From Anaerolinea sp. (GTDB taxonomy: Bacteria; Chloroflexota; Anaerolineae; Anaerolineales; Villigracilaceae), in assembly GCA_020723805.1 (NCBI GenBank), contig DYID01000022.1, forward strand, positions 1-57,717: 57,717 nucleotides of DNA. The letters are read 5' to 3'. Made by a program: the position numbers and the translations under genes. This document shows, in pieces, positions 1 to 57,717 of this stretch (its first letter is position 1; every line of letters starts with the position of its first letter). The notes beneath the pieces are model-generated. The model was not told the DNA's origin, did no database searches, and saw only the letters and a program-made list of their open reading frames with translations.

Positions 1-75
1 TGCTGCGCTATGTCGGCATATTGTCAGAATAATTTGGAAAAGTGCAAAATCTCGCTCCACATAAAGTGAGTTGAC

Positions 76-843
76 ATGAAAAAATTCCGGACGCTTCTTT
101 CCGCCCTGACGCTTGTTCTTGCGCTCCTTGCCTGTAACTTCCCCGGCAGCGGGGAACAAGTCCCGCCGCCCGGCGACGTGCAGACCTTTGCCGCGCAGAC
201 GGTGGAAGCGCTCCTGGTCACCCCATCCGCTACCGAGCCGCAAGCCATCCTGCCCGAGACGCCCGCCTCAACCTCCACGCCGACGGCTGGCGCCACCGTC
301 ACCATCACCCCCACCTACTCCGTGCCAATGCTCCGCCTGCTGGAAAACACCAACTGCCGCAGCGGTCCCGGGCAGGAGTACGAAATCGTGTACACCTACC
401 TCGTCTGGAAGGAATTGGAAATCATCGGCGCCTATCCGCAACTGAACTACTGGCTGGTCAAATCGCCCGAAAGCCCCAGCGGGCAATGCTGGCTGTGGGG
501 CGAATATGCAGAGGTGAAGGGCAGTTACTGGGCTGTGCCGAGCGTCACCCCGCCGCCCACCGCCACCAAAGCGCCGCCCGCCGCGCCCTCCATTCAGGAA
601 TGGACCTTCAACTGTAACGTCGGGCAGATGACCGTCTCGATCAAATGGACCGACCGCGCCGCCGACGAAAGCGGCTACCGCATCATCCGCAACGAAGGAA
701 CAGCCGCCGAGCTCCCCGCCGATTCCAAATCCTACGCCGAGACGATTCCCTACACGGCAGGCGATAAATTTGTGTACTTTGTCGAAGTCTATAACGCCAG
801 CGGCGCGGTGAGGAGCACGCCCATTCAATTCACCTGCCCGTAG
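76..843 (+). CDS. Lipoprotein with SH3b-like and FN3-like regions
   Basis: This 255-residue protein is probably lipid-anchored outside the membrane. Residues 1-20 form a lipoprotein signal with a lipobox (LLAC, Cys20). A Pro/Thr-rich linker follows (about 25-85). Residues about 86-155 resemble an SH3b domain (CRSGPGQEYEIV, then LVWKELEIIGAY). After a second Pro-rich linker, residues about 175-255 look like a fibronectin-III-type beta sandwich (EWTFNCNVGQ, SGYRIIRNEG). SH3b domains often bind cell-wall or surface polymers, but the target here is unknown. The ATG at 76 directly starts the signal peptide. A strong terminator follows the stop. The domain calls are inferred from sequence pattern. 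Confidence 0.75.
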   Translation: MKKFRTLLSALTLVLALLACNFPGSGEQVPPPGDVQTFAAQTVEALLVTPSATEPQAILPETPASTSTPTAGATVTITPTYSVPMLRLLENTNCRSGPGQEYEIVYTYLVWKELEIIGAYPQLNYWLVKSPESPSGQCWLWGEYAEVKGSYWAVPSVTPPPTATKAPPAAPSIQEWTFNCNVGQMTVSIKWTDRAADESGYRIIRNEGTAAELPADSKSYAETIPYTAGDKFVYFVEVYNASGAVRSTPIQFTCP

Positions 844-857
844 CGTGAGAAAAGTGC

Positions 858-898
858 AAAAAGGACTTGCCTCGTTCGATGCAAGTCCTTTTTTTTCT
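858..898. terminator. Bidirectional terminator between the lipoprotein gene and typA
   Basis: A stem of AAGGACTTGC with GCAAGTCCTT closes a 10-nt loop. It has A residues on the left and eight T residues on the right, so it can serve both converging genes. Confidence 0.85.
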
Positions 899-2755
899 TT
901 ACGCCTCCAGCGCTTCCTTCACCTTCTTCGTCTGCTTGCCGCGTTCCTCTGTGTTCAAAATCCGTTTGCGGATGCGGTAATTTTGCGGGGTGACCTCTAG
1001 CAGTTCGTCGTCGGCGAGGTATTCGATTGCCTCGTCCAGCGACATTTGCCGAGGCGGCGTGAGGCGGATTTCCATGTCGCCGCGTGAGGCGCGCACATTG
1101 GTCAGATGTTTCTTCTTGCACACGTTTACGACAAGATCGCCAGGGCGGGCGTTTTCGCCCACCACCATCCCCTCGTACACTTCCACGCCGGGACCATAGA
1201 ACAGCACGCCTCGTTCCTCCGCCGATTTCAAGGCATAGGCTGTGGTCGTGCCAGCCTCCCACGCCACGAGAGAACCGGTCTGGCGCGTATTCATCGGTCC
1301 AGCCATTTCGTCGTAGCCGTAAAAGATGGTGTGCATGACGCCCGCGCCGCGTGTGGAGGTGAGGAACTGATAGCGGAAGCCGAGCAAGCCGCGCGTCGGC
1401 ACGATAAAGACCATACGCGTCGTGCCCTGACCTGTGTCCTGCATGTCCATCAATTTGCCTCTCCTGCTCCCAAGCATTTCCACCACCACCCCGACGGTTT
1501 CATTGCTGGTTTCGATGTGAACTTCCTCGTAGGGTTCGAGCAGTGCACCGTCTTCCGCCTTGTGAAAGATGACCTCCGGGCGCGAAACCTGGAACTCATA
1601 GCCCTCGCGCCGCATCGTCTCGATGAGAATGCCCAGATGCAGTTCGCCGCGCCCCGAGACGAGGAAGTTTTCCGCCGTATCCGTTTCTTCCACGCGCAAA
1701 GCGACGTTGGTGCGAAGTTCCTCGAACAGACGCTCGCGCAGTTTACGGGAGGTGCTGTACTTGCCCTCCCTGCCTGCAAACGGAGAGGTGTTCACCCCAA
1801 ACGTCATGCGGACGGTCGGCTCCTCCACTTTGATGGTAGGCAAAGCGACGGGATTGTTGGGGTCGGCAAGGGTCTCGCCGATGGCGATTTCCGCCAGCCC
1901 TGCCAATGAGATGATGTCGCCGGCGCTGGCTTCCTCGATTTCAATCTTGTTCAGCCCCTGGAAAGTGTAGAGATACTTGGCGGTTTCGGGCAGGGTGCGC
2001 CCGTCGGTGGTGAGACGCGCAAGCCGCTGACCGGCTTTAATGCGCCCGGCAAAGATGCGTCCCAAAGCGGTGACGCCGCGATAGTCGTCATAGCCGAGCG
2101 TGGTAACGAGCATTTGCAGGGGGGCATCGGGGTCCACTTTGGGGGCAGGGATGTGCTTGAGGATGGCGTCGAACAGAGGGGCGAGGTCCGGTCCCAAGTC
2201 CGGGGTGAGACCCGCCCGCCCGGCAGTCGCCTGGGCATAGAGGACGGGGAAGTCTGCCTGTTCCTCCGTCGCGCCGAGTTCGATGAACAGGTCGAAGGTC
2301 TCGTTGAGGACGCGGGCGGGTTCGGCGTCTTTGCGGTCCACTTTATTGATGACCACGATGGCTTTGTGTCCCATCTCGAGGGCTTTTTTGAGGACGAAGC
2401 GGGTCTGCGGCATGGGACCTTCAGCGGCGTCCACAAGCAGAAGCACGCCGTCCACCATGTTCATGACGCGTTCCACTTCGCCGCCAAAGTCGGCGTGACC
2501 GGGCGTATCCACGATGTTGATTTTGACCGGCTTGCCGCTGGCAGGGTCGTTGAGCGTGATGGCAGTGTTCTTGGCGAGAATGGTGATGCCGCGTTCGCGT
2601 TCGAGGTCGTTGGAATCCATCACGCGCTCAGCCACCTGCTGATTCTCGCGGAAGGTGTGCGATTGGCGCAGGAGTCCATCCACGAGGGTGGTCTTGCCGT
2701 GGTCCACGTGGGCGATGATGGCGATGTTTCGGAGGTCGGTTCGTTCGATAATCAT
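899..2755 (-). CDS. typA: Translational GTPase TypA/BipA
   Basis: TypA (BipA) is an EF-G-like ribosome-binding GTPase that supports 50S assembly and stress or low-temperature growth. The 618 residues match the usual family length. The N-terminus has G1 [10 protein letters not shown] (about 15-24), the switch region [12 protein letters not shown]3 [12 protein letters not shown] and G4 NKVD. Domain 2 and the EF-G III/V-like domains follow, ending in the TypA C-terminal domain (about 500-600, GQKTKK-type basic tail). The gene is monocistronic, facing the lipoprotein gene with a shared terminator. The leader of about 350 bp holds only repeats. The ATG at 2755 gives the standard N-terminus. Confidence 0.97.
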
Positions 2756-2880
2756 AGTCTCATATCTTCAGTCTATAGTCTCATAGTCTCATAGTCAAAC
2801 GGTCGGTAGTCAGCAGTCAAATAGCGATTAGAGCATAAGACTCCAGACTATCAGACTTTAACTATTCAGACTAATACACA
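2756..2880. repeat. Degenerate tandem repeat (agtctcatagtc words)
   Basis: The upstream region of typA is made of imperfectly repeated 8-10 nt words such as AGTCTCATAGTC, AGTCAGCAGTC and AGACTATCAGAC. It has no ORF. The same style recurs at 34933-34972. Confidence 0.6.
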
Positions 2881-2900
2881 CAAAAACCCCCGGCGGGGGT
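2881..2900 (-). terminator. Probable terminator of the glycosyltransferase gene
   Basis: On the reverse strand a C5/G5 stem (ACCCCC, loop GCC, GGGGGT) is followed by TTTTTG. It lies downstream of the glycosyltransferase stop, beyond the first MITE copy. Confidence 0.6.
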
Positions 2901-2979
2901 GCCGAGGGATGAGGGTCTTTCGGCGTGCGAAAAGTATCTTATCAGAGAGTGGTGATTTTGGGTAGGGATTTACAGGACT

Positions 2980-3099
2980 GAGAGTGTCTAAAAGAATAGG
3001 CTAAAGATTTTTCTGCCACAGGGCTCACAGAGATCTCTGAGAAAAATCTCAAAAGCTCGGCGCTCTCTGTGGCGAGACCCACGACATTGGAAACTCCAT
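2980..3099 (+). mobile_element. MITE family A, copy 1
   Basis: This 120-bp non-coding palindromic element has the left tip GAGAGTGTCTAAAAG and the right tip GACATTGGAAACTC. Internal arms CCACAG and CTCTGTGG can pair. It is flanked by CAGGACT at 2973-2979 and 3101-3107, a 7-of-8 match to the 8-bp duplication seen at the other copies. It lies just past the stop of the glycosyltransferase gene. Confidence 0.8.
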
Positions 3100-3109
3100 G
3101 CAGGACTCA

Positions 3110-3847
3110 TCATCCAGCCGGCTTGTTCCCTGTCCGCAAATCGCGATAACGCATCCGCACCTGCCAGACACGAAACGCCGCTTCCAATTGAATCTTGAAA
3201 GACATTTTGGACTTCCCCGCTGCACACTCTGCAAAATAGATAGGCATTTCGCCGATTTTGAAATTAAGGCAATATGCCAGATAAGCCATTTCGACCAAAA
3301 AGACATAACCGTTCGATTGAATTCGTTCGAAGGGCATTTGTCTCAGCGCTTCGCTGCGCCAGGCGCGATAGCCGGTTGTAATGTCGCGCAGGGGAACTCT
3401 CAAGATACTGCGTGCATAAAAATTTCCAAAGGCAGAGAGGCTCTTTCTCCAAACGCCCCATTCCTGATCCACCGAACCGCCGGGAATATAACGCGACCCC
3501 AACACCATATCATACTTGTCGAGGAGTTGTATCATGCCAGGCAGCACAGCCGGGTCGTGGGAAAAATCCGCATCCATCTGGACAACGGCTTGCGTATTGG
3601 TGTTCAATATCTTTTGGAAGCCGCTCAAATAAGCCGAGCGCAATCCCATCTTGCCTGGACGATGAAGAACGCTGACGCGACCGGGAAAATCGCCGGCGAG
3701 CCTTTCCGCCACCAAGCCCGTGCCATCCGGGCTGTTATCGTCTACGACCAGGAGGTGCAAATCCAACGAGAGAGAAAATAACGCAGATGCTAGTTTGGGC
3801 AGATTTTCTGCTTCGTTATAGGTAGGAGTAACAACTGTGACGCGCAA
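3110..3847 (-). CDS. Polyprenol-phosphate mannosyltransferase-like GT2 glycosyltransferase
   Basis: This 245-residue GT-A enzyme resembles bacterial polyprenol monophosphomannose synthase, which moves a sugar from a nucleotide donor to polyprenyl phosphate at the inner face of the membrane. Visible motifs are VVTPTYNEAENL at the N-terminus, DDNSPDGTG (donor binding), QMDADFSHDP (DAD metal motif, about 93-100) and GSRYIPGG. No C-terminal membrane segments are present, so it is the short soluble type. The start is TTG, 5-6 nt after AAGGGG; no ATG fits. A TATAAT-type -10 lies about 70 nt upstream. Other GT2 polyprenyl-phosphate transferases are possible. Confidence 0.88.
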   Translation of the reverse strand: MRVTVVTPTYNEAENLPKLASALFSLSLDLHLLVVDDNSPDGTGLVAERLAGDFPGRVSVLHRPGKMGLRSAYLSGFQKILNTNTQAVVQMDADFSHDPAVLPGMIQLLDKYDMVLGSRYIPGGSVDQEWGVWRKSLSAFGNFYARSILRVPLRDITTGYRAWRSEALRQMPFERIQSNGYVFLVEMAYLAYCLNFKIGEMPIYFAECAAGKSKMSFKIQLEAAFRVWQVRMRYRDLRTGNKPAG

Positions 3848-3916
3848 AATAATCCCCTTTTGTGGAATCGGGATTCTTGAGATTGATATTCACCGCAAAG
3901 TGTTTTGCGAGGCGCG

Positions 3917-3922
3917 ATTATA
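3917..3922 (-). promoter_or_regulatory. -10 box of the GT2 gene
   Basis: Reverse-strand TATAAT lies about 70 nt ahead of the TTG start. The -35 box is not clear. Confidence 0.5.
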
Positions 3923-3959
3923 ACACCAACCTCAATTGCCGCCATCCGCAGCATTACGG

Positions 3960-4065
3960 GGAGTGGTAAGAATAGGCTAAAGATTTTTCTGCCACAGAGA
4001 TCTCTGAGAAAAATCTCAAAATCACTGCGCTCTCTGTGACTAAGCCCGCGACATTGGACACTCCC
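3960..4065 (+). mobile_element. MITE family A, copy 2 (internally shortened)
   Basis: This 106-bp copy is in the same orientation as copy 1 and lacks about 12 bp of the inner palindrome. It is flanked by perfect 8-bp direct repeats CATTACGG at 3952-3959 and 4066-4073. The left tip is decayed (GGAGTGGTAAG), while the right tip GACATTGGACACTCCC is intact. Confidence 0.85.
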
Positions 4066-4073
4066 CATTACGG

Positions 4074-4174
4074 TGCAAAGTTCGATGCTGGAGAGCGTCT
4101 TTTTTTGTGCGGTAATGGCAGCAAGGGACGAGATTTATCTTCCATGTTTGCGGGTATGAATAAGGGCTTTCTTA
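4074..4174. other. Unassigned spacer
   Basis: About 100 bp between the two MITEs. I see no ORF, RNA or clear promoter here. Confidence 0.4.
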
Positions 4175-4323
4175 GAGAGTGTTTTAAATTTTCTGGTCAG
4201 CGCGTAGGCGACGTTCTCCCCTGGCACCGGCCCGCCAGGGCAGGTGTAATGCCGCCTACGGATGCGCAAGAGAGCGCATCCTACGCAAATGACACAAAAT
4301 AAGGGACTTTTAAAAACACTCTC
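4175..4323 (-). mobile_element. MITE family B, copy 1
   Basis: This 149-bp element is bounded by inverted tips GAGAGTGTTTTAAA and TTTAAAAACACTCTC, preceded by TTA and followed by TTT. The interior holds the hairpin GGATGCGCAAGAGAGCGCATCC (arms 8 bp) and a GCCAGGG-rich segment. It is the reverse-oriented relative of the copies at 39108 and 55021. It has no ORF. Confidence 0.75.
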
Positions 4324-4355
4324 TTTGGGCAGAAAATGGCACATATGTTAGATGG

Positions 4356-4361
4356 TATAAT
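4356..4361 (+). promoter_or_regulatory. -10 box of the LysM gene
   Basis: TATAAT ends 10 nt before the ATG at 4372, so the expected transcript has only about 3-5 nt of leader. Confidence 0.6.
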
Positions 4362-4371
4362 TCCAGCCCGT

Positions 4372-5532
4372 ATGACTCAAGAAACCTCCTCCACACAAAA
4401 AACCAAAGTCTGCCCCACTTGCGGGACGCGCCTAAGCGATAACGCCACGCGCTGTCTCGTGTGCGGGACGGAATTGACAGCCAAAGCCGAAACAAAATCG
4501 AAAAAAGCCGAAATCCGCGCCAGCCGTATGCCCGAAATTACCCTCAGCCTGCCGGCTGCACTCGGCGCATTGGTCATTCTTCTGCTGATTGGCGCGGCGG
4601 GCGTGTATTTTGCGTTGAGTTCGGGGATTGCCGGCGCTTCGATTACCACTCCCACCGCTGCAGGCACCCCTACTGCCACTCCCACCATCACCCCCACCCC
4701 CACCGAGACCCTGCCGCCCACGCCCATCCCCACCGAAACGCCCCTGCCGCCGTTCGATTACACAGTACGCTCCGGCGATACCTGCGGCGGCATTGCGGTC
4801 GCCTTCGGTGTTTCGGTGCAAAGCATCGTCGTGTTGAACAACCTGCCAGCCGCCTGCATCATCAACGCCGGGCAGGTGCTGAAAATCCCTTATCCCACTC
4901 CCACGCCTGCGCCGCCGCCCACAGCCATCCCCAACGCCGCGACGCAGACCGCGCAAGCCTGTGAAAAAATTTCCTACACGGTGCAGGCAAACGACACCCT
5001 CTCCAGCATTGCGGCGAATTACAACGTCCCGCAGGAGGCGATTAAGTTCTACAACGGGCTTTCCAGCGACAACGTCTTCGTGGGCGTACCGATCGTCATC
5101 CCGCTGTGCGAGCGCTTCGCCACGCCAGGACCGACACCCACGCCGACTCTTCCGCCTCCCTACCCCGCCCCGAACCTGCTCCTGCCTGCGGACGGCGCCG
5201 CCTTCACCCTCGCCAACGACGTGGTGACCCTGCAATGGGCGTCCATCGGCACATTGCGGGAAAATGAGGCGTATCAAATCATCATCGAAGATGTGACCTC
5301 CGCACAGGGCGTGCGCGTCACCGATTATGTGACCGATACGAAGTACATCGTCCCCACCTCCCTGCGCCCGAACGACAACTTGGCGCACGTCTTCCGCTGG
5401 TGGGTGACCACCGTCCGCCAGAACGGCGTGGACGCCCAGGGACAGCCAATTTGGGTCTCGGCGGGCGCTCTCAGCGAGAAGCGCGTCTTCTCGTGGGTGG
5501 GCGTGGCAGTACAAAATACCCCCAGCCCGTAG
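4372..5532 (+). CDS. Membrane protein with zinc ribbon and two LysM domains
   Basis: This protein of about 386 residues probably spans the membrane once. The N-terminal cytoplasmic zinc ribbon has four cysteines (CPTCG near 12 and CLVCG near 27). A single membrane helix follows (about 52-75, [17 protein letters not shown]), then a Pro/Thr linker. LysM1 is at about 125-170 ([14 protein letters not shown]) and LysM2 at about 200-245 ([14 protein letters not shown]). A C-terminal beta-rich domain is at about 265-385. LysM domains bind peptidoglycan glycans, so the exported part probably docks on the wall. An upstream in-frame ATG at 4336 would place the -10 box inside the gene, so the ATG at 4372 is preferred. 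A terminator follows. Confidence 0.8.
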
Positions 5533-5563
5533 CATCCCAAACAGACCACAGCAAGACATCAAA

Positions 5564-5605
5564 CCGCCATGTCGAAGAGGAACGAAGAAAGATGTGGCGG
5601 TTTTT
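5564..5605 (+). terminator. Terminator of the LysM gene
   Basis: CCGCCA pairs with TGGCGG across a 25-nt loop, followed by TTTTTATTT. It ends only about 15 nt before the next start codon. Confidence 0.6.
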
Positions 5606-5620
5606 ATTTGGAGCAACAAC

Positions 5621-6394
5621 ATGGACATACGCACATACAACAAACGCGCCTGGAACAAACAGGTGGCAGAAGGCAACCGCTGGACACAACCCGTTGATTC
5701 CGAAGCCATCGCCAGAGCGAGGCGCGGCGATTTCAACGTCGTGCTGACCGAGAACATCCCCGTGCCGAAGCGCTGGTTTCCCCCGCTCCAGGGCGCGGAG
5801 GTGCTGTGCCTCGCCTCGGGCGGCGGTCAGCAGGGACCGCTACTGGCAGCGGCGGGCGCGAATGTAACCGTCTTCGACAATTCCCCAGCCCAATTGAAAC
5901 AGGATCAACTTGTGGCGGAGAGAGAAGCGTTGAGTCTCAGAACGGTGGAAGGCGACGCGGCGGATCTTTCGGTCTTCGCAGACGAATCCTTCGACTTGGT
6001 CTTCAATCCCGTTTCGACAGTTTTCATGCCAGATGTGCGGGCGGTGTGGCGGGAATGCGCCCGCGTGCTGCGCCCCGGCGGGATTTTGATGACCGGCTCG
6101 ATGAACCCGGTTCATTACATCTTTGACCTCTACAAAATGGACGAAGGCGTGCTGGAAGTGGCGCATCAAATCCCCTACTCCGACCTGACCAGCCTGCCCA
6201 AAGAAGACCTCGACGAACAGATCGAAAAGGACCTGCCGCTCGAATTCGGTCATTCGCTGACCGACCTGCTGGGAGGTCAGTTGGACGCGGGTTTCGTCAT
6301 CACGGATTTGTATGAGGACTACATGCTCGAATCGCCCCTGCATAACTATCATCCCAGTTACATTGCGACGCGGGCAGTGAAAATGCGGCTGTAA
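5621..6394 (+). CDS. Class I SAM-dependent methyltransferase
   Basis: This protein of about 257 residues has a Rossmann methyltransferase core. Motif I is [17 protein letters not shown] (about 57-73), the acidic residue after beta2 is in VTVFDNSP, and motif IV is [15 protein letters not shown]. The family consensus for motif I is E/DxGxGxG; here it is ASGGGQQ, as in a subgroup of UbiE-like enzymes. The substrate cannot be deduced. The ATG at 5621 follows a GGAG site, while the earlier in-frame start would lie inside the preceding terminator. The gene is monocistronic with its own strong terminator. Confidence 0.85.
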
Positions 6395-6435
6395 AAGCAA
6401 CCGCAGGGCTAAAAACCCTGCGGTTGCTTTTTTTA
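6395..6435 (+). terminator. Strong terminator of the methyltransferase gene
   Basis: A 12-bp perfect stem (GCAACCGCAGGG with CCCTGCGGTTGC) closes a 7-nt loop and is followed by seven T residues. Confidence 0.9.
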
Positions 6436-6470
6436 TTTGCTTCTGCTGCCGTACAACGGCGAAAACCTTA

Positions 6471-6550
6471 TCGCGGATTACGCTGATTAGGCGGATGGCG
6501 TGGATTTTATAAAAATAGCGAAGTCCTCTAAATCCGCGCCATCCGTGTTG
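6471..6550. repeat. AATCCGC-type repeat, copy 1
   Basis: This roughly 80-bp sequence has internal self-complementarity (GGATGGCG..GGATTTT and AAATCCGCGCCATCC). A second copy in the same arrangement lies at 48051-48135. Confidence 0.7.
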
Positions 6551-6561
6551 GATTTATCGCC

Positions 6562-8880
6562 CTACGGCAGTTCGTTGACCCGGTCAATGCTCGGCGGAGC
6601 AACCGGGCTGAACGTGCCAAGGTAGTTAATGAGCGCCTGCAGGTCATTGCCGCCGTCGAGGCGCGGCGAGGTGACGGTGCGGAAGACGGTGAAGTTATCG
6701 CCGCCGTCGGCAAGGAAGTTGTTTACGGTCACCATGTAGGAGGCGTTCGGGTCGAGCGGAACGCCGTTCAACTTCACATTGCTCACCGTAATCGAGACGC
6801 ACGAGTTGACGGGCGCAGTGGCAGGATTGCCGTCATGGTCAACGAGCGCAAACGACTTGGCAAGATCATAGGTAAAACCCTGAGAGACGCCCAAATGCAG
6901 GAAGGGGCGGCTGGAGCCAATCGGCTGACATTGCTGTTTGAGCACGTCAATGATCTGGGTGCCGGTCATGGAGAAGGTAATCAGCGTGTTGCCAAACGGC
7001 TGGAAAGCAAACGCCTCGCCAAAGGTGACCACGCCGTCGCCTTCGCCCGCCGACTGAGCATACTTCAGGTCGGTGCGCACGCCGCCCGGATTCATGAAGG
7101 CGATTTGGGCGCCGTTCGCGGAAGTCGCCCACAACTGCGCGTCGGCGACGAGGTTGACGGCCGGCGATTCAACGCCGCGGTCTGAGCCGGGCGGGTTGCC
7201 GCCGCGATTGATATCGGCGGTGATTGTTCCAACGGGGCGGGTGCCGGCGGCGGCATAGAGCGGCTGCCACTTGGCAATCACCGCGCTGACAGCCGGGTCG
7301 GGGGTAAGCGCCGCGCGGTTCACCAGATGGTTCTGCGCGCTGCTCAGGTCACGGCGCACGTCGTTGGTGCGGCGGTCGAGAACGAGATTCAGTTCCGACA
7401 CAATGCGCCCATACGAGTAGGCGCTGGTGACAATGCGAGGCTGACCCGCCGAGTCGGAAAGCAGACAGTTATACGGCAGGTGGGTGTGACCGGTGACAAT
7501 GGCGTCAATTTCGGGATCGAGCGCATCATTGATGGCGACAATGGGACCGGAGATGCCCACACAGGCGTTGAAATCGCCGGGAGGAGGCGTCTGTGAGCCG
7601 CCCTCATGCAAGAGGACGATAATCGCTTCCACGCCTTGCGCCTTGAGGACCGGCACCAGCGCGTTCGCGGTCTCCGCCTCGTCGAGGAAATCCCAGCCCT
7701 GAATACCAGCCGCAGCGACGAGGGTATCGGTCGCTTCAAGCGTCATGCCGATGAAACCGACTTTCACGCCGTCCACATCAGTGATCCAATAGGGCGGCAG
7801 GGGCGTTTCACCGGTCGTCTCATTGACGACATTGGCGGCAAGCCACTGGAAATCCGCGCCCGCAAAGGGTTCGGACGGGAAGTAACAGCCGTCCACCGGA
7901 TGGCATCCGCCGTTCTGCATACGCAGCAGTTCGGTGACGCCTTCGTCGAATTCATGGTTGCCCACGCTGGAGACATTCAGCCCCATCGCATTGAGCGACT
8001 CGACCGAAGGCTCGTCGTGGAAGAGACCGGAGAACGCCGGCGAACCGCCAATGAGGTCGCCTGCGGCAACGGTCAGGCTGTGTTCGTTACCGGCGCGCAG
8101 TTCGTTGAGTTTCGCCGCCAGGTACTCACCGCCGCCTGCGGCAATGCCGTCCACGGTGCCGGCTTCATTGGGCAGTACGTGACCGTGATAATCGTTGAAC
8201 GCCAGCAATTGGAGGTCCACCAGTTGATACGGCGGGTCCACGATGGTGCCGCCGCCGAAGTCATCCAGCACCGCACCGCGTGCGCCGATGAACCACAAGC
8301 CGATATAGCCGCCCTTGGCATAATGCGACCACGATGTAATATCGCGCACACCGAGCAATTCATCGTTGCGATAGACCTCCACCATGCCGTTGCCATAGGC
8401 AATGGCGCGGAAGGTATCGCCATCTTGGAACACAGCGGGAATGTCATCGCCGTATTTGATCCAGCCCTGGGGCCATTCCCACGTCCAAACTTGTACAACC
8501 TGATTTTGAGCATCGTAGAGCGCTTCGATAACGCCATTCCCCCAGGTTCGATTGCTTTGCGCCTTGAGTAAAAGGATTTGTTCCGGTGCGCTTTCGCTCA
8601 CGTTCACAAACGTGACGAAGGCTTCCTGATCCACACCGAAGGCTTCTTTCCAGTAAATATCGGAGTTCGCATCGTTGCTTCGCACTTGCAGTTGTTGATT
8701 CACAATGCGGTACTTGACCCGGTTGCCAGACCAGTTATTGCCAAGCCCGCCGTTGGCGCGGTTGAAGTCGTCCAGCACCTTCACATCCGGCGGATACACC
8801 GCCTGCGCCGAAGCAGCGATGGGAATAAGAAGCATCGAAAGGATCAGCAAAACAGAAAACAAGCGAACGGTCCTCTTCAT
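6562..8880 (-). CDS. Exported bifunctional nucleotidase (UshA/YfkN-type) with N-terminal jelly-roll
   Basis: This 772-residue exported metallophosphoesterase probably releases phosphate from nucleotides outside the cell. A Sec signal peptide covers 1-25 (SMLLIPIAASAQA). An unusual N-terminal beta-sandwich is at about 35-210. The calcineurin-like domain starts at LLAFNDYHGH (about 225), with GNHEFDEG (about 306) and VTGHTHLPYNC (about 465) supplying metal ligands. The 5'-nucleotidase C-terminal domain covers about 550-740 (ESPAVNLVADA, FMNPGGVRTDL). No sortase or membrane anchor is seen. GAGGAG lies ahead of the ATG. The gene is monocistronic and may respond to phosphate, but no Pho box was identified. 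Confidence 0.92.
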   Translation of the reverse strand: MKRTVRLFSVLLILSMLLIPIAASAQAVYPPDVKVLDDFNRANGGLGNNWSGNRVKYRIVNQQLQVRSNDANSDIYWKEAFGVDQEAFVTFVNVSESAPEQILLLKAQSNRTWGNGVIEALYDAQNQVVQVWTWEWPQGWIKYGDDIPAVFQDGDTFRAIAYGNGMVEVYRNDELLGVRDITSWSHYAKGGYIGLWFIGARGAVLDDFGGGTIVDPPYQLVDLQLLAFNDYHGHVLPNEAGTVDGIAAGGGEYLAAKLNELRAGNEHSLTVAAGDLIGGSPAFSGLFHDEPSVESLNAMGLNVSSVGNHEFDEGVTELLRMQNGGCHPVDGCYFPSEPFAGADFQWLAANVVNETTGETPLPPYWITDVDGVKVGFIGMTLEATDTLVAAAGIQGWDFLDEAETANALVPVLKAQGVEAIIVLLHEGGSQTPPPGDFNACVGISGPIVAINDALDPEIDAIVTGHTHLPYNCLLSDSAGQPRIVTSAYSYGRIVSELNLVLDRRTNDVRRDLSSAQNHLVNRAALTPDPAVSAVIAKWQPLYAAAGTRPVGTITADINRGGNPPGSDRGVESPAVNLVADAQLWATSANGAQIAFMNPGGVRTDLKYAQSAGEGDGVVTFGEAFAFQPFGNTLITFSMTGTQIIDVLKQQCQPIGSSRPFLHLGVSQGFTYDLAKSFALVDHDGNPATAPVNSCVSITVSNVKLNGVPLDPNASYMVTVNNFLADGGDNFTVFRTVTSPRLDGGNDLQALINYLGTFSPVAPPSIDRVNELP

Positions 8881-8992
8881 ACAAATCTCCTCTAGTGATG
8901 TTGAAATACGACCTAAAATTCGAGTTTGCTTGTTCCCCTAAACTATGTCCCGCGGCACCTCCTTTCGAAGACAAACATTCACGTTTTCTCGT

Positions 8993-9062
8993 AACGCGAC
9001 ACATTGTCCCCGCAAGGAGTTCATGTCGCCTGAAAACGCGAGATAAATCTCGCACTACCTCG
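8993..9062 (-). repeat. Twin-palindrome repeat (long form), copy 1
   Basis: Read on the reverse strand it is GTAG.GCGAGATTTATCTCGC, then TTTTCAGGCGACATGAAC, then CGGGGACAATGTGTCGCG. The two hairpins have arms GCGAGAT and GCGACA. The near-identical copy is at 34978-35048, with a shortened form at 19270-19325. Confidence 0.75.
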
Positions 9063-9088
9063 TAATATCACTTAATTACTGATGTTAC

Positions 9089-9150
9089 GCACCGTCCCGA
9101 AGGTTTGGTTGGAAAAGAGACCCAATTTGCGAGAACCTTCGGGACGGTGC
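9089..9150. repeat. Perfect 17-bp inverted repeat downstream of mfd
   Basis: The arms GCACCGTCCCGAAGGTT (9089-9105) and AACCTTCGGGACGGTGC (9134-9150) flank a 28-nt spacer. It has no T-run, so it is a cruciform or REP-like hairpin rather than a classical terminator. The rest of 8881-9201 holds the promoter side of the nucleotidase gene and a palindromic repeat. Confidence 0.7.
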
Positions 9151-9201
9151 AATTATACATACGATTCCCCCCCGCCCGTAAATTTGTAACATGTGAAAAA
9201 G

Positions 9202-12200
9202 TTACAACCCGTCTGCGGCGGAACGGCAGAGCGCCTCGAGCGTCTCCAACAATCTGGACTTCCAATTCTCTCCAAACGAACACCAATAGGATGACTTTCC
9301 GCCTCGCACACCCGGACCGAGGTCCGGCAGCCGCTTCCCATCCTTTTCCTCCACTGAAGGCGGATACCGCAATACAATCTGCCCGCCTTCCCAATTGACC
9401 GAAGCCAGCCCCGCCCTTTCCGCCCGCAACTTGACCCGCATCTGATACAACAAGTTCTCCACCATCTCCGGCAGCGGACCGAAGCGGTCGTTGAACTCCG
9501 AAGCCAGCGCCTCGATCTCCGTCTCGTCGCGCAAATCCGCAATGCGGCGGTAGAGGCGCAGGCGCAAATCCTGGTCTGCGATGTAATCGGCAGGGATGCC
9601 CACAGCGAGAGGCAAATCCACATTGACAGGCATGGAAATGGGTTGTTGGAAAGTGGCAAGGGAACTTTCCCACTTTCCACTTTCAGATGTTCCTTTTGCT
9701 GTCTCAATTCGTCTTATCTGCCTCACCGCATCCGCCAGCAGGCGTGTGTATAGGTGAAAGCCCACCGCCTGAATGTGACCCGATTGCCGCGTCCCCAACA
9801 GTTCGCCCGCGCCGCGAATCTCGAGGTCGCGCATGGCAATCGAATACCCTGCGCCAAGTTGTGTGTTCTCGGCAATGACTTCCAGTCGCTGCTGCCCTTC
9901 GGGAGTGGGAGAAAGTTTTCGGTGGCGGAAAAAGTACGAGTAGGCGCGCGCGGCTCCCCGTCCGACCCTGCCGCGCAGTTGGTAGAGTTGAGCCAGCCCG
10001 AAGGTGTCGGCGCGGTCCACGATGAGGGTGTTCGCGTTCGGGATGTCCAATCCCGATTCGATGATGGTTGTCGAGAGCAGAATGTCCGTCTCGCCGGCGT
10101 TGAAGCGGTGCATCACCTCCGCCAGTTGATGTTCGGGCATCTGCCCGTGACCGATGTCCACGCGCGCCTCAGGGACGAGTTGATTGAGATGCGCCTTCAT
10201 CGCCTCGATGGTCTGCACGCGGTTGTGGACGAAGAAGACCTGCCCGCCGCGCTCGAGTTCGCGCAGGATTGCCTGCCGCACCAGTTTCGGCGAGTACGGT
10301 CCCACGTGCGTGACGATGGGCAGGCGTTCCTCGGGCGGCGTGTTGAGCGTGGAAATGTCGCGCACGCCGGTCAGCGCCATGTAGAGCGTGCGCGGGATGG
10401 GCGTGGCGGTGAGGGTCAGCACATCCACCTCCGTGCGGAGTTTCTTGAGGTGTTCCTTGTGGGTAACTCCGAAACGCTGTTCCTCGTCTATGACCACCAG
10501 CCCCAAATCCTTGAACTGCACATCGCTGGAGAGCAGGCGGTGCGTGCCGATGACAATGTCAATCTCACCCTTTGCCAGCCCGTGCAGAATCTCGGTCTGC
10601 TCGCGCGGCGTACGGAAGCGCGAAAGCATCTCCACCTTCACAGGGAAGGCGGCAAGCCGCTGAAGGAAGGTCTCGTAATGCTGCTGCGCCAGCACCGTCG
10701 TCGGCACGAGGATGGCGACCTGCTTGCCGTCCATCACCGCCTTGAAGGCGGCGCGCAAAGCGACCTCCGTCTTGCCGTAGCCCACATCGCCGCACAACAA
10801 CCGATCCATCGGGCGCGGCGACTCCATGTCGCGCTTGATCTCTGCCAACGCGCGTTTTTGATCTTCCGTCTCCACGTAGGGGAAGGAGTCTTCCAATTCC
10901 TTCTGCCAGGGCGTATCGGGCTGGAAGGCGTATCCCTGCACCACGCTCCGCCGCGCGTAGAGGTCGAGCATCTCCTGCGCCACCTCCAGCACCGCTTGCT
11001 TGACGCGTCCCTTCTTCTCGTGCCACTCCTGCCCGCCCAGGCGGTCGAGCGCCGGCACAGCCCCCTCCGCACCCACATAGCGCGTCAGGCGGTCTGCCTG
11101 ATGGACCGGCACAAACAACTGCCCGCCGCCCTCATATTCCACCGCCAGAAACTCGCGCAGGTGTCCATCCAACTCGCGCTGGACCAAGCCGCCAAAGCGT
11201 CCGATGCCGTGGTCAATATGCACCACATAATCGCCGACGCGCAAATCGGCATAGACGGACTCGGGCGTCTCGGCAGCCGGTCGCTGACGGGTGCGCGGTT
11301 GGGGGCGTTCCCAGCCGAAGATTTCGGAATCGGTGAGGAGGTGCAAGACGACGTGGGAATCATCCCGCAGAACGAAGCCCTCCGAAAGTGACGCTTCGAC
11401 AAAGACGGGTTGACGGGACTCTGCCCCCCAAGCCTTCGACTCCGCCCAGAGTTCTTCCAGCCTCTTCGCCTGACGCGAAACGATGGCAACCGCTTCATTC
11501 TTCGACAACAAGCCTGCCGCGTGATCCACGAACGGCTTCAACCGCCCCGCAAACCTTTCGTCATGCCCAAAGCATTCACCCAGCCCGCCGCCATCCGGCT
11601 GGTCCGCAAGGATAGCCGTCGAATGTCCGAGTTCCAGCGTGACGCGCCCCTGCAAATCGTCATTCAATTCCGACCAGGGGATGTAGGGCAGGGGAAAATC
11701 TTCGGGCAGGGTCTCTTCTGCGATGCTCTCGCGGCGGAACTTGACCGCCTGCTCCTCCACCTCCGCCGCCATGCTTTCCACCAGCGAAAGGTCGTCTATC
11801 AGCGTTAGAGTCTTTTGGGGCAGGTAATCGAGCAGGCTGGCGGGCTGAGGGTGCAGGAGGGGAATGTGAAATTCCGAGTATTCGAGGTTCGCTTCTTCGG
11901 CTTCGGCGCGGCGGACGATAAATTCCCTTGCCGGCGTGATGAGAATCGAATCCAATTTTTCGATGGTGCGCTGAGAGGCGGGGTCGAAGCGGCGGATGGT
12001 TTCAATCTCATCGCCGAAGAACTCCAAGCGGACGGGCAGGTTTTCGGCGGGAGTCCAAATGTCGAGGATGCCGCCGCGCTTCGAGAACTGACCGGGCTCC
12101 AGCACGGTGTTGACGCGCTGGTAGCCGATCTCTGCCCAGGCGTGGGTCAGCACGTCAGGCTGGGCGGTTTGATTGACGGATAACTTTCGGCAGGCTTTGA

Positions 12201-12627
12201 GGAAGTCGCGCCGCGGCAAGGTGCGAGTTATCAAGGAGCGGACGGAAGCAACCAGCACGGGCGGCGTTGCGGGCTTCTGTGCAAACGGCAGGTGATATTC
12301 GGCAAGGGCAATCAGCGTTTGCAGGCGTTCGCGCCGCGTGGCAATGCCCCAAGCGGCTTGTTCGTAGAAAAGCGGATTGGGTTCCGCAAAATGATAGCGC
12401 GGCGACTTGATCCAAAATCCCAGTTCGTCGAAGAGGGAAAGCGCATGGTCGGCGCGGTCGGTGATGAGCAGGATGGGGCGATCCACATCTCCATGCAGGG
12501 CGGCAAGGACCGGCAGACGCGCAGAACGGGGCAGTCCCAAGCCGGCGGGGTGTCCGCCCGTTTGGACTTGCTTCAGCAGCCGCTGATACTGAGGCAGGGA
12601 ACGAATCGCGTCGAGGATGAGTTGCAT
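9202..12627 (-). CDS. mfd: Transcription-repair coupling factor
   Basis: Mfd dislodges stalled RNA polymerase from DNA damage and recruits UvrA. The 1141 residues match the family. A UvrB-like N-terminal module comes first (about 1-350). The RNA polymerase interaction domain is near 470-530 ([16 protein letters not shown]). The RecG-like translocase carries Walker [15 protein letters not shown] (about 610) and DEEQRFG, with [14 protein letters not shown] and QLRGRVGRG in the second motor lobe. The TRCF C-terminal domain follows. Near the C-terminal domain a short Ser/Trp-rich stretch ([15 protein letters not shown]) is encoded by a degenerate repeat and looks inserted. pth lies 49 bp upstream, the same pth-mfd order as in Bacillus. 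Confidence 0.97.
9645..9690. repeat. Degenerate tandem repeat inside mfd
   Basis: Repeated words (GGAAAGTGG, GGAACTTTCCC, ACTTTCCACTTTC) sit in the coding sequence and give a compositionally odd peptide. They resemble the word-like repeats of the intergenic gaps. Confidence 0.55.
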
Positions 12628-12676
12628 GGGAGGGGTCAGGTCAGTGAAAAACGGGAAACGAGAATCATCAAGGGCG

Positions 12677-13264
12677 TTATTCTTTGACTCCGCCGTTGAA
12701 ATCGTTCATCGCCTTGTTCAAGCCGTGCGTGACAAACGCCAGCACTGCGTCTGCGCCGCGATCCAGGATGAGGGAAAGTTCGTTCATCTCGTCGCGCGAA
12801 AAATCCTGAAGGACATAGGCGGCAGGGTCCATACGCCCAGGCGGACGCCCAATGCCGATGCGCAGGCGCGGCACGTCCTTTGTGCCGAGTTTTTCCAGAA
12901 TGTCGTTCAAGCCGCGCTGACCGCCCGGTCCGCCGGAGGCGCGGATGCGGATGGTGCCAAAGGGCAAGTCGAGGTCGTCGGAGAGGATCATCACACGGTT
13001 GAGCGGAATCTTGTAGAAGTGCACCAATCCCTGCACCGATTGACCGGAGAGGTTCATGTAGGTCTGCGGTTTGGCAAGGATGAGTTTTCGGTCATTATGC
13101 TGGGCGGTCATGACGATGGCTTTGGATTGCAGTTTCATCCCCTTGGCGTTCAGGCGGACAGCGATGCGGTCAATCAGCATGAAGCCGACGTTGTGGCGGT
13201 TGTCCTTATATTCGCGCCCGGGGTTGCCCAAGCCGACGATGAGGAAGGTGTTGTCGAGGGTCAT
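12677..13264 (-). CDS. pth: Peptidyl-tRNA hydrolase
   Basis: Pth recycles peptidyl-tRNAs released prematurely from ribosomes. The 195 residues are typical of bacterial Pth. Visible signatures are GLGNPGREYKDNRHNVGF near the N-terminus, with the catalytic His in RHNVGF, LAKPQTYMNLSG, SDDLDLPFGTIR and the conserved GGPGGQRGLNDI. The protein is cytoplasmic. It is transcribed toward mfd, 49 bp away, so the two are probably cotranscribed. Degenerate word repeats fill the space upstream (13265-13310). Confidence 0.97.
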   Translation of the reverse strand: MTLDNTFLIVGLGNPGREYKDNRHNVGFMLIDRIAVRLNAKGMKLQSKAIVMTAQHNDRKLILAKPQTYMNLSGQSVQGLVHFYKIPLNRVMILSDDLDLPFGTIRIRASGGPGGQRGLNDILEKLGTKDVPRLRIGIGRPPGRMDPAAYVLQDFSRDEMNELSLILDRGADAVLAFVTHGLNKAMNDFNGGVKE

Positions 13265-13310
13265 GGTTCAAGTTCCACGTTTCAGGTTTCAAGTTTGTTG
13301 TTCAACGTCA
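13265..13310. repeat. Degenerate tandem repeat (gtttcaagtt words)
   Basis: Words such as GGTTCAAGTT, CACGTTTCAGG and TTTCAAGTTTG repeat imperfectly upstream of pth. There is no coding potential. Confidence 0.5.
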
Positions 13311-13355
13311 GTTCGGTATCCCTATCCCATTCGGGGACAATGCGCCGCGGCACGG

Positions 13356-13958
13356 TCAATAGCGGCGGAAGCGAAGGAGAAGTCCGGCAAAGGCAAACAG
13401 TCCAAAAATGACCAACGCGCCGCGTCCGAGGGCGGTGTAGATGGCTGTGCGGTTCAAGGAGGCGGGGTTGGTGGGAAGCGGGGTCGGGGTGGGGCGCGGC
13501 GTCGAAGTAGACGTGGGTGATGCGGCGATGAGGAACGGCGTGGGAAGTTGAGCCTCCGCTCTGTTCGGCGCAGGCGTGACCGCAAGCGTGGGGGTGGGAA
13601 GGGGCGCGTCGTTTTGCACACGCACCGGCACGGTGACCTCCTGAAACGTGCCATCGGTCAAAAAGACGCGCAGGCGGAGGAGGTAGTCGCCGTCGGTGAT
13701 GAGGGTTGTGTCCCAGACGGCGAGGGCAGAATCCGCTAGCTGCTGGGTGGAGGTCTGGAGGGCGAACCAGGTGCCGGCGGGGTTGGAAGCGTAGGAGAAG
13801 TCCAACTGCCAGGAGGCAAAGCCGGGTGCATCGGTCGTGCCGGTGATGGTCACTTCGCCGCGAATGGCTGCGCCCGGCGCCGGGGATGTGATGGCAATGG
13901 CAGGTGCCTGGGCGAGGAGGAAAGGCAAAGTCAACAGGAGCAAGAGGCGGATTTTCAT
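13356..13958 (-). CDS. Membrane-anchored protein with an Ig-like domain
   Basis: This protein of about 200 residues has an N-terminal signal (MKIRLLLLLTLPFLLAQAPA). A beta-sandwich of Ig or Big type is at about 20-115 (ITSPAPGAAIRGEVTITGT, DGDYLLRLRV). A Pro/Thr stalk and a C-terminal membrane helix follow (about 175-193, GALVIFGLFAFAGLLLRF) with a basic tail, as in a type I surface protein. The function is unknown. An in-frame start 24 bp further upstream adds MLNLPVNL; the ATG at 13958 begins a cleaner signal. It may be cotranscribed with pth-mfd (91-bp gap). Confidence 0.7.
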   Translation of the reverse strand: MKIRLLLLLTLPFLLAQAPAIAITSPAPGAAIRGEVTITGTTDAPGFASWQLDFSYASNPAGTWFALQTSTQQLADSALAVWDTTLITDGDYLLRLRVFLTDGTFQEVTVPVRVQNDAPLPTPTLAVTPAPNRAEAQLPTPFLIAASPTSTSTPRPTPTPLPTNPASLNRTAIYTALGRGALVIFGLFAFAGLLLRFRRY

Positions 13959-14108
13959 CAGGTTGACAGGTAAGTTTAACATGAAAGCGGAGGGACGGTC
14001 AAATTTTGGCAGGGAAAACTTGCAGTTGACTGACGGTCACGCCGCTCCATTCTCCGGCGTTTTGAATTATGGTAAACTGTGGCAGATTTCAGCATTGAGG
14101 AGAACCGT

Positions 14109-14483
14109 ATGTCCAAATCCCGCGCCGAGCAAATGGTGGAAAGACTGCGAAACATGCAAGCCGCCGCACCGGATATCGAAGCGTCTGCTGTCGTTTCTGT
14201 GGACGGGCTGATCATGGCTTCGGCTTTGCAGCAGGGTGTGGAGGAAGACCGCGTGTCGGCAATGTCTGCGGCGATGCTTTCGCTGGGCGAGCGCATTTCC
14301 AACGAATTGGGACGGGCAGGCTTGGAGCAGGTCTATATCAAGGGCGCTTCGGGTTCGATTGTGCTGACTTCCGTCGGCGAGGAGGCGGTGCTGACGGCGC
14401 TGGCGCGTCAGGACGCCAAACTGGGGCTGATCTTCCTCGAAATGCGGCGCGCCGCCGAGGATCTTTCCAAACTGGTGGGATGA
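14109..14483 (+). CDS. Roadblock/LC7 domain protein
   Basis: This protein of about 124 residues has the roadblock/LC7 fold (MglB-like), which in bacteria usually forms homodimers that regulate small Ras-like GTPases. It shows a leading amphipathic helix (AEQMVERLRNM), a central strand pair (EASAVVSVDGLIMAS) and the closing IVLTSVGEEAVLTALA and AKLGLIFLEMRRAA. GAGGAGAACCGT precedes the ATG at 14109, which is preferred over the earlier in-frame ATG at 14079. No MglA-like GTPase is present in the window. A stable hairpin follows. Confidence 0.88.
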   Translation: MSKSRAEQMVERLRNMQAAAPDIEASAVVSVDGLIMASALQQGVEEDRVSAMSAAMLSLGERISNELGRAGLEQVYIKGASGSIVLTSVGEEAVLTALARQDAKLGLIFLEMRRAAEDLSKLVG

Positions 14484-14522
14484 ACCAGCCTCACAGCCGG
14501 AACTTTTACTCAGGTAATCCCC

Positions 14523-14552
14523 GATGGGGAGGGCTTCAACACCCTCCCCATC
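14523..14552 (+). terminator. Hairpin after the roadblock gene
   Basis: GATGGGGAGGG pairs perfectly with CCCTCCCCATC over an 8-nt loop. The T-run is weak (TGATTT), so termination efficiency is uncertain. Confidence 0.55.
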
Positions 14553-14560
14553 TGATTTAA

Positions 14561-16222
<1,662 letters not shown>

Positions 16223-16357
16223 GCAGTGATCAGTAATCAGTGAACAGTGAACAGTGATCGGTGAACAGTGATCGGTGATCAGTAAGCAGTTGGGGCTATA
16301 ATTGCCATAACGCCACACTGATAACTGATCTCTGATCACTGATAACTTGTTACTGAC
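16223..16357. repeat. Degenerate tandem repeat (agtgatcagtaatc words)
   Basis: About ten imperfect 8-12 nt words (CAGTGATCAG, AATCAGTGAACAG, GATCGGTGAACAG) fill the gap between pyrG and the nuclease gene. They continue after the -10 box as ACTGATAACTGATC. Confidence 0.75.
16297..16302 (+). promoter_or_regulatory. -10 box of the nuclease gene
   Basis: TATAAT inside the degenerate repeat region leaves about 50 nt of leader. Confidence 0.5.
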
Positions 16358-17173
16358 ATGCCACTGACCACCCTCTCCCAATCCTCCCTCCAAGACTATG
16401 CAGACTGCCCGCGGCGGTTTCAACTGCGTTATCTGGAACGGCTGTCGTATCCTGCGGTGGAGTCGGAGCCGGCGCTGGAAAACGAGAAGCATTTGCAGGA
16501 GGGAGAGTATTTTCATCGGCTGGTACAGCAGTATCTGATTGGCATTCCCGCCGGGAAGATTGGCAAACTGGCAAACACAGCGAACCTGGAACGCTGGTGG
16601 GAAAATTTTCTGGCGACCCCCGATTTTCAAAATTTGCGCGGCGTTGGAAACCTCCTGCCCGAAGCCGCGCTCTCCGCGCCGCTGGGAAACTATCGCCTCG
16701 TCGCCAAGTATGACCTCCTCATCATCGAGAACGGCAAAGCCATCATTTACGACTGGAAGACCTACCGCAAACGTCCGCGCAACGAGTGGCTGGCGGCGAG
16801 AATGCAGACCCGCGTCTACCGGGCGCTGCTCGTCCATGCGGGAGCGCATCTGAATGACGGGAAACCGTTCGAGCCTGAGCAGATCGAGATGGTCTATTGG
16901 TTTGCGGAGTACCCCAACGAACCCGCCCGATTCACGTACACATCCGCGCAATACAAACGGGACTGGGACTCGCTGGTCAAACTGGCGGAGGAGGTGGCTG
17001 CCGCTTCATCCTTCCCGCTCACGGATGACCGCACGAAATGCCTTTACTGCCCCTACAGGTCGTACTGTGACCGGGGAGTGCAGGCTGGGGATGTGGAGCA
17101 GGCTGAGGCGGAGATGGAAGCGGAGGAGCTGTTCGACGTCAACTTCGAGCAAATCGGGGAAATCGCGTTTTGA
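16358..17173 (+). CDS. RecB/Cas4-like PD-(D/E)XK nuclease with iron-sulfur cysteines
   Basis: This 271-residue protein matches the PD-(D/E)XK_1 superfamily found in AddB, RecB and Cas4. It has LQDYADCPRRFQLRYLERL at the N-terminus with the first cluster Cys, a catalytic D-x-K (AIIYDWKTYRK, about 127-137), and a C-terminal CLYCPYRSYC. Four cysteines in this arrangement usually hold a 4Fe-4S cluster. The family acts on DNA ends as a 5'-exonuclease or structural nuclease. No helicase partner or CRISPR locus is nearby, so it is a stand-alone copy. It runs into the convergent NAGPA-type gene with a MITE between. Confidence 0.85.
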   Translation: MPLTTLSQSSLQDYADCPRRFQLRYLERLSYPAVESEPALENEKHLQEGEYFHRLVQQYLIGIPAGKIGKLANTANLERWWENFLATPDFQNLRGVGNLLPEAALSAPLGNYRLVAKYDLLIIENGKAIIYDWKTYRKRPRNEWLAARMQTRVYRALLVHAGAHLNDGKPFEPEQIEMVYWFAEYPNEPARFTYTSAQYKRDWDSLVKLAEEVAAASSFPLTDDRTKCLYCPYRSYCDRGVQAGDVEQAEAEMEAEELFDVNFEQIGEIAF

Positions 17174-17186
17174 GTCCCCAAATCCC

Positions 17187-17304
17187 GAGAGTGTCTAAAA
17201 GAATGGGCTAAAGATTTTTCTGCCACAGAGCCACAGAGATCTCTGAGAAAAATCTCAAAATCTCTGCGCTCTCTGTGGCTAAGCCCACGACATTGGACAC
17301 TCCC
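17187..17304 (+). mobile_element. MITE family A, copy 3 (best-preserved copy)
   Basis: This 118-bp element has tips GAGAGTGTCTAAAAG and GACATTGGACACTCCC and inner arms CCACAGAG and CTCTGTGG. It is flanked by perfect 8-bp repeats CAAATCCC at 17179-17186 and 17305-17312. The right duplication overlaps the stop codon of the convergent gene. Confidence 0.88.
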
Positions 17305-17311
17305 CAAATCC

Positions 17312-18190
17312 CTACGGATTGACATACACCCCAAAATGATTCCCAACGGGTCTTTCCGTGCCGGGAATGTAATGGTCAATGGGGGAATTCAAAATGACCG
17401 GCTTGCCGCCCTCCCCTTCGATGACCATGGTGGAGGAACCGCCGCCGTCGAGGCTCATGGCGATGTAAGCGCCCTGCTCCACAAGCAGTTCCGCCAGTTC
17501 CCGAAACGTTGCGCCTGCGCTGTAAAACGGCTGACGCCCGTCCACTACCACCAGATAGAGATAGCGTCCGTTCGAGTTGATACCAATGGCGGTGCGCGGC
17601 TCGAGGGTGGAATCATCCAGCCCGCTGACCGGCTCGCCTTTTGTGACCAGCATCCGGTCACCGGAGATGGCGTTCCAGACTTTGTTGGGGCGTCTGTTGA
17701 ACGAGGGGTAACCCTGACGGGTGAAATACAAGGTTGGCGGTGTGCCAACCCGTTCTAGAACGCCCGTAGAGTACACATTCCCATTGGAGGCAGTAAAACC
17801 ATGCGGCGCGACGGGATCGCCCGCACGCGGGTAGTAGTCCGCCGGTCCGCGCGACCACCAGGGGTCGAAGCCGTCGCCGTTGATGGCAATCTGCACGTTG
17901 AATTCGTCCAAAAATTGGGAGGTGGTGCGGGCTTTCAGGGGCAGGTCGCCTTCCTGGTCCGGCGGTGTGACGAGGAAAGCGACGTTCGCAGTCTTGCGGT
18001 CAATGACGATGACGTGGGCAATCATCGCGTGCGGCGTAAAGCGCACGATGCGGCGATAGACAATTCCCTCATAAAGAGTCTGTTTCATCGGCACGGGGGC
18101 GGGACGTCCGCGGTCGTAGAGGAGGTATCCGCCGATGCACAGGCTGACCGCCAACAGGATGCCAATGAGGATTTTCCAGGCTCTCTTCAT
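17312..18190 (-). CDS. Phosphodiester glycosidase (NAGPA) domain protein
   Basis: This 292-residue protein has one N-terminal membrane helix (about 5-25, ILIGILLAVSLCIGGYLL) and an extracytoplasmic NAGPA domain, named from the mammalian enzyme that uncovers mannose-6-phosphate. Family features include an FNVQIAINGDGFDPW region, SGDRMLVTKGEPV, RTAIGINSNGRYLYLVVVDGR, and the Gly-rich AYIAMSLDGGGSSTMV near the C-terminus. Bacterial members are thought to act on cell-surface glycans, but the substrate is unknown. It converges with the nuclease gene, and its stop overlaps a MITE target duplication. Confidence 0.85.
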   Translation of the reverse strand: MKRAWKILIGILLAVSLCIGGYLLYDRGRPAPVPMKQTLYEGIVYRRIVRFTPHAMIAHVIVIDRKTANVAFLVTPPDQEGDLPLKARTTSQFLDEFNVQIAINGDGFDPWWSRGPADYYPRAGDPVAPHGFTASNGNVYSTGVLERVGTPPTLYFTRQGYPSFNRRPNKVWNAISGDRMLVTKGEPVSGLDDSTLEPRTAIGINSNGRYLYLVVVDGRQPFYSAGATFRELAELLVEQGAYIAMSLDGGGSSTMVIEGEGGKPVILNSPIDHYIPGTERPVGNHFGVYVNP

Positions 18191-18319
18191 GGCTCAATTG
18201 TAGCGGGGAATGATGTGTACGGCGTTAATAGTCTCTATCCGAAATAAGAAAAATGACCCACCAGAAGCGTTTCTACAGAATTTGAATACTCCCGTTAGAA
18301 TTTTCTGCTATCCAATAAA

Positions 18320-18360
18320 AAAGCGCCATTTTTGCTCTTTTCAGCAAAATGGCGCTTTCT
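18320..18360. terminator. Terminator of the DUF1385 gene
   Basis: AAAGCGCCATTTTTGCT pairs with AGCAAAATGGCGCTTT over a short loop. It carries T and A runs on both sides and serves the reverse-strand DUF1385 gene. Confidence 0.8.
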
Positions 18361-18379
18361 GTTCGATTGATGCTGCGCG

Positions 18380-19261
18380 TCAGACTGCCAATTCCTGCTC
18401 CGCCTTGCGCATGGATTTGAAGGACTCGATGGCGACCTCCAGCATGGAGGCATCGGGTTGGCGCGTGGTCAGGGATTGCAGGGCAAGGTTCGGCTTAATG
18501 AGGAGGCGCACGAGGGGAGAGTCGAGATGATTGGCGGTCCAGCGGATGTATTCCACGGCGATGCCGGCGATGACCGGAATGAGCAGGATGCGGCTCGCCA
18601 GACGCCAGGCGAGGGTCATATCGCCCAGCAGGCTGTGGACGAGGACAGAGAGCAGGACGAAGGTCAGGATGAAGGCGGTGCCGCAGCGCGGATGTTCGAT
18701 GGGATAGTTGGCAACGACTTCGGGGGTCAGTTCGGCGCCGGCTTCGTAGGCGTTGATGGTCTTATGCTCCGCGCCGTGATAGCCGAAGAGACGCTTGACA
18801 TCGGGCATGAAGCCAATCGCCCAAATGTAGCCCACCAGCAAAACCAAACGCATCAGCCCTTCGAGCAGGTTGTGGGCGAGATTCGTCCAGCCGAGGTAAT
18901 GTTCCGCCAAGCCGCCCACGCCCGCCGGCAGCAAAATGAACAAACCGATGCCAATTGCCAGTGACGTGCCAAGGGTGAGGTAAAGCGCGGGACCTTCGAG
19001 TTTCTCGTTCTCACCTGTTTGCGTGTTGGCGGAGAGCGTGAGCGCCTTCATACCCAGACCAAGCGCATCCCACAGCAAAATCACGCCGCGCAGGAAGGGG
19101 ATGTTTGCAATGCGCGAACGATACACCGCCGCCAAATTTTCCTGATGGACAACGATGTTCCCGTCGGGCGCGCGCATGGCAATCGCAAAGGCTTTCCGCC
19201 CGCGCATCATAACGCCTTCGATGACGGCTTGCCCGCCGTAGGTGATGATTTTGTCTTCCAT
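18380..19261 (-). CDS. DUF1385 (YqhQ-like) membrane protein
   Basis: This protein of about 293 residues belongs to the DUF1385 family (B. subtilis YqhQ), whose biochemical role is not settled. It begins MEDKIITYGGQAVIEGVMMRG, a family hallmark. Four to five membrane segments follow (around 90-110, 125-150, 200-225 and 230-250) with the conserved FGYHGAEHKTINAYEAG and HPRCGTAFIL motifs containing His and Cys. The ATG at 19261 is chosen because further upstream the frame runs through palindromes with no family similarity. The gene has its own terminator. Confidence 0.85.
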   Translation of the reverse strand: MEDKIITYGGQAVIEGVMMRGRKAFAIAMRAPDGNIVVHQENLAAVYRSRIANIPFLRGVILLWDALGLGMKALTLSANTQTGENEKLEGPALYLTLGTSLAIGIGLFILLPAGVGGLAEHYLGWTNLAHNLLEGLMRLVLLVGYIWAIGFMPDVKRLFGYHGAEHKTINAYEAGAELTPEVVANYPIEHPRCGTAFILTFVLLSVLVHSLLGDMTLAWRLASRILLIPVIAGIAVEYIRWTANHLDSPLVRLLIKPNLALQSLTTRQPDASMLEVAIESFKSMRKAEQELAV

Positions 19262-19269
19262 AACCCACC

Positions 19270-19325
19270 TCACGCGGCAGGACGAGATGTATCTCGTCTT
19301 TTCAGGCGACATGAATGTCGCGGTA
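19270..19325 (-). repeat. Twin-palindrome repeat, short form
   Basis: Two hairpins (GACGAGAT/ATCTCGTC and GCGACAT/ATGTCGC) are joined by TTTTCAG. This is a condensed form of the repeats at 8993 and 34978. Confidence 0.65.
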
Positions 19326-19368
19326 AAAATAAATTGTGTAACATCAGTTCCATAAACTATCGTGTCTC

Positions 19369-19400
19369 GCGCAGGAGACGTTAGAGAACGTCTCCTGCGC
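19369..19400. repeat. Hairpin with GTTAGAGAAC core, copy 1
   Basis: Perfect 14-bp arms (GCGCAGGAGACGTT and AACGTCTCCTGCGC) close a 4-nt AGAG loop. Related hairpins are at 43234 and 55086. It lies just past the M20 peptidase stop and may also act as a transcript end. Confidence 0.7.
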
Positions 19401-19410
19401 GGGTTACATA

Positions 19411-20784
19411 TCAACCCATGTTGTAAAAGAAACGGATGAACGCCTCGATGCCCTTGTACCAGGTGGGCAGGTGCAGGCGTTCGTTCGGCGAATGGACGTT
19501 GTCGCTGGGCAAGCCCATCCCCACCAGGACGGATTCCACGCCGCAAATGCGCTGGAGCAGCGCCACCGCGCCAATGGAACCGCCCTCGCGGCGGAAGAAC
19601 GGACGCACACCCCACGCCGCATCCATTGCGGCGCTCATGGCTTTGACGCCGGGATTGTTCAAGTCCGCGATGGCATAGGGACTGCCCGTCAGTTTTTTGA
19701 CTTCCCAATGGATGGTCTTCGGCGCGTTTTCTTCCATGAAGCGCTTCATTTGCTCGACGACCTCATTATGGTCCTGGTCAGGGACGAGGCGGCAGGAGAT
19801 TTTCGCCATCGCTTTGGCAGGCAGGACGGTCTTCGAGCCGGGACCGGTCCAGCCGGAGAGCAGACCATTGACTTCCAGCGTGGGACGCGCTCCGGTGCGT
19901 TCGGCGGCGATATAGCCTTCCTCGCCCCACAACGCAGGGACGCCTGTCTCTTCCAAATAATGCTGATCATCGTTGGGAAGCCGCGCAAAGGCGGCGCGTT
20001 CCTCGTCGCTGACGGGACGGACTTTATCGTAGAAACCGGGCAGGGTCACGCGCCCTTTTTCGTCGTGCATTTTGGCAATCAACTCCGCCAGCGCCTGCGC
20101 CGGGTTATGGACAACGCCGCCATACAGCCCGGAATGCAGGTCGGCTTTGGGACCCCAGACATGAACTTCCATGTAGGCAAGCCCGCGCAACCCGTAAGTG
20201 ATGGTGGGCATATCCACGCCCATCATGCCGGCGTCGGGGTTGAGGGAGACATCGGCTTTGAATTTTTCGGCGTGTGTTTGGAGGAAGGCTTCGAGGTTCT
20301 TCGAGCCAATCTCTTCCTCGCCTTCGAGCAGGAATTTGACGTTGACGGGCAATTCGCCTGCCTTCATCACCGCCTCGAGCGCGTGGAAGGTCGCCAGCAC
20401 CTGCCCCTTCATGTCGGAGGCGCCGCGCGCATACAACAAGTCACCGCGCACCTGGGGCTCGAAGGGACCGCTCTCCCACAGTTCGAGCGGGTCGGGCGGT
20501 TGGACATCGTAATGTCCGTAGATCAACACCGTCGGTGCGCCGGGCTTTTTGAGATACTCGCCATAGACGACGGGATGCCCGTCGGTCGCAGTGGGCATGA
20601 TTTCCACGTTTTCCATGCCGAGTTGTTTCAGGTGGTCTGCCATCCACTCGGCGGCGCGCAGGGTTTCGCCCTTATACTCCGCGTCGGTGGAGATGGAGGG
20701 GATTTTCAACGCCTCCTTCAGGTCGTTTAGGAAGCGTTCGCGGTTTTGATTTGCGTAATCGAGCGCGGTTTGCAGATTGGTCAT
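19411..20784 (-). CDS. M20 family dipeptidase
   Basis: This 457-residue zinc peptidase belongs to the carnosinase/DapE-like M20 dipeptidases that hydrolyse short peptides. Metal and catalytic signatures are LIYGHYDVQPPDP (first His and catalytic Asp), LYARGASDMKGQ (bridging Asp), FLLEGEEEIGS (general base Glu) and a C-terminal VHSPNERL (His ligand). A dimerisation domain is inserted at about 200-320. No signal peptide is visible, so it is probably cytoplasmic. AAAAGGAGACATT precedes the ATG. The oligopeptide-binding protein gene lies 45 bp upstream on the same strand, which suggests peptide scavenging. Confidence 0.93.
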   Translation of the reverse strand: MTNLQTALDYANQNRERFLNDLKEALKIPSISTDAEYKGETLRAAEWMADHLKQLGMENVEIMPTATDGHPVVYGEYLKKPGAPTVLIYGHYDVQPPDPLELWESGPFEPQVRGDLLYARGASDMKGQVLATFHALEAVMKAGELPVNVKFLLEGEEEIGSKNLEAFLQTHAEKFKADVSLNPDAGMMGVDMPTITYGLRGLAYMEVHVWGPKADLHSGLYGGVVHNPAQALAELIAKMHDEKGRVTLPGFYDKVRPVSDEERAAFARLPNDDQHYLEETGVPALWGEEGYIAAERTGARPTLEVNGLLSGWTGPGSKTVLPAKAMAKISCRLVPDQDHNEVVEQMKRFMEENAPKTIHWEVKKLTGSPYAIADLNNPGVKAMSAAMDAAWGVRPFFRREGGSIGAVALLQRICGVESVLVGMGLPSDNVHSPNERLHLPTWYKGIEAFIRFFYNMG

Positions 20785-20829
20785 AATGTCTCCTTTTGGT
20801 GACGACGAGAGTGCGGCGCACTCCGCTAT

Positions 20830-22518
20830 TTACGGTGACGGGGTACCCTGATCCAATGCGCGGCGGGTGAGCAGATACCAGCGGGTAAAGGTATTCAGGC
20901 GGTCGCTCGGTTCATACAACGGACCGATTTGCACGCCCTTCACCTGGGCATCCACCCCATAGGAATACACGGGGATGTACAACGGCAGCGCAGGCAGTTC
21001 CTTTGCAAAAATGACCTGGAAGTTGCGGTAGAGTTTGGCGCGCAACGCATAATCGGCGGTGACGCGCGCCTGCTCGAGGTATTCGCTGGCGGCGCGGTTA
21101 TCCCAGCCGGTGTAGTTTTGTCCGCCCACGGCTTCGGCTTGATGCCAGAAGGGATACGGATCGGGGTCGGGGGTGCGCGAAAGGTTCAGGTCCACCAGAG
21201 CCGCTTGAAAGGCGCGTGAGGCGAGCGTCGTCAGCACGAGTTGGTCGTAGGGCTGGGGCTGCAATTGGACGGCGACGCCAATCTGCGCCCATTGCGTTTG
21301 AATGGCTTGGGCAATTTGGGTGTGAACGGCGTCGTCAGGGTGAATGAGGGTGAACGCCAGCGGGACGCCGTCTTTGGCGCGCACGTTCCCGCCGCCCGCC
21401 GGAATAACATACCCCTTGTTCTTCAGCAGGGAAATCGCCGCTTCGGGGTCATATTCGAATTTCTCGATGCCGTCATAATACGCCCACGAACCAGGCAGGA
21501 TGGGCGAATCTGCCACGAACGCCTGTCCCTGCAGGACGTTGTTGATGATGGCGGGACGATTCAAGCCGAGCATGAGCGCACGGCGAATATCGGGGTCTTG
21601 CAGGAAGGGCGTTTCGGGATTCGCCAAATTGAACAGGACGAAGCCCATCTGCGGCAGGCGGCTCGAATAGACCGAGAGGTTAGGTTCTGCCAGCGCGGCA
21701 TTCAGGACCTCCGGACCGATTCGCCCCACCGCCGAAACGTCACCCTGACGATATGCTTCGAAGGCGGCGGCGGAAGTGGGATAGTAACGGAAGACCACCT
21801 GCTCGATGAACGGAGGGGTGCCATAATAATTCGGGGCGAGGTTGAGCACCACGCCTTGAATCTGACCGTTTTCTACTATCAACTGGTCGAATTGATACGG
21901 ACCCGAACCCACCGGTGCAATGTTGAATTCCGCGCTTGCCATCTGTTCCGGCGGAACGGATGCGAGCAGATGCTTCGGCACTACGCCAAAGGTCAAATAG
22001 TCGAGAAAAGGAACGTAGGGTTCGGGGAGCGTGAACTTGAGATTCTTTTCGTTCAGTTTGGTCACCGTCACCCTGCCCCACAGGTCTTTGATGTCCTGCG
22101 GATAGAGCGAGCCTGCGCTCTTCATCATCTCGATGGTGAAAAGCACATCGTCGCTGGTGACGGGCGTTCCGTCGTGCCAGACCGCGTTGGGACGGATGGT
22201 GAAGTTATAGATGGTACCGTCCTGCGAAACGCCCCACGATTCGGCGAGGTCGGCGTGAGGCAATCCGCGCTCGTCAAAGCGAACCAGCCCGCTGAAGAGC
22301 AGGCGGTCCACATCGCGGTCGGCGGTGTTGTTCCAATCCAGCAGGGGGTTGAGCCTGCCCAGCGAACCAACCAGCGCCTCGGTGTACACGCCGCCCTGTT
22401 CGGGTTGTTGAAGAATGGTGTTGCCGGTCACCGGTGCCGATTGCTGGGTGTAGAGCAAAAACGCCACAATGACCAGCGTCACGACAACGACAAGAATCTG
22501 CCAGCGAAGTTGTTTCAT
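20830..22518 (-). CDS. Family 5 (oligopeptide-type) ABC solute-binding protein
   Basis: This 562-residue extracytoplasmic binding protein has an uncleaved-looking N-terminal helix (about 6-25, ILVVVVTLVIVAFLLY) and no lipobox Cys. The SBP_bac_5 fold shows ALVGSLGRLNPLLDWNNT, LAESWGVSQDGTIYNFTI (family signature), DVLFTIEMMKS and RRALMLGLNRPAI. Such proteins deliver peptides or related ligands to Dpp/Opp permeases, but no permease or ATPase gene is nearby. The M20 dipeptidase follows 45 bp downstream. A terminator-like hairpin separates it from secG. Confidence 0.9.
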   Translation of the reverse strand: MKQLRWQILVVVVTLVIVAFLLYTQQSAPVTGNTILQQPEQGGVYTEALVGSLGRLNPLLDWNNTADRDVDRLLFSGLVRFDERGLPHADLAESWGVSQDGTIYNFTIRPNAVWHDGTPVTSDDVLFTIEMMKSAGSLYPQDIKDLWGRVTVTKLNEKNLKFTLPEPYVPFLDYLTFGVVPKHLLASVPPEQMASAEFNIAPVGSGPYQFDQLIVENGQIQGVVLNLAPNYYGTPPFIEQVVFRYYPTSAAAFEAYRQGDVSAVGRIGPEVLNAALAEPNLSVYSSRLPQMGFVLFNLANPETPFLQDPDIRRALMLGLNRPAIINNVLQGQAFVADSPILPGSWAYYDGIEKFEYDPEAAISLLKNKGYVIPAGGGNVRAKDGVPLAFTLIHPDDAVHTQIAQAIQTQWAQIGVAVQLQPQPYDQLVLTTLASRAFQAALVDLNLSRTPDPDPYPFWHQAEAVGGQNYTGWDNRAASEYLEQARVTADYALRAKLYRNFQVIFAKELPALPLYIPVYSYGVDAQVKGVQIGPLYEPSDRLNTFTRWYLLTRRALDQGTPSP

Positions 22519-22521
22519 GAT

Positions 22522-22588
22522 GAAAAAAGAAAGGCTCGTTCCCTCCCCGCACAGCGCCGCAACGCCGCCGCGGAACGAAAGAGCCTTC
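22522..22588 (-). terminator. Hairpin with T-run between secG and the binding-protein gene
   Basis: On the reverse strand AAGGCTC and CGTTCC pair with GGAACG and AGCCTT, followed by TCTTTTTTC. It overlaps the leader of the downstream gene, so partial readthrough is likely. Confidence 0.6.
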
Positions 22589-22606
22589 CACCAGGTTCAC
22601 ACTGCC

Positions 22607-22831
22607 TTAGCGCGCAAGGTACACAAGCACAAGCACCAGCACAAAGAACACAACACTCAGGACAATGGTCAGCCGGAACAGGGTTTGCTCCACGCCGCGG
22701 CGGGCGGTGTACACCGTCCCCGACTCGGCGGCCGTCAAACCGCCCAAGCCGGCGCCCTTGCTCTGCATAATCACGCTGACGATGAGCAGTACCGAGATTA
22801 TAATCAGCGCGATATTCAAATAAGTTTCCAT
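22607..22831 (-). CDS. secG: Protein-export membrane protein SecG
   Basis: SecG is a small accessory subunit of the SecYEG translocon that eases preprotein movement. The 74 residues have two membrane helices (about 6-22 and 51-71) flanking the conserved loop IMQSKGAGLGG and a short TARRGVEQ stretch. Length and topology are typical. A strong promoter (TTGACG, 18 bp, TATAAT) and AAAGGAGG lie upstream. A hairpin downstream separates it from the ABC binding protein gene. Confidence 0.92.
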   Translation of the reverse strand: METYLNIALIIISVLLIVSVIMQSKGAGLGGLTAAESGTVYTARRGVEQTLFRLTIVLSVVFFVLVLVLVYLAR

Positions 22832-22862
22832 CGAATTACGTGCCTCCTTTTTAAGCGGGGGA

Positions 22863-22892
22863 ATTATACCCGCTGGGCGGAAGAAACGTCAA
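22863..22892 (-). promoter_or_regulatory. secG promoter
   Basis: Reverse-strand TTGACG (22887-22892) and TATAAT (22863-22868) are separated by 18 bp, a near-consensus housekeeping sigma promoter. Confidence 0.75.
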
Positions 22893-22903
22893 CTTGAGGT
22901 CTC

Positions 22904-23983
22904 ATGCACGAAATTGTCGTCAACCTGCACATGCACACCCGCTACTCCGACGGAAGCGGAACCCACAAGGACATCGCCGAAGCCGCCATGAAAGCCGGGC
23001 TGGATGCCGTCATCGTGACCGACCACAATGTCCTCGTGCAGGGCGTGGAGGGCTACTACCGCTCCGCCCCAGCCCCAACGGTCAAGCCCCGCCGCGTCCT
23101 GCTCCTCGTTGGACAGGAAATCCACGACCAGGACCGCCTTCCGCAAAAGAACCATCTGCTGGTCTTCAACGCCAGCCGCGACCTCTCCGCCCTCGCCGAC
23201 GACCCGCAGACGCTCATCAACGGCGTCGCCGAGGCAGGCGGGCTCTCTTTTATCGCGCATCCCTGGGACCCCGAAGCCCCCGCCTTCAACGAGACCGACA
23301 TCTCCTGGGAAGACTGGGAGGTACAGGGCTTCACCGGCATCGAACTGTGGAACGGCTTGAGCGAACTCAAGACCGTCGTCCCCACCAAACTGCACGGCTT
23401 GTTCTATGCCTTCTTTCCGCAGTTCATCGGTCATGCCCCCATCCGCGAGACGCTCCAAAAATGGGATGAACTGCTCGCCGAGGGCAGGCGCGTCGTTGCC
23501 ATCGGCGGCTCCGATGCCCACGCCATGCACATGCACATGGGACCGCTCCACCGCGTCATCTTTCCCTACGAGTTCCACTTCCGCACGGTCAACACACACG
23601 TCTTCATCCCCGAACCGTTGAGCGGCGACGCACCCGCCGACAAAAAGATGATCTACGACGCCCTTGCCGCCGGTCACTGCTTCGTCGGCTACGACCTGCC
23701 CGCCTCCACACGCGGATTCCGCTTCCGCGCCAAGGGACTCGAACACTCCGCCATTATGGGCGATGAAATCCCCGCCAAAGGCGGCGTGACCCTGCACGCT
23801 TATGCCCCCTTCAAAGCAGACCTCACCCTGCTCAAAGACGGCGTCTCGCTCGGCACCTGGCGAAATCACCAATCGCTGACCTACAACACCTCCGAGCCGG
23901 GCGTCTATCGTGTGGAAGTCCACCGCTGGTATCTCGGCAAAAAACGCGGCTGGATTTACAGCAACCCGATCTACGTACGATAA
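22904..23983 (+). CDS. PHP-domain metal-dependent phosphoesterase (CehA/McbA type)
   Basis: This 359-residue protein starts with the PHP domain. It shows NLHMHTRYSDGSGT (first metal His pair), AVIVTDHNVLVQG (Asp-His), FIAHPWDP, and IGGSDAHAMHMHMGP for the remaining ligands. The family hydrolyses phosphoester or carbamate bonds and includes the CehA/McbA group. The C-terminal third (about 265-359) is a beta-rich accessory region. No signal peptide is seen. It is divergent from secG. The substrate cannot be deduced. Confidence 0.88.
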   Translation: MHEIVVNLHMHTRYSDGSGTHKDIAEAAMKAGLDAVIVTDHNVLVQGVEGYYRSAPAPTVKPRRVLLLVGQEIHDQDRLPQKNHLLVFNASRDLSALADDPQTLINGVAEAGGLSFIAHPWDPEAPAFNETDISWEDWEVQGFTGIELWNGLSELKTVVPTKLHGLFYAFFPQFIGHAPIRETLQKWDELLAEGRRVVAIGGSDAHAMHMHMGPLHRVIFPYEFHFRTVNTHVFIPEPLSGDAPADKKMIYDALAAGHCFVGYDLPASTRGFRFRAKGLEHSAIMGDEIPAKGGVTLHAYAPFKADLTLLKDGVSLGTWRNHQSLTYNTSEPGVYRVEVHRWYLGKKRGWIYSNPIYVR

Positions 23984-23999
23984 CCCGCCACGGAGAAAA

Positions 24000-24036
24000 A
24001 CCAATTCATACTCTGCGTCTCCGTGACTCTGTGGCA
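24000..24036. repeat. Degenerate repeat (tctgcgtctccgtgactctgtggc)
   Basis: This word-like pattern of CTCCGTGACTCTGTGGC type sits in the short gap before the kinase gene and resembles the interior of MITE family A. Confidence 0.4.
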
Positions 24037-24039
24037 TTC

Positions 24040-24579
24040 ATGACCCCTTTCCCCTACCACCGCTTCGTTGTCATCGGCACCACCAGTTCCGGCAAGTCCA
24101 CGCTGGCAAAGCGTCTCGCCGGCAAACTCGGCTACGACTTCATCGAGTTGGATGCCCTCCACTGGGAACCCAACTGGGCGGAGGCGCCGCTCGAGGTGTT
24201 CCGTCAGCGCGTCGAAACGGCGACCCAGGCTCCGGCGTGGGTCGTTGCGGGCAACTATCACGTCGTCCGCGATATTGTCTGGTCCCGCGCCGAGGCAGTC
24301 GTCTGGCTCGATTATTCCTTCCCCCGAGTCTTCTGGCAACTCACCCGCCGCACCTTCCTGCGCTGGTGGACTCAGGAACTGCTCTGGGGCACCAACCGCG
24401 AAAGCCTGTGGACGCACTTCAAACTCTGGTCGGAAGATTCGCTGTTTCACTGGCTGTTCAAGACCTACTGGCGCAGGAAACGCGAAATCCCCGCCCTGCT
24501 CTCATTGCCCGAACATCGTCATCTGAAACTGTTCCACTTCAAACACCCCCAAGAGACGGAAGCCTGGTTGAATACATAG
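24040..24579 (+). CDS. P-loop adenylate kinase-like protein (FlaR/topology modulation type)
   Basis: This protein of about 179 residues is a small P-loop NTPase. Walker A is VIGTTSSGKSTLAKRLA (about 10-26), followed by FIELDALHWEPNW, a signature of the FlaR or shikimate-kinase-like subgroup. VVAGNYHVVRDIVWSRAE provides the lid region. The family was once called DNA topology modulation proteins, but the substrate is unproven and probably a nucleotide or small metabolite. The ATG at 24040 is used; the in-frame GTG at 24031 would add three residues. Confidence 0.8.
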   Translation: MTPFPYHRFVVIGTTSSGKSTLAKRLAGKLGYDFIELDALHWEPNWAEAPLEVFRQRVETATQAPAWVVAGNYHVVRDIVWSRAEAVVWLDYSFPRVFWQLTRRTFLRWWTQELLWGTNRESLWTHFKLWSEDSLFHWLFKTYWRRKREIPALLSLPEHRHLKLFHFKHPQETEAWLNT

Positions 24580-24617
24580 TGCGTCGCACCACAGAGGTTG
24601 ACAAAGTGCGACGCACC
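24580..24617. repeat. 11-bp inverted repeat GTGCGTCGCAC
   Basis: The arms GTGCGTCGCAC and GTGCGACGCAC are separated by 16 nt just after the kinase gene stop. It has no T-run and is a possible REP-like hairpin. Confidence 0.55.
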
Positions 24618-24639
24618 CTCAATGCCTGGCTGAACGGGC

Positions 24640-24645
24640 TATAAT
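24640..24645 (+). promoter_or_regulatory. -10 box predicting a leaderless yqeC-mocA transcript
   Basis: TATAAT ends 7 nt before the ATG at 24653, so the start site of transcription would be the A of the ATG. Confidence 0.6.
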
Positions 24646-24652
24646 GTTTCGC

Positions 24653-26032
24653 ATGAGCCTCACCCTTGCGCGCGCTTTGCGGATGGAATCCGCCGACTGC
24701 GTTGCCTTCATCGGTGCGGGCGGCAAAACGACGGCGCTGTTCAAACTGGCGCGGGAATTGCCAGCCGCAATCGTCACTGCCACCACGCATCTCGCCGTCT
24801 GGCAAACCTCTCTGGCAGACCGTCACATCACCGCCGATGGAAATGCACTCGAAAGCATCGAGAATTTTCAAGGCATCCTCCTCGTCACGGGCAAGCCCGA
24901 AGGTGACCGCACCAAACCCATCTCGGAGAAACTACTCCACCGGCTGCATCAGTACTGCAAGGCGCACTCCCTGCCTCTGCTCATCGAAGCCGACGGCTCG
25001 CGCCAAAAACCGCTCAAAGCCTGGGCAGAGCACGAACCGCCCATCCCTCCTTTCGCCGATTTGGTCGTCCACGTGGCGGGGATGTCGGGGCTGGGCAAGC
25101 CGTTGAGCGACGAACACGTCCACCGCGCGGAGAAATTTGCGGCGTTGAGCGGTTTGCAGATGGGAGAGACTGTTTCCCTAAAAGCCCTCGCCAACGTGTT
25201 GACTCACCCTCAAAGCGGACTGAAGAACATCCCGCAGACCGCCCGCCGCGTCGTCCTGCTCAATCAGGCAGACACGCCTCAACTCCAATCGGCGGCTCAA
25301 ACCCTGACCTCGAGCCTGCTCCCGGCATATCAGGCTGTTCTCATCTCCAGCCTGCTCCACGACCACATCTACGCCGTTCACGAACCTATCGCAGGGATTG
25401 TCCTTGCGGCGGGCGAATCGAAACGCTTCGGCAAGCCGAAACAACTGCTCGACTGGAAAGGTCAGCCGTTTGTGCGGGCAGTGGCGCAAACCGCACTTCG
25501 GGCAGGACTTGCCCCCGTCGTGGTGGTGACGGGCGCAAATGCAGAAGAGGTCGCGGCGGCAGTGCATGACCTGAACGTGCTCCTCGTGCGGAACGAAGAC
25601 TGGCAAAGCGGGCAAGGCAGTTCGATACGCGAGGGGATAAAAGCCCTCACACCCCCTCCGTCACTTCGTGACACCTCCCCCAAATCCAAAGGATTTGGGG
25701 GAGGCTTGGAGGGGGTCAAGGTCGGCGGCGCAGTCTTCCTCCTCACCGATCAGCCGCAGGTGACGACAACGGTCATCCAGGCATTGAGGGAAAAACACGC
25801 CGAGGGGCTGTATCCCATCGTTGCGCCGATGATCATTGACCGGCGCGGCAACCCCGTCTTGTTCGACCGCTCGGTTTTCCCCGACCTGACGAACATCGCC
25901 GGCGACACGGGCGGGCGGGCGCTCTTCCACAAGCACCGCGTGGAGTATCTGCCCTGGCACGACGACCACCTCCTGCTGGATGTGGACACGCCCGAACAAT
26001 ACGAGCGTTTGATTGCGATGGAAGACCTATGA
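24653..26032 (+). CDS. YqeC-MocA fusion: molybdenum hydroxylase cofactor-maturation protein
   Basis: This protein of about 459 residues joins two domains. The N-terminal 230 residues match YqeC, an accessory family of selenium- or molybdenum-dependent hydroxylases (AFIGAGGKTTALFKLA P-loop-like, TATTHLAVWQ, LIEADGSRQKPLKAW). Residues about 240-459 are a MobA/MocA-type nucleotidyltransferase (GIVLAAGESKRFGKPKQLL, LTDQPQV, RRGNPVLFDR) that would attach CMP to the cofactor. A 66-bp palindrome inserts about 22 residues (TPPPSLRDTSPKSKGFGGG) before the LTDQPQV motif. The ATG at 24653 is preferred because the earlier ATG is part of the TATAATG promoter. It overlaps the next gene by ATGA. Confidence 0.88.
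   Translation: MSLTLARALRMESADCVAFIGAGGKTTALFKLARELPAAIVTATTHLAVWQTSLADRHITADGNALESIENFQGILLVTGKPEGDRTKPISEKLLHRLHQYCKAHSLPLLIEADGSRQKPLKAWAEHEPPIPPFADLVVHVAGMSGLGKPLSDEHVHRAEKFAALSGLQMGETVSLKALANVLTHPQSGLKNIPQTARRVVLLNQADTPQLQSAAQTLTSSLLPAYQAVLISSLLHDHIYAVHEPIAGIVLAAGESKRFGKPKQLLDWKGQPFVRAVAQTALRAGLAPVVVVTGANAEEVAAAVHDLNVLLVRNEDWQSGQGSSIREGIKALTPPPSLRDTSPKSKGFGGGLEGVKVGGAVFLLTDQPQVTTTVIQALREKHAEGLYPIVAPMIIDRRGNPVLFDRSVFPDLTNIAGDTGGRALFHKHRVEYLPWHDDHLLLDVDTPEQYERLIAMEDL
25651..25716. repeat. 66-bp nested palindrome inside the mocA domain
   Basis: Outer arms ACCCCCTCC and GGAGGGGGT enclose a GTCACTTCGTGAC hairpin and an inner stem CCTCCCCCAAATCC with GGATTTGGGGGAGG. It keeps the frame (22 codons). 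Confidence 0.8.
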
Positions 26033-26661
26033 TTTCAGCCCTCATCCTTGCGGCTGGCGAATCGAAACGCATGGGTCAACCCAAGATGCTGCTGCCCTGG
26101 GGAAAAGGCACCGTGCTGACGCATGTCATCTCTGTTTTTCGGGAGGCGGGCGTGGAGGACATCCTCGTCGTCACAGGCGGGGCGAGGGAACAGGTGGAGG
26201 CACTGGTCGCAGGGCTGGGTGTGCGGACGGTCTTCAACGAGGCGTTTCAAACGGGCGAGATGCTGTCTTCGATTCAGTGCGGGCTGCGTGCCCTCACCCC
26301 CCCGCCCCTCTCCCAATCCCCTGCGGGGACGCTTCGCGGGGAGAGGGGAGCAGCGGCGGCGCTGATTGGGCTGGGCGACCAGCCTCAGGTCCAGGCAGGA
26401 AGCGTGCGCCGGGTGTGCGAGGCGTTTTTAGAGACGAAGGCAAATCTCATCGTGCCGAGTTATCGAATGCGGAGAGGTCATCCGTGGCTGGCGGCGTATC
26501 CGCTATGGGATGACCTGTTGAGGTTGAAGCCGCCTGCCTCGCCGCGCGATTTCCTGAACGCACACGCGGCAGACATCCACTACGTGAACGTGGATGATCC
26601 CGCCATCCTCGCCGACCTCGATACGCCTGAAGACTACCGTCAGTGGCAGGCGAAACCGTGA
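26029..26661 (+). CDS. MocA-type molybdenum cofactor cytidylyltransferase
   Basis: This 210-residue nucleotidyltransferase is a paralogue of the preceding C-terminal domain. The N-terminal LILAAGESKRMGQPKMLLPWG is the nucleotide-binding motif, with LGDQPQVQAG (metal Asp), RRGHPWLAAYPL, and ILADLDTPEDY at the end. Family members transfer CMP or GMP to molybdopterin. A palindromic DNA segment encodes PPPLSQSPAGTLRGERG just before the GDQPQ motif, at the same place as in the upstream paralogue. Its start overlaps the YqeC-MocA stop by 4 bp, so translation is coupled. No molybdoenzyme is encoded nearby. Confidence 0.88.
   Translation: MISALILAAGESKRMGQPKMLLPWGKGTVLTHVISVFREAGVEDILVVTGGAREQVEALVAGLGVRTVFNEAFQTGEMLSSIQCGLRALTPPPLSQSPAGTLRGERGAAAALIGLGDQPQVQAGSVRRVCEAFLETKANLIVPSYRMRRGHPWLAAYPLWDDLLRLKPPASPRDFLNAHAADIHYVNVDDPAILADLDTPEDYRQWQAKP
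26291..26350. repeat. G/C-rich palindrome inside the second mocA
   Basis: CCCCTCTCCC pairs with GGGGAGAGGGG around a CCCCTGCGGGG hairpin. It is the same kind as the pyrG leader repeat at 14568. The coding frame is maintained. Confidence 0.75.
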
Positions 26662-26701
26662 TACACTTGCCCGCTGAATTTCGGGAAAACAGGGTTCTTT
26701 C

Positions 26702-27376
26702 ATGCTCTATCACTTCACGCGCATCATCGTCAAACTGGGGACGGAACTGCTCTGCCGCATAGACGCTCCCAATCTGGACTCCATCCCGCAAAAGGGACCG
26801 CTCATCGTCATTACGAATCACACGGGGCAGTTGGAAGTGCCGGTGTTCTTTGGGCAACTGGCGACCCGTCCCGTCACTGCCTGGGCAAAGGTGGAATCGT
26901 GGGATAACGCCTTCCTGCGCTGGCTGTTCGATGTGTGGGGACTCATCCCCGTGCGGCGCGGCGAGGCGGATACCTCCGCCCTGCGGCAGGCGATGAAGGC
27001 GCTGGAGGAAGGATACATCTTCGGCATTGCGCCCGAAGGTACGCGCAACAAGACGGGACGGCTGAAGCGCGCGCATCCCGGGGCGGTGATGCTGGCGGTG
27101 CATTCGGGTGCGCCGATTTTGCCGGTGGCGCACTGGGGCGGGGAAAACTTTCTGCGGAATCTGGCGCGGCTCAAGCGCACCGACTTTCACATCCGTGTGG
27201 GCAAACCGTTCAAACTGGAATTGGAAGGCGTAAAGATGACCCGCGAAGTCCGCCAACAGATTGCCGACGAGATGATGCTGCGCATTGCGGAACTCCTGCC
27301 GCCCGAATATCGCGGGGAATACGAAAAGGTCACATCGCCTGAAAAGCCTTTCACGCGGGTAGTAGAATGGTCATAG
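26702..27376 (+). CDS. 1-acyl-glycerol-3-phosphate acyltransferase-like (PlsC family)
   Basis: This 224-residue protein belongs to the LPLAT/PlsC acyltransferases that make phosphatidic acid at the membrane. Motif I reads NHTGQLE (His then Glu five residues on) where the family has HX4D. Motif III is APEGTRNKTG and motif IV PILPVAHWGG. A short hydrophobic N-terminus could associate with the membrane. The D-to-E change may alter activity or substrate. It lies 40 bp after mocA on the same strand and could be the last gene of that operon. There is no clear terminator; a MITE follows 138 bp later. Confidence 0.88.
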   Translation: MLYHFTRIIVKLGTELLCRIDAPNLDSIPQKGPLIVITNHTGQLEVPVFFGQLATRPVTAWAKVESWDNAFLRWLFDVWGLIPVRRGEADTSALRQAMKALEEGYIFGIAPEGTRNKTGRLKRAHPGAVMLAVHSGAPILPVAHWGGENFLRNLARLKRTDFHIRVGKPFKLELEGVKMTREVRQQIADEMMLRIAELLPPEYRGEYEKVTSPEKPFTRVVEWS

Positions 27377-27514
27377 GGCATCCTTACATTTCTGTTTGCG
27401 ATTTATCCCCTTCCTGATTTGAGGCAGACGGAGAGACTTTGTAAAATCCTTGGTACGGTGTGCGTTCTCCAGCATACCTCGGTGTAAGAGAGCGTCTCTT
27501 ATGCCCTTTTGTGC

Positions 27515-27632
27515 GGGAGTGTCCAATGTCGTGGGCTTAGCCACAGAGAGCGCAGAGATTTCGAGATTTTTCTCAGAGATCTCTGTGAGCTCTGTGGCAG
27601 AAAAAGCTTAGCCCATTCTTTTAGACACTCTC
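27515..27632 (-). mobile_element. MITE family A, copy 4 (reverse orientation)
   Basis: This 118-bp element runs GGGAGTGTCCAATGTC to TTAGACACTCTC. It is flanked by perfect 8-bp repeats TTTTGTGC at 27507-27514 and 27633-27640. It lies about 40 bp ahead of the start codon of the exported protein gene, where it could carry or block promoter activity. Confidence 0.88.
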
Positions 27633-27672
27633 TTTTGTGCAGGATTGAAGTGACAGACAAGGAGTGTGTGAC

Positions 27673-28434
27673 ATGAAGAAAACCAGATGGATTCTCACCC
27701 TTTTCATCGGTATCGCTCTGCTGGCGGCTCAGACTGGACCTGCGCTTGCCGCCCCAGCCCAACAGGAGGGATTCATCACTGGAACCGTTACCGCGGCAGT
27801 CTGCGAAACCGATGACGCCGGCGTGACCATTGTTCTCCTCACCGTCCAGTTAGCCGACGAAACGACCCAAACCGTGCGCATCTCCCAGGAGACGGCGGTG
27901 GCGCTCGGCGTCCTCCCAGCCGATACTCCGTGCAGCGACGAGGCGCTGGCGGGCGCCATCGGCATGGAGGTCAGCATTGACCAGGCGCTGGTCATCCCCG
28001 ATGAGGAGGAAGAAGAGCAGGGATGGAAACACCCCGTCGCCTACGCGCTCAGCCTGTTCTTCGATGACGTGACAGACTACGACACCATCATGGCGGCGCA
28101 CGAAGACGGGACAGGTTTCGGTGTCATTGCCCAAGCGCTGTGGATGACAACACAAATGGAAGGCGACTCGGAGGTCTTCCTGGCAATTCTGGAGGCAAAA
28201 GAGAGCGGCGATTTCAGCGCCTTCACGCTGGAAGACGGCACGGTTCCGCAAAACTGGGGTCAGTTCAAAAAGGCGCTGAAGGAAAAGAAGGCAAACCTGG
28301 GCGCGGTCATGTCCAATCGGGACCAGCAGGGTACAGACGATGCAGTCAGCCCCACCGGCAATAACGGTCAAGGCAACGACAAGAGCAACAACGGGAACAA
28401 GGACAAAGACAAAAATAAGAATAAGAACAAATAG
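27673..28434 (+). CDS. Exported protein of unknown function, charged tail
   Basis: I do not recognise this protein of about 253 residues. It has a Sec signal peptide (MKKTRWILTLFIGIALLAAQ, cleavage near ALA-AP at about 27). A compact beta-rich domain is at about 33-110 and contains two Cys (VCETDD and PCSDE). An acidic run (EEEEEQ) leads to a helical domain at about 120-210 (FFDDVTDYDTIMAAHEDG, FGVIAQALWM). The last 35 residues are Asn/Lys/Asp-rich (DKSNNGNKDKDKNK) and probably disordered. It is likely cell-surface or secreted. The ATG at 27673 follows AAGGAGTGTGTGAC. Confidence 0.75.
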   Translation: MKKTRWILTLFIGIALLAAQTGPALAAPAQQEGFITGTVTAAVCETDDAGVTIVLLTVQLADETTQTVRISQETAVALGVLPADTPCSDEALAGAIGMEVSIDQALVIPDEEEEEQGWKHPVAYALSLFFDDVTDYDTIMAAHEDGTGFGVIAQALWMTTQMEGDSEVFLAILEAKESGDFSAFTLEDGTVPQNWGQFKKALKEKKANLGAVMSNRDQQGTDDAVSPTGNNGQGNDKSNNGNKDKDKNKNKNK

Positions 28435-28453
28435 ATCTGCTTGAAAACAACCA

Positions 28454-28488
28454 CGCCGGCGGCAATCGTATGCTGCCGGCGTTTTGAT
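28454..28488 (+). terminator. Terminator after the exported protein gene
   Basis: CGCCGGCGGCA pairs with TGCTGCCGGCG (one G-T pair), closing a 6-nt loop, followed by TTTTGATTT. Confidence 0.75.
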
Positions 28489-28518
28489 TTGTGCTCCTTG
28501 CATGACAGCGCGGCTGGT

Positions 28519-28544
28519 GTAGCGCGACATTAATGTCGCGCTAC
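28519..28544. repeat. Perfect 26-bp palindrome, GTAGCGCGACATT type
   Basis: GTAGCGCGACATT is followed directly by its reverse complement. It is the same family as 42350-42375 and the twin-palindrome repeats. Confidence 0.8.
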
Positions 28545-28576
28545 GCTATGTGGATACGCGCTTTCGTAAAGTCTGA

Positions 28577-29014
28577 TTACTGGAGTGGAAAGAAATAGGC
28601 GTTGGTCTCGCGTTTTTGAAACCCCAATGAGATGTACAACTGGTTCGCCGCCTCGCGCTGAGGGTTGGAGGTCAGCGAAACGCCGTTCGCGCCTGCCAGC
28701 CGCGCAATCTCGATGGCAGAGCGCATCAGGGCTTTGGCGATGCCTTTGTTGCGGTACTCAGTGTCCACTACCACATCCTCGACGATGGAGCGGATGCCCG
28801 TCGGGACGCGGTACAGTGCGATGGTCAGCATCCCAACAATCGGGGAGTCGGGGGCGGGGTAACGCGCCACCAACAGGATAGATGTGTCAGAGTCGATCAG
28901 GAGGTCCAGGTCATCCCACGAAGGTTTCGGCTTGTGCGCCCCCAAGAGCGGAACCAGCCGCTGAACGGCTTCGAAGATTTCCCCGGTCAAATGAGTGACT
29001 GTTTCGATGTGCAT
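28577..29014 (-). CDS. GNAT family N-acetyltransferase
   Basis: This 145-residue protein has the GNAT fold for acetyl-CoA-dependent N-acetylation. The acetyl-CoA pyrophosphate loop is RNKGIAKALMRSA (about 93-105), preceded by the strand SIVEDVVVDTEY. The region NGVSLTSNPQREAANQLYISLGFQKRE closes the fold. The acceptor cannot be inferred. It is a single gene between palindromic repeats. No regulatory site was recognised. Confidence 0.88.
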   Translation of the reverse strand: MHIETVTHLTGEIFEAVQRLVPLLGAHKPKPSWDDLDLLIDSDTSILLVARYPAPDSPIVGMLTIALYRVPTGIRSIVEDVVVDTEYRNKGIAKALMRSAIEIARLAGANGVSLTSNPQREAANQLYISLGFQKRETNAYFFPLQ

Positions 29015-29056
29015 GACTTATAGTATTGGTCTTTAAAAACTGCACCGATCACGAAG

Positions 29057-29083
29057 ATGCTGTAGAGCGACATTTATGTCGCC
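29057..29083. repeat. Imperfect palindrome of the GTAG-GCGACATT type
   Basis: GTAGAGCGACATT is followed by TATGTCGCCTTTG. It is a partly decayed relative of the perfect 26-bp palindromes. Confidence 0.55.
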
Positions 29084-29108
29084 TTTGGGCTGCGGCTTGA
29101 AAGTCGCG

Positions 29109-29831
29109 TTACGCGGTTTTCGGCGCGCCCAGCTTGGGGAAGAAACTCATCACGGCATAATACGCCACATAGACAAACGATACCGGCGCGACCCATTCCG
29201 GCACATCGGGATATTGCAGCAAGCCCCACACGCCCAGCGCGCCGTAGAGGTAGGTCAGCGCGAGGGTCAGGCGGCGCAGACGGTTGTTGCGGGTGGGATA
29301 GAGATACTTGACCGGCACAAAGATCAGGATGTTGCAAATCACCAGCGCCGCAAAATTGACCCAGGGATTCAACCCCAACAGCATCATGTACAGCGCGAGG
29401 AAATTCCACACCGAGGGAAAGCCCTTGAAGAAGTACGACTGTTCGTCGGTTTTTGCCTCGACCTGCGAGAACTGAAACGCCGAAGTCAGCAGGATGGAAA
29501 GCGCCGCCGCAAGTTCCAGTCCCTCGGGCATCAGGTTCGGCACCCGCACCAGCAGCAGCGAAGCGACCACCACGTAGTTCAAATAGTCAATGATGTTGTC
29601 CATCAAGCCGCCGTCAATCCAGCGGGCATGGGTCTTCACGTCGAACCAGCGCGCCAGGATGCCGTCGAACCCGTCCACGAACATGGCGATGATGATGTAA
29701 AGCAGGGCAAGTTTGATGTTCCCCTCCCAAATGGCGAGCAGGGTCAGGAATCCCCACACCGCGCCCGTGGCGGTAAACAGATGTACCCCATTCGCAAGCA
29801 TTTTCCGCACCCAAAGAGGAAGTCGTTCCAT
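29109..29831 (-). CDS. CDP-alcohol phosphatidyltransferase family membrane protein
   Basis: This protein of about 240 residues has 5-6 membrane helices. The CDP-alcohol motif reads DGFDGILARWFDVKTHARWIDGG-like across about 50-75 (D-G-x2-D-G-x2-A-R then the distal D). The last Asp region is ARWIDGGLMDNIIDY, and the usual final DxxxD is recognisable. Such enzymes make phosphatidylglycerol-, inositol- or choline-type lipids. Length and topology resemble phosphatidylcholine synthase, but this is uncertain. The ATG at 29831 follows GCGAGGTGCAAACGGC and is preferred to a TTG at 29864 that overlaps the -10 box. Confidence 0.83.
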   Translation of the reverse strand: MERLPLWVRKMLANGVHLFTATGAVWGFLTLLAIWEGNIKLALLYIIIAMFVDGFDGILARWFDVKTHARWIDGGLMDNIIDYLNYVVVASLLLVRVPNLMPEGLELAAALSILLTSAFQFSQVEAKTDEQSYFFKGFPSVWNFLALYMMLLGLNPWVNFAALVICNILIFVPVKYLYPTRNNRLRRLTLALTYLYGALGVWGLLQYPDVPEWVAPVSFVYVAYYAVMSFFPKLGAPKTA

Positions 29832-29863
29832 GCCGTTTGCACCTCGCAAATGATTTTTGTGCA

Positions 29864-29869
29864 ATTATA
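29864..29869 (-). promoter_or_regulatory. -10 box of the CDP-alcohol transferase gene
   Basis: Reverse-strand TATAAT lies about 33 nt upstream of the chosen ATG. Confidence 0.55.
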
Positions 29870-30093
29870 CAAAGAAAAGGCGCGCATTCCGCTCCGCCTT
29901 TCAAAACCTTTCGACCATCATAATCCTGGGCAGGAGTATCTCCATCCATGGCAATTCGTCATAAAAAATGGCGCTCGGGTTTACAGTTTTGGTGGAATTT
30001 TTGTGGCGTGTAACTCACAAACTGGAGGTGCATCACCCGCAAATACCCTACAGCCTTCATCTGCTTACCAAACATGTCAAAAAGGAGATGATC

Positions 30094-31701
30094 ATGAAAA
30101 AACTGACATCAGTTTTTGTTGTTGGTTTGTTAGTCGCGCTCGTTGGCGTTACGCCCGCTCTTGGTCGGACCGATAATGACGTCAGGATTTGGGTGGAATA
30201 CCAAAGCGGATATGAAAGAGGCGTTGAAGCCGAAATTCGGAGTTTGGGCGCGCAATTCCACTACAATTTTGACCGCCTGAACTCCTTTGTCATATCGTTA
30301 CCAGCCCAGGCAGTGGAACGCCTGGCGCAGAATCCGCATGTAGTCTCAATTGAAACGGACCCGCAGCGCTCACTGGTCAGCGATCAACCTCCCGGGGTTT
30401 TGAACTTCTCGAACATTTTTGCCAAAAAACCTCCGCAAAATACCCAGGTTGTGCCCTACGGCATTGACATGGTTCAAGCACGCGACATCTGGGATGCAAA
30501 TCGCGACGGTAAGGTTGACCGGAAAGCCCCCACCGGAAAAGGCAGGGTGGTTTGCATTATTGACACGGGTTTCTATGCTGAGCATGAGGATTTGACGGGC
30601 ATCAACCTGATCGGCGGTTACTCACAGGTGGATGACAACTGGGCAGAGGATGGCTACGGGCACGGCACGCACGTGGCTGGAACCGTAAACGCCGTCAACA
30701 ATCAACTGGGGGTTGTCGGGGTTTCTCCGGGAGAAGTATCCTTCTTTATCGTCAAAATATTCGATAATACCGGCGCGTGGGTTACAAAAGCACATGCCTC
30801 CGATCTGGTGGACGCAATTTATCGCTGCGCCGACGCAGGCGCGAACGTGATCAGCATGAGCCTGAGCGGAACCATACCCAGCGGAAAAGAGCGCAAGGCA
30901 TTCGATCAACTCTATGCACAGGGTATCCTGCATGTGGCTGCAGCCAGCAATGACGGCAGCGAAGAATATCACTATCCAGCCTCCTATGACTCGGTCATCT
31001 CAGTGGCGGCAATAGACAAAAATATGGTTGTGGCAGATTTTTCACAGTTCAACGATCAAGTCGAATTGGCGGCGCCGGGCGTAGGCGTGTTGAGCACCAT
31101 CCCGTACGTGGACATCAGCACGGTCACGGTTGGCGATAAAGTCGTATCGGGCTACCATGTGGAATATGCCGGGCGCGGAACCGCCACGGGGACTTTGGTC
31201 GATGGCGGTCTCTGCACAACAACCGGGGCTTGGGAAGGCATGGTGGTTCTGTGCTATCGCGGCGAAATCACCTTTTACGATAAAGTGATGAACGTCCAGA
31301 ACTCCGGCGGTGTGGCGGCAGTTATCTACAACAACCTTGATGAGGATTTGTACGCCACTCTTGGTGAAGGAAATTCTTCGGAGATCATTGCGATCAGCCT
31401 GAGTCAGGCGCAAGGCTTGGAACTGCTGGCGTTGACGGGCGAAAACGCTACTGTCCACAGCGAATATATCTGGCCCACGAGCGGCTATGAAGCCTGGAAC
31501 GGAACCTCGATGTCCACTCCTCATGTTGCCGGTGTGGCAGCCTTGATCTGGAGCGCCAACCCCAATTGGACCAACGTCCAAATTCGCACAGCACTGGATG
31601 CAACCGCTCTTGATTTGGGCGATCCAGGGCGCGATATTCATTACGGATTTGGCTTGGTTCAGGCGTATGACGCCCTGCAATACCTGAAAAACAATCCCTA
31701 A
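30094..31701 (+). CDS. Secreted subtilisin-like (S8) serine protease with PA insert
   Basis: This protein of about 535 residues is an exported S8 peptidase. A signal peptide covers 1-26. An I9-like propeptide at about 30-105 (RIWVEYQSGYERG) acts as intramolecular chaperone. The catalytic triad is Asp in VCIIDTGFYAEHEDL, His in GYGHGTHVAGTVNAV and Ser in GTSMSTPHVAGVAAL. A protease-associated (PA) domain of about 120 residues is inserted before the Ser block (CTTTGAWEGMVVLCYRG). The usual role is extracellular protein breakdown. AAGGAG lies 6 nt ahead of the ATG at 30094. Earlier in-frame starts lack a signal peptide. A bidirectional terminator follows. Confidence 0.93.
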   Translation: MKKLTSVFVVGLLVALVGVTPALGRTDNDVRIWVEYQSGYERGVEAEIRSLGAQFHYNFDRLNSFVISLPAQAVERLAQNPHVVSIETDPQRSLVSDQPPGVLNFSNIFAKKPPQNTQVVPYGIDMVQARDIWDANRDGKVDRKAPTGKGRVVCIIDTGFYAEHEDLTGINLIGGYSQVDDNWAEDGYGHGTHVAGTVNAVNNQLGVVGVSPGEVSFFIVKIFDNTGAWVTKAHASDLVDAIYRCADAGANVISMSLSGTIPSGKERKAFDQLYAQGILHVAAASNDGSEEYHYPASYDSVISVAAIDKNMVVADFSQFNDQVELAAPGVGVLSTIPYVDISTVTVGDKVVSGYHVEYAGRGTATGTLVDGGLCTTTGAWEGMVVLCYRGEITFYDKVMNVQNSGGVAAVIYNNLDEDLYATLGEGNSSEIIAISLSQAQGLELLALTGENATVHSEYIWPTSGYEAWNGTSMSTPHVAGVAALIWSANPNWTNVQIRTALDATALDLGDPGRDIHYGFGLVQAYDALQYLKNNP

Positions 31702-31729
31702 TCCACAGCCGCATCACAGTATACGAACA

Positions 31730-31767
31730 GAACCCCGCTCCCTATGCAGAGCGGGGTTCCATTTTTC
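31730..31767. terminator. Bidirectional terminator between the protease gene and ileS
   Basis: GAACCCCGCTC pairs perfectly with GAGCGGGGTTC over an 8-nt loop, followed by CATTTTT. Confidence 0.85.
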
Positions 31768-31785
31768 CAAATCCAGCACTTCTCC

Positions 31786-34932
<3,147 letters not shown>

Positions 34933-34972
34933 TATTGGTCTCCTAGTCTCCTAGTCGAATAGTCTCGTGGTT
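34933..34972. repeat. Degenerate tandem repeat (ggtctcctagtc words)
   Basis: Words GGTCTCCTAGTC, TCCTAGTCGAATAG and TCTCGTGG repeat imperfectly in the ileS leader. Confidence 0.55.
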
Positions 34973-34977
34973 TCATC

Positions 34978-35048
34978 GCGGTAGCGTGAGATTTATCTCG
35001 CGTTTTTAGGCGACATGAACCCCCGTTCGGGGACAAAGTGTCGCGCTA
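34978..35048 (+). repeat. Twin-palindrome repeat (long form), copy 2
   Basis: GTAGCGTGAGATTTATCTCGCG is followed by TTTTTAGGCGACATGAAC and CGGGGACAAAGTGTCGCGCTAC (two hairpins). It is nearly identical, in the opposite orientation, to 8993-9062, and lies between the T-box terminator and ileS. Confidence 0.75.
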
Positions 35049-35076
35049 CAAAGCAACTGCGTAAAGTGAGTTAAAC

Positions 35077-35325
35077 AAAAACTCTCATCTCACTCAGAGA
35101 CGAGAGAATTCCCGCGGTACCACTCTGATTCCCACGCCAACGGCGCGGACACTCACCGGACGACCATCATCGCCCTGTCCCTGTAACGTGGGACAACTAC
35201 GGCTCGCCTACTCGAATTTCAGTTCGCGGCTCCGGGAGGATTTTCGATCTGTTTCGTTGACCTGCTCGCACCAGCCGCAGGCTCTCTGACAACTCCGCAG
35301 ACCTACTCGTTCCCATCACTGCCTT
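35077..35325 (-). promoter_or_regulatory. T-box riboswitch (ileS leader) with terminator
   Basis: Reading the reverse strand, stem I starts with GTGATGGGAACGAGTAGG and contains the AG-bulge/GGTG distal loop pattern (AGAGAGC then GGCTGGTGCGAGC). A likely specifier ATC (Ile) lies at 35239-35241 within GAAAATCCTCCC. The T-box core AGAGTGGTACCGCGGG falls at 35111-35126, with the NCCA-pairing GGT. The terminator at 35077-35107 pairs CTCTCGTCTC with GAGATGAGAG and ends TTTTTG. Uncharged tRNA-Ile would stabilise the antiterminator and turn ileS on. The regulatory logic is known for the class; the specifier placement is my reading. Confidence 0.88.
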
Positions 35326-35379
35326 TGGATGCGCGGATTATGCCACAGGACACAACCTGCGTCAAACCTTCGACAAGGC

Positions 35380-35408
35380 TTGCACCGTACCCCATCCTGC
35401 GGGATAAT
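35380..35408 (+). promoter_or_regulatory. Promoter of the alpha-galactosidase gene (leaderless)
   Basis: TTGCAC and GATAAT are separated by 17 bp. The -10 box ends 7 nt before the ATG at 35416, so the transcript would start at or next to the A of ATG. Confidence 0.65.
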
Positions 35409-35415
35409 CTAACAC

Positions 35416-36969
35416 ATGACTACCCTCCTGCTGGACCCCGATGCCCTCTCCCCTTCCTCTCATCAAATCTTCACCGCTTCGCGCCTGGACCTGAACCTGC
35501 CTCAGCCTCCGAGGCGCTTTTTCCGCCACGGCTGGCAATCGTGGACTCTCGCCGCATGGCTCGACCCGCGCGAGCCGCCCCTGCCCATCCGCGCCCCCGA
35601 ATTCCGCGCCAAGGACGAAGACCCCGCCTACGCCTTTCACAAGAATCACGTCAGCGCGTGGGTGGGCGCGGCGGAATTGGCAGAAAACGACATTCTGCTC
35701 ATCGGCGCGCTCGGCTTGAGCGGGCGTATCGAGGTGAGCGGCTCTGCGCTCAAGGGTTTCTACGAGGATAATCATCAGGGCGAATGGCTGGTGGCACGCG
35801 GCAGGGAGGACGAGGTCTTCGCCAAATATGCCGCCCTGCTGGAGGCGAAGTTCGGCAGGACCCGCTTCGAGAAGCCTCCGCGCGTGTGGTGTTCGTGGTA
35901 CTCGCTCTACAAATGGATTGACGAAACCGTCCTCACCAAAGCCCTGCACGGACTGGGCAACCTGCCCTTCGACGTGTTCCAAATTGACGACGGCTGGGAG
36001 GATGAGAGCGGTCACTGGGAGGCGGGAAAGAACTTCCCTGGCGGGATGGCGGCATTCGCAGAAAAAATCAAAGCCACCGGGCGCACGGCGGGCATCTGGC
36101 TTTCGCCGTTCATCGTCACCCCAAACTTGGGAATTTTCCGCGAGCATCACGATTGGATCCTGCGCGACGAGCAGGGGAACCTCGTCACCGCGGGGAGGAA
36201 TTGGACCGGCACCACCTACGCCCTCGATGTCACCCATCCCGCCGTGCTGGAGTGGCTCGACAAGTTAATTCGCAAGGTCGTCGGCTGGGGGTATGGCTAC
36301 CTCAAACTCGACTTTCTCTATGCCGGCGCAGCGATTGGAAAACGGTACAAGGACATGCCGCGCGAGGAGGCATACCGCAACGCCCTGAAGGTGATGCGGG
36401 AGGCGGCAGGCGACGCCTACATTCTCGCCTGCGGCGCGCCCATCGTCCCTTCGCTGGGGTTATGCGACGGCATCCGCATCGGTCCCGACGTGACGCCCTA
36501 CTGGCTGAACCGGGCGCTGAGCGTCTGGCTCAACAATCCCAACGACCCTGCCACGCAAAACGCCATCCGCACCAGCCTGCACCGCCTGTGGCTCAAGCCG
36601 CTCGTCCACATTGACCCGGATGTGCTGTTCTTCCGTACGCGCTGGAACGCGCTCACGCCGCATGAAAATCAGTTATTGCAAGATTTGGGAACGCTGACCG
36701 GCTTCAAAGCCACCTCCGACCTGCCATGGTGGTGGAAGCCGTCGGAGCGGGAAAAGGTGCGGGAATTTTTGGAGACAGCCCCCAAGGTCCAGAAATTGAA
36801 GCGGTATTGCTACCAGATTGACGGGCGGGTGGCGGATTTCAGCCCAGCGATTCCCATTTCCACCTCCCATCTGGATTTCCCCGTCTGGCTGGCGAGGAAT
36901 TGGGGCATTCTAAAGATTGTCCAGCATCAGGCTTTGCCTGCCATTTTGGCGCAGCGGCTCCACCGCTAG
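35416..36969 (+). CDS. Alpha-galactosidase-like glycoside hydrolase (GH36 type)
   Basis: This 517-residue protein has a short N-terminal beta-sandwich (about 1-140) and a TIM barrel. PPRVWCSWYSLYKWIDE opens the barrel, FDVFQIDDGWEDE carries the conserved Asp pair, and YLKLDFLYAGA provides the nucleophile Asp (about 297). CDGIRIGPDVTPYW supplies the acid/base Asp. The closest fit is GH36/GH-D alpha-galactosidase or related alpha-glycosidase. No signal peptide is seen, so it is likely cytoplasmic. It has no sugar-transport neighbours. The ATG at 35416 is directly downstream of the -10 box. Confidence 0.87.
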   Translation: MTTLLLDPDALSPSSHQIFTASRLDLNLPQPPRRFFRHGWQSWTLAAWLDPREPPLPIRAPEFRAKDEDPAYAFHKNHVSAWVGAAELAENDILLIGALGLSGRIEVSGSALKGFYEDNHQGEWLVARGREDEVFAKYAALLEAKFGRTRFEKPPRVWCSWYSLYKWIDETVLTKALHGLGNLPFDVFQIDDGWEDESGHWEAGKNFPGGMAAFAEKIKATGRTAGIWLSPFIVTPNLGIFREHHDWILRDEQGNLVTAGRNWTGTTYALDVTHPAVLEWLDKLIRKVVGWGYGYLKLDFLYAGAAIGKRYKDMPREEAYRNALKVMREAAGDAYILACGAPIVPSLGLCDGIRIGPDVTPYWLNRALSVWLNNPNDPATQNAIRTSLHRLWLKPLVHIDPDVLFFRTRWNALTPHENQLLQDLGTLTGFKATSDLPWWWKPSEREKVREFLETAPKVQKLKRYCYQIDGRVADFSPAIPISTSHLDFPVWLARNWGILKIVQHQALPAILAQRLHR

Positions 36970-37000
36970 AAGAACGGACTGTAATCGTCTGCGGTGCTGG

Positions 37001-37339
37001 TTATGCCAGCAACGAGTCCGTCTTCGCCGCCATGATGAAGTCGTTGCGGTGCAAACCTTTCACCACATGTGTCCACCATTGGACGGTGACTTTTCCCCAT
37101 TCCAGCACAATCAACGGATGATGGTTTTCCTGCTCGGCAAGGGCGGCTACCTTGTTTGTGAAGTCCACCGCCTGGGCATAGTTCTTGAATTTGAATACGC
37201 GATGTAGGCGCAGGATGCCGTCCTGTTCCAATACCTGCCAGTTTGAGATGTGAGGCAGGAGGTCAGCGATTTCGGTCTCGGTGAGGGCTGGCTCCCCGCC
37301 CCGGCAGGGGATGCACTTTTCGGCGGCAAGGTCGGTCAT
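37001..37339 (-). CDS. phhB: Pterin-4a-carbinolamine dehydratase
   Basis: This 112-residue protein is 4a-hydroxytetrahydrobiopterin dehydratase-like. The family recycles the 4a-carbinolamine form of pterin cofactor, and some bacterial members have other roles (RuBisCO or molybdopterin-related). Signature features are RGGEPALTETEIADLL, the catalytic ENHHPLIVLEWGKVTVQW, and GLHRNDFIMAAKTD, all intact. Length is typical. The start overlaps the ubiE stop by ATGA, so translation is coupled to the methyltransferase gene. No aromatic amino acid hydroxylase is in the window. Confidence 0.93.
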   Translation of the reverse strand: MTDLAAEKCIPCRGGEPALTETEIADLLPHISNWQVLEQDGILRLHRVFKFKNYAQAVDFTNKVAALAEQENHHPLIVLEWGKVTVQWWTHVVKGLHRNDFIMAAKTDSLLA

Positions 37340-38052
37340 TTCGCGCCTCCGCTCTCCAAAGGTTTTTCTCCCCAGTGAATGGCAATCGTGCCAAACATAA
37401 ATCGCTGAAAACCGATCTTCTGAAACCCAGCCTTTTCCATGCGCGCCGCCATGTCTTCAGCGGTGACGAAACCCTCGGTGGTTTCGGGCAGGTAGCGGTA
37501 GGCGTCGCCTGAGCCGGTGATTAATCCGCCGAGGGTGGGGATGACAACGTGCATGTGAACCCAAATGAACGGTGAAAGGATGTTTTTCTTTGGGCGCGTC
37601 GTATCGAGGATGACAATGCGTCCGCCGGGTTTCAGGACACGGTACTGCTCCTCCAGCGCCTTCTGCAAATCCACGACGTTGCGCATGAGGAAGCCAGAGA
37701 CCACCGCATCGAACGAAAAATCGGGGAACGGCAGTTGGAGCGCGTCCGCCGCGGAAAAATCGAGGGGACTGTTCCTCCGCCCCACCCGCATCATCTCCAA
37801 CGTGAAGTCTGCTCCCACCACCCGGGCATTGGGAAACGCTGAAAGCGCCTCCCGCGCCAGGTCGCCGGTGCCGGTTCCGAGGTCCAGCAAAGAGGCGTTG
37901 GGGTGAAGCCGCGCCAGTTCGATGACGCGCTTCCGCCAGCGGATGTCCTGTCCGCCGGTCATCAGACGGTTCATCAAGTCGTAGCGCCGGGCAATGCGCG
38001 TGAACATGTTTTGCACGTAGGCGGCGCGTTCGCGTCCTGTCAGTTGGGTCAT
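37336..38052 (-). CDS. ubiE: Demethylmenaquinone methyltransferase (UbiE/MenG)
   Basis: This 238-residue enzyme performs the last step of menaquinone synthesis, C-methylation of demethylmenaquinone by SAM. Motif I is SLLDLGTGTGDLAREAL (about 52-68), with VVGADFTLEMMRVGRR after beta2. The UbiE signatures are FTRIARRYDLMNRLMTGGQD at the N-terminus and VVSGFLMRNVVDLQKAL. GAGGAGATAT precedes the ATG. It sits back to back with menA and its stop is coupled to phhB. The menaquinone assignment is supported by the adjacent men genes. Confidence 0.95.
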   Translation of the reverse strand: MTQLTGRERAAYVQNMFTRIARRYDLMNRLMTGGQDIRWRKRVIELARLHPNASLLDLGTGTGDLAREALSAFPNARVVGADFTLEMMRVGRRNSPLDFSAADALQLPFPDFSFDAVVSGFLMRNVVDLQKALEEQYRVLKPGGRIVILDTTRPKKNILSPFIWVHMHVVIPTLGGLITGSGDAYRYLPETTEGFVTAEDMAARMEKAGFQKIGFQRFMFGTIAIHWGEKPLESGGAK

Positions 38053-38075
38053 ATATCTCCTCGTTGAATGCGATA

Positions 38076-38090
38076 ATTATACGTTATACT
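38076..38090. promoter_or_regulatory. Divergent -10 boxes of ubiE and menA
   Basis: Reverse-strand TATAAT (38076-38081) serves ubiE, and forward TATACT (38085-38090) serves menA 20 nt before its ATG. The two promoters overlap in a 57-bp gap. Confidence 0.6.
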
Positions 38091-38109
38091 GCCCGAATTG
38101 AATTCACCA

Positions 38110-39015
38110 ATGGAGCAAAATTCCGTGAACCGAACAGGCTTTGACTGGAACGCATGGATGCTGGCAAGCCGTCCGCGCACGCTGCCTGCCGCCGCGGCGG
38201 GAGTGATGATGGGCGCGGCAATGGCGTGGCGCGACGGATATTTTCGTCTCGACGCGGCGCTGGTCTGTTTGCTGACCGCCCTGCTTCTGCAAATTGGGAG
38301 CAACCTCGCCAATGACGTGTTCGACTTCGAGCGCGGCACCGATACCACGGAACGGCTGGGTCCCACGCGCGTGACACAGGCGGGACTCCTTTCGCCGCGG
38401 CAGGTCAAAACGGGCATGGCAGTCGTCTTTGGGTTGGCGGCGGTGCTGGGGTTGTATCTTGCCTGGCTCGGCGGCTGGGTCATCGTTGCGCTGGGCGTTG
38501 CAGCGATTCTCTCCGCCATTGCCTATACCGGCGGACCGTTCCCGCTAGGCTATCATGGTCTTGGAGATGTCTTTGTCTTCCTCTTCTTCGGGCTGGCGGC
38601 GGTGGCAGGGACGTACTACGTCCAGGCGGGCTTTGTCACCTCTGCGGTGTGGTGGATGAGCATTCCACCGGGCTTGATTATTACGGCGATTTTGGTGGTG
38701 AACAATTTGCGCGATATTGACAATGACCGCAAGGGCGGCAAGCGCACGCTGGCGGTGATGCTTGGCGAGCGCGGGACGAAAATCGAGTATCTGCTTTGCA
38801 TGGTTCTCGCGTACATGACTTTGATTCCAGCCGCCTGGGCTGGAATGATTCCCTGGACAACGTTGACAGCATGGTTGTCGCTGCCTATTGCATACCAGGC
38901 AGCGAATATTGTCTTGACGCAAAAGGGCCGCCCGCTCAACATGGCGCTTGCAAAAACGGGTCAAACCGCGCTGCTTTTTAGTCTGTTGTTCTGGGTGGGA
39001 TTATTGATTCGCTGA
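38110..39015 (+). CDS. menA: 1,4-dihydroxy-2-naphthoate polyprenyltransferase
   Basis: MenA attaches the polyprenyl tail to dihydroxynaphthoate in the membrane, giving demethylmenaquinone. The 301-residue protein has eight to nine helices and the UbiA-family Asp motifs NDVFDFERGTDTTERLG (about 65-82) and NNLRDIDNDRKGGKRTL (about 198-214). The N-terminus WMLASRPRTLPAAAAGVMMG is typical. An in-frame TTG at 38098 would add four residues; the ATG at 38110 is preferred. It is divergent from ubiE, so the two membrane steps share one control region. Confidence 0.94.
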   Translation: MEQNSVNRTGFDWNAWMLASRPRTLPAAAAGVMMGAAMAWRDGYFRLDAALVCLLTALLLQIGSNLANDVFDFERGTDTTERLGPTRVTQAGLLSPRQVKTGMAVVFGLAAVLGLYLAWLGGWVIVALGVAAILSAIAYTGGPFPLGYHGLGDVFVFLFFGLAAVAGTYYVQAGFVTSAVWWMSIPPGLIITAILVVNNLRDIDNDRKGGKRTLAVMLGERGTKIEYLLCMVLAYMTLIPAAWAGMIPWTTLTAWLSLPIAYQAANIVLTQKGRPLNMALAKTGQTALLFSLLFWVGLLIR

Positions 39016-39107
39016 TAGCACGCAGCGGGGCTGAAGCCGCCTGCTCAGTGTATGGAAGTCCTTCGGACTGGCGCAACAAGTCAGTTTCCACCGGCTTTTG
39101 TACACGA

Positions 39108-39240
39108 GAAAGTGTCTGAAAGGAAATTTCCATTGCTCCGAAAATGCGTAGGATGCGCTCTCTTGCGCATCCAGCGAGGTTACACCTGCCTTGGCGGGCG
39201 GTGCCAGGGGAGAACGTCGCTTACGTTACGCCCAGTGGTT
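39108..39240 (+). mobile_element. MITE family B, copy 2 (right end unclear)
   Basis: The left tip GAAAGTGTCTGAAAGG is followed by GCGTAGGATGCGCTCTCTTGCGCATCC and a GGCGGTGCCAGGGGAGAACGTCGC stretch, the reverse of copy 1 (4175-4323). I could not place a matching right tip, so the end is approximate. It occupies the gap between menA and menH. Confidence 0.65.
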
Positions 39241-39275
39241 CAAAACAAGCTGCGCGAATTGTCCGGCTTGATTGT

Positions 39276-40079
39276 TCATGAGGTGGTCGAATATTGAAGA
39301 AAATTTTTCAATAAAGCGATGTATCCTGCCGGTTGCTCTGCGTGGATATTATGTCCCGCCCCCGGCACGATTCCGATGCGCGCATCCCGAATTTGCTTCG
39401 CCATTGCATGAGCGATCTGAACATACTTTGCATCTTTTTCTCCCGCAATCAAGAAGACAGGAAAAGAAAGTTTCGGGAGCGCATCCCAAAGCGGAGTTTG
39501 GAAGGCGGGGCTGAGTTCGCGGATGATTTTTGCCATCCAGCGCGGGTCGTTGCGCGATGCCGATTCTTTGATGGCAGATAATTTTTCAGGCTGGGCATTT
39601 AAACTTGCGAAAAGCGGCATTTGATACCATTGCTCGACAAAGGCAGACATTCCATGTTTCAAAATGGCTTCGGCGCGTACTGTGTCTTCGGCAAGGCGGC
39701 GGGCGCGTTCGGATTCGTCCGCGATGCCGGGGTTGGCAGATTCGAGCGTCAGGGTGAGAATCCGCTCGGGGAAGCGGCAGGCAAAGGCGAGGGCGATGCG
39801 ACCGCCGAGCGAATATCCAACGAGGTGAACCCTTGAGGCGGGGATTTCATCCAAGAGGCGAAGCAGCCAGTCGGTCACCATATAGAAATTCAAATTTGAA
39901 ACGACATCGCCAGCCGCGGCTCTTCCGTGACCGGGCAGATCGGGCAAAACGCAAAAATAATTTTCACTGAGCGGGCGTGCGATTTCAAGCCAACTCTCGC
40001 CCCTGCCGAGAAAGCCGTGTAAAAAAACAAGCGGCGGGTTTTGGGGGTCGCCAAGAGTGAAAAAGTGTGGGGTCAACAT
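39276..40079 (-). CDS. menH: SHCHC synthase MenH (alpha/beta hydrolase)
   Basis: MenH eliminates pyruvate from SEPHCHC to give SHCHC in menaquinone synthesis. The 267-residue protein has an alpha/beta hydrolase core: PPLVFLHGFLGRGESW (oxyanion hole), the nucleophile elbow LVGYSLGGRIALAFA (Ser about 100), the acid in AGEKDAKYVQ and the base His in GAGHNIHAEQP. Length and operon position support MenH over a generic hydrolase. It is the last gene of the tetR-men operon, 27 bp after the DAHP synthase gene. Confidence 0.88.
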   Translation of the reverse strand: MLTPHFFTLGDPQNPPLVFLHGFLGRGESWLEIARPLSENYFCVLPDLPGHGRAAAGDVVSNLNFYMVTDWLLRLLDEIPASRVHLVGYSLGGRIALAFACRFPERILTLTLESANPGIADESERARRLAEDTVRAEAILKHGMSAFVEQWYQMPLFASLNAQPEKLSAIKESASRNDPRWMAKIIRELSPAFQTPLWDALPKLSFPVFLIAGEKDAKYVQIAHAMAKQIRDARIGIVPGAGHNIHAEQPAGYIALLKNFLQYSTTS

Positions 40080-40106
40080 TCGCTTCGAAGCAAAAAGGCA
40101 ACAGGC

Positions 40107-40895
40107 TCAGGACTCCAGTGTGCGCCCCATAGCGGATGCAATGCGGCGCATCTCATCCACGAAGGAGGGCAGGGAATCGAGTGGAAGGGATTGCTCTCCG
40201 TCGGAAAGCGCGGCGGCGGGATTCGGGTGAACTTCCACAAGCAAACCGTCCGCGCCGGCAGCCAGTGCGGCGCGCGATGCGGCAAACACCAAATCTGTGC
40301 GGCCCGTGGCATGGCTGGGATCGGCAAGAATCGGGAAAGGCGTGGTTTCCTTGATTTGGGCAATCGCATTCACATCCAGCACATTCCGCGTGGAGGGGTC
40401 AAAACCGCGAATACCGCGCTCGCACAGGATGACCTTCTGATTTCCGCGCGACATAATGTGTTCGGCTGCCGCAAGCCATTCGTGGATGGTGGACATGAAT
40501 CCGCGTTTGAGCAGGACCGGCTTTTGCTGTTCGCCTGCCGCCCACAACAGCGGGAAGTGCTGCATGTTGCGGCTCCCGATTTGGATAATGTCGCTGTACT
40601 CGACGACGAGCGGCAATTGCTCGACGCCCAACGCCTCTGAGATGACAAGCAGACCAAACTCATCGGCAGCCTGCCGCAGAATTTTCAAACCTTCAAGCCC
40701 CAATCCCTGGAAGGTGTGCGGCGATGTGCGCGGCTTGAACGCGCCGCCGCGCAATACACGTAATCCAAGTGCGTGCATTGTCTTTGCAACGCTATAGACC
40801 TGCTCGGCGCTTTCAACGGCGCATGGTCCTGCAATCAGCACGATATTCGTACCGCCGATTTGAAGTGTGTCGGAAAGGGAAATAATATTGGTCAT
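40107..40895 (-). CDS. aroF: 3-deoxy-7-phosphoheptulonate synthase (class I beta type)
   Basis: This enzyme condenses phosphoenolpyruvate and erythrose-4-phosphate, the first step toward chorismate. The 262 residues fit the short Bacillus/Thermotoga-like type without an ACT or chorismate mutase domain. Signatures are VLIAGPCAVES, GGAFKPRTSPHTFQG, KRGFMSTIHEW, ILCERGIRGFD and ILADPSHATGR with metal His, all present. The ATG at 40895 overlaps the menE stop by ATGA. Its place inside the men operon suggests a dedicated chorismate supply for menaquinone. Confidence 0.93.
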   Translation of the reverse strand: MTNIISLSDTLQIGGTNIVLIAGPCAVESAEQVYSVAKTMHALGLRVLRGGAFKPRTSPHTFQGLGLEGLKILRQAADEFGLLVISEALGVEQLPLVVEYSDIIQIGSRNMQHFPLLWAAGEQQKPVLLKRGFMSTIHEWLAAAEHIMSRGNQKVILCERGIRGFDPSTRNVLDVNAIAQIKETTPFPILADPSHATGRTDLVFAASRAALAAGADGLLVEVHPNPAAALSDGEQSLPLDSLPSFVDEMRRIASAMGRTLES

Positions 40896-42337
40896 GGTTT
40901 TGAGGTTAGACACTGCAGGTCTTTAAAGCCCGGCAGGTCTGCAATTTCGGTCCGTTTCAATTTGCCCGAGGCGGTGCGCGGAAGAGCCTCGACAAAAACG
41001 ATGCGCCGCGGAACTTTGTAAGCCGCCACTTGCCCGCGTAAAAATTGAATCAAAGCCTCTCCGCTGCATGGTTCGCGCAAAACGACAGCCGCCGCGACGG
41101 CTTGTCCCCATTCGGGGTCTGGCACACCGACGACACACGCTTCGCTTACGGAGGGATGCGTCAGCAGGACGCGCTCCACCTCTTCGGGATAGACATTTTC
41201 ACCGCCGCTGACGATCAAATCGGTGCGGCGCGTCAGGACCCATAAATCTCCCTCCGCATCGAGATAGCCAATATCGCCCGTATGGAAAGGCTCGGACGGT
41301 TTTTCCGAATCCAAATAGCCGCACATCACCGTCCTGCCGCTGATGACAATTTCACCAATCTCCCCGTTTGGAAGCGATTTGCCCGCTTCATCCACGATGT
41401 CCACGGTTGTGCCGGGCAATGGCTTGCCGACACTGCCGGGCTTGGCGCGGGTCTGTTCGGGCGTGGACGTGGCGACCTGCGATGCGGCTTCGGTCAAGCC
41501 GTAGGTGAGGGCTAGGGGTAAATTCAGCGCCAGGGCTTTTTCGAGGAGGTCAACAGGCGCGCCGGCGCCGCCGAGGAGAATGGCGCGCAGGGAGGACGAT
41601 GGCTTGAGAGCGGGATATTTCTCCAGCAGGCGGTGAAGCATGGTCGGCACCAGCGAGACGACGGTGATGTCTTCTTCGGTGAGCGCGTGATGAACCGCAT
41701 CCACATCAAAATGAGGGTGAAGGACGACGGCGAAGCCGTACAGTGCGGCGCGAAAAACAATGGACATGCCGCCAATGTGATAGAGCGGCATGGTCAACAG
41801 CCAGCGGTCACGCAAGTCAACGCCGAGGCGTTTGGCAGAGGCAAGCGCGCTGGCATGGTGATTGTCGAAGGTCAGCATCGCGCCTTTGGGGAAGCCGCTC
41901 GTGCCGGAGGTGAAAAATATCCCTTGAACGGCATCAGGCTCGAGCGGGGGATGAGTCCGCGCGGGAAGCGGCTGAGGCGTGGAGGAAAGATCGGAGACCG
42001 GAATCCGCTTTGCAGGTCCGGGCAGTTCCGATTCGCAAATCAGATAACCGCATTGACTTTGCTCGATCTGCAATTTAATTTCGGACTCAGTCAGACGTCT
42101 GTTGAGCGGCACTGCAATTGCGCCGATGCGGGCGAGCGCATGAATGAGCGCAATGTAGGCGGGCTGGTTGGCGAGGTGAATGGCAACGCGCGTCTGGCGT
42201 TTTATTTCGCGCGCTTCGAGCTGCGCGGCAAGCGTCTCGACCCAGTCGTTGAGCGCCGCATAGTCCCATTTTTGTCCTATGAATTCAAGCGCGGGAGCGC
42301 TGGGGTTTTGCGCGGCGCGTTGGGCAAGCCAGTCCAT
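40892..42337 (-). CDS. menE: o-Succinylbenzoate-CoA ligase
   Basis: MenE adenylates o-succinylbenzoate and forms its CoA thioester. The 481-residue ANL-family enzyme shows the P-loop FFTSGTSGFPKGAMLTFDN (about 145-163), GLTEAASQ (A5), GYLDSEKPSEPFHTGDIG (A7), and TDLIVSGGENVYPEEVE before the hinge. The C-terminal catalytic Lys lies in ALPRTASGKLKRTE. The ATG at 42337 follows GAGGTGATTG. The gene is 34 bp after menB and coupled to the downstream DAHP synthase gene. Gene order supports OSB-CoA ligase over other acyl-CoA ligases. Confidence 0.93.
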   Translation of the reverse strand: MDWLAQRAAQNPSAPALEFIGQKWDYAALNDWVETLAAQLEAREIKRQTRVAIHLANQPAYIALIHALARIGAIAVPLNRRLTESEIKLQIEQSQCGYLICESELPGPAKRIPVSDLSSTPQPLPARTHPPLEPDAVQGIFFTSGTSGFPKGAMLTFDNHHASALASAKRLGVDLRDRWLLTMPLYHIGGMSIVFRAALYGFAVVLHPHFDVDAVHHALTEEDITVVSLVPTMLHRLLEKYPALKPSSSLRAILLGGAGAPVDLLEKALALNLPLALTYGLTEAASQVATSTPEQTRAKPGSVGKPLPGTTVDIVDEAGKSLPNGEIGEIVISGRTVMCGYLDSEKPSEPFHTGDIGYLDAEGDLWVLTRRTDLIVSGGENVYPEEVERVLLTHPSVSEACVVGVPDPEWGQAVAAAVVLREPCSGEALIQFLRGQVAAYKVPRRIVFVEALPRTASGKLKRTEIADLPGFKDLQCLTSKP

Positions 42338-42349
42338 CAATCACCTCAT

Positions 42350-42375
42350 GTAGAGCGATATTAATATCGCTCTAC
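42350..42375. repeat. Perfect 26-bp palindrome in the menB-menE junction
   Basis: GTAGAGCGATATT is followed by its exact reverse complement. Its right arm supplies the TAG stop of menB. It belongs to the same family as 28519-28544. Confidence 0.8.
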
Positions 42376-43199
42376 GGCAGCCAGGGATACTTGCGAAAGT
42401 CCGGCTTGCGTTTTTCGTTGTAGGCGTTACGTCCCTCCTGCCCTTCCTCGGTCATATAAAAGAGCATGGTGGCGTTCCCCGCCAGTTCCTGCAAGCCTGC
42501 CTGCCCATCGAGTTCGGCGTTGAACGCAGATTTGAGATTGCGAATGGCGAGCGGGCTTTTCTCGAGAATTTCCTGCGCCCAGCGGATGCCTTCCTCTTCC
42601 AGCTGCTCCACCGGGACCACCTTGTTGACCAGTCCCATTTCGAGCGCCTCCTGCGCGTTGTACTGGCGGCAGAGATACCAAATTTCACGCGCCTTTTTCT
42701 GACCGACGACACGCGCCAAATAAGAAGAGCCAAAACCGCCGTCAAAAGAGCCGACCTTGGGACCTGTCTGCCCAAAAATGGCATTGTCCGCGGCGATGGT
42801 CAGATCTGCGATGACGTGCAGGACATGTCCGCCGCCGATGGCGTATCCCGCCACGAGCGCAATGACGGGCTTGGGCATGGTTCGGATGATGCGCTGAAGT
42901 TTGAGTACGTTCAGACGCGGCACGCCGTCATCGCCAACGTAGCCCGCATGTCCGCGCACGCGCTGGTCGCCGCCGGAACAGAACGAATATTTTCCATCTT
43001 TGGCGGGACCGTTGCCTGTGAGCAGCACCACGCCGATGCGAGTATCTTCCCAAGCGTTCTCGAAGGCTTCGATCATTTCCCTGATGGTTTCGGGCCGGAA
43101 GGCGTTTCGCACTTCGGGGCGATTGAACGCAATGCGCGCGATTCCCTCTGCTTTGTGGTAGGTAATGTCTTGGTAGTCTTTGACTTTAATCCAGTTCAT
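42372..43199 (-). CDS. menB: 1,4-dihydroxy-2-naphthoyl-CoA synthase
   Basis: MenB closes the naphthoquinone ring from o-succinylbenzoyl-CoA. The 275-residue crotonase-fold protein has the MenB-specific motifs [17 protein letters not shown] (oxyanion and substrate loop, about 85-101), [34 protein letters not shown] and the C-terminal [13 protein letters not shown]. Upstream in-frame starts exist, but the ATG at 43199 follows GAGAGGAAAT and gives the family N-terminus [12 protein letters not shown]. The stop codon is part of a palindromic repeat. Confidence 0.97.
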
Positions 43200-43233
43200 A
43201 TTTCCTCTCAAGAGTTTTTTCAAGTTCGCCGCA

Positions 43234-43261
43234 GCAGCGGATGTTAGAGAACATCCGCTGC
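43234..43261. repeat. Hairpin with GTTAGAGAAC core, copy 2 (menD-menB gap)
   Basis: Perfect 12-bp arms GCAGCGGATGTT and AACATCCGCTGC close an AGAG loop. It lies in the 71-bp gap between menD and menB and would form a stable hairpin in the operon mRNA. Confidence 0.7.
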
Positions 43262-43270
43262 GCCCGCTGT

Positions 43271-45031
43271 TCAAGATTTGCGAGGATTAGCCGCCGCAGC
43301 GTAACGCCGCTTCAACGCCTGCCGCACCTGCTCGAACTTTGCCGCATCGCTGGGGATTTCGATGATGGTCGAGTTTTCAGAACGAAGGGCGGTCTCCAGC
43401 GCGGGCTTCAATGACAGGCGTTCGACGCGGACATAGTCAATGCCGTAAAGTTTGGCGGCATGCTCGAAGGTCAACCCGTGCGGGGCGACGAAGAGGTCGG
43501 TAAAGGGCGGCTCGAATTGCGAGATTGGCAGGCGCTGGAAGATTCCGCCGCCGTTGTTGTTGATGACGACAATCGTGGCGCGAATGCCGGAGCGTGAGAT
43601 TGCCAGCAGACCGTTCATGTCGTGATAAAAGGAGGTGTCGCCGGTGACAAAGACGAGTCCCGCCAAATGCGCCGCGGCGCCAAGCGCGCTGGAGAGCGTG
43701 CCGTCAATTCCGCTGGCGCCGCGATTGGCAAAGACCTGCACGGGTTTGCGGCTCGGCGGTGCGAATTGATCGAGATGGCGCACGGGCAGGCTGTTTGCGA
43801 CGTAGAGTCCGCCGCCGTCTGGCAGTTGATCCAGCACATCGGGCAGAATGCCGCCCTCGAAATACGGGTCCATTTGAAGAGCGCGGATTTCGTCCCAAAC
43901 TTTTTCTTCGTAATCCTGCCATGTGTCCAGCCAATCCGAGTTTGCGTGTTTGGGTATGCCGTTGAGCAAATCCCGGCATAGCAGAAGCGGGTCCACCCAC
44001 ATCGCATGTGTGACGCGGAAACGGTCATCCTGCCAGCGGTTGGCTGCGGAGACGTGGATTTGCGGCACGTTCTCGAGGCTGTCGAGATAATCCGACAAGG
44101 CGTTGCTGACCGGCACGCCGCCGAAGCGAAGGACCAATTGCGGGCGCAGGGACCCGCCTGCGAACGGCAGGAAGGTATCGTAACCGCCAATGATGTGTGC
44201 GTTGACATGCTCGCCGAATCGCAAGCCGGAAAGCGCGTCCGCGAGGATGGGATAGCCTGTTTGCGCGGCGAGTTCGGTCAAGCGCGCAGGGAAATCTCCA
44301 GCGGGGCAGCGCGGACCACAAACAATGAGACCCCGCGGAGAGGAGGAAATCGCCTGGGTGAGGAAGTCGGTTTGCTCTTTGGCGGGAAAAAGTTGGGGAC
44401 GAGAAAATGTCAATTGCGCGGGAGCAGTTTCCAGTCTGGAAAGAAGCGGAGGGTCCATCCAGGCGGGAAGGTCAGCGGGCATCTCAATCGGTTCGAGCGG
44501 TTTGCGAAATGGAAAATTCAAGTGGACGGGTCCGGGCAAGGGCGATTGCGAAGTCTCCCAGACGCGCGCGGCAAGCGTTTGCAAATAGCGAAGAAGGTGT
44601 TTGGAAAAATTTGCCTCTGGCGCGGGGACATCCACAAACCAGCGAACGTGATTGCCGAAAAGTTTGAGCTGGTCAATCGTTTGATTTGCGCCGCTCTCAC
44701 GCAGTTCGGCGGGGCGGTCGGCGGTGAGGACGATGAGCGGGACTTCGCTGTAATTCGCCTCGACAATGGCTGGAAAAAAATTCGCGGCAGCCGTGCCGGA
44801 GGTGCAAACGACGGCAACGGGTTTTTGACTCGCGCGGGCAAGACCGAGCGCAAAATAGGACGCAGAACGTTCGTCGCTGTGAGGGTAAATGCGAATGCCG
44901 CTTTCGGCAAAGGCAACTGCCAAAGGTGTGGAACGCGAGCCCGGCGCAATGCAAACCGAATCGAGACCGAGTTTCTTCAACTCCGTAACAAAAATGCCTG
45001 CCCAGAGCGTGTTGCGGTTGGCGGTGTTCAT
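43271..45031 (-). CDS. menD: SEPHCHC synthase MenD
   Basis: MenD is a thiamine-diphosphate enzyme that adds 2-oxoglutarate to isochorismate. The 586 residues match the family. The N-terminal PYR domain has [17 protein letters not shown] and [15 protein letters not shown]. The C-terminal PP domain has [18 protein letters not shown], the ThDP-Mg site [14 protein letters not shown], and [16 protein letters not shown]. The start overlaps the menF stop by ATGA, so translation is coupled. A hairpin separates it from menB. Confidence 0.96.
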
Positions 45032-46365
45032 ACCATCTCACCTTGCATGGCGTCGAGCAGGAAGCGGGCTTTCAAGCCGGTTTCGTCCCATTCTTTTTGC
45101 GGGTCGGAATCAGCGACGATGCCTGCACCGCCGAAGAGGGTGGCTGTGCTGCCCTGGAATAACCCCGAACGAATGGCGACGACAAAGTCGCCGTTACCAT
45201 CCGCATCCACCCAGCCGACGGGGGCTGCATACCAGCCGCGTTCGAATCCTTCCAATTCGCGAATGAGGCGCAGTGCGGCTTCGCCCGGCATACCACCAAC
45301 TGCAGGGGTGGGATGCAGCGCGGCAACGATATTGAGGATGTTATGCCCCGCCTTCAAAGTGCCTGTGATGTCTGTGCAAAGATGCTGAATGTTGGGCAGA
45401 CGCAACAGTTTTGGCGCAGAGTCCATATCGAGCGTTTTTACGAGCGGCGACATTTTTTCGCGAATGTGATCGAGGACAAAGGCGTGCTCACTTTGGTCTT
45501 TGGCGGAATGGAGCAATTGCCGACCCAGCGCATCATCTTCAACGGGAGAGCCGCCGCGGCGAATGGAGCCTGCAATCGCAACCGTGTTGTATTCTGTGCC
45601 TGATACGGAAATCAATCGCTCCGGCGTTACGCCCGCAAAGTTCCTTCCAGGCATGAATTCAAACAGGAAGCGAAAACAGGCGGGACACGATGCGCCGAGA
45701 CGCTCCAACAGCACGGGGACATCCAGGGGACGATTCCCATGTACTTGCAGCGGGCGCGCTATGACCACCTTTTTCAACATCCCTGCGCGAATCATTCCGA
45801 TGGAATGGCGGATGCTGTTTTCCCATTCCGCACGGGAGGTTTCAGTATTGGTGATGAGTTCATCGGGGAAGGAGGGCGGCGGCAGGATGGCGGTTTCCAT
45901 CTGCTCGATAAAATTTTTGGCTTCGATGCGCAGGTAGCCGGCTGCAAGCGCGGGCGTTTCGTTTTCCGTGAGCGTATGATTGATCGAAAAGAAATATTCG
46001 CCGCCGGCGCGAATCAGCGCATAGCGGGGCAAAGTCAATGCTGCCGATGGAAACGAATCCCAGATGCCGCGTTTGACATGATCGAAAAATGCGCCGCCCC
46101 CAAGGAGGATTGGACGAGGCAGCGCATCCGATTCGTTGATAGGAATAATGCGCTGAAAAAAATCCTGCAGGGACGCCCCAAGATTTGAAAAACGATTTTC
46201 CCCGTGGTGAGAAATTTGCGCGCCAATCCCAAGAGCAGCGATGGCAACGGAGGATTGACCGCTCTCAAAGTAAAAACGTTCCATGCCAGCGCCGAGGCGC
46301 AGAAACTCCGTCAACGGATACGGAGGACAGGGGATGGTGTAGTTGACAATGCGATTCAAACTCAT
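45028..46365 (-). CDS. menF: Isochorismate synthase MenF
   Basis: MenF converts chorismate to isochorismate, the committed step of menaquinone synthesis. The 445-residue protein has an N-terminal helper domain and a C-terminal chorismate-binding domain. It shows KVVIARPLQVHG (Lys base region), GRNFAGVTPERLISV, VAIAGSIRRGG, LHPTPAVGGMPGEAALRLI and AGIVADSDPQKEWDE (Mg ligand). Start and stop are both coupled by ATGA to tetR and menD. Salicylate synthases belong to the same family, but the operon decides for MenF. Confidence 0.94.
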   Translation of the reverse strand: MSLNRIVNYTIPCPPYPLTEFLRLGAGMERFYFESGQSSVAIAALGIGAQISHHGENRFSNLGASLQDFFQRIIPINESDALPRPILLGGGAFFDHVKRGIWDSFPSAALTLPRYALIRAGGEYFFSINHTLTENETPALAAGYLRIEAKNFIEQMETAILPPPSFPDELITNTETSRAEWENSIRHSIGMIRAGMLKKVVIARPLQVHGNRPLDVPVLLERLGASCPACFRFLFEFMPGRNFAGVTPERLISVSGTEYNTVAIAGSIRRGGSPVEDDALGRQLLHSAKDQSEHAFVLDHIREKMSPLVKTLDMDSAPKLLRLPNIQHLCTDITGTLKAGHNILNIVAALHPTPAVGGMPGEAALRLIRELEGFERGWYAAPVGWVDADGNGDFVVAIRSGLFQGSTATLFGGAGIVADSDPQKEWDETGLKARFLLDAMQGEMV

Positions 46366-47009
46366 TCTCCTGCATTCATCCGCTCAGCGGGGAATCTTTC
46401 TTCAAACTCCCGTATCCGTTCCTCCGAGACGCCAATGCTTTGCAATAACATCCTTCTCAACACCGGCAAGGAGCGGGTGGGGTCCGGTTGACCCGTATAA
46501 ATCCAACGCAAAACGACCTCGCTCAATGCGCCCATCCACGCACAAGCCGCAACTTCCGTATCCAGCGCGGGGATGCTTGCCTCTGCCACAGCCTCGTCGA
46601 GATACTCTTTGATGAAGGCAATAAAACGGTCATTGACAGCGCGGCGTTTTTCCTCGAAGACGTGCCCCAGCCCTGTGGCTTGGACAAGCGCGATCTTTGC
46701 CAGGGCGCGATATTGACCGAAAGTCTCCAGGCAGACGCGCAAAGCCAGGTCTACGCGCGCCACGCCCGAGGTCTCAGCCTGGAGGCGGGCACGCAGGCGG
46801 TTTTCCAGCAGGTCGGCGAAGGTATCCACCAGGGCGAGGAAAATATCCTGTTTGCTGGGGAAGTAGAAATAGAACGAACCTTTGGACGTGTTGGACTCTG
46901 CCACGATGTCGTCCACCTTGGCGTCGTGGTAGCCTTTGCTGGCAAAGACCTTGACGGCGGCTTCGAGAATGCGCTCGCGGGTTTCCTGGGACGGAGTATT
47001 GTTTGACAT
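46362..47009 (-). CDS. TetR/AcrR family regulator of the men operon
   Basis: This 215-residue TetR-type repressor has an N-terminal HTH (RILEAAVKVFASKGYHDAKVDDIVAESNTSKGSFYFYFPSKQD, residues about 12-55, split here as helix 1, turn and recognition helix). The ligand-binding helical domain covers about 70-215. It is the first gene of the men operon and overlaps menF by ATGA. A 20-bp palindrome just upstream of its ATG is the likely operator, so it probably represses itself and the whole operon. The ligand is unknown; a quinone, a pathway intermediate or an acyl-CoA are options. Confidence 0.9.
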   Translation of the reverse strand: MSNNTPSQETRERILEAAVKVFASKGYHDAKVDDIVAESNTSKGSFYFYFPSKQDIFLALVDTFADLLENRLRARLQAETSGVARVDLALRVCLETFGQYRALAKIALVQATGLGHVFEEKRRAVNDRFIAFIKEYLDEAVAEASIPALDTEVAACAWMGALSEVVLRWIYTGQPDPTRSLPVLRRMLLQSIGVSEERIREFEERFPAERMNAGE

Positions 47010-47019
47010 GGTTTCTCGC

Positions 47020-47039
47020 TAGACCGACTGGTCAGTCTA
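47020..47039. promoter_or_regulatory. Putative TetR operator of the men operon
   Basis: TAGACCGACTGGTCAGTCTA is palindromic at 16 of 20 positions, a common TetR-family operator layout. It begins 11 bp upstream of the regulator start codon, covering the likely -10/+1 area. Confidence 0.75.
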
Positions 47040-47207
47040 CAGCGGGCAAGGATAGCCGATTGAAAAAGCCGCGTCAAGGTGACATGGCTCATGTTTGTCA
47101 TGTGGCAAAAGGCAAAGAGTATCGGCAAACGCTGCCGCCCGTCCGTCAAGCGGTTTCTTTGGGCTGCAAGGTAAATATGGTGATTTCCGGCGGGCAATTA
47201 AATAGAC

Positions 47208-47808
47208 GGTCTACCATTACTTTCGCCTGTGGTGTAAGACAGGCTTGTGGGAACGCTTGAACCGCATTTTGCGGGAAAAAGTCCGCTTGCAGTTTGGCAA
47301 GAAGCGTCGACCGAGTGCCGCCATCTTGGATAGTCAATCCATCAAGACTTCGGAAGGCGGCTTGGAACGCGGTTATGATGCGGGTAAGCAGGTGACAGGA
47401 CGGAAAAGGCATATCTTGGTCGATACCCTGGGGCTGATTCTCAAGGTGGTGGTCACGGCTGGCAATGGGCAAGACCGCGAGGGCGCCAAAGCCTTGCTGA
47501 AAACGATCGGTCTCGAAAAAGAAGTTGTCCAACGCTTGGAGCTTATCTGGGCAGACGGCAGTTATCGCGGCGAGTTGATTACCTGGTTAGAAGACCTCTT
47601 TGGTTGGAAGTTGGAGGTCGTTGAAAAAGCCAAAGGTCAAGCAGGCTTTCAAATCCTGTCCAAGCGGTGGATTGTGGAACGCACTTTCGCTTGGCTGGTA
47701 CGTGAGCGGCGCTTGGAACGCAACTATGAACGTTTGCCCGAATCCAGTGAGGCGTTTATCTATGCCGCGATGATCCGTTTGATGCTCCGCCGTTTAGCCA
47801 ATGCATGA
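47208..47808 (+). pseudogene. 5'-truncated IS5-family (IS1031/IS427-like) transposase
   Basis: About 200 codons remain. The DDE catalytic core is visible: ILDSQSIKTS (first Asp), WADGSYRGELITWL (second Asp) and RWIVERTFAWLVRERRLERN (Glu region). The residual N-terminus TVYHYFRLWCKTGLWERLN is typical of the junction between the DUF4096-like DNA-binding part and the catalytic part. The first roughly 120 residues are absent, so the protein should not transpose. An internal start could make an OrfB-like product, since some IS5 relatives use a two-ORF frameshift arrangement, but no OrfA lies upstream. Confidence 0.85.
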
Positions 47809-47824
47809 CTTTTCAGACACTCTC
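47208..47824 (+). mobile_element. Right part of an IS5-family insertion sequence
   Basis: The segment starts where a transposase frame abruptly opens (TVYHYFRLW) and runs to the right tip GACTTTTCAGACACTCTC at 47807-47824, followed by TTA. The left end and the N-terminal third of the transposase are missing. No left tip is visible between 47040 and 47208. Confidence 0.8.
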
Positions 47825-47826
47825 TT

Positions 47827-47959
47827 AGAAACTATCTCAAAAGTGTCACCCTGAGTGGCGCCTTGCGCCACGAAGGGTCTCTACCAGCGAAAGCAAGAGA
47901 CTCTTCGGTCGCTTCGCTCCCTCAGAGTGACATGTTTTAGGGTTTTGAGATAATTTCTT
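47827..47959. mobile_element. MITE family C
   Basis: This 133-bp non-coding element abuts the IS5 remnant. Its inverted tips are AGAAACTATCTCAAAA and TTTTGAGATAATTTCTT. The interior has GTGGCGCCTTGCGCCAC and the GTCACCCTGAG / CTCAGAGTGAC arms. No cognate transposase is visible in the window. Confidence 0.7.
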
Positions 47960-48050
47960 ATCCCGAGCCGACGTGATTTAGAGTTCACATTACAGCCTAT
48001 GGCTTTCTCATTATCGCTTGACAATCTCATCAGTGTGTGGCGCGCCTTCA

Positions 48051-48135
48051 ACGCGGATTGCGCCGATTAGACGGATGGCGCGGATTTTTTGAAAAACATC
48101 GGCGAAATCCGCTAAATCCGCGACATCCGTGTTGA
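48051..48135. repeat. AATCCGC-type repeat, copy 2
   Basis: It matches 6471-6550 in order and content (CGGATT.CGC.GATTAG, CGGATGGCG.GGATTTT, AAATCCGCG.CATCCGTGTTG), about 80 bp. Confidence 0.7.
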
Positions 48136-48193
48136 AAATGAGAAAACCATGCATTACAGCCTGTACATGCTTGACGTGAGCCGAAAAAGCGGT

Positions 48194-48227
48194 AAAATCT
48201 AATTCGATAAATATCGAATTAGATTTT
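48194..48227. promoter_or_regulatory. 16-2-16 palindromic operator of the ArsR-DUF2087 pair
   Basis: The perfect arms AAAATCTAATTCGATA (48194-48209) and TATCGAATTAGATTTT (48212-48227) are separated by AA, 2 bp before the first possible ATG. The layout fits ArsR/SmtB operators (classically 12-2-12). Confidence 0.8.
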
Positions 48228-48238
48228 GGATGCGAATC

Positions 48239-48799
48239 ATGACTACACCCAATCCCATGCTGGAGTTTGCCAAGGCGATGGCGTCGGTCGAGCGGTTGAA
48301 GGTGATCGGCACGCTGGTGCGCGGACCCGCCACGCAGGCGGAAGTTGCCGCGCAGGTTCACCTTCCCTTGCGGGAAGTACATGACCATCTTGCTTTTCTG
48401 GTCTCGGTGGGCGCGGTGCGGGAGGAACAGGGACGGTATCGGGTGGATGAAAAGTCCATCGAAGCGCTGAGCAAGAGTCAGTTTGAGGGGAAGCGCGCGG
48501 AGCCTGCATCGGTCGAGGGTGAGCCGGAGAATGTCCGCAAAATCTTGAGAGCGTATTTGAAATCCGATGGGACGCTGGCGCAGATTCCGATGGACAAGCA
48601 TAAATTGCGGATTGTGTTGAAGTTCATCGTTGATGTGTTTCCCTTCGACGCAACCTTCACGGAGAAGGAAGTGAATGCCATTCTGCGGCGATTTCATGTG
48701 GACACCGCCGCGCTGCGCCGCTATCTTGTGGATGAAGGTTTCATGGCGCGGGAAGGCGACGGGTCGAAGTATTGGCGCGTGAAAGTGGAGGCGGCATGA
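48239..48799 (+). CDS. ArsR-type HTH regulator with DUF2087, first of two
   Basis: This protein of about 186 residues has an N-terminal winged-helix region (about 10-75, SVERLKVIGTLVRGPATQAEVAAQ, LREVHDHLAFLVSVGAV) and a C-terminal DUF2087 domain (about 110-186). The latter is a helical module with KHKLRIVLKFIVDVF, EKEVNAILRRFHVDTAALRR and LVDEGFMAREGDGSKYW. DUF2087 is common in Chloroflexota regulators, but its ligand is unknown. An alternative ATG at 48230 adds three residues. It overlaps the second regulator by ATGA. The palindromic operator at 48194-48227 covers the probable promoter. The first HTH is less canonical than the second. Confidence 0.8.
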   Translation: MTTPNPMLEFAKAMASVERLKVIGTLVRGPATQAEVAAQVHLPLREVHDHLAFLVSVGAVREEQGRYRVDEKSIEALSKSQFEGKRAEPASVEGEPENVRKILRAYLKSDGTLAQIPMDKHKLRIVLKFIVDVFPFDATFTEKEVNAILRRFHVDTAALRRYLVDEGFMAREGDGSKYWRVKVEAA

Positions 48800-49356
48800 G
48801 CGGGGAACTGGTCACTTTCTTCAAGGCGCTGGCAGATGCAAACCGACTCAAAATCGTCGGCTTGCTGGCAGAGAAATCGTACAGTGTGGAGGAACTTGCC
48901 GCGCTGTTGAAACTCAAGCCTTCGACCGTTTCGCATCATCTTGCCAAACTATCCGAAGCGGGATTGGTGCAGGCGCATGCGGAAAGTTATTACACCGTGT
49001 ATCAGTTGAACAAAAAAGCGCTGGAAGAAAAAGCGCGCACGATGTTCTCTCCAACGGAACTTTCCAACGCGGCGGCGGAGGTAGACATAGATGCTTATGA
49101 CAAAAAAATCATCCGCGATTACTCCCGCCCCGACGGAAGTTTGAAAACCCTCCCTTCGCAGCGCAAGAAACTCGAAGCGATCCTGCGCCATGTGGTCAAA
49201 GCGTTCGAACCCGGCAGGCGGTACAGCGAGAAGCGCGTGAACGAAATCCTCGCGCAGTTTCACGAGGATACCGCCACCCTGCGGCGCGAATTGGTCGGTG
49301 CGGGGCTGATGGCGCGCGAAGGCGGAGGCGGGGAATACTGGCGAACCGACAAATAA
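48796..49356 (+). CDS. ArsR-type HTH regulator with DUF2087, second of two
   Basis: This protein of about 186 residues has the same length and domain order as its upstream neighbour. The N-terminal HTH is clearly ArsR-like (FKALADANRLKIVGLLAEKSYSVEELA, KPSTVSHHLAKLSEAGLV). DUF2087 lies at about 110-186 (KKLEAILRHVVKAF, YSEKRVNEILAQFHEDTATLRR, GLMAREGGGGEYWR). No metal-binding Cys cluster is present in the HTH, so metal sensing is unlikely. Translation is coupled to the first gene by ATGA, suggesting a heterodimer or a pair of sensors. Targets are unknown. A bidirectional terminator follows. Confidence 0.85.
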   Translation: MSGELVTFFKALADANRLKIVGLLAEKSYSVEELAALLKLKPSTVSHHLAKLSEAGLVQAHAESYYTVYQLNKKALEEKARTMFSPTELSNAAAEVDIDAYDKKIIRDYSRPDGSLKTLPSQRKKLEAILRHVVKAFEPGRRYSEKRVNEILAQFHEDTATLRRELVGAGLMAREGGGGEYWRTDK

Positions 49357-49357
49357 A

Positions 49358-49393
49358 AACTGCCGCAGAGTTTCTCCAGTCTCTGCGGCAGTT
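49358..49393. terminator. Bidirectional terminator between the ArsR pair and the response regulator
   Basis: AACTGCCGCAGAG pairs perfectly with CTCTGCGGCAGTT over a 10-nt loop. It lies directly between converging genes. Confidence 0.75.
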
Positions 49394-49402
49394 GATTGTG
49401 GG

Positions 49403-50065
49403 TTACTTCATCTGCTCGCGGTTGACGATGCCTCGCTGCCAGGCATACACCGCCACCTGCGTGCGGTCTGCCAGGTGCAGTTTGCTCAAAATGTTGCTCA
49501 CATGCCCCTTGACTGTGTTTTCACTGATGACGAGTTTTTCGGCGATCTGGCTGTTGGTCATCCCTTTGGCAATCAGGCGCAGGACATCCAGTTCGCGCTC
49601 GGTCAGTTCCGTGAACAACGGTTCATCGTTTTCGCCGCGCAGATTTTGTAAAACACGCTCCGCCACCAGCGGATGCAGAGTCACCTCATGGCGCACGGCG
49701 CGCTGCAACGCCTCGACCAGTTTCTCCATCTTCATATCCTTGAGAATGTAAGAAGTTGCCCCAGCCTTCAAGGCGGGAAAGATATGCACATCCTCATGAT
49801 ACGAAGTCAACACCACCACCTGGGTGCGCGGACTGATTTTCTTGATCTGGCGGGTCGTTTCCACGCCGCCCATGCCGGGCATGATCAAATCCAGCAAAAC
49901 CACATCCGGGATCAACTCCGCGACCATCTTCACCGCCTGCTCACCCGATTCTGCCTCGCCGACCACGTCGAACTCTTTGAGTGTCTCGAGGTAGGAACGG
50001 ATGCCGTTCCGCACCACTTCGTGATCGTCCACAATCAAAATACTGATGACATTGCTTTTTGCCAT
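49403..50065 (-). CDS. NarL/FixJ-family response regulator
   Basis: This protein of about 220 residues has a receiver domain (about 5-120) with the acidic pair in ILIVDDHEVVRN, phospho-acceptor Asp in VVLLDLIMPGMGG, Thr in VVVLTSYHED and Lys in SYILKDMKMEK. The C-terminal LuxR HTH (about 150-215) reads LTERELDVLRLIAKGMTNSQIA and VKGHVSNILSKLHL. It is encoded 13 bp downstream of the two-propeller sensor kinase and is its probable partner. The start used here follows GAGGCGAAT. Targets are unknown, but autoregulation is common. Confidence 0.95.
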   Translation of the reverse strand: MAKSNVISILIVDDHEVVRNGIRSYLETLKEFDVVGEAESGEQAVKMVAELIPDVVLLDLIMPGMGGVETTRQIKKISPRTQVVVLTSYHEDVHIFPALKAGATSYILKDMKMEKLVEALQRAVRHEVTLHPLVAERVLQNLRGENDEPLFTELTERELDVLRLIAKGMTNSQIAEKLVISENTVKGHVSNILSKLHLADRTQVAVYAWQRGIVNREQMK

Positions 50066-50078
50066 ATTCGCCTCTTTC

Positions 50079-53000
50079 TTAATCTTTTGCCGGCACTTGC
50101 ACAATGACCTTTGTGCCCCGTCCCGGCGCGCTCTGCACCTGTACCGAGCCGTGGACACTGCCCACCCGCTCGCGAATCGAGCGCAACCCCAGACCCTGTC
50201 CCTTCAGATTCATATCGAACCCGCGCCCATCGTCCGACACGCACAATTGCACCGTGCCGCCATTATAGACCAAGGAAACGTCCACGCGGCTCGCCTGGCT
50301 GTGTCGCGCCACGTTTGCCAGCGCCTCCTGCGTGACGCGGTAAACCGCCTGCTCGATGTGGAGCGGCAGACGCCGCTCGCCTTCGAGCGTCAAATTCACC
50401 TTGATGTCGCTGCGGTTTTCCCATTCATAGACATATTCGCGCAGCACAGCCGCCAGTCCCTTTTCCTGCAATGCCACGGGATAAATCTCCTGCACGAGGA
50501 AGGTCAATTCCTGAATGACATCCGAAACCAGGTTCTCCGCCTCGTGAAGATGCAGCGCCGCCTTGTCGCCGCCGCCGTTCAACATGCCGCGCACTGCTCC
50601 AAGCTGCGCAAGGGCGGCGAAGGCTTTTTGTTTGGCGCTGTCGTGCAGGTCACGCGCGAGGCGGTTACGTTCTTCCATGACTGCCAGGTCTTTGGTTTGC
50701 TCGAAGAGCAGCATGTTCGCAATCGAAATGGCGGCGCGCTGCGTGAGCGCCGAAAACAGCCGCACCGTATCGTCGCCAAGCAGGTGGGGTTTGGTGAACC
50801 CGACGTTGAACACCCCCACCACTTTGTTATCCACGCTGATGGGCAAATGGACGAACGAACGGATGCCTTCCGCAATCAACGCTTCGCGGACCTCCGCACG
50901 AAACTCGTCCATCTCGATTTGGCGGACAATGACCGGCTGACCGCTCTCCAGCACGCTGCCCACAATACCTTCGCCTTTTGCAAATTCCATGACGCGGAGA
51001 GTCTGCGGCGAATATCCGCGGCTGATGCGCGGGACGATTTTGGTCTGCTTCTCGTCCCAGGCAAAGACCATGCTGCGGTCGGCGTTGAGCACATCCACCG
51101 CCACATCCACGAGGGTTTGGAAGACCTGATTCAAACTGACGCTGCGAAGGATGCGTTCATCCGCCTGGTAGAGCGCCTGAATTTCCTGATTGCGTTTTTC
51201 GAGCGCGCTGGTTCGTTCGCGCACCAGGCGTTCCAGTTGACGGTTGCGATCCTGAATTGTCCTGGTGCGCAGACCAATGCCCAGCGCCACCACCCCCGCC
51301 AGCGCAAAAACCAGAAAGATGCGAAACCATGCCGTCTGCCAAAACGGCGGGATCACCTTGATGGCAATGCTCAGCGGCGTTTCGCTCCAAACGCCGTCGC
51401 TGTTGGCGGCTCTCACGTGCAGGGTATATTCGCCGCCCGGCAAATTGGTATAGCGCCCATCACGCTTGACGCCGATGGTTTGCCAGCCCGGATCGAAGCC
51501 CTCCAGGTAATAGGCATATTGATTTTTGGAAGGCTGGTTGTAACTCAGCGCGGCAAACTCGAACTCCAGTGAATTGCGGGGCCATTCCAGGACCACGCTG
51601 GTCAACGCCGACACACTGGCATTCACCGCCACGGGCTGACCGTCCTGCGTGAGCGACGTCAATACCACTTGGGGCGGGTGCTGATTTTCAAAAATGCTCA
51701 AAGGATGAAACACGGTCAGACCGTTGACGCCGCCAAAATAGAATTCTCCGCCGCGCCCCTTGGCAAACGCCGCCGCGTTGAACTGATTGCTCTGTAAACC
51801 GTCGCCGGCGTCGAAGTTGCGAAACGTCTTGTTTTCCGGGTCGAAGCGCGAAATGCCAAAGTTCGTACTCAGCCACAGATACCCCAAATCGTCTTCGAGA
51901 ATGCCATACACCACGCCGTTGGGCAAGCCGTCCTTTTCCAAAAAATAGGTGAAGGTCTCGGTGGCGGGATCGAATAAATTCAATCCGCCGCCGTTGGTTC
52001 CAATCCACAAACGTCCTTTGGAGTCCTGATAAACATCGAGAATGGATTCGTTGCTTAGCGATGTCTTGTCGTTAGGGTCGGCGTGATATTGCTTGAAGGT
52101 TTCCGCCGCACGGTCGAAGCGGTTCAATCCGTTTTCCGATGTGCCAATCCACAAATAGCCGTCGCGGTCTTCGTAGATCACACTCACGGAGGAACCGCTC
52201 AGGCTGGCTGGGTCGCCTACACGGGGGGTGTAATGCCGGAACGTTCCGCTGGCGCGGTCCAGCAGGTCGAGCCCTGCCACGGTTCCCACCCAGACGTTAT
52301 TGGCGCTGTCCACATAAACTTCCTGCACGGTGTTGGCGCTCAGGCTGGCAGGATTTTGCGGGTCGCGCTGATAGTGGGCAAAACGGGAGGTCCGCCGGTC
52401 GAAACGGTCGAGACCGTTGGCGGTGCCGATCCACAACATGCCGTCCTGATCCTCGTCAATCGCATACAGAATGTTCGAAGCGATGCTGGCGGGACGCCGT
52501 TCGTCATGCCGATAGCGGATGACCTGCCCCGTGGACCAGGTGAGGCGGTTCAAGCCTGCGCCAAACGTGCCAACCCACGCATAGCCCTGCGAATCGACAT
52601 GAATGGGGAAAATCAAATTTCCGCTCAACGAGTTGGGGTCGGAAGGGACGTGGCGGTAATAGGCGAAATTGTCGCGCAGGCGGTCATATTTGTTGACGCC
52701 GCCGCCATACGTGCCAAACCACAAGACACCCCCGCGGTCTTCATGGATGGATAGGATGAAGTCGTTGCTCAGGCTTTGAATGAAAGACGGGTCGTTGACG
52801 TAATGGATGAAACGTCCGCCCGCCCGGCTCAAACGATCCAGCCCGCTGCTGGTGCCAACCCAGAGATTACCGCTGCTGTCCACATACAATGCGTTGACGC
52901 GGTTACCGGCAATGCTTTGCGGGTCGTTATCCGAATGGGTGAACCGCTGGAATTTCCCGCTGGCGGGGTCGAAGCGGTTCAAGCCAAACCACGTGGCAAC

Positions 53001-53837
53001 CCACAACGTCGAATTGCCTGCATCCAGAATGGCGGTAATGTGGTCGTTGCTGATGGAGGTCGTATCTTCCGGGTTATTTTGGTAAGCGGTGAAGGTCCCG
53101 CTTTGCGGGTCGAACTGATTCAGCCCGCCCGAGGAGGTGCCAATCCAATACCTTCCGCGGCTGTCCTGCAAAATGGCAGTGACACTCTTGCCTGTCAAGC
53201 CGTCGGGGGTAAATGGATTGTAGGTATAACGCTTGAAGCCTTTGGTTTTGCGGTCGAGCAAGTCCAGTCCCTGCTCCGTTCCGATCCACAAGTCGCCGTT
53301 CCGATCCACGTACAAAACATTGATGTGATCGTCGCCGATGCTCGAGGGATTTTCCTTGTCGTGGCGAAAGACGGTGAACGTTTCGGTGCGCGGGTCATAA
53401 CGGTTCAAGCCGCCCTGCCGCGTGCCAATCCACAAATAGCCTTCGCGGTCCTCCACCATCGCCGTAATCCAGCGGTCGCTCAGGCTGGTCGGAGAGTCGG
53501 GTTCGGGTTTGAATATCTTGAAGGTATAGCCGTCGTAGCGGTTGAGCCCGTCTTCCGTGCCGAACCACAAAAAGCCGGCGCTGTCTTGAAAAATGACATG
53601 CACCGAATTTTGCGACAAGCCCTGTTCGAGACCGAGATGCTCGAAGCGCGGGACGCAGTTGCAAATCTCCGGCAGGGAATGGGGGGAGATGCGGTTCGGG
53701 ACTTCGGGAAGGCTGGTCGGCGCAGAATCAGCCTCGGGCGCGGCTGGAAGCGGATTCCCGCTCCCGCACGAAGCGAGCGCCAGCGTCAGGAAGAGTCCCA
53801 AAAGGCGGAAGAAGGTCAACTTCATACTTCTTCTCAT
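50079..53837 (-). CDS. Giant sensor histidine kinase with two beta-propellers
   Basis: This protein of about 1252 residues has a lipobox signal (TLALASC, Cys near 24). About 14 Reg_prop repeats of the pattern D-x-x-G-x-L-W-I-G-T-x-x-G-L-x-R-F-D (about 60-730) fit two seven-bladed extracytoplasmic propellers, followed by a Y_Y_Y domain (about 740-850) and a membrane helix (IFLVFALAGVVALGIGL). Inside, a coiled coil leads to GAF (about 900-1045), a HisKA_3 phospho-His in NRLARDLHDSAKQ (His near 1060) and HATPase (N-box ANVARHSQAS, G-box GRGFD, GLGLRSIRERV). It signals to the adjacent NarL-type regulator. A likely leaderless start at 53837 has an alternative at 53825. The ligand is unknown. Confidence 0.93.
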   Translation of the reverse strand: MRRSMKLTFFRLLGLFLTLALASCGSGNPLPAAPEADSAPTSLPEVPNRISPHSLPEICNCVPRFEHLGLEQGLSQNSVHVIFQDSAGFLWFGTEDGLNRYDGYTFKIFKPEPDSPTSLSDRWITAMVEDREGYLWIGTRQGGLNRYDPRTETFTVFRHDKENPSSIGDDHINVLYVDRNGDLWIGTEQGLDLLDRKTKGFKRYTYNPFTPDGLTGKSVTAILQDSRGRYWIGTSSGGLNQFDPQSGTFTAYQNNPEDTTSISNDHITAILDAGNSTLWVATWFGLNRFDPASGKFQRFTHSDNDPQSIAGNRVNALYVDSSGNLWVGTSSGLDRLSRAGGRFIHYVNDPSFIQSLSNDFILSIHEDRGGVLWFGTYGGGVNKYDRLRDNFAYYRHVPSDPNSLSGNLIFPIHVDSQGYAWVGTFGAGLNRLTWSTGQVIRYRHDERRPASIASNILYAIDEDQDGMLWIGTANGLDRFDRRTSRFAHYQRDPQNPASLSANTVQEVYVDSANNVWVGTVAGLDLLDRASGTFRHYTPRVGDPASLSGSSVSVIYEDRDGYLWIGTSENGLNRFDRAAETFKQYHADPNDKTSLSNESILDVYQDSKGRLWIGTNGGGLNLFDPATETFTYFLEKDGLPNGVVYGILEDDLGYLWLSTNFGISRFDPENKTFRNFDAGDGLQSNQFNAAAFAKGRGGEFYFGGVNGLTVFHPLSIFENQHPPQVVLTSLTQDGQPVAVNASVSALTSVVLEWPRNSLEFEFAALSYNQPSKNQYAYYLEGFDPGWQTIGVKRDGRYTNLPGGEYTLHVRAANSDGVWSETPLSIAIKVIPPFWQTAWFRIFLVFALAGVVALGIGLRTRTIQDRNRQLERLVRERTSALEKRNQEIQALYQADERILRSVSLNQVFQTLVDVAVDVLNADRSMVFAWDEKQTKIVPRISRGYSPQTLRVMEFAKGEGIVGSVLESGQPVIVRQIEMDEFRAEVREALIAEGIRSFVHLPISVDNKVVGVFNVGFTKPHLLGDDTVRLFSALTQRAAISIANMLLFEQTKDLAVMEERNRLARDLHDSAKQKAFAALAQLGAVRGMLNGGGDKAALHLHEAENLVSDVIQELTFLVQEIYPVALQEKGLAAVLREYVYEWENRSDIKVNLTLEGERRLPLHIEQAVYRVTQEALANVARHSQASRVDVSLVYNGGTVQLCVSDDGRGFDMNLKGQGLGLRSIRERVGSVHGSVQVQSAPGRGTKVIVQVPAKD

Positions 53838-53843
53838 GCCCAA

Positions 53844-53849
53844 AGTATA
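53844..53849 (-). promoter_or_regulatory. -10 box of the sensor kinase gene
   Basis: Reverse-strand TATACT ends 6 nt before the ATG at 53837, a leaderless arrangement. A weak GAGAAGAAGT precedes the alternative ATG at 53825. Confidence 0.5.
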
Positions 53850-53888
53850 GCCCATAACATCCCCCCTGTATGAACCGCACAAAGCGGC

Positions 53889-54923
53889 TCAGCCCCTTTG
53901 GGCATCCAGCGCGCGGAAGCGGTGAAGGAAATAGACCGCCAGCCCCACCAGCACGATGGCGTTTGCCTGATGAAGAAGCGCAACGACGATGTTCACATAC
54001 GAAAGCACCGTCCACACGCCAAGCGTGATTTGCAAAGCGACCACACCGATGAGCCATTTGAGCCCGGTTTGAATCTCGGCAGGGTAGTTCTGCTTCTTCA
54101 CCACCCAGAACACGTATGGGACGGCGAGCAGTCCCACCCATGCAAACCAGCGATGGATGAAGACGATGGTCTGCGGCGACTCGAACAAATTGACGAACGA
54201 ACCGAACAAGCCGGGCGGAATCCACTTGCCGAACATGAGGGGCCAAGTATCCGAAACGTGACCCGCCTTGAGTCCCGCCGTGAAGCCGCCGTAGGTGATT
54301 TGAACGACAAGCAGGGCAAACGAAACCGCCGCCAGTTTCGAAGGCAATGACCACTTCGCCTTTTTGCCCGCTTCGGGGAATCCGAACCGATGCCCCAGCG
54401 CCGTCCATAGTGCGAGGCTGAAGAGCGTGAGCGCCAGAAGCAGATGAATCGTCAGGTTGAAGTGACTGACAGCCGGGCGGTCCACCAAACCGCTGGCAAC
54501 CATGATCCAACCGGCGACCGCCTGCGAAATGAACAGCAGTCCCATCACAACATAGATGCCGAACTCGCGGCGGGGAATCGCTCCTTTGAAGAGAAAATAG
54601 AACACGGGAATGGCATACGCCAGCCCTGCCAGCCGGGCGATGTTACGGTGAATCCACTCGATATAGAAGATGTACTTGTACTCCTCCAGCGTCATCCCGA
54701 AATTGACCTTGAGGTATTCGGGCGTCTGCTGATATTTGGCGAACTCCTCCTGCCAAGCCGCCTCCCCAATGGGCGGAAGCGACCCGCTGACAGGATTCCA
54801 CTCCACGATGGAGAGACCCGAACGAGTCAAGCGGACGAATCCGCCGAAGACCACCAGAAAAGCGACGAGGCCGGCGAAGAAAAACAGCCACTTCATCACG
54901 GCAGGATTTTTGGTTTGAGGCAT
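53889..54923 (-). CDS. ctaA: Heme A synthase (COX15/CtaA family)
   Basis: CtaA oxidises heme O to heme A for aa3-type cytochrome oxidase. The 344-residue protein has eight membrane helices and four conserved histidines: EWIHRNIARLAG, AVSHFNLTIHLLLALTL, VFIHRWFAWVG and LLHQANAIVLVG. The first loop contains RSGLSIVEWNPVSGSLPP and ATGLVDRPAVS-type features of the COX15 group (here ASGLVDRPAVSH). The ATG at 54923 follows GGAGGGCAGCT. Upstream in-frame starts would add a non-conserved tail. Its presence indicates aerobic respiration. The sensor kinase gene follows on the same strand about 50 bp later. Confidence 0.93.
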   Translation of the reverse strand: MPQTKNPAVMKWLFFFAGLVAFLVVFGGFVRLTRSGLSIVEWNPVSGSLPPIGEAAWQEEFAKYQQTPEYLKVNFGMTLEEYKYIFYIEWIHRNIARLAGLAYAIPVFYFLFKGAIPRREFGIYVVMGLLFISQAVAGWIMVASGLVDRPAVSHFNLTIHLLLALTLFSLALWTALGHRFGFPEAGKKAKWSLPSKLAAVSFALLVVQITYGGFTAGLKAGHVSDTWPLMFGKWIPPGLFGSFVNLFESPQTIVFIHRWFAWVGLLAVPYVFWVVKKQNYPAEIQTGLKWLIGVVALQITLGVWTVLSYVNIVVALLHQANAIVLVGLAVYFLHRFRALDAQRG

Positions 54924-54974
54924 AGCTGCCCTCCGAATTGATTTTGGATTGATTGTTTGCTCCACAAAGTTCAC

Positions 54975-55019
54975 GAAAAAGCACGAATTCTTTTCGCATC
55001 ATTCGTGTCATTCGGTGTT
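54975..55019. repeat. Degenerate repeat (ttcgcatcattcgtgtcattcg)
   Basis: Imperfect words TTCGCATCATTCG and TGTCATTCGG lie upstream of ctaA, with a second copy at 55148-55180 (CATTCGCATCATTCG). Confidence 0.5.
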
Positions 55020-55020
55020 A

Positions 55021-55139
55021 GAAAGTGTCTGAAAAGAGATTTCTATTGCTCCAAAAATGCGTAGAATGCGCTCTCTGGCGCATCCAGCGACGTTAGAGAA
55101 CGTCGCTTACGCGGAAACCACCGGTCTTCACATACTTTC
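55021..55139 (+). mobile_element. MITE family B, copy 3
   Basis: This 119-bp element has inverted tips GAAAGTGTCTGAA and TTCACATACTTTC (10 of 13 match), flanked by TTA and TCA. It contains GCGTAG.ATGCGCTCTCT.GCGCATCCAGCG and the AGCGACGTT / AACGTCGCT hairpin at 55086-55107 with the AGAG loop. It lies between ctaA and the HypA-like gene. Confidence 0.75.
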
Positions 55140-55252
55140 TCAGAGAGAGATCATTCGCATCATTCGTTTCATTCGACGTCAGTAGTTTCCTTCGAATGCA
55201 GGGCGGGATTATAGCACCCGCCAATAAAAAATTTGGAACGGAACGCATGGCG

Positions 55253-55258
55253 TATAAT
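55253..55258 (+). promoter_or_regulatory. -10 box of the HypA-like operon
   Basis: TATAAT ends 11 nt before the ATG at 55270, so the leader should be about 4-5 nt. Confidence 0.55.
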
Positions 55259-55269
55259 TTGCAACACTT

Positions 55270-55605
55270 ATGCGCGCAGACCAGTCCACCAAGGCGCTCT
55301 TCGACAATGTTCTTCGGCAGGCAGGCGGCAAGCCTGTTGCCCAAATCCACATTGCGCTGGGAGAAATCGCCGACATCACCCCAGCGCAGGCACAGCGCCT
55401 GTGGGATGAACTTGCCCAAGGCACGCCGCTGGAACGGGCACAGATTCGCTTTCGTCTTATCCCTGCCGAAGTGCAGTGCATGGCGTGTTTCAAAAAGTAC
55501 CGCCCCGCCAATGGCGAAATCCACTGCCCCCACTGCGGCAGTTTTGGCGCAAAAATTCTGACCGGCGAGGAATTCCATGTCGAACGCATCGAAACCGACG
55601 AATAA
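55270..55605 (+). CDS. HypA-like zinc-ribbon protein without the Ni-binding N-terminus
   Basis: This 111-residue protein matches HypA, the hydrogenase nickel metallochaperone, over its length. The zinc-site cysteines are present (VQCMACFKKYRP and HCPHCGSFG at about 76-97). The N-terminus is MRADQSTKALF, whereas HypA proteins start with MHE and use His2 as nickel ligand. The nickel function may therefore be lost or changed. No hydrogenase genes are in the window. The stop overlaps the next gene by 29 bp, so the three following genes are probably translated together. The HypA fold is inferred from the pattern of helices and the C4 zinc motif. Confidence 0.72.
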   Translation: MRADQSTKALFDNVLRQAGGKPVAQIHIALGEIADITPAQAQRLWDELAQGTPLERAQIRFRLIPAEVQCMACFKKYRPANGEIHCPHCGSFGAKILTGEEFHVERIETDE

Positions 55606-56665
55606 ATTTTGGACAACCCTGGCGCTCCTGCTGCTCCTGACCATTGCAGGATGCAACCTGCCCGCCGCCTCCCCCCCGACCCCGGACCTGCTCGCCACTC
55701 TCCAAGCCTCCACCCCGCTGACGGTTTCCACGCCCGCCCTGCTGGAGACGCCCTCCGCCTCCCCCACGCCGTTCACCGTCACCATCACCCCCGCCAGCCT
55801 GCCGTCAGATGGCGTTCCCTCCCCCTCCCCCGCCGACGGATTGACCGGTCACATCGTCTTCACCTGTCAAATCTTCAAAGTGCAAGCCCGCAACCAAATC
55901 TGCATCATGAACGCCGACGGGAGCGGCTACCGCCGGCTGACCACCGACGATTCGCGCCAGCATTTCTACCCATCCCTCTCGCCCGATGGGAAGAGCGTAG
56001 TCTATGCCGCCTTCTTTGAAACCGACAACTACGAAATTTACGAACTCACCCTCGCCGACGGCACGGTCAAACGTCTGACCAACGGCTACGGCGTGGAAAC
56101 CTCACCCGAAATCTCCCCTGACGGGAAGTTCATCGCCTACACCAAATACAACGTCTCCACCGGCAACTATCAAATCATCATCGCCCGCCGCGACGGCAGT
56201 GAAGCCGGCAACATCCCCCGCGTCACCGGCTGGGACCCCACTTGGTCGCCGGATGGCAAGCGCATCCTCTTCGCCTCCGACCGGCGGGGCGCAGTGCAGC
56301 TTTATACCGTCCGTCTCGATGGCAGTGACCTGCAAACCATCACCAGCCTGCCTGCCATTCGCGGACGCAGCGACTGGTCACCGGACGGCAACTACATCGT
56401 CACCTATTCCGGTCCCGCTTGGAATCGCGAACTCTACATCATGAACGCCGACGGCACGAACGTGCGCCAACTCACGCCCAGCGGCGGCAACAGTCAGGGA
56501 CCTTCTTTCTCGCCGGACGGCAAATGGGTGGTCTTCACCGCCTACTTCGATCATTACGGCGATGACCACGGCTGCGAAATCTACGTCATCCGCACCGACG
56601 GCACCGACCTGCGCCGCCTCACCAACAACGATTACTGCGACTACCAGCCGCGCTGGGGACCATGA
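55577..56665 (+). CDS. TolB-like beta-propeller lipoprotein
   Basis: This 362-residue protein has a lipobox (LTIAGC, Cys near 26). A Pro/Thr-rich linker follows (to about 90), then a six-bladed WD40-like/PD40 propeller (about 95-362). Repeats end in LSPDGKSVVYAA, SPDGKFIAYT, SPDGKRILFAS, SPDGNYIVTYS and SPDGKWVVFTA. PD40 repeats occur in TolB and many surface proteins; no Tol-Pal genes are near, so a TolB role is not claimed. GAGGAATTCC precedes the ATG. It overlaps the HypA-like gene (29 bp) and the kinase gene (ATGATG). Confidence 0.85.
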   Translation: MSNASKPTNKFWTTLALLLLLTIAGCNLPAASPPTPDLLATLQASTPLTVSTPALLETPSASPTPFTVTITPASLPSDGVPSPSPADGLTGHIVFTCQIFKVQARNQICIMNADGSGYRRLTTDDSRQHFYPSLSPDGKSVVYAAFFETDNYEIYELTLADGTVKRLTNGYGVETSPEISPDGKFIAYTKYNVSTGNYQIIIARRDGSEAGNIPRVTGWDPTWSPDGKRILFASDRRGAVQLYTVRLDGSDLQTITSLPAIRGRSDWSPDGNYIVTYSGPAWNRELYIMNADGTNVRQLTPSGGNSQGPSFSPDGKWVVFTAYFDHYGDDHGCEIYVIRTDGTDLRRLTNNDYCDYQPRWGP

Positions 56666-57651
56666 TGGAAATTCACTTCGTCGTCATCGGTAAACTTACG
56701 CGTGAATTTCTCCTGCCCGCCAAGGGTCAGCCGCGGCTCGATGCGCCGGGCGGCAGTCTGCTCTATGCGGCGGGAGGGTTGGGAGTGTGGGAAAGCGGCG
56801 TCGGCTTGGTGGGACGCGCCGGCAACGATTATCCGCGCGCCTGGCTGAACGAGGTCAAAAAGCGCGGGTTCGATACGAGCGGCATTCGCATCCAGCCGCA
56901 GGCATTGGATATGCGCGAATTCATCGCTTACACCGAGTCGTTCGAGGCAAGCCGCATCAATCCGGTGGCGCATTTCGCGCGGCGGGGAATGACCGTGCCC
57001 AAGTCCCTGCTGGGGTATCAGGCGGAGAAAGCGCCGGAAGAAGCGCTTCGCCTCACCGTGCGCGACATCCCCGAAGACTACCTGACCGCCCGCGCCGCCT
57101 ACCTCTGCCCGCTCGATTTGGTGACGCAGACCCAACTCATCGCCGGACTCAAGCGCGGGACCGTGCATACGTTCATCCTGGACCCCGCGCCTGCCGCCAT
57201 GACCCCCGCCTCGCGCCGTGAACTCCCTGCCCTGCTCAACGGCGTGAATGCCTTCCTGCCCTCCGAAGAGGAGATGCGCAATCTGTTCCAGGCGGAAACC
57301 CACGACTTGTGGGAGATGGCGGAGGCAGTGTCGCTGTATGGCTGTGAGTTTGTGGTCATCAAGCGCGGCGCACAGGGACAGTTGCTCTACGAGGCAGAAT
57401 CAAAACGCCGCTGGGAGATTCCCGCCTACCCGGCGCGGCTGGAGGATGTGACCGGCGCCGGTGATGCGTTTGGCGGAGGCTTCGCGGCTGGCTTTTGCAA
57501 GAGTTACGATCCAGTGGAAGGAGTTTTGTATGGCAATGTCTCGGCTTCGTTGAAACTGGAGGGATTGGGCGCGTTTCATCCGCTGGAGGTGCTGCCGGGA
57601 CTGGCAGAGGCGAGGCTGAACGCACTGAGGGAGTTGGTGAGGAGAGTGTAG
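56662..57651 (+). CDS. PfkB-family sugar/nucleoside kinase
   Basis: This 329-residue cytoplasmic kinase belongs to the ribokinase/PfkB family. It starts with HFVVIGKLTREFLLP and PGGSLLYAAGGLGVWESG (substrate glycines). It has EEEMRNLF, VVIKRGAQGQLLY, and the C-terminal PfkB signature DVTGAGDAFGGGFAAGFC (catalytic Asp in GAGDAF, residue about 270). The substrate may be a sugar, nucleoside or adenosine-like compound. It is coupled to the propeller gene by the ATGATG overlap and is the last gene of the HypA-like operon. Degenerate repeats follow. Confidence 0.88.
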   Translation: MMEIHFVVIGKLTREFLLPAKGQPRLDAPGGSLLYAAGGLGVWESGVGLVGRAGNDYPRAWLNEVKKRGFDTSGIRIQPQALDMREFIAYTESFEASRINPVAHFARRGMTVPKSLLGYQAEKAPEEALRLTVRDIPEDYLTARAAYLCPLDLVTQTQLIAGLKRGTVHTFILDPAPAAMTPASRRELPALLNGVNAFLPSEEEMRNLFQAETHDLWEMAEAVSLYGCEFVVIKRGAQGQLLYEAESKRRWEIPAYPARLEDVTGAGDAFGGGFAAGFCKSYDPVEGVLYGNVSASLKLEGLGAFHPLEVLPGLAEARLNALRELVRRV

Positions 57652-57717
57652 GCAGTAAACAGTGACAGTACTTACGCAGTTGAGAAAATAGAACATTGAC
57701 AACACAAAAGGGACGTC
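57652..57717. repeat. Degenerate tandem repeat at the window end
   Basis: Words GGCAGTAAACAGTGACAG resemble the agtgatcag repeats near pyrG. The remaining bases show no gene. Confidence 0.4.

Follow-up and report, generated by a model that had tools for sequence, protein, structure and literature searches.

In-frame palindromic repeats recurrently occupy one loop of two adjacent MocA-like genes in a family of Chloroflexota

We found that one loop of MocA-type NTP transferases is a recurrent hot site for two kinds of short palindromic repeat, here called elements A and B, across a family of Chloroflexota. Both elements are dispersed through the genomes of the family and lie in frame inside two adjacent paralogous genes, and many orthologues have the same loop empty. 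Structure prediction leaves the MocA fold of the occupied proteins intact. We consider it probable that selfish palindromes of this type insert widely and that selection purges most of them, the MocA loop being a place that tolerates their presence.

Two different palindromes at matching codons of adjacent genes

The window, that is, the whole stretch of DNA analyzed, is 57,717 nt long and belongs to a 3.69-Mb genome (G000), whose nearest relative in our set is G015; the genomes used are mostly assemblies from mixed samples. The features of the gene pair are as follows.

24644..26032, + strand: M1, a YqeC-MocA fusion gene of 462 aa (open ORF, Pfam, family matches)
25637..25729, + strand: helix-to-strand loop of M1, 31 codons against the usual 10 (loop extraction and alignment, empty orthologues)
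25651..25716, + strand: element A, a three-way palindrome of 66 bp that is in frame and encodes PPPSLRDTSPKSKGFGGGLEG (inverted repeat, fold z-score of -6.9, dispersed copies)
25674..25704, no strand assigned: central hairpin of A, 14 bp and perfect, with a 3-nt loop (inverted repeat)
26029..26661, + strand: M2, a MocA-like paralogue gene of 210 aa adjoining M1 (open ORF, Pfam)
26284..26358, + strand: helix-to-strand loop of M2, 25 codons against the usual 10 (alignment)
about 26291..26351, + strand: element B, a palindrome apparently of BoxC/PIT/TM type, in frame, encoding LTPPPLSQSPAGTLRGERG (fold, 39 core matches, TM arm order)

The two ORFs are open and overlap by 4 nt. M1 matched the Pfam families YqeC (2.5e-36) and NTP_transf_3 (9.4e-34), and M2 matched NTP_transf_3 (1.3e-33); this domain, together with the predicted fold, places both proteins among the MocA-type NTP transferases. 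The fusion protein was matched in 135 of the 152 genomes of the family, and among named assemblies the M1 domain has its nearest relatives in Anaerolineales/Chloroflexi. When homologues were aligned, A in M1 and B in M2 were found at matching codons, each insert following the SIxxG helix and preceding the strand that leads to DQPQ. An earlier note on this DNA, made from the letters alone, had described a 66-bp nested palindrome in the fusion gene, a different G/C-rich palindrome in the next gene, their position just before the DQPQ motif and a reading frame kept through both; these descriptions were borne out.

Element A is a dispersed repeat of this family

The outer stem of A is ACCCCCTCC/GGAGGGGGT, and an inner hairpin is formed by GTCAC/GTGAC. 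Its DNA gave folding z-scores of -6.9 on the plus strand and -7.1 on the minus strand, and 0 of 200 shuffles folded equally well. A DNA search of G000 with A listed nine matches, and two of these fall on the query site. With a strict pattern, we found A in 61 of the 152 family genomes (122 copies as the table sum) and obtained 0 matches with the reversed-pattern control. In an even draw of 150 genomes across the class, seven of them from the window's family, two carried strict A. Both belong to that family, so the pattern occurred in 0 of 143 genomes from other families. As for presence in other Anaerolineae, a point raised in the earlier note, A is therefore spread through the family and missing from the genomes sampled outside it; judged from these pattern scans, it is lineage-specific to this Chloroflexota family among the genomes sampled. 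Searches of the open-access literature retrieved no earlier description of element A and no earlier account of inserts in the MocA loop.

Of the 122 strict copies counted, 118 distinct ones were examined, and 20 of them fall within an ORF that stays open for 60 codons or more to either side; the M1 loop holds six of these 20. A few of these assignments may be in the wrong frame, since the frame chosen was always the longest open one; the copy at L204, whose gene is on the other strand, is an example. The copy in M1 is common to G000 and G015, with 90.6% identity over 64 bases versus 87-88% in the flanks, and the 3-nt loop of its central hairpin reads AAA in the former and TTT in the latter. 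Since A is shared and its identity is close to that of the flanks, it predates the split of the two genomes and drifts like its surroundings.

Several other observations were made on A. In a long form of A, the arms of the central hairpin are separated by a variable, AT-rich stretch (L180-L209; in MocA loops, for example, L083, L097, and L147), and this form occurs both outside and inside MocA. The N-terminal YqeC part of the fusion ORF has an in-frame copy of A, too, in L074 and L092, close to aligned residue 29. Two GH13 alpha-amylase-family genes of G077 (L204:1120-2754 and L226:1046-2833) have A in a common loop, located between WYxWK and PNNW, with the two copies oppositely oriented. A structured RNA was considered and rejected: Rfam returned only a sub-threshold match to mir-150 (21.1 bits, the gathering score being 55).

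Element B is abundant and frequently lies in open reading frames

Element B is G/C-rich and consists of the stem CCCCTCTCCC/GGGGAGAGGGG with two small inner hairpins; its minus strand reads CCCCTCTCCC, a loop, GGGAGAGGGG, and then GGGGTGAGGG. The fold is modestly unusual, with z-scores of -2.8 (plus strand) and -1.6 (minus strand), and 1 and 14 of 200 shuffles, respectively, were equally good. Because the fold is only modest, the repeat count is the stronger evidence for B: its core had 39 matches in G000 (24 on the plus and 15 on the minus strand, some being two arms of one copy) versus 0 for the reversed-pattern control. Across the family the core was found in 117 of 152 genomes, and the reversed control gave a single match, in G052. 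The earlier note had also placed this palindrome type in the leader of pyrG, and a short hairpin of similar sequence is indeed found there.

about 14565..14594, + strand: short, extragenic hairpin resembling B, in the leader of pyrG (sequence, CTP_synth_N)

The ATG of pyrG, a gene assigned by its CTP_synth_N match, directly follows at 14615.

The 30 core matches of G000 that were examined, out of the 39, correspond to 26 distinct copies, and for 15 of these, including the copy in the window, the surrounding ORF continues for at least 60 codons in each direction. A Pfam scan of 14 B-bearing ORFs, some of which overlap one gene, identified 10 genes with Pfam matches, while L017 and L021 had none. 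The genes encode a TatD DNase, a luciferase-like monooxygenase, a TRAM methyltransferase, a CHAT-AAA protein (two copies of B), two Eco57I-type methylases (one gene having two copies), a gamma-glutamyltranspeptidase, an FAD oxidase, an ABC transporter, and a SAM methyltransferase. B lies inside the matched domain in the TatD DNase and the luciferase-like monooxygenase. In the TRAM protein, one CHAT-AAA copy, the first Eco57I gene, and the gamma-glutamyltranspeptidase, it separates matched stretches or domains; in the remaining Pfam-matched genes it is outside the matched domain or at its edge. For B-bearing genes besides MocA, the in-frame status was taken from the open frame and Pfam alone, and N-terminal copies could precede the true start because the ORFs were defined from stop to stop. 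As a separate observation, an Eco57I-type methylase region (G000:C26:74331-75380; L216, L004, L027, and L029) contains four in-frame palindromes, two of each element, one of which directly precedes the NPPY motif.

The MocA loop is occupied repeatedly across the family

The M1 loop set comprised 130 loci from 128 genomes (30 from the initial search and 100 fetched), with 7 of the 135 M1-matched genomes omitted because of a weak match or an uncovered loop. The usual loop, from the SIxxG helix to the DQPQ strand, has 10 residues. Classified by motif patterns, with four rows re-anchored by hand, 82 of the 130 loops had 13 residues or fewer (mostly 10), 24 were A-type, six were B-type, and 18 were long with no recognized element. 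Seven of the 30 loops with A- or B-type DNA fold weakly (z above -3), and five of the 18 long loops with no recognized element fold well (z of -3 or below); some of the A/B loops are partial or decayed. Among 105 M2 loops classified by eye, six were A-type, one, that of the window, was B-type, and three had other long inserts. G000 carries B in M2, and its nearest relative G015 carries A-type DNA there, again as read by eye. The mycobacterial MocA 2we9 aligns with no insert at this loop. MocA is thus a conserved gene with in-frame insertion and insert-free orthologues, and since the usual loop of 10 aa lacks the added residues, they are not those of an ordinary conserved loop devoid of palindromic DNA. 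The earlier note's proposal of repeat insertion into coding sequence agrees with these data.

Length changes inside the element that keep the frame were seen between close pairs (L097 versus L132, and L076 versus L083), and L051 and L052 look like decayed remnants of an element. From these sequence comparisons we infer decay in frame.

We built an M1 tree from the alignment with the loop columns removed, by a quick method under LG+G4; its results, headed INDEPENDENCE, count changes of state without separating gain from loss. The A state needs 19 changes, 18 of them forced by well-supported (starred) branches, B needs six, all forced, and the usual state versus the rest needs 25, of which 17 are forced. 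A is weakly clustered on this tree, as the shuffled mean was 22.3 changes and 9 of 500 shuffles were as low as 19. Some sisters carry different elements, as in L074 with A versus L172 with B across a starred branch. On the M2 tree (104 rows), A requires five changes, and A or B versus the rest also five. Furthermore, six of the seven loci with an element in M2 have one in M1 as well (105 loci; Fisher 5e-4; two sister pairs included). The earlier view of unrelated palindromes at the same site is right in that the elements of the window differ in kind, but this is no one-off: the loop carries elements recurrently and family-wide.

The insert is predicted to be a disordered loop outside the MocA fold

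AlphaFold models of the M1 MocA domain (43 sequences) and of M2 (36 sequences) had mean pLDDT values of 92.6 and 92.3, respectively. In M1 the insert follows helix 80-91 and precedes strand 118-123, and in M2 it is flanked in the same way by helix 77-89 and strand 110-115. Confidence was lowest at the insert, where ten-residue means fell to 56 in M1 and 70 in M2 and three residues in each model were below 50, and the inserts were modeled with a three-residue helical turn only, containing no helix of four or strand of three residues. The M1 model superposed on Rv0371c (2wee) over 187 of 189 residues with a Z of 25.5, so that the MocA fold is predicted to be intact despite the insert. From the topology, the insert is expected to be away from the catalytic end, because it is attached to the start of a strand that carries DQPQ at its other end. 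A tolerated loop, one of two outcomes that had been envisaged beforehand, accords with these models; the other, domain-level evolution, is left unsupported because the inserts are low-confidence loops that lack such helices and strands.

How the loop may have come to be filled

In the explanation that we favor, A and B would be short non-autonomous palindromic repeats that have spread through the genomes of the family, probably inserted by some mobilizing activity. Copies inside genes would persist only where the frame stays open and the added peptide is harmless, with selection presumably acting as the main sieve. The MocA loop from SIxxG to DQPQ, being outside the ordered fold, would be a tolerant place, filled many times in M1 and several times in M2. 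Translation through the palindrome would add about 6 to 39 residues to the loop, leaving it disordered, inserted copies would later shorten or decay in frame, and the insert-bearing MocA enzymes would presumably remain functional.

Compared by eye, filled and empty loops place the insert with codon 4 (Leu) on one side and codon 9 (Gly) on the other. Of the 30 bases of the usual loop, roughly 14 to 29 are retained on the same reading, so the insertions were not always clean, and no clear target-site duplication was seen in these pairs. No mobilizing enzyme could be tied to A or B. RAYT was considered as the mobilizer and rejected, as the flanks (about 1.5 kb or less) of the seven Y1_Tnp loci of G000 (L042-L048) contain no A/B hairpin; the flank of L047 has one 12-base near-match and no hairpin. 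With one classifier, an element was recognized in 22 of 31 loop inserts versus 3 of 20 inserts of at least 13 aa elsewhere in M1 (Fisher 1.4e-4, the rows not being independent). This enrichment over other variable places of M1 hints at a preference beyond tolerance, and tolerance alone may be insufficient to account for the filling of the MocA loop.

The strongest competitor is a targeted hotspot, to which we give perhaps a minority share of belief: insertion machinery or microhomology would steer the elements to the loop DNA, which would then be preferred as well as tolerated. In its microhomology version, the C-run/G-run ends of the elements would meet the Leu-Pro...Gly codons of the loop. 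Besides the enrichment just described, the recurrent boundaries between codons 4 and 9, the six ORF-borne strict A copies in a single loop, and the co-occurrence in M1 and M2 speak for steering. A fixed orientation of A in the loop, suspected by eye, was rejected on counting 22 rows (13 forward, three reverse including one tie, and six undetermined), and the presence of both orientations argues against targeting, as do the different left flanks among copies, the 18 long loops with no recognized element, and the GH13 loop, which behaves alike in one genome. We think it less likely than not that the MocA loop is a landing pad to whose codons the elements are steered in M1 and M2 alike; if it were, a single protein loop would repeatedly capture unrelated mobile palindromes throughout the family.

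Rather improbable as a general account is exchange between the neighbors M1 and M2, or between genomes, which would have spread some of the loops in place of a separate insertion for each. The co-occurrence in six of seven loci fits exchange, and so do three individual cases: the M1 and M2 loops of G084 (L092) have CTGCGCTCCCTGCTC and TTTGGGGCAGGC in common, those of G119 (L083) match at the right end and over a section of the AT-rich interior, and the central hairpins of M1 and M2 are nearly alike in G015 (L050). However, the elements of the window are of different kinds, the central hairpins of L062 differ, sisters with different elements have common flanks, and transfer between M1 and M2 alone cannot account for the many changes within M1.

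We give still less credence to an adaptive loop, in which a Pro/Gly-rich insert or an mRNA hairpin would have been selected for altering the activity, partner binding, or expression of MocA. Recurrence in two paralogues and the persistence of A in M1 since before the split of G000 and G015 would fit such selection, but the short usual state is still the majority, unrelated sequences and lengths occupy the site, L051, L052, and L132 look decayed, A diverges at about the rate of its flanks, and the models show nothing more regular in the insert than a three-residue turn. Ordinary variation in loop length, with palindromes arising by chance, is scarcely credible: long loops with no recognized element exist (five of these 18 fold at a z of -3 or below) and B folds only modestly better than shuffles, but the A/B loops carry motifs repeated genome-wide, against 0 reversed-control matches in G000 and the single one in the family scan for B (G052), and chance was rejected on these counts.

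Because the same loop has been filled often and many orthologues lack an insert, the system amounts to a replicated natural experiment on proteins absorbing mobile DNA and makes tolerance versus targeting directly testable.

Comparison with known repeat families

Rickettsia palindromic elements (RPEs) are described, in the portions of the literature consulted, as short dispersed palindromes of several families found between genes and in frame in conserved genes (PMC2229807, PMC10969869). A and B resemble them as multi-copy dispersed palindromes lying in frame inside conserved genes. They differ in that the host is a Chloroflexota family and not Rickettsia, in length (about 60-100 bp versus about 105-150 bp for RPEs as given in those portions), and in that one loop has been filled repeatedly in orthologues and an adjacent paralogue. 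By analogy with the RPE descriptions, and with regard to the mode of working only, A and B appear to work like RPEs, a likeness drawn already in the earlier note. In-frame palindromic repeats, best known from Rickettsia, are thereby extended to a Chloroflexota family.

The BoxC/PIT/TM intrastrand-triplex repeat is present in E. coli K-12 as 23 copies, all of them intergenic, and is numerous in certain enterobacteria and cyanobacteria, according to the sections consulted of Holder et al. 2015 (PMC4666352). Compared by eye with Table 1 of that paper, the minus strand of B has the TM order CCCTCTCCC - GGGAGAGGG - GGGGTGAGGG, and by this arm order B appears to be of the BoxC/PIT/TM type. Unlike the E. 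coli K-12 copies as reported in those sections, copies of B also lie in ORFs (M2 and other long ORFs of G000), which places BoxC-type repeats inside open reading frames, and the copy in the window has a long loop with two extra hairpins. As far as our literature searches show, the repeated filling of one loop in two neighboring paralogues across the family, the lineage-specific element A, and BoxC-type repeats in ORFs would each be new.

REP/RAYT sequences and GTAG/CGTC-tagged palindromes are likewise dispersed palindromic repeats of bacterial genomes (PMC3733652, PMC2817692, in the parts consulted). A and B differ in having no GTAG end tag: neither a GTAG nor a CGTC end tag was present in the copies whose ends and interiors were read by eye, and the CGTC inside A varies among copies. 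MITEs with coding capacity (ERIC, Correia, and YPAL) are similar in being non-autonomous, hairpin-forming, and sometimes fused in frame, as far as the cited parts of PMC2229807 describe them; for A and B, the filled and empty pairs displayed no target duplication, and no parent transposon was identified among the Y1_Tnp genes.

Other repeats were noticed in passing. Near the Y1_Tnp gene L048 (G000:C35, about 13.3-13.6 kb) lie several GTAG-led hairpins, for example GTAGTGCGACATTAATGTCGCACTAC, which from their sequence look like a separate REP/RAYT family. The window contains another repeat family of 77 nt that includes CACAGAGATCTCTGAGAAAAATCTC, with three copies 82-96% alike (3024-3100, 3991-4067, and 17230-17306), and a 76-nt repeat with two copies 91% alike (39107-39182 and 55020-55095). 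The 76-nt repeat and the copies related to GACGTTAGAGAACGTC at 19377, 43240, and 55089 possibly represent a further dispersed element.
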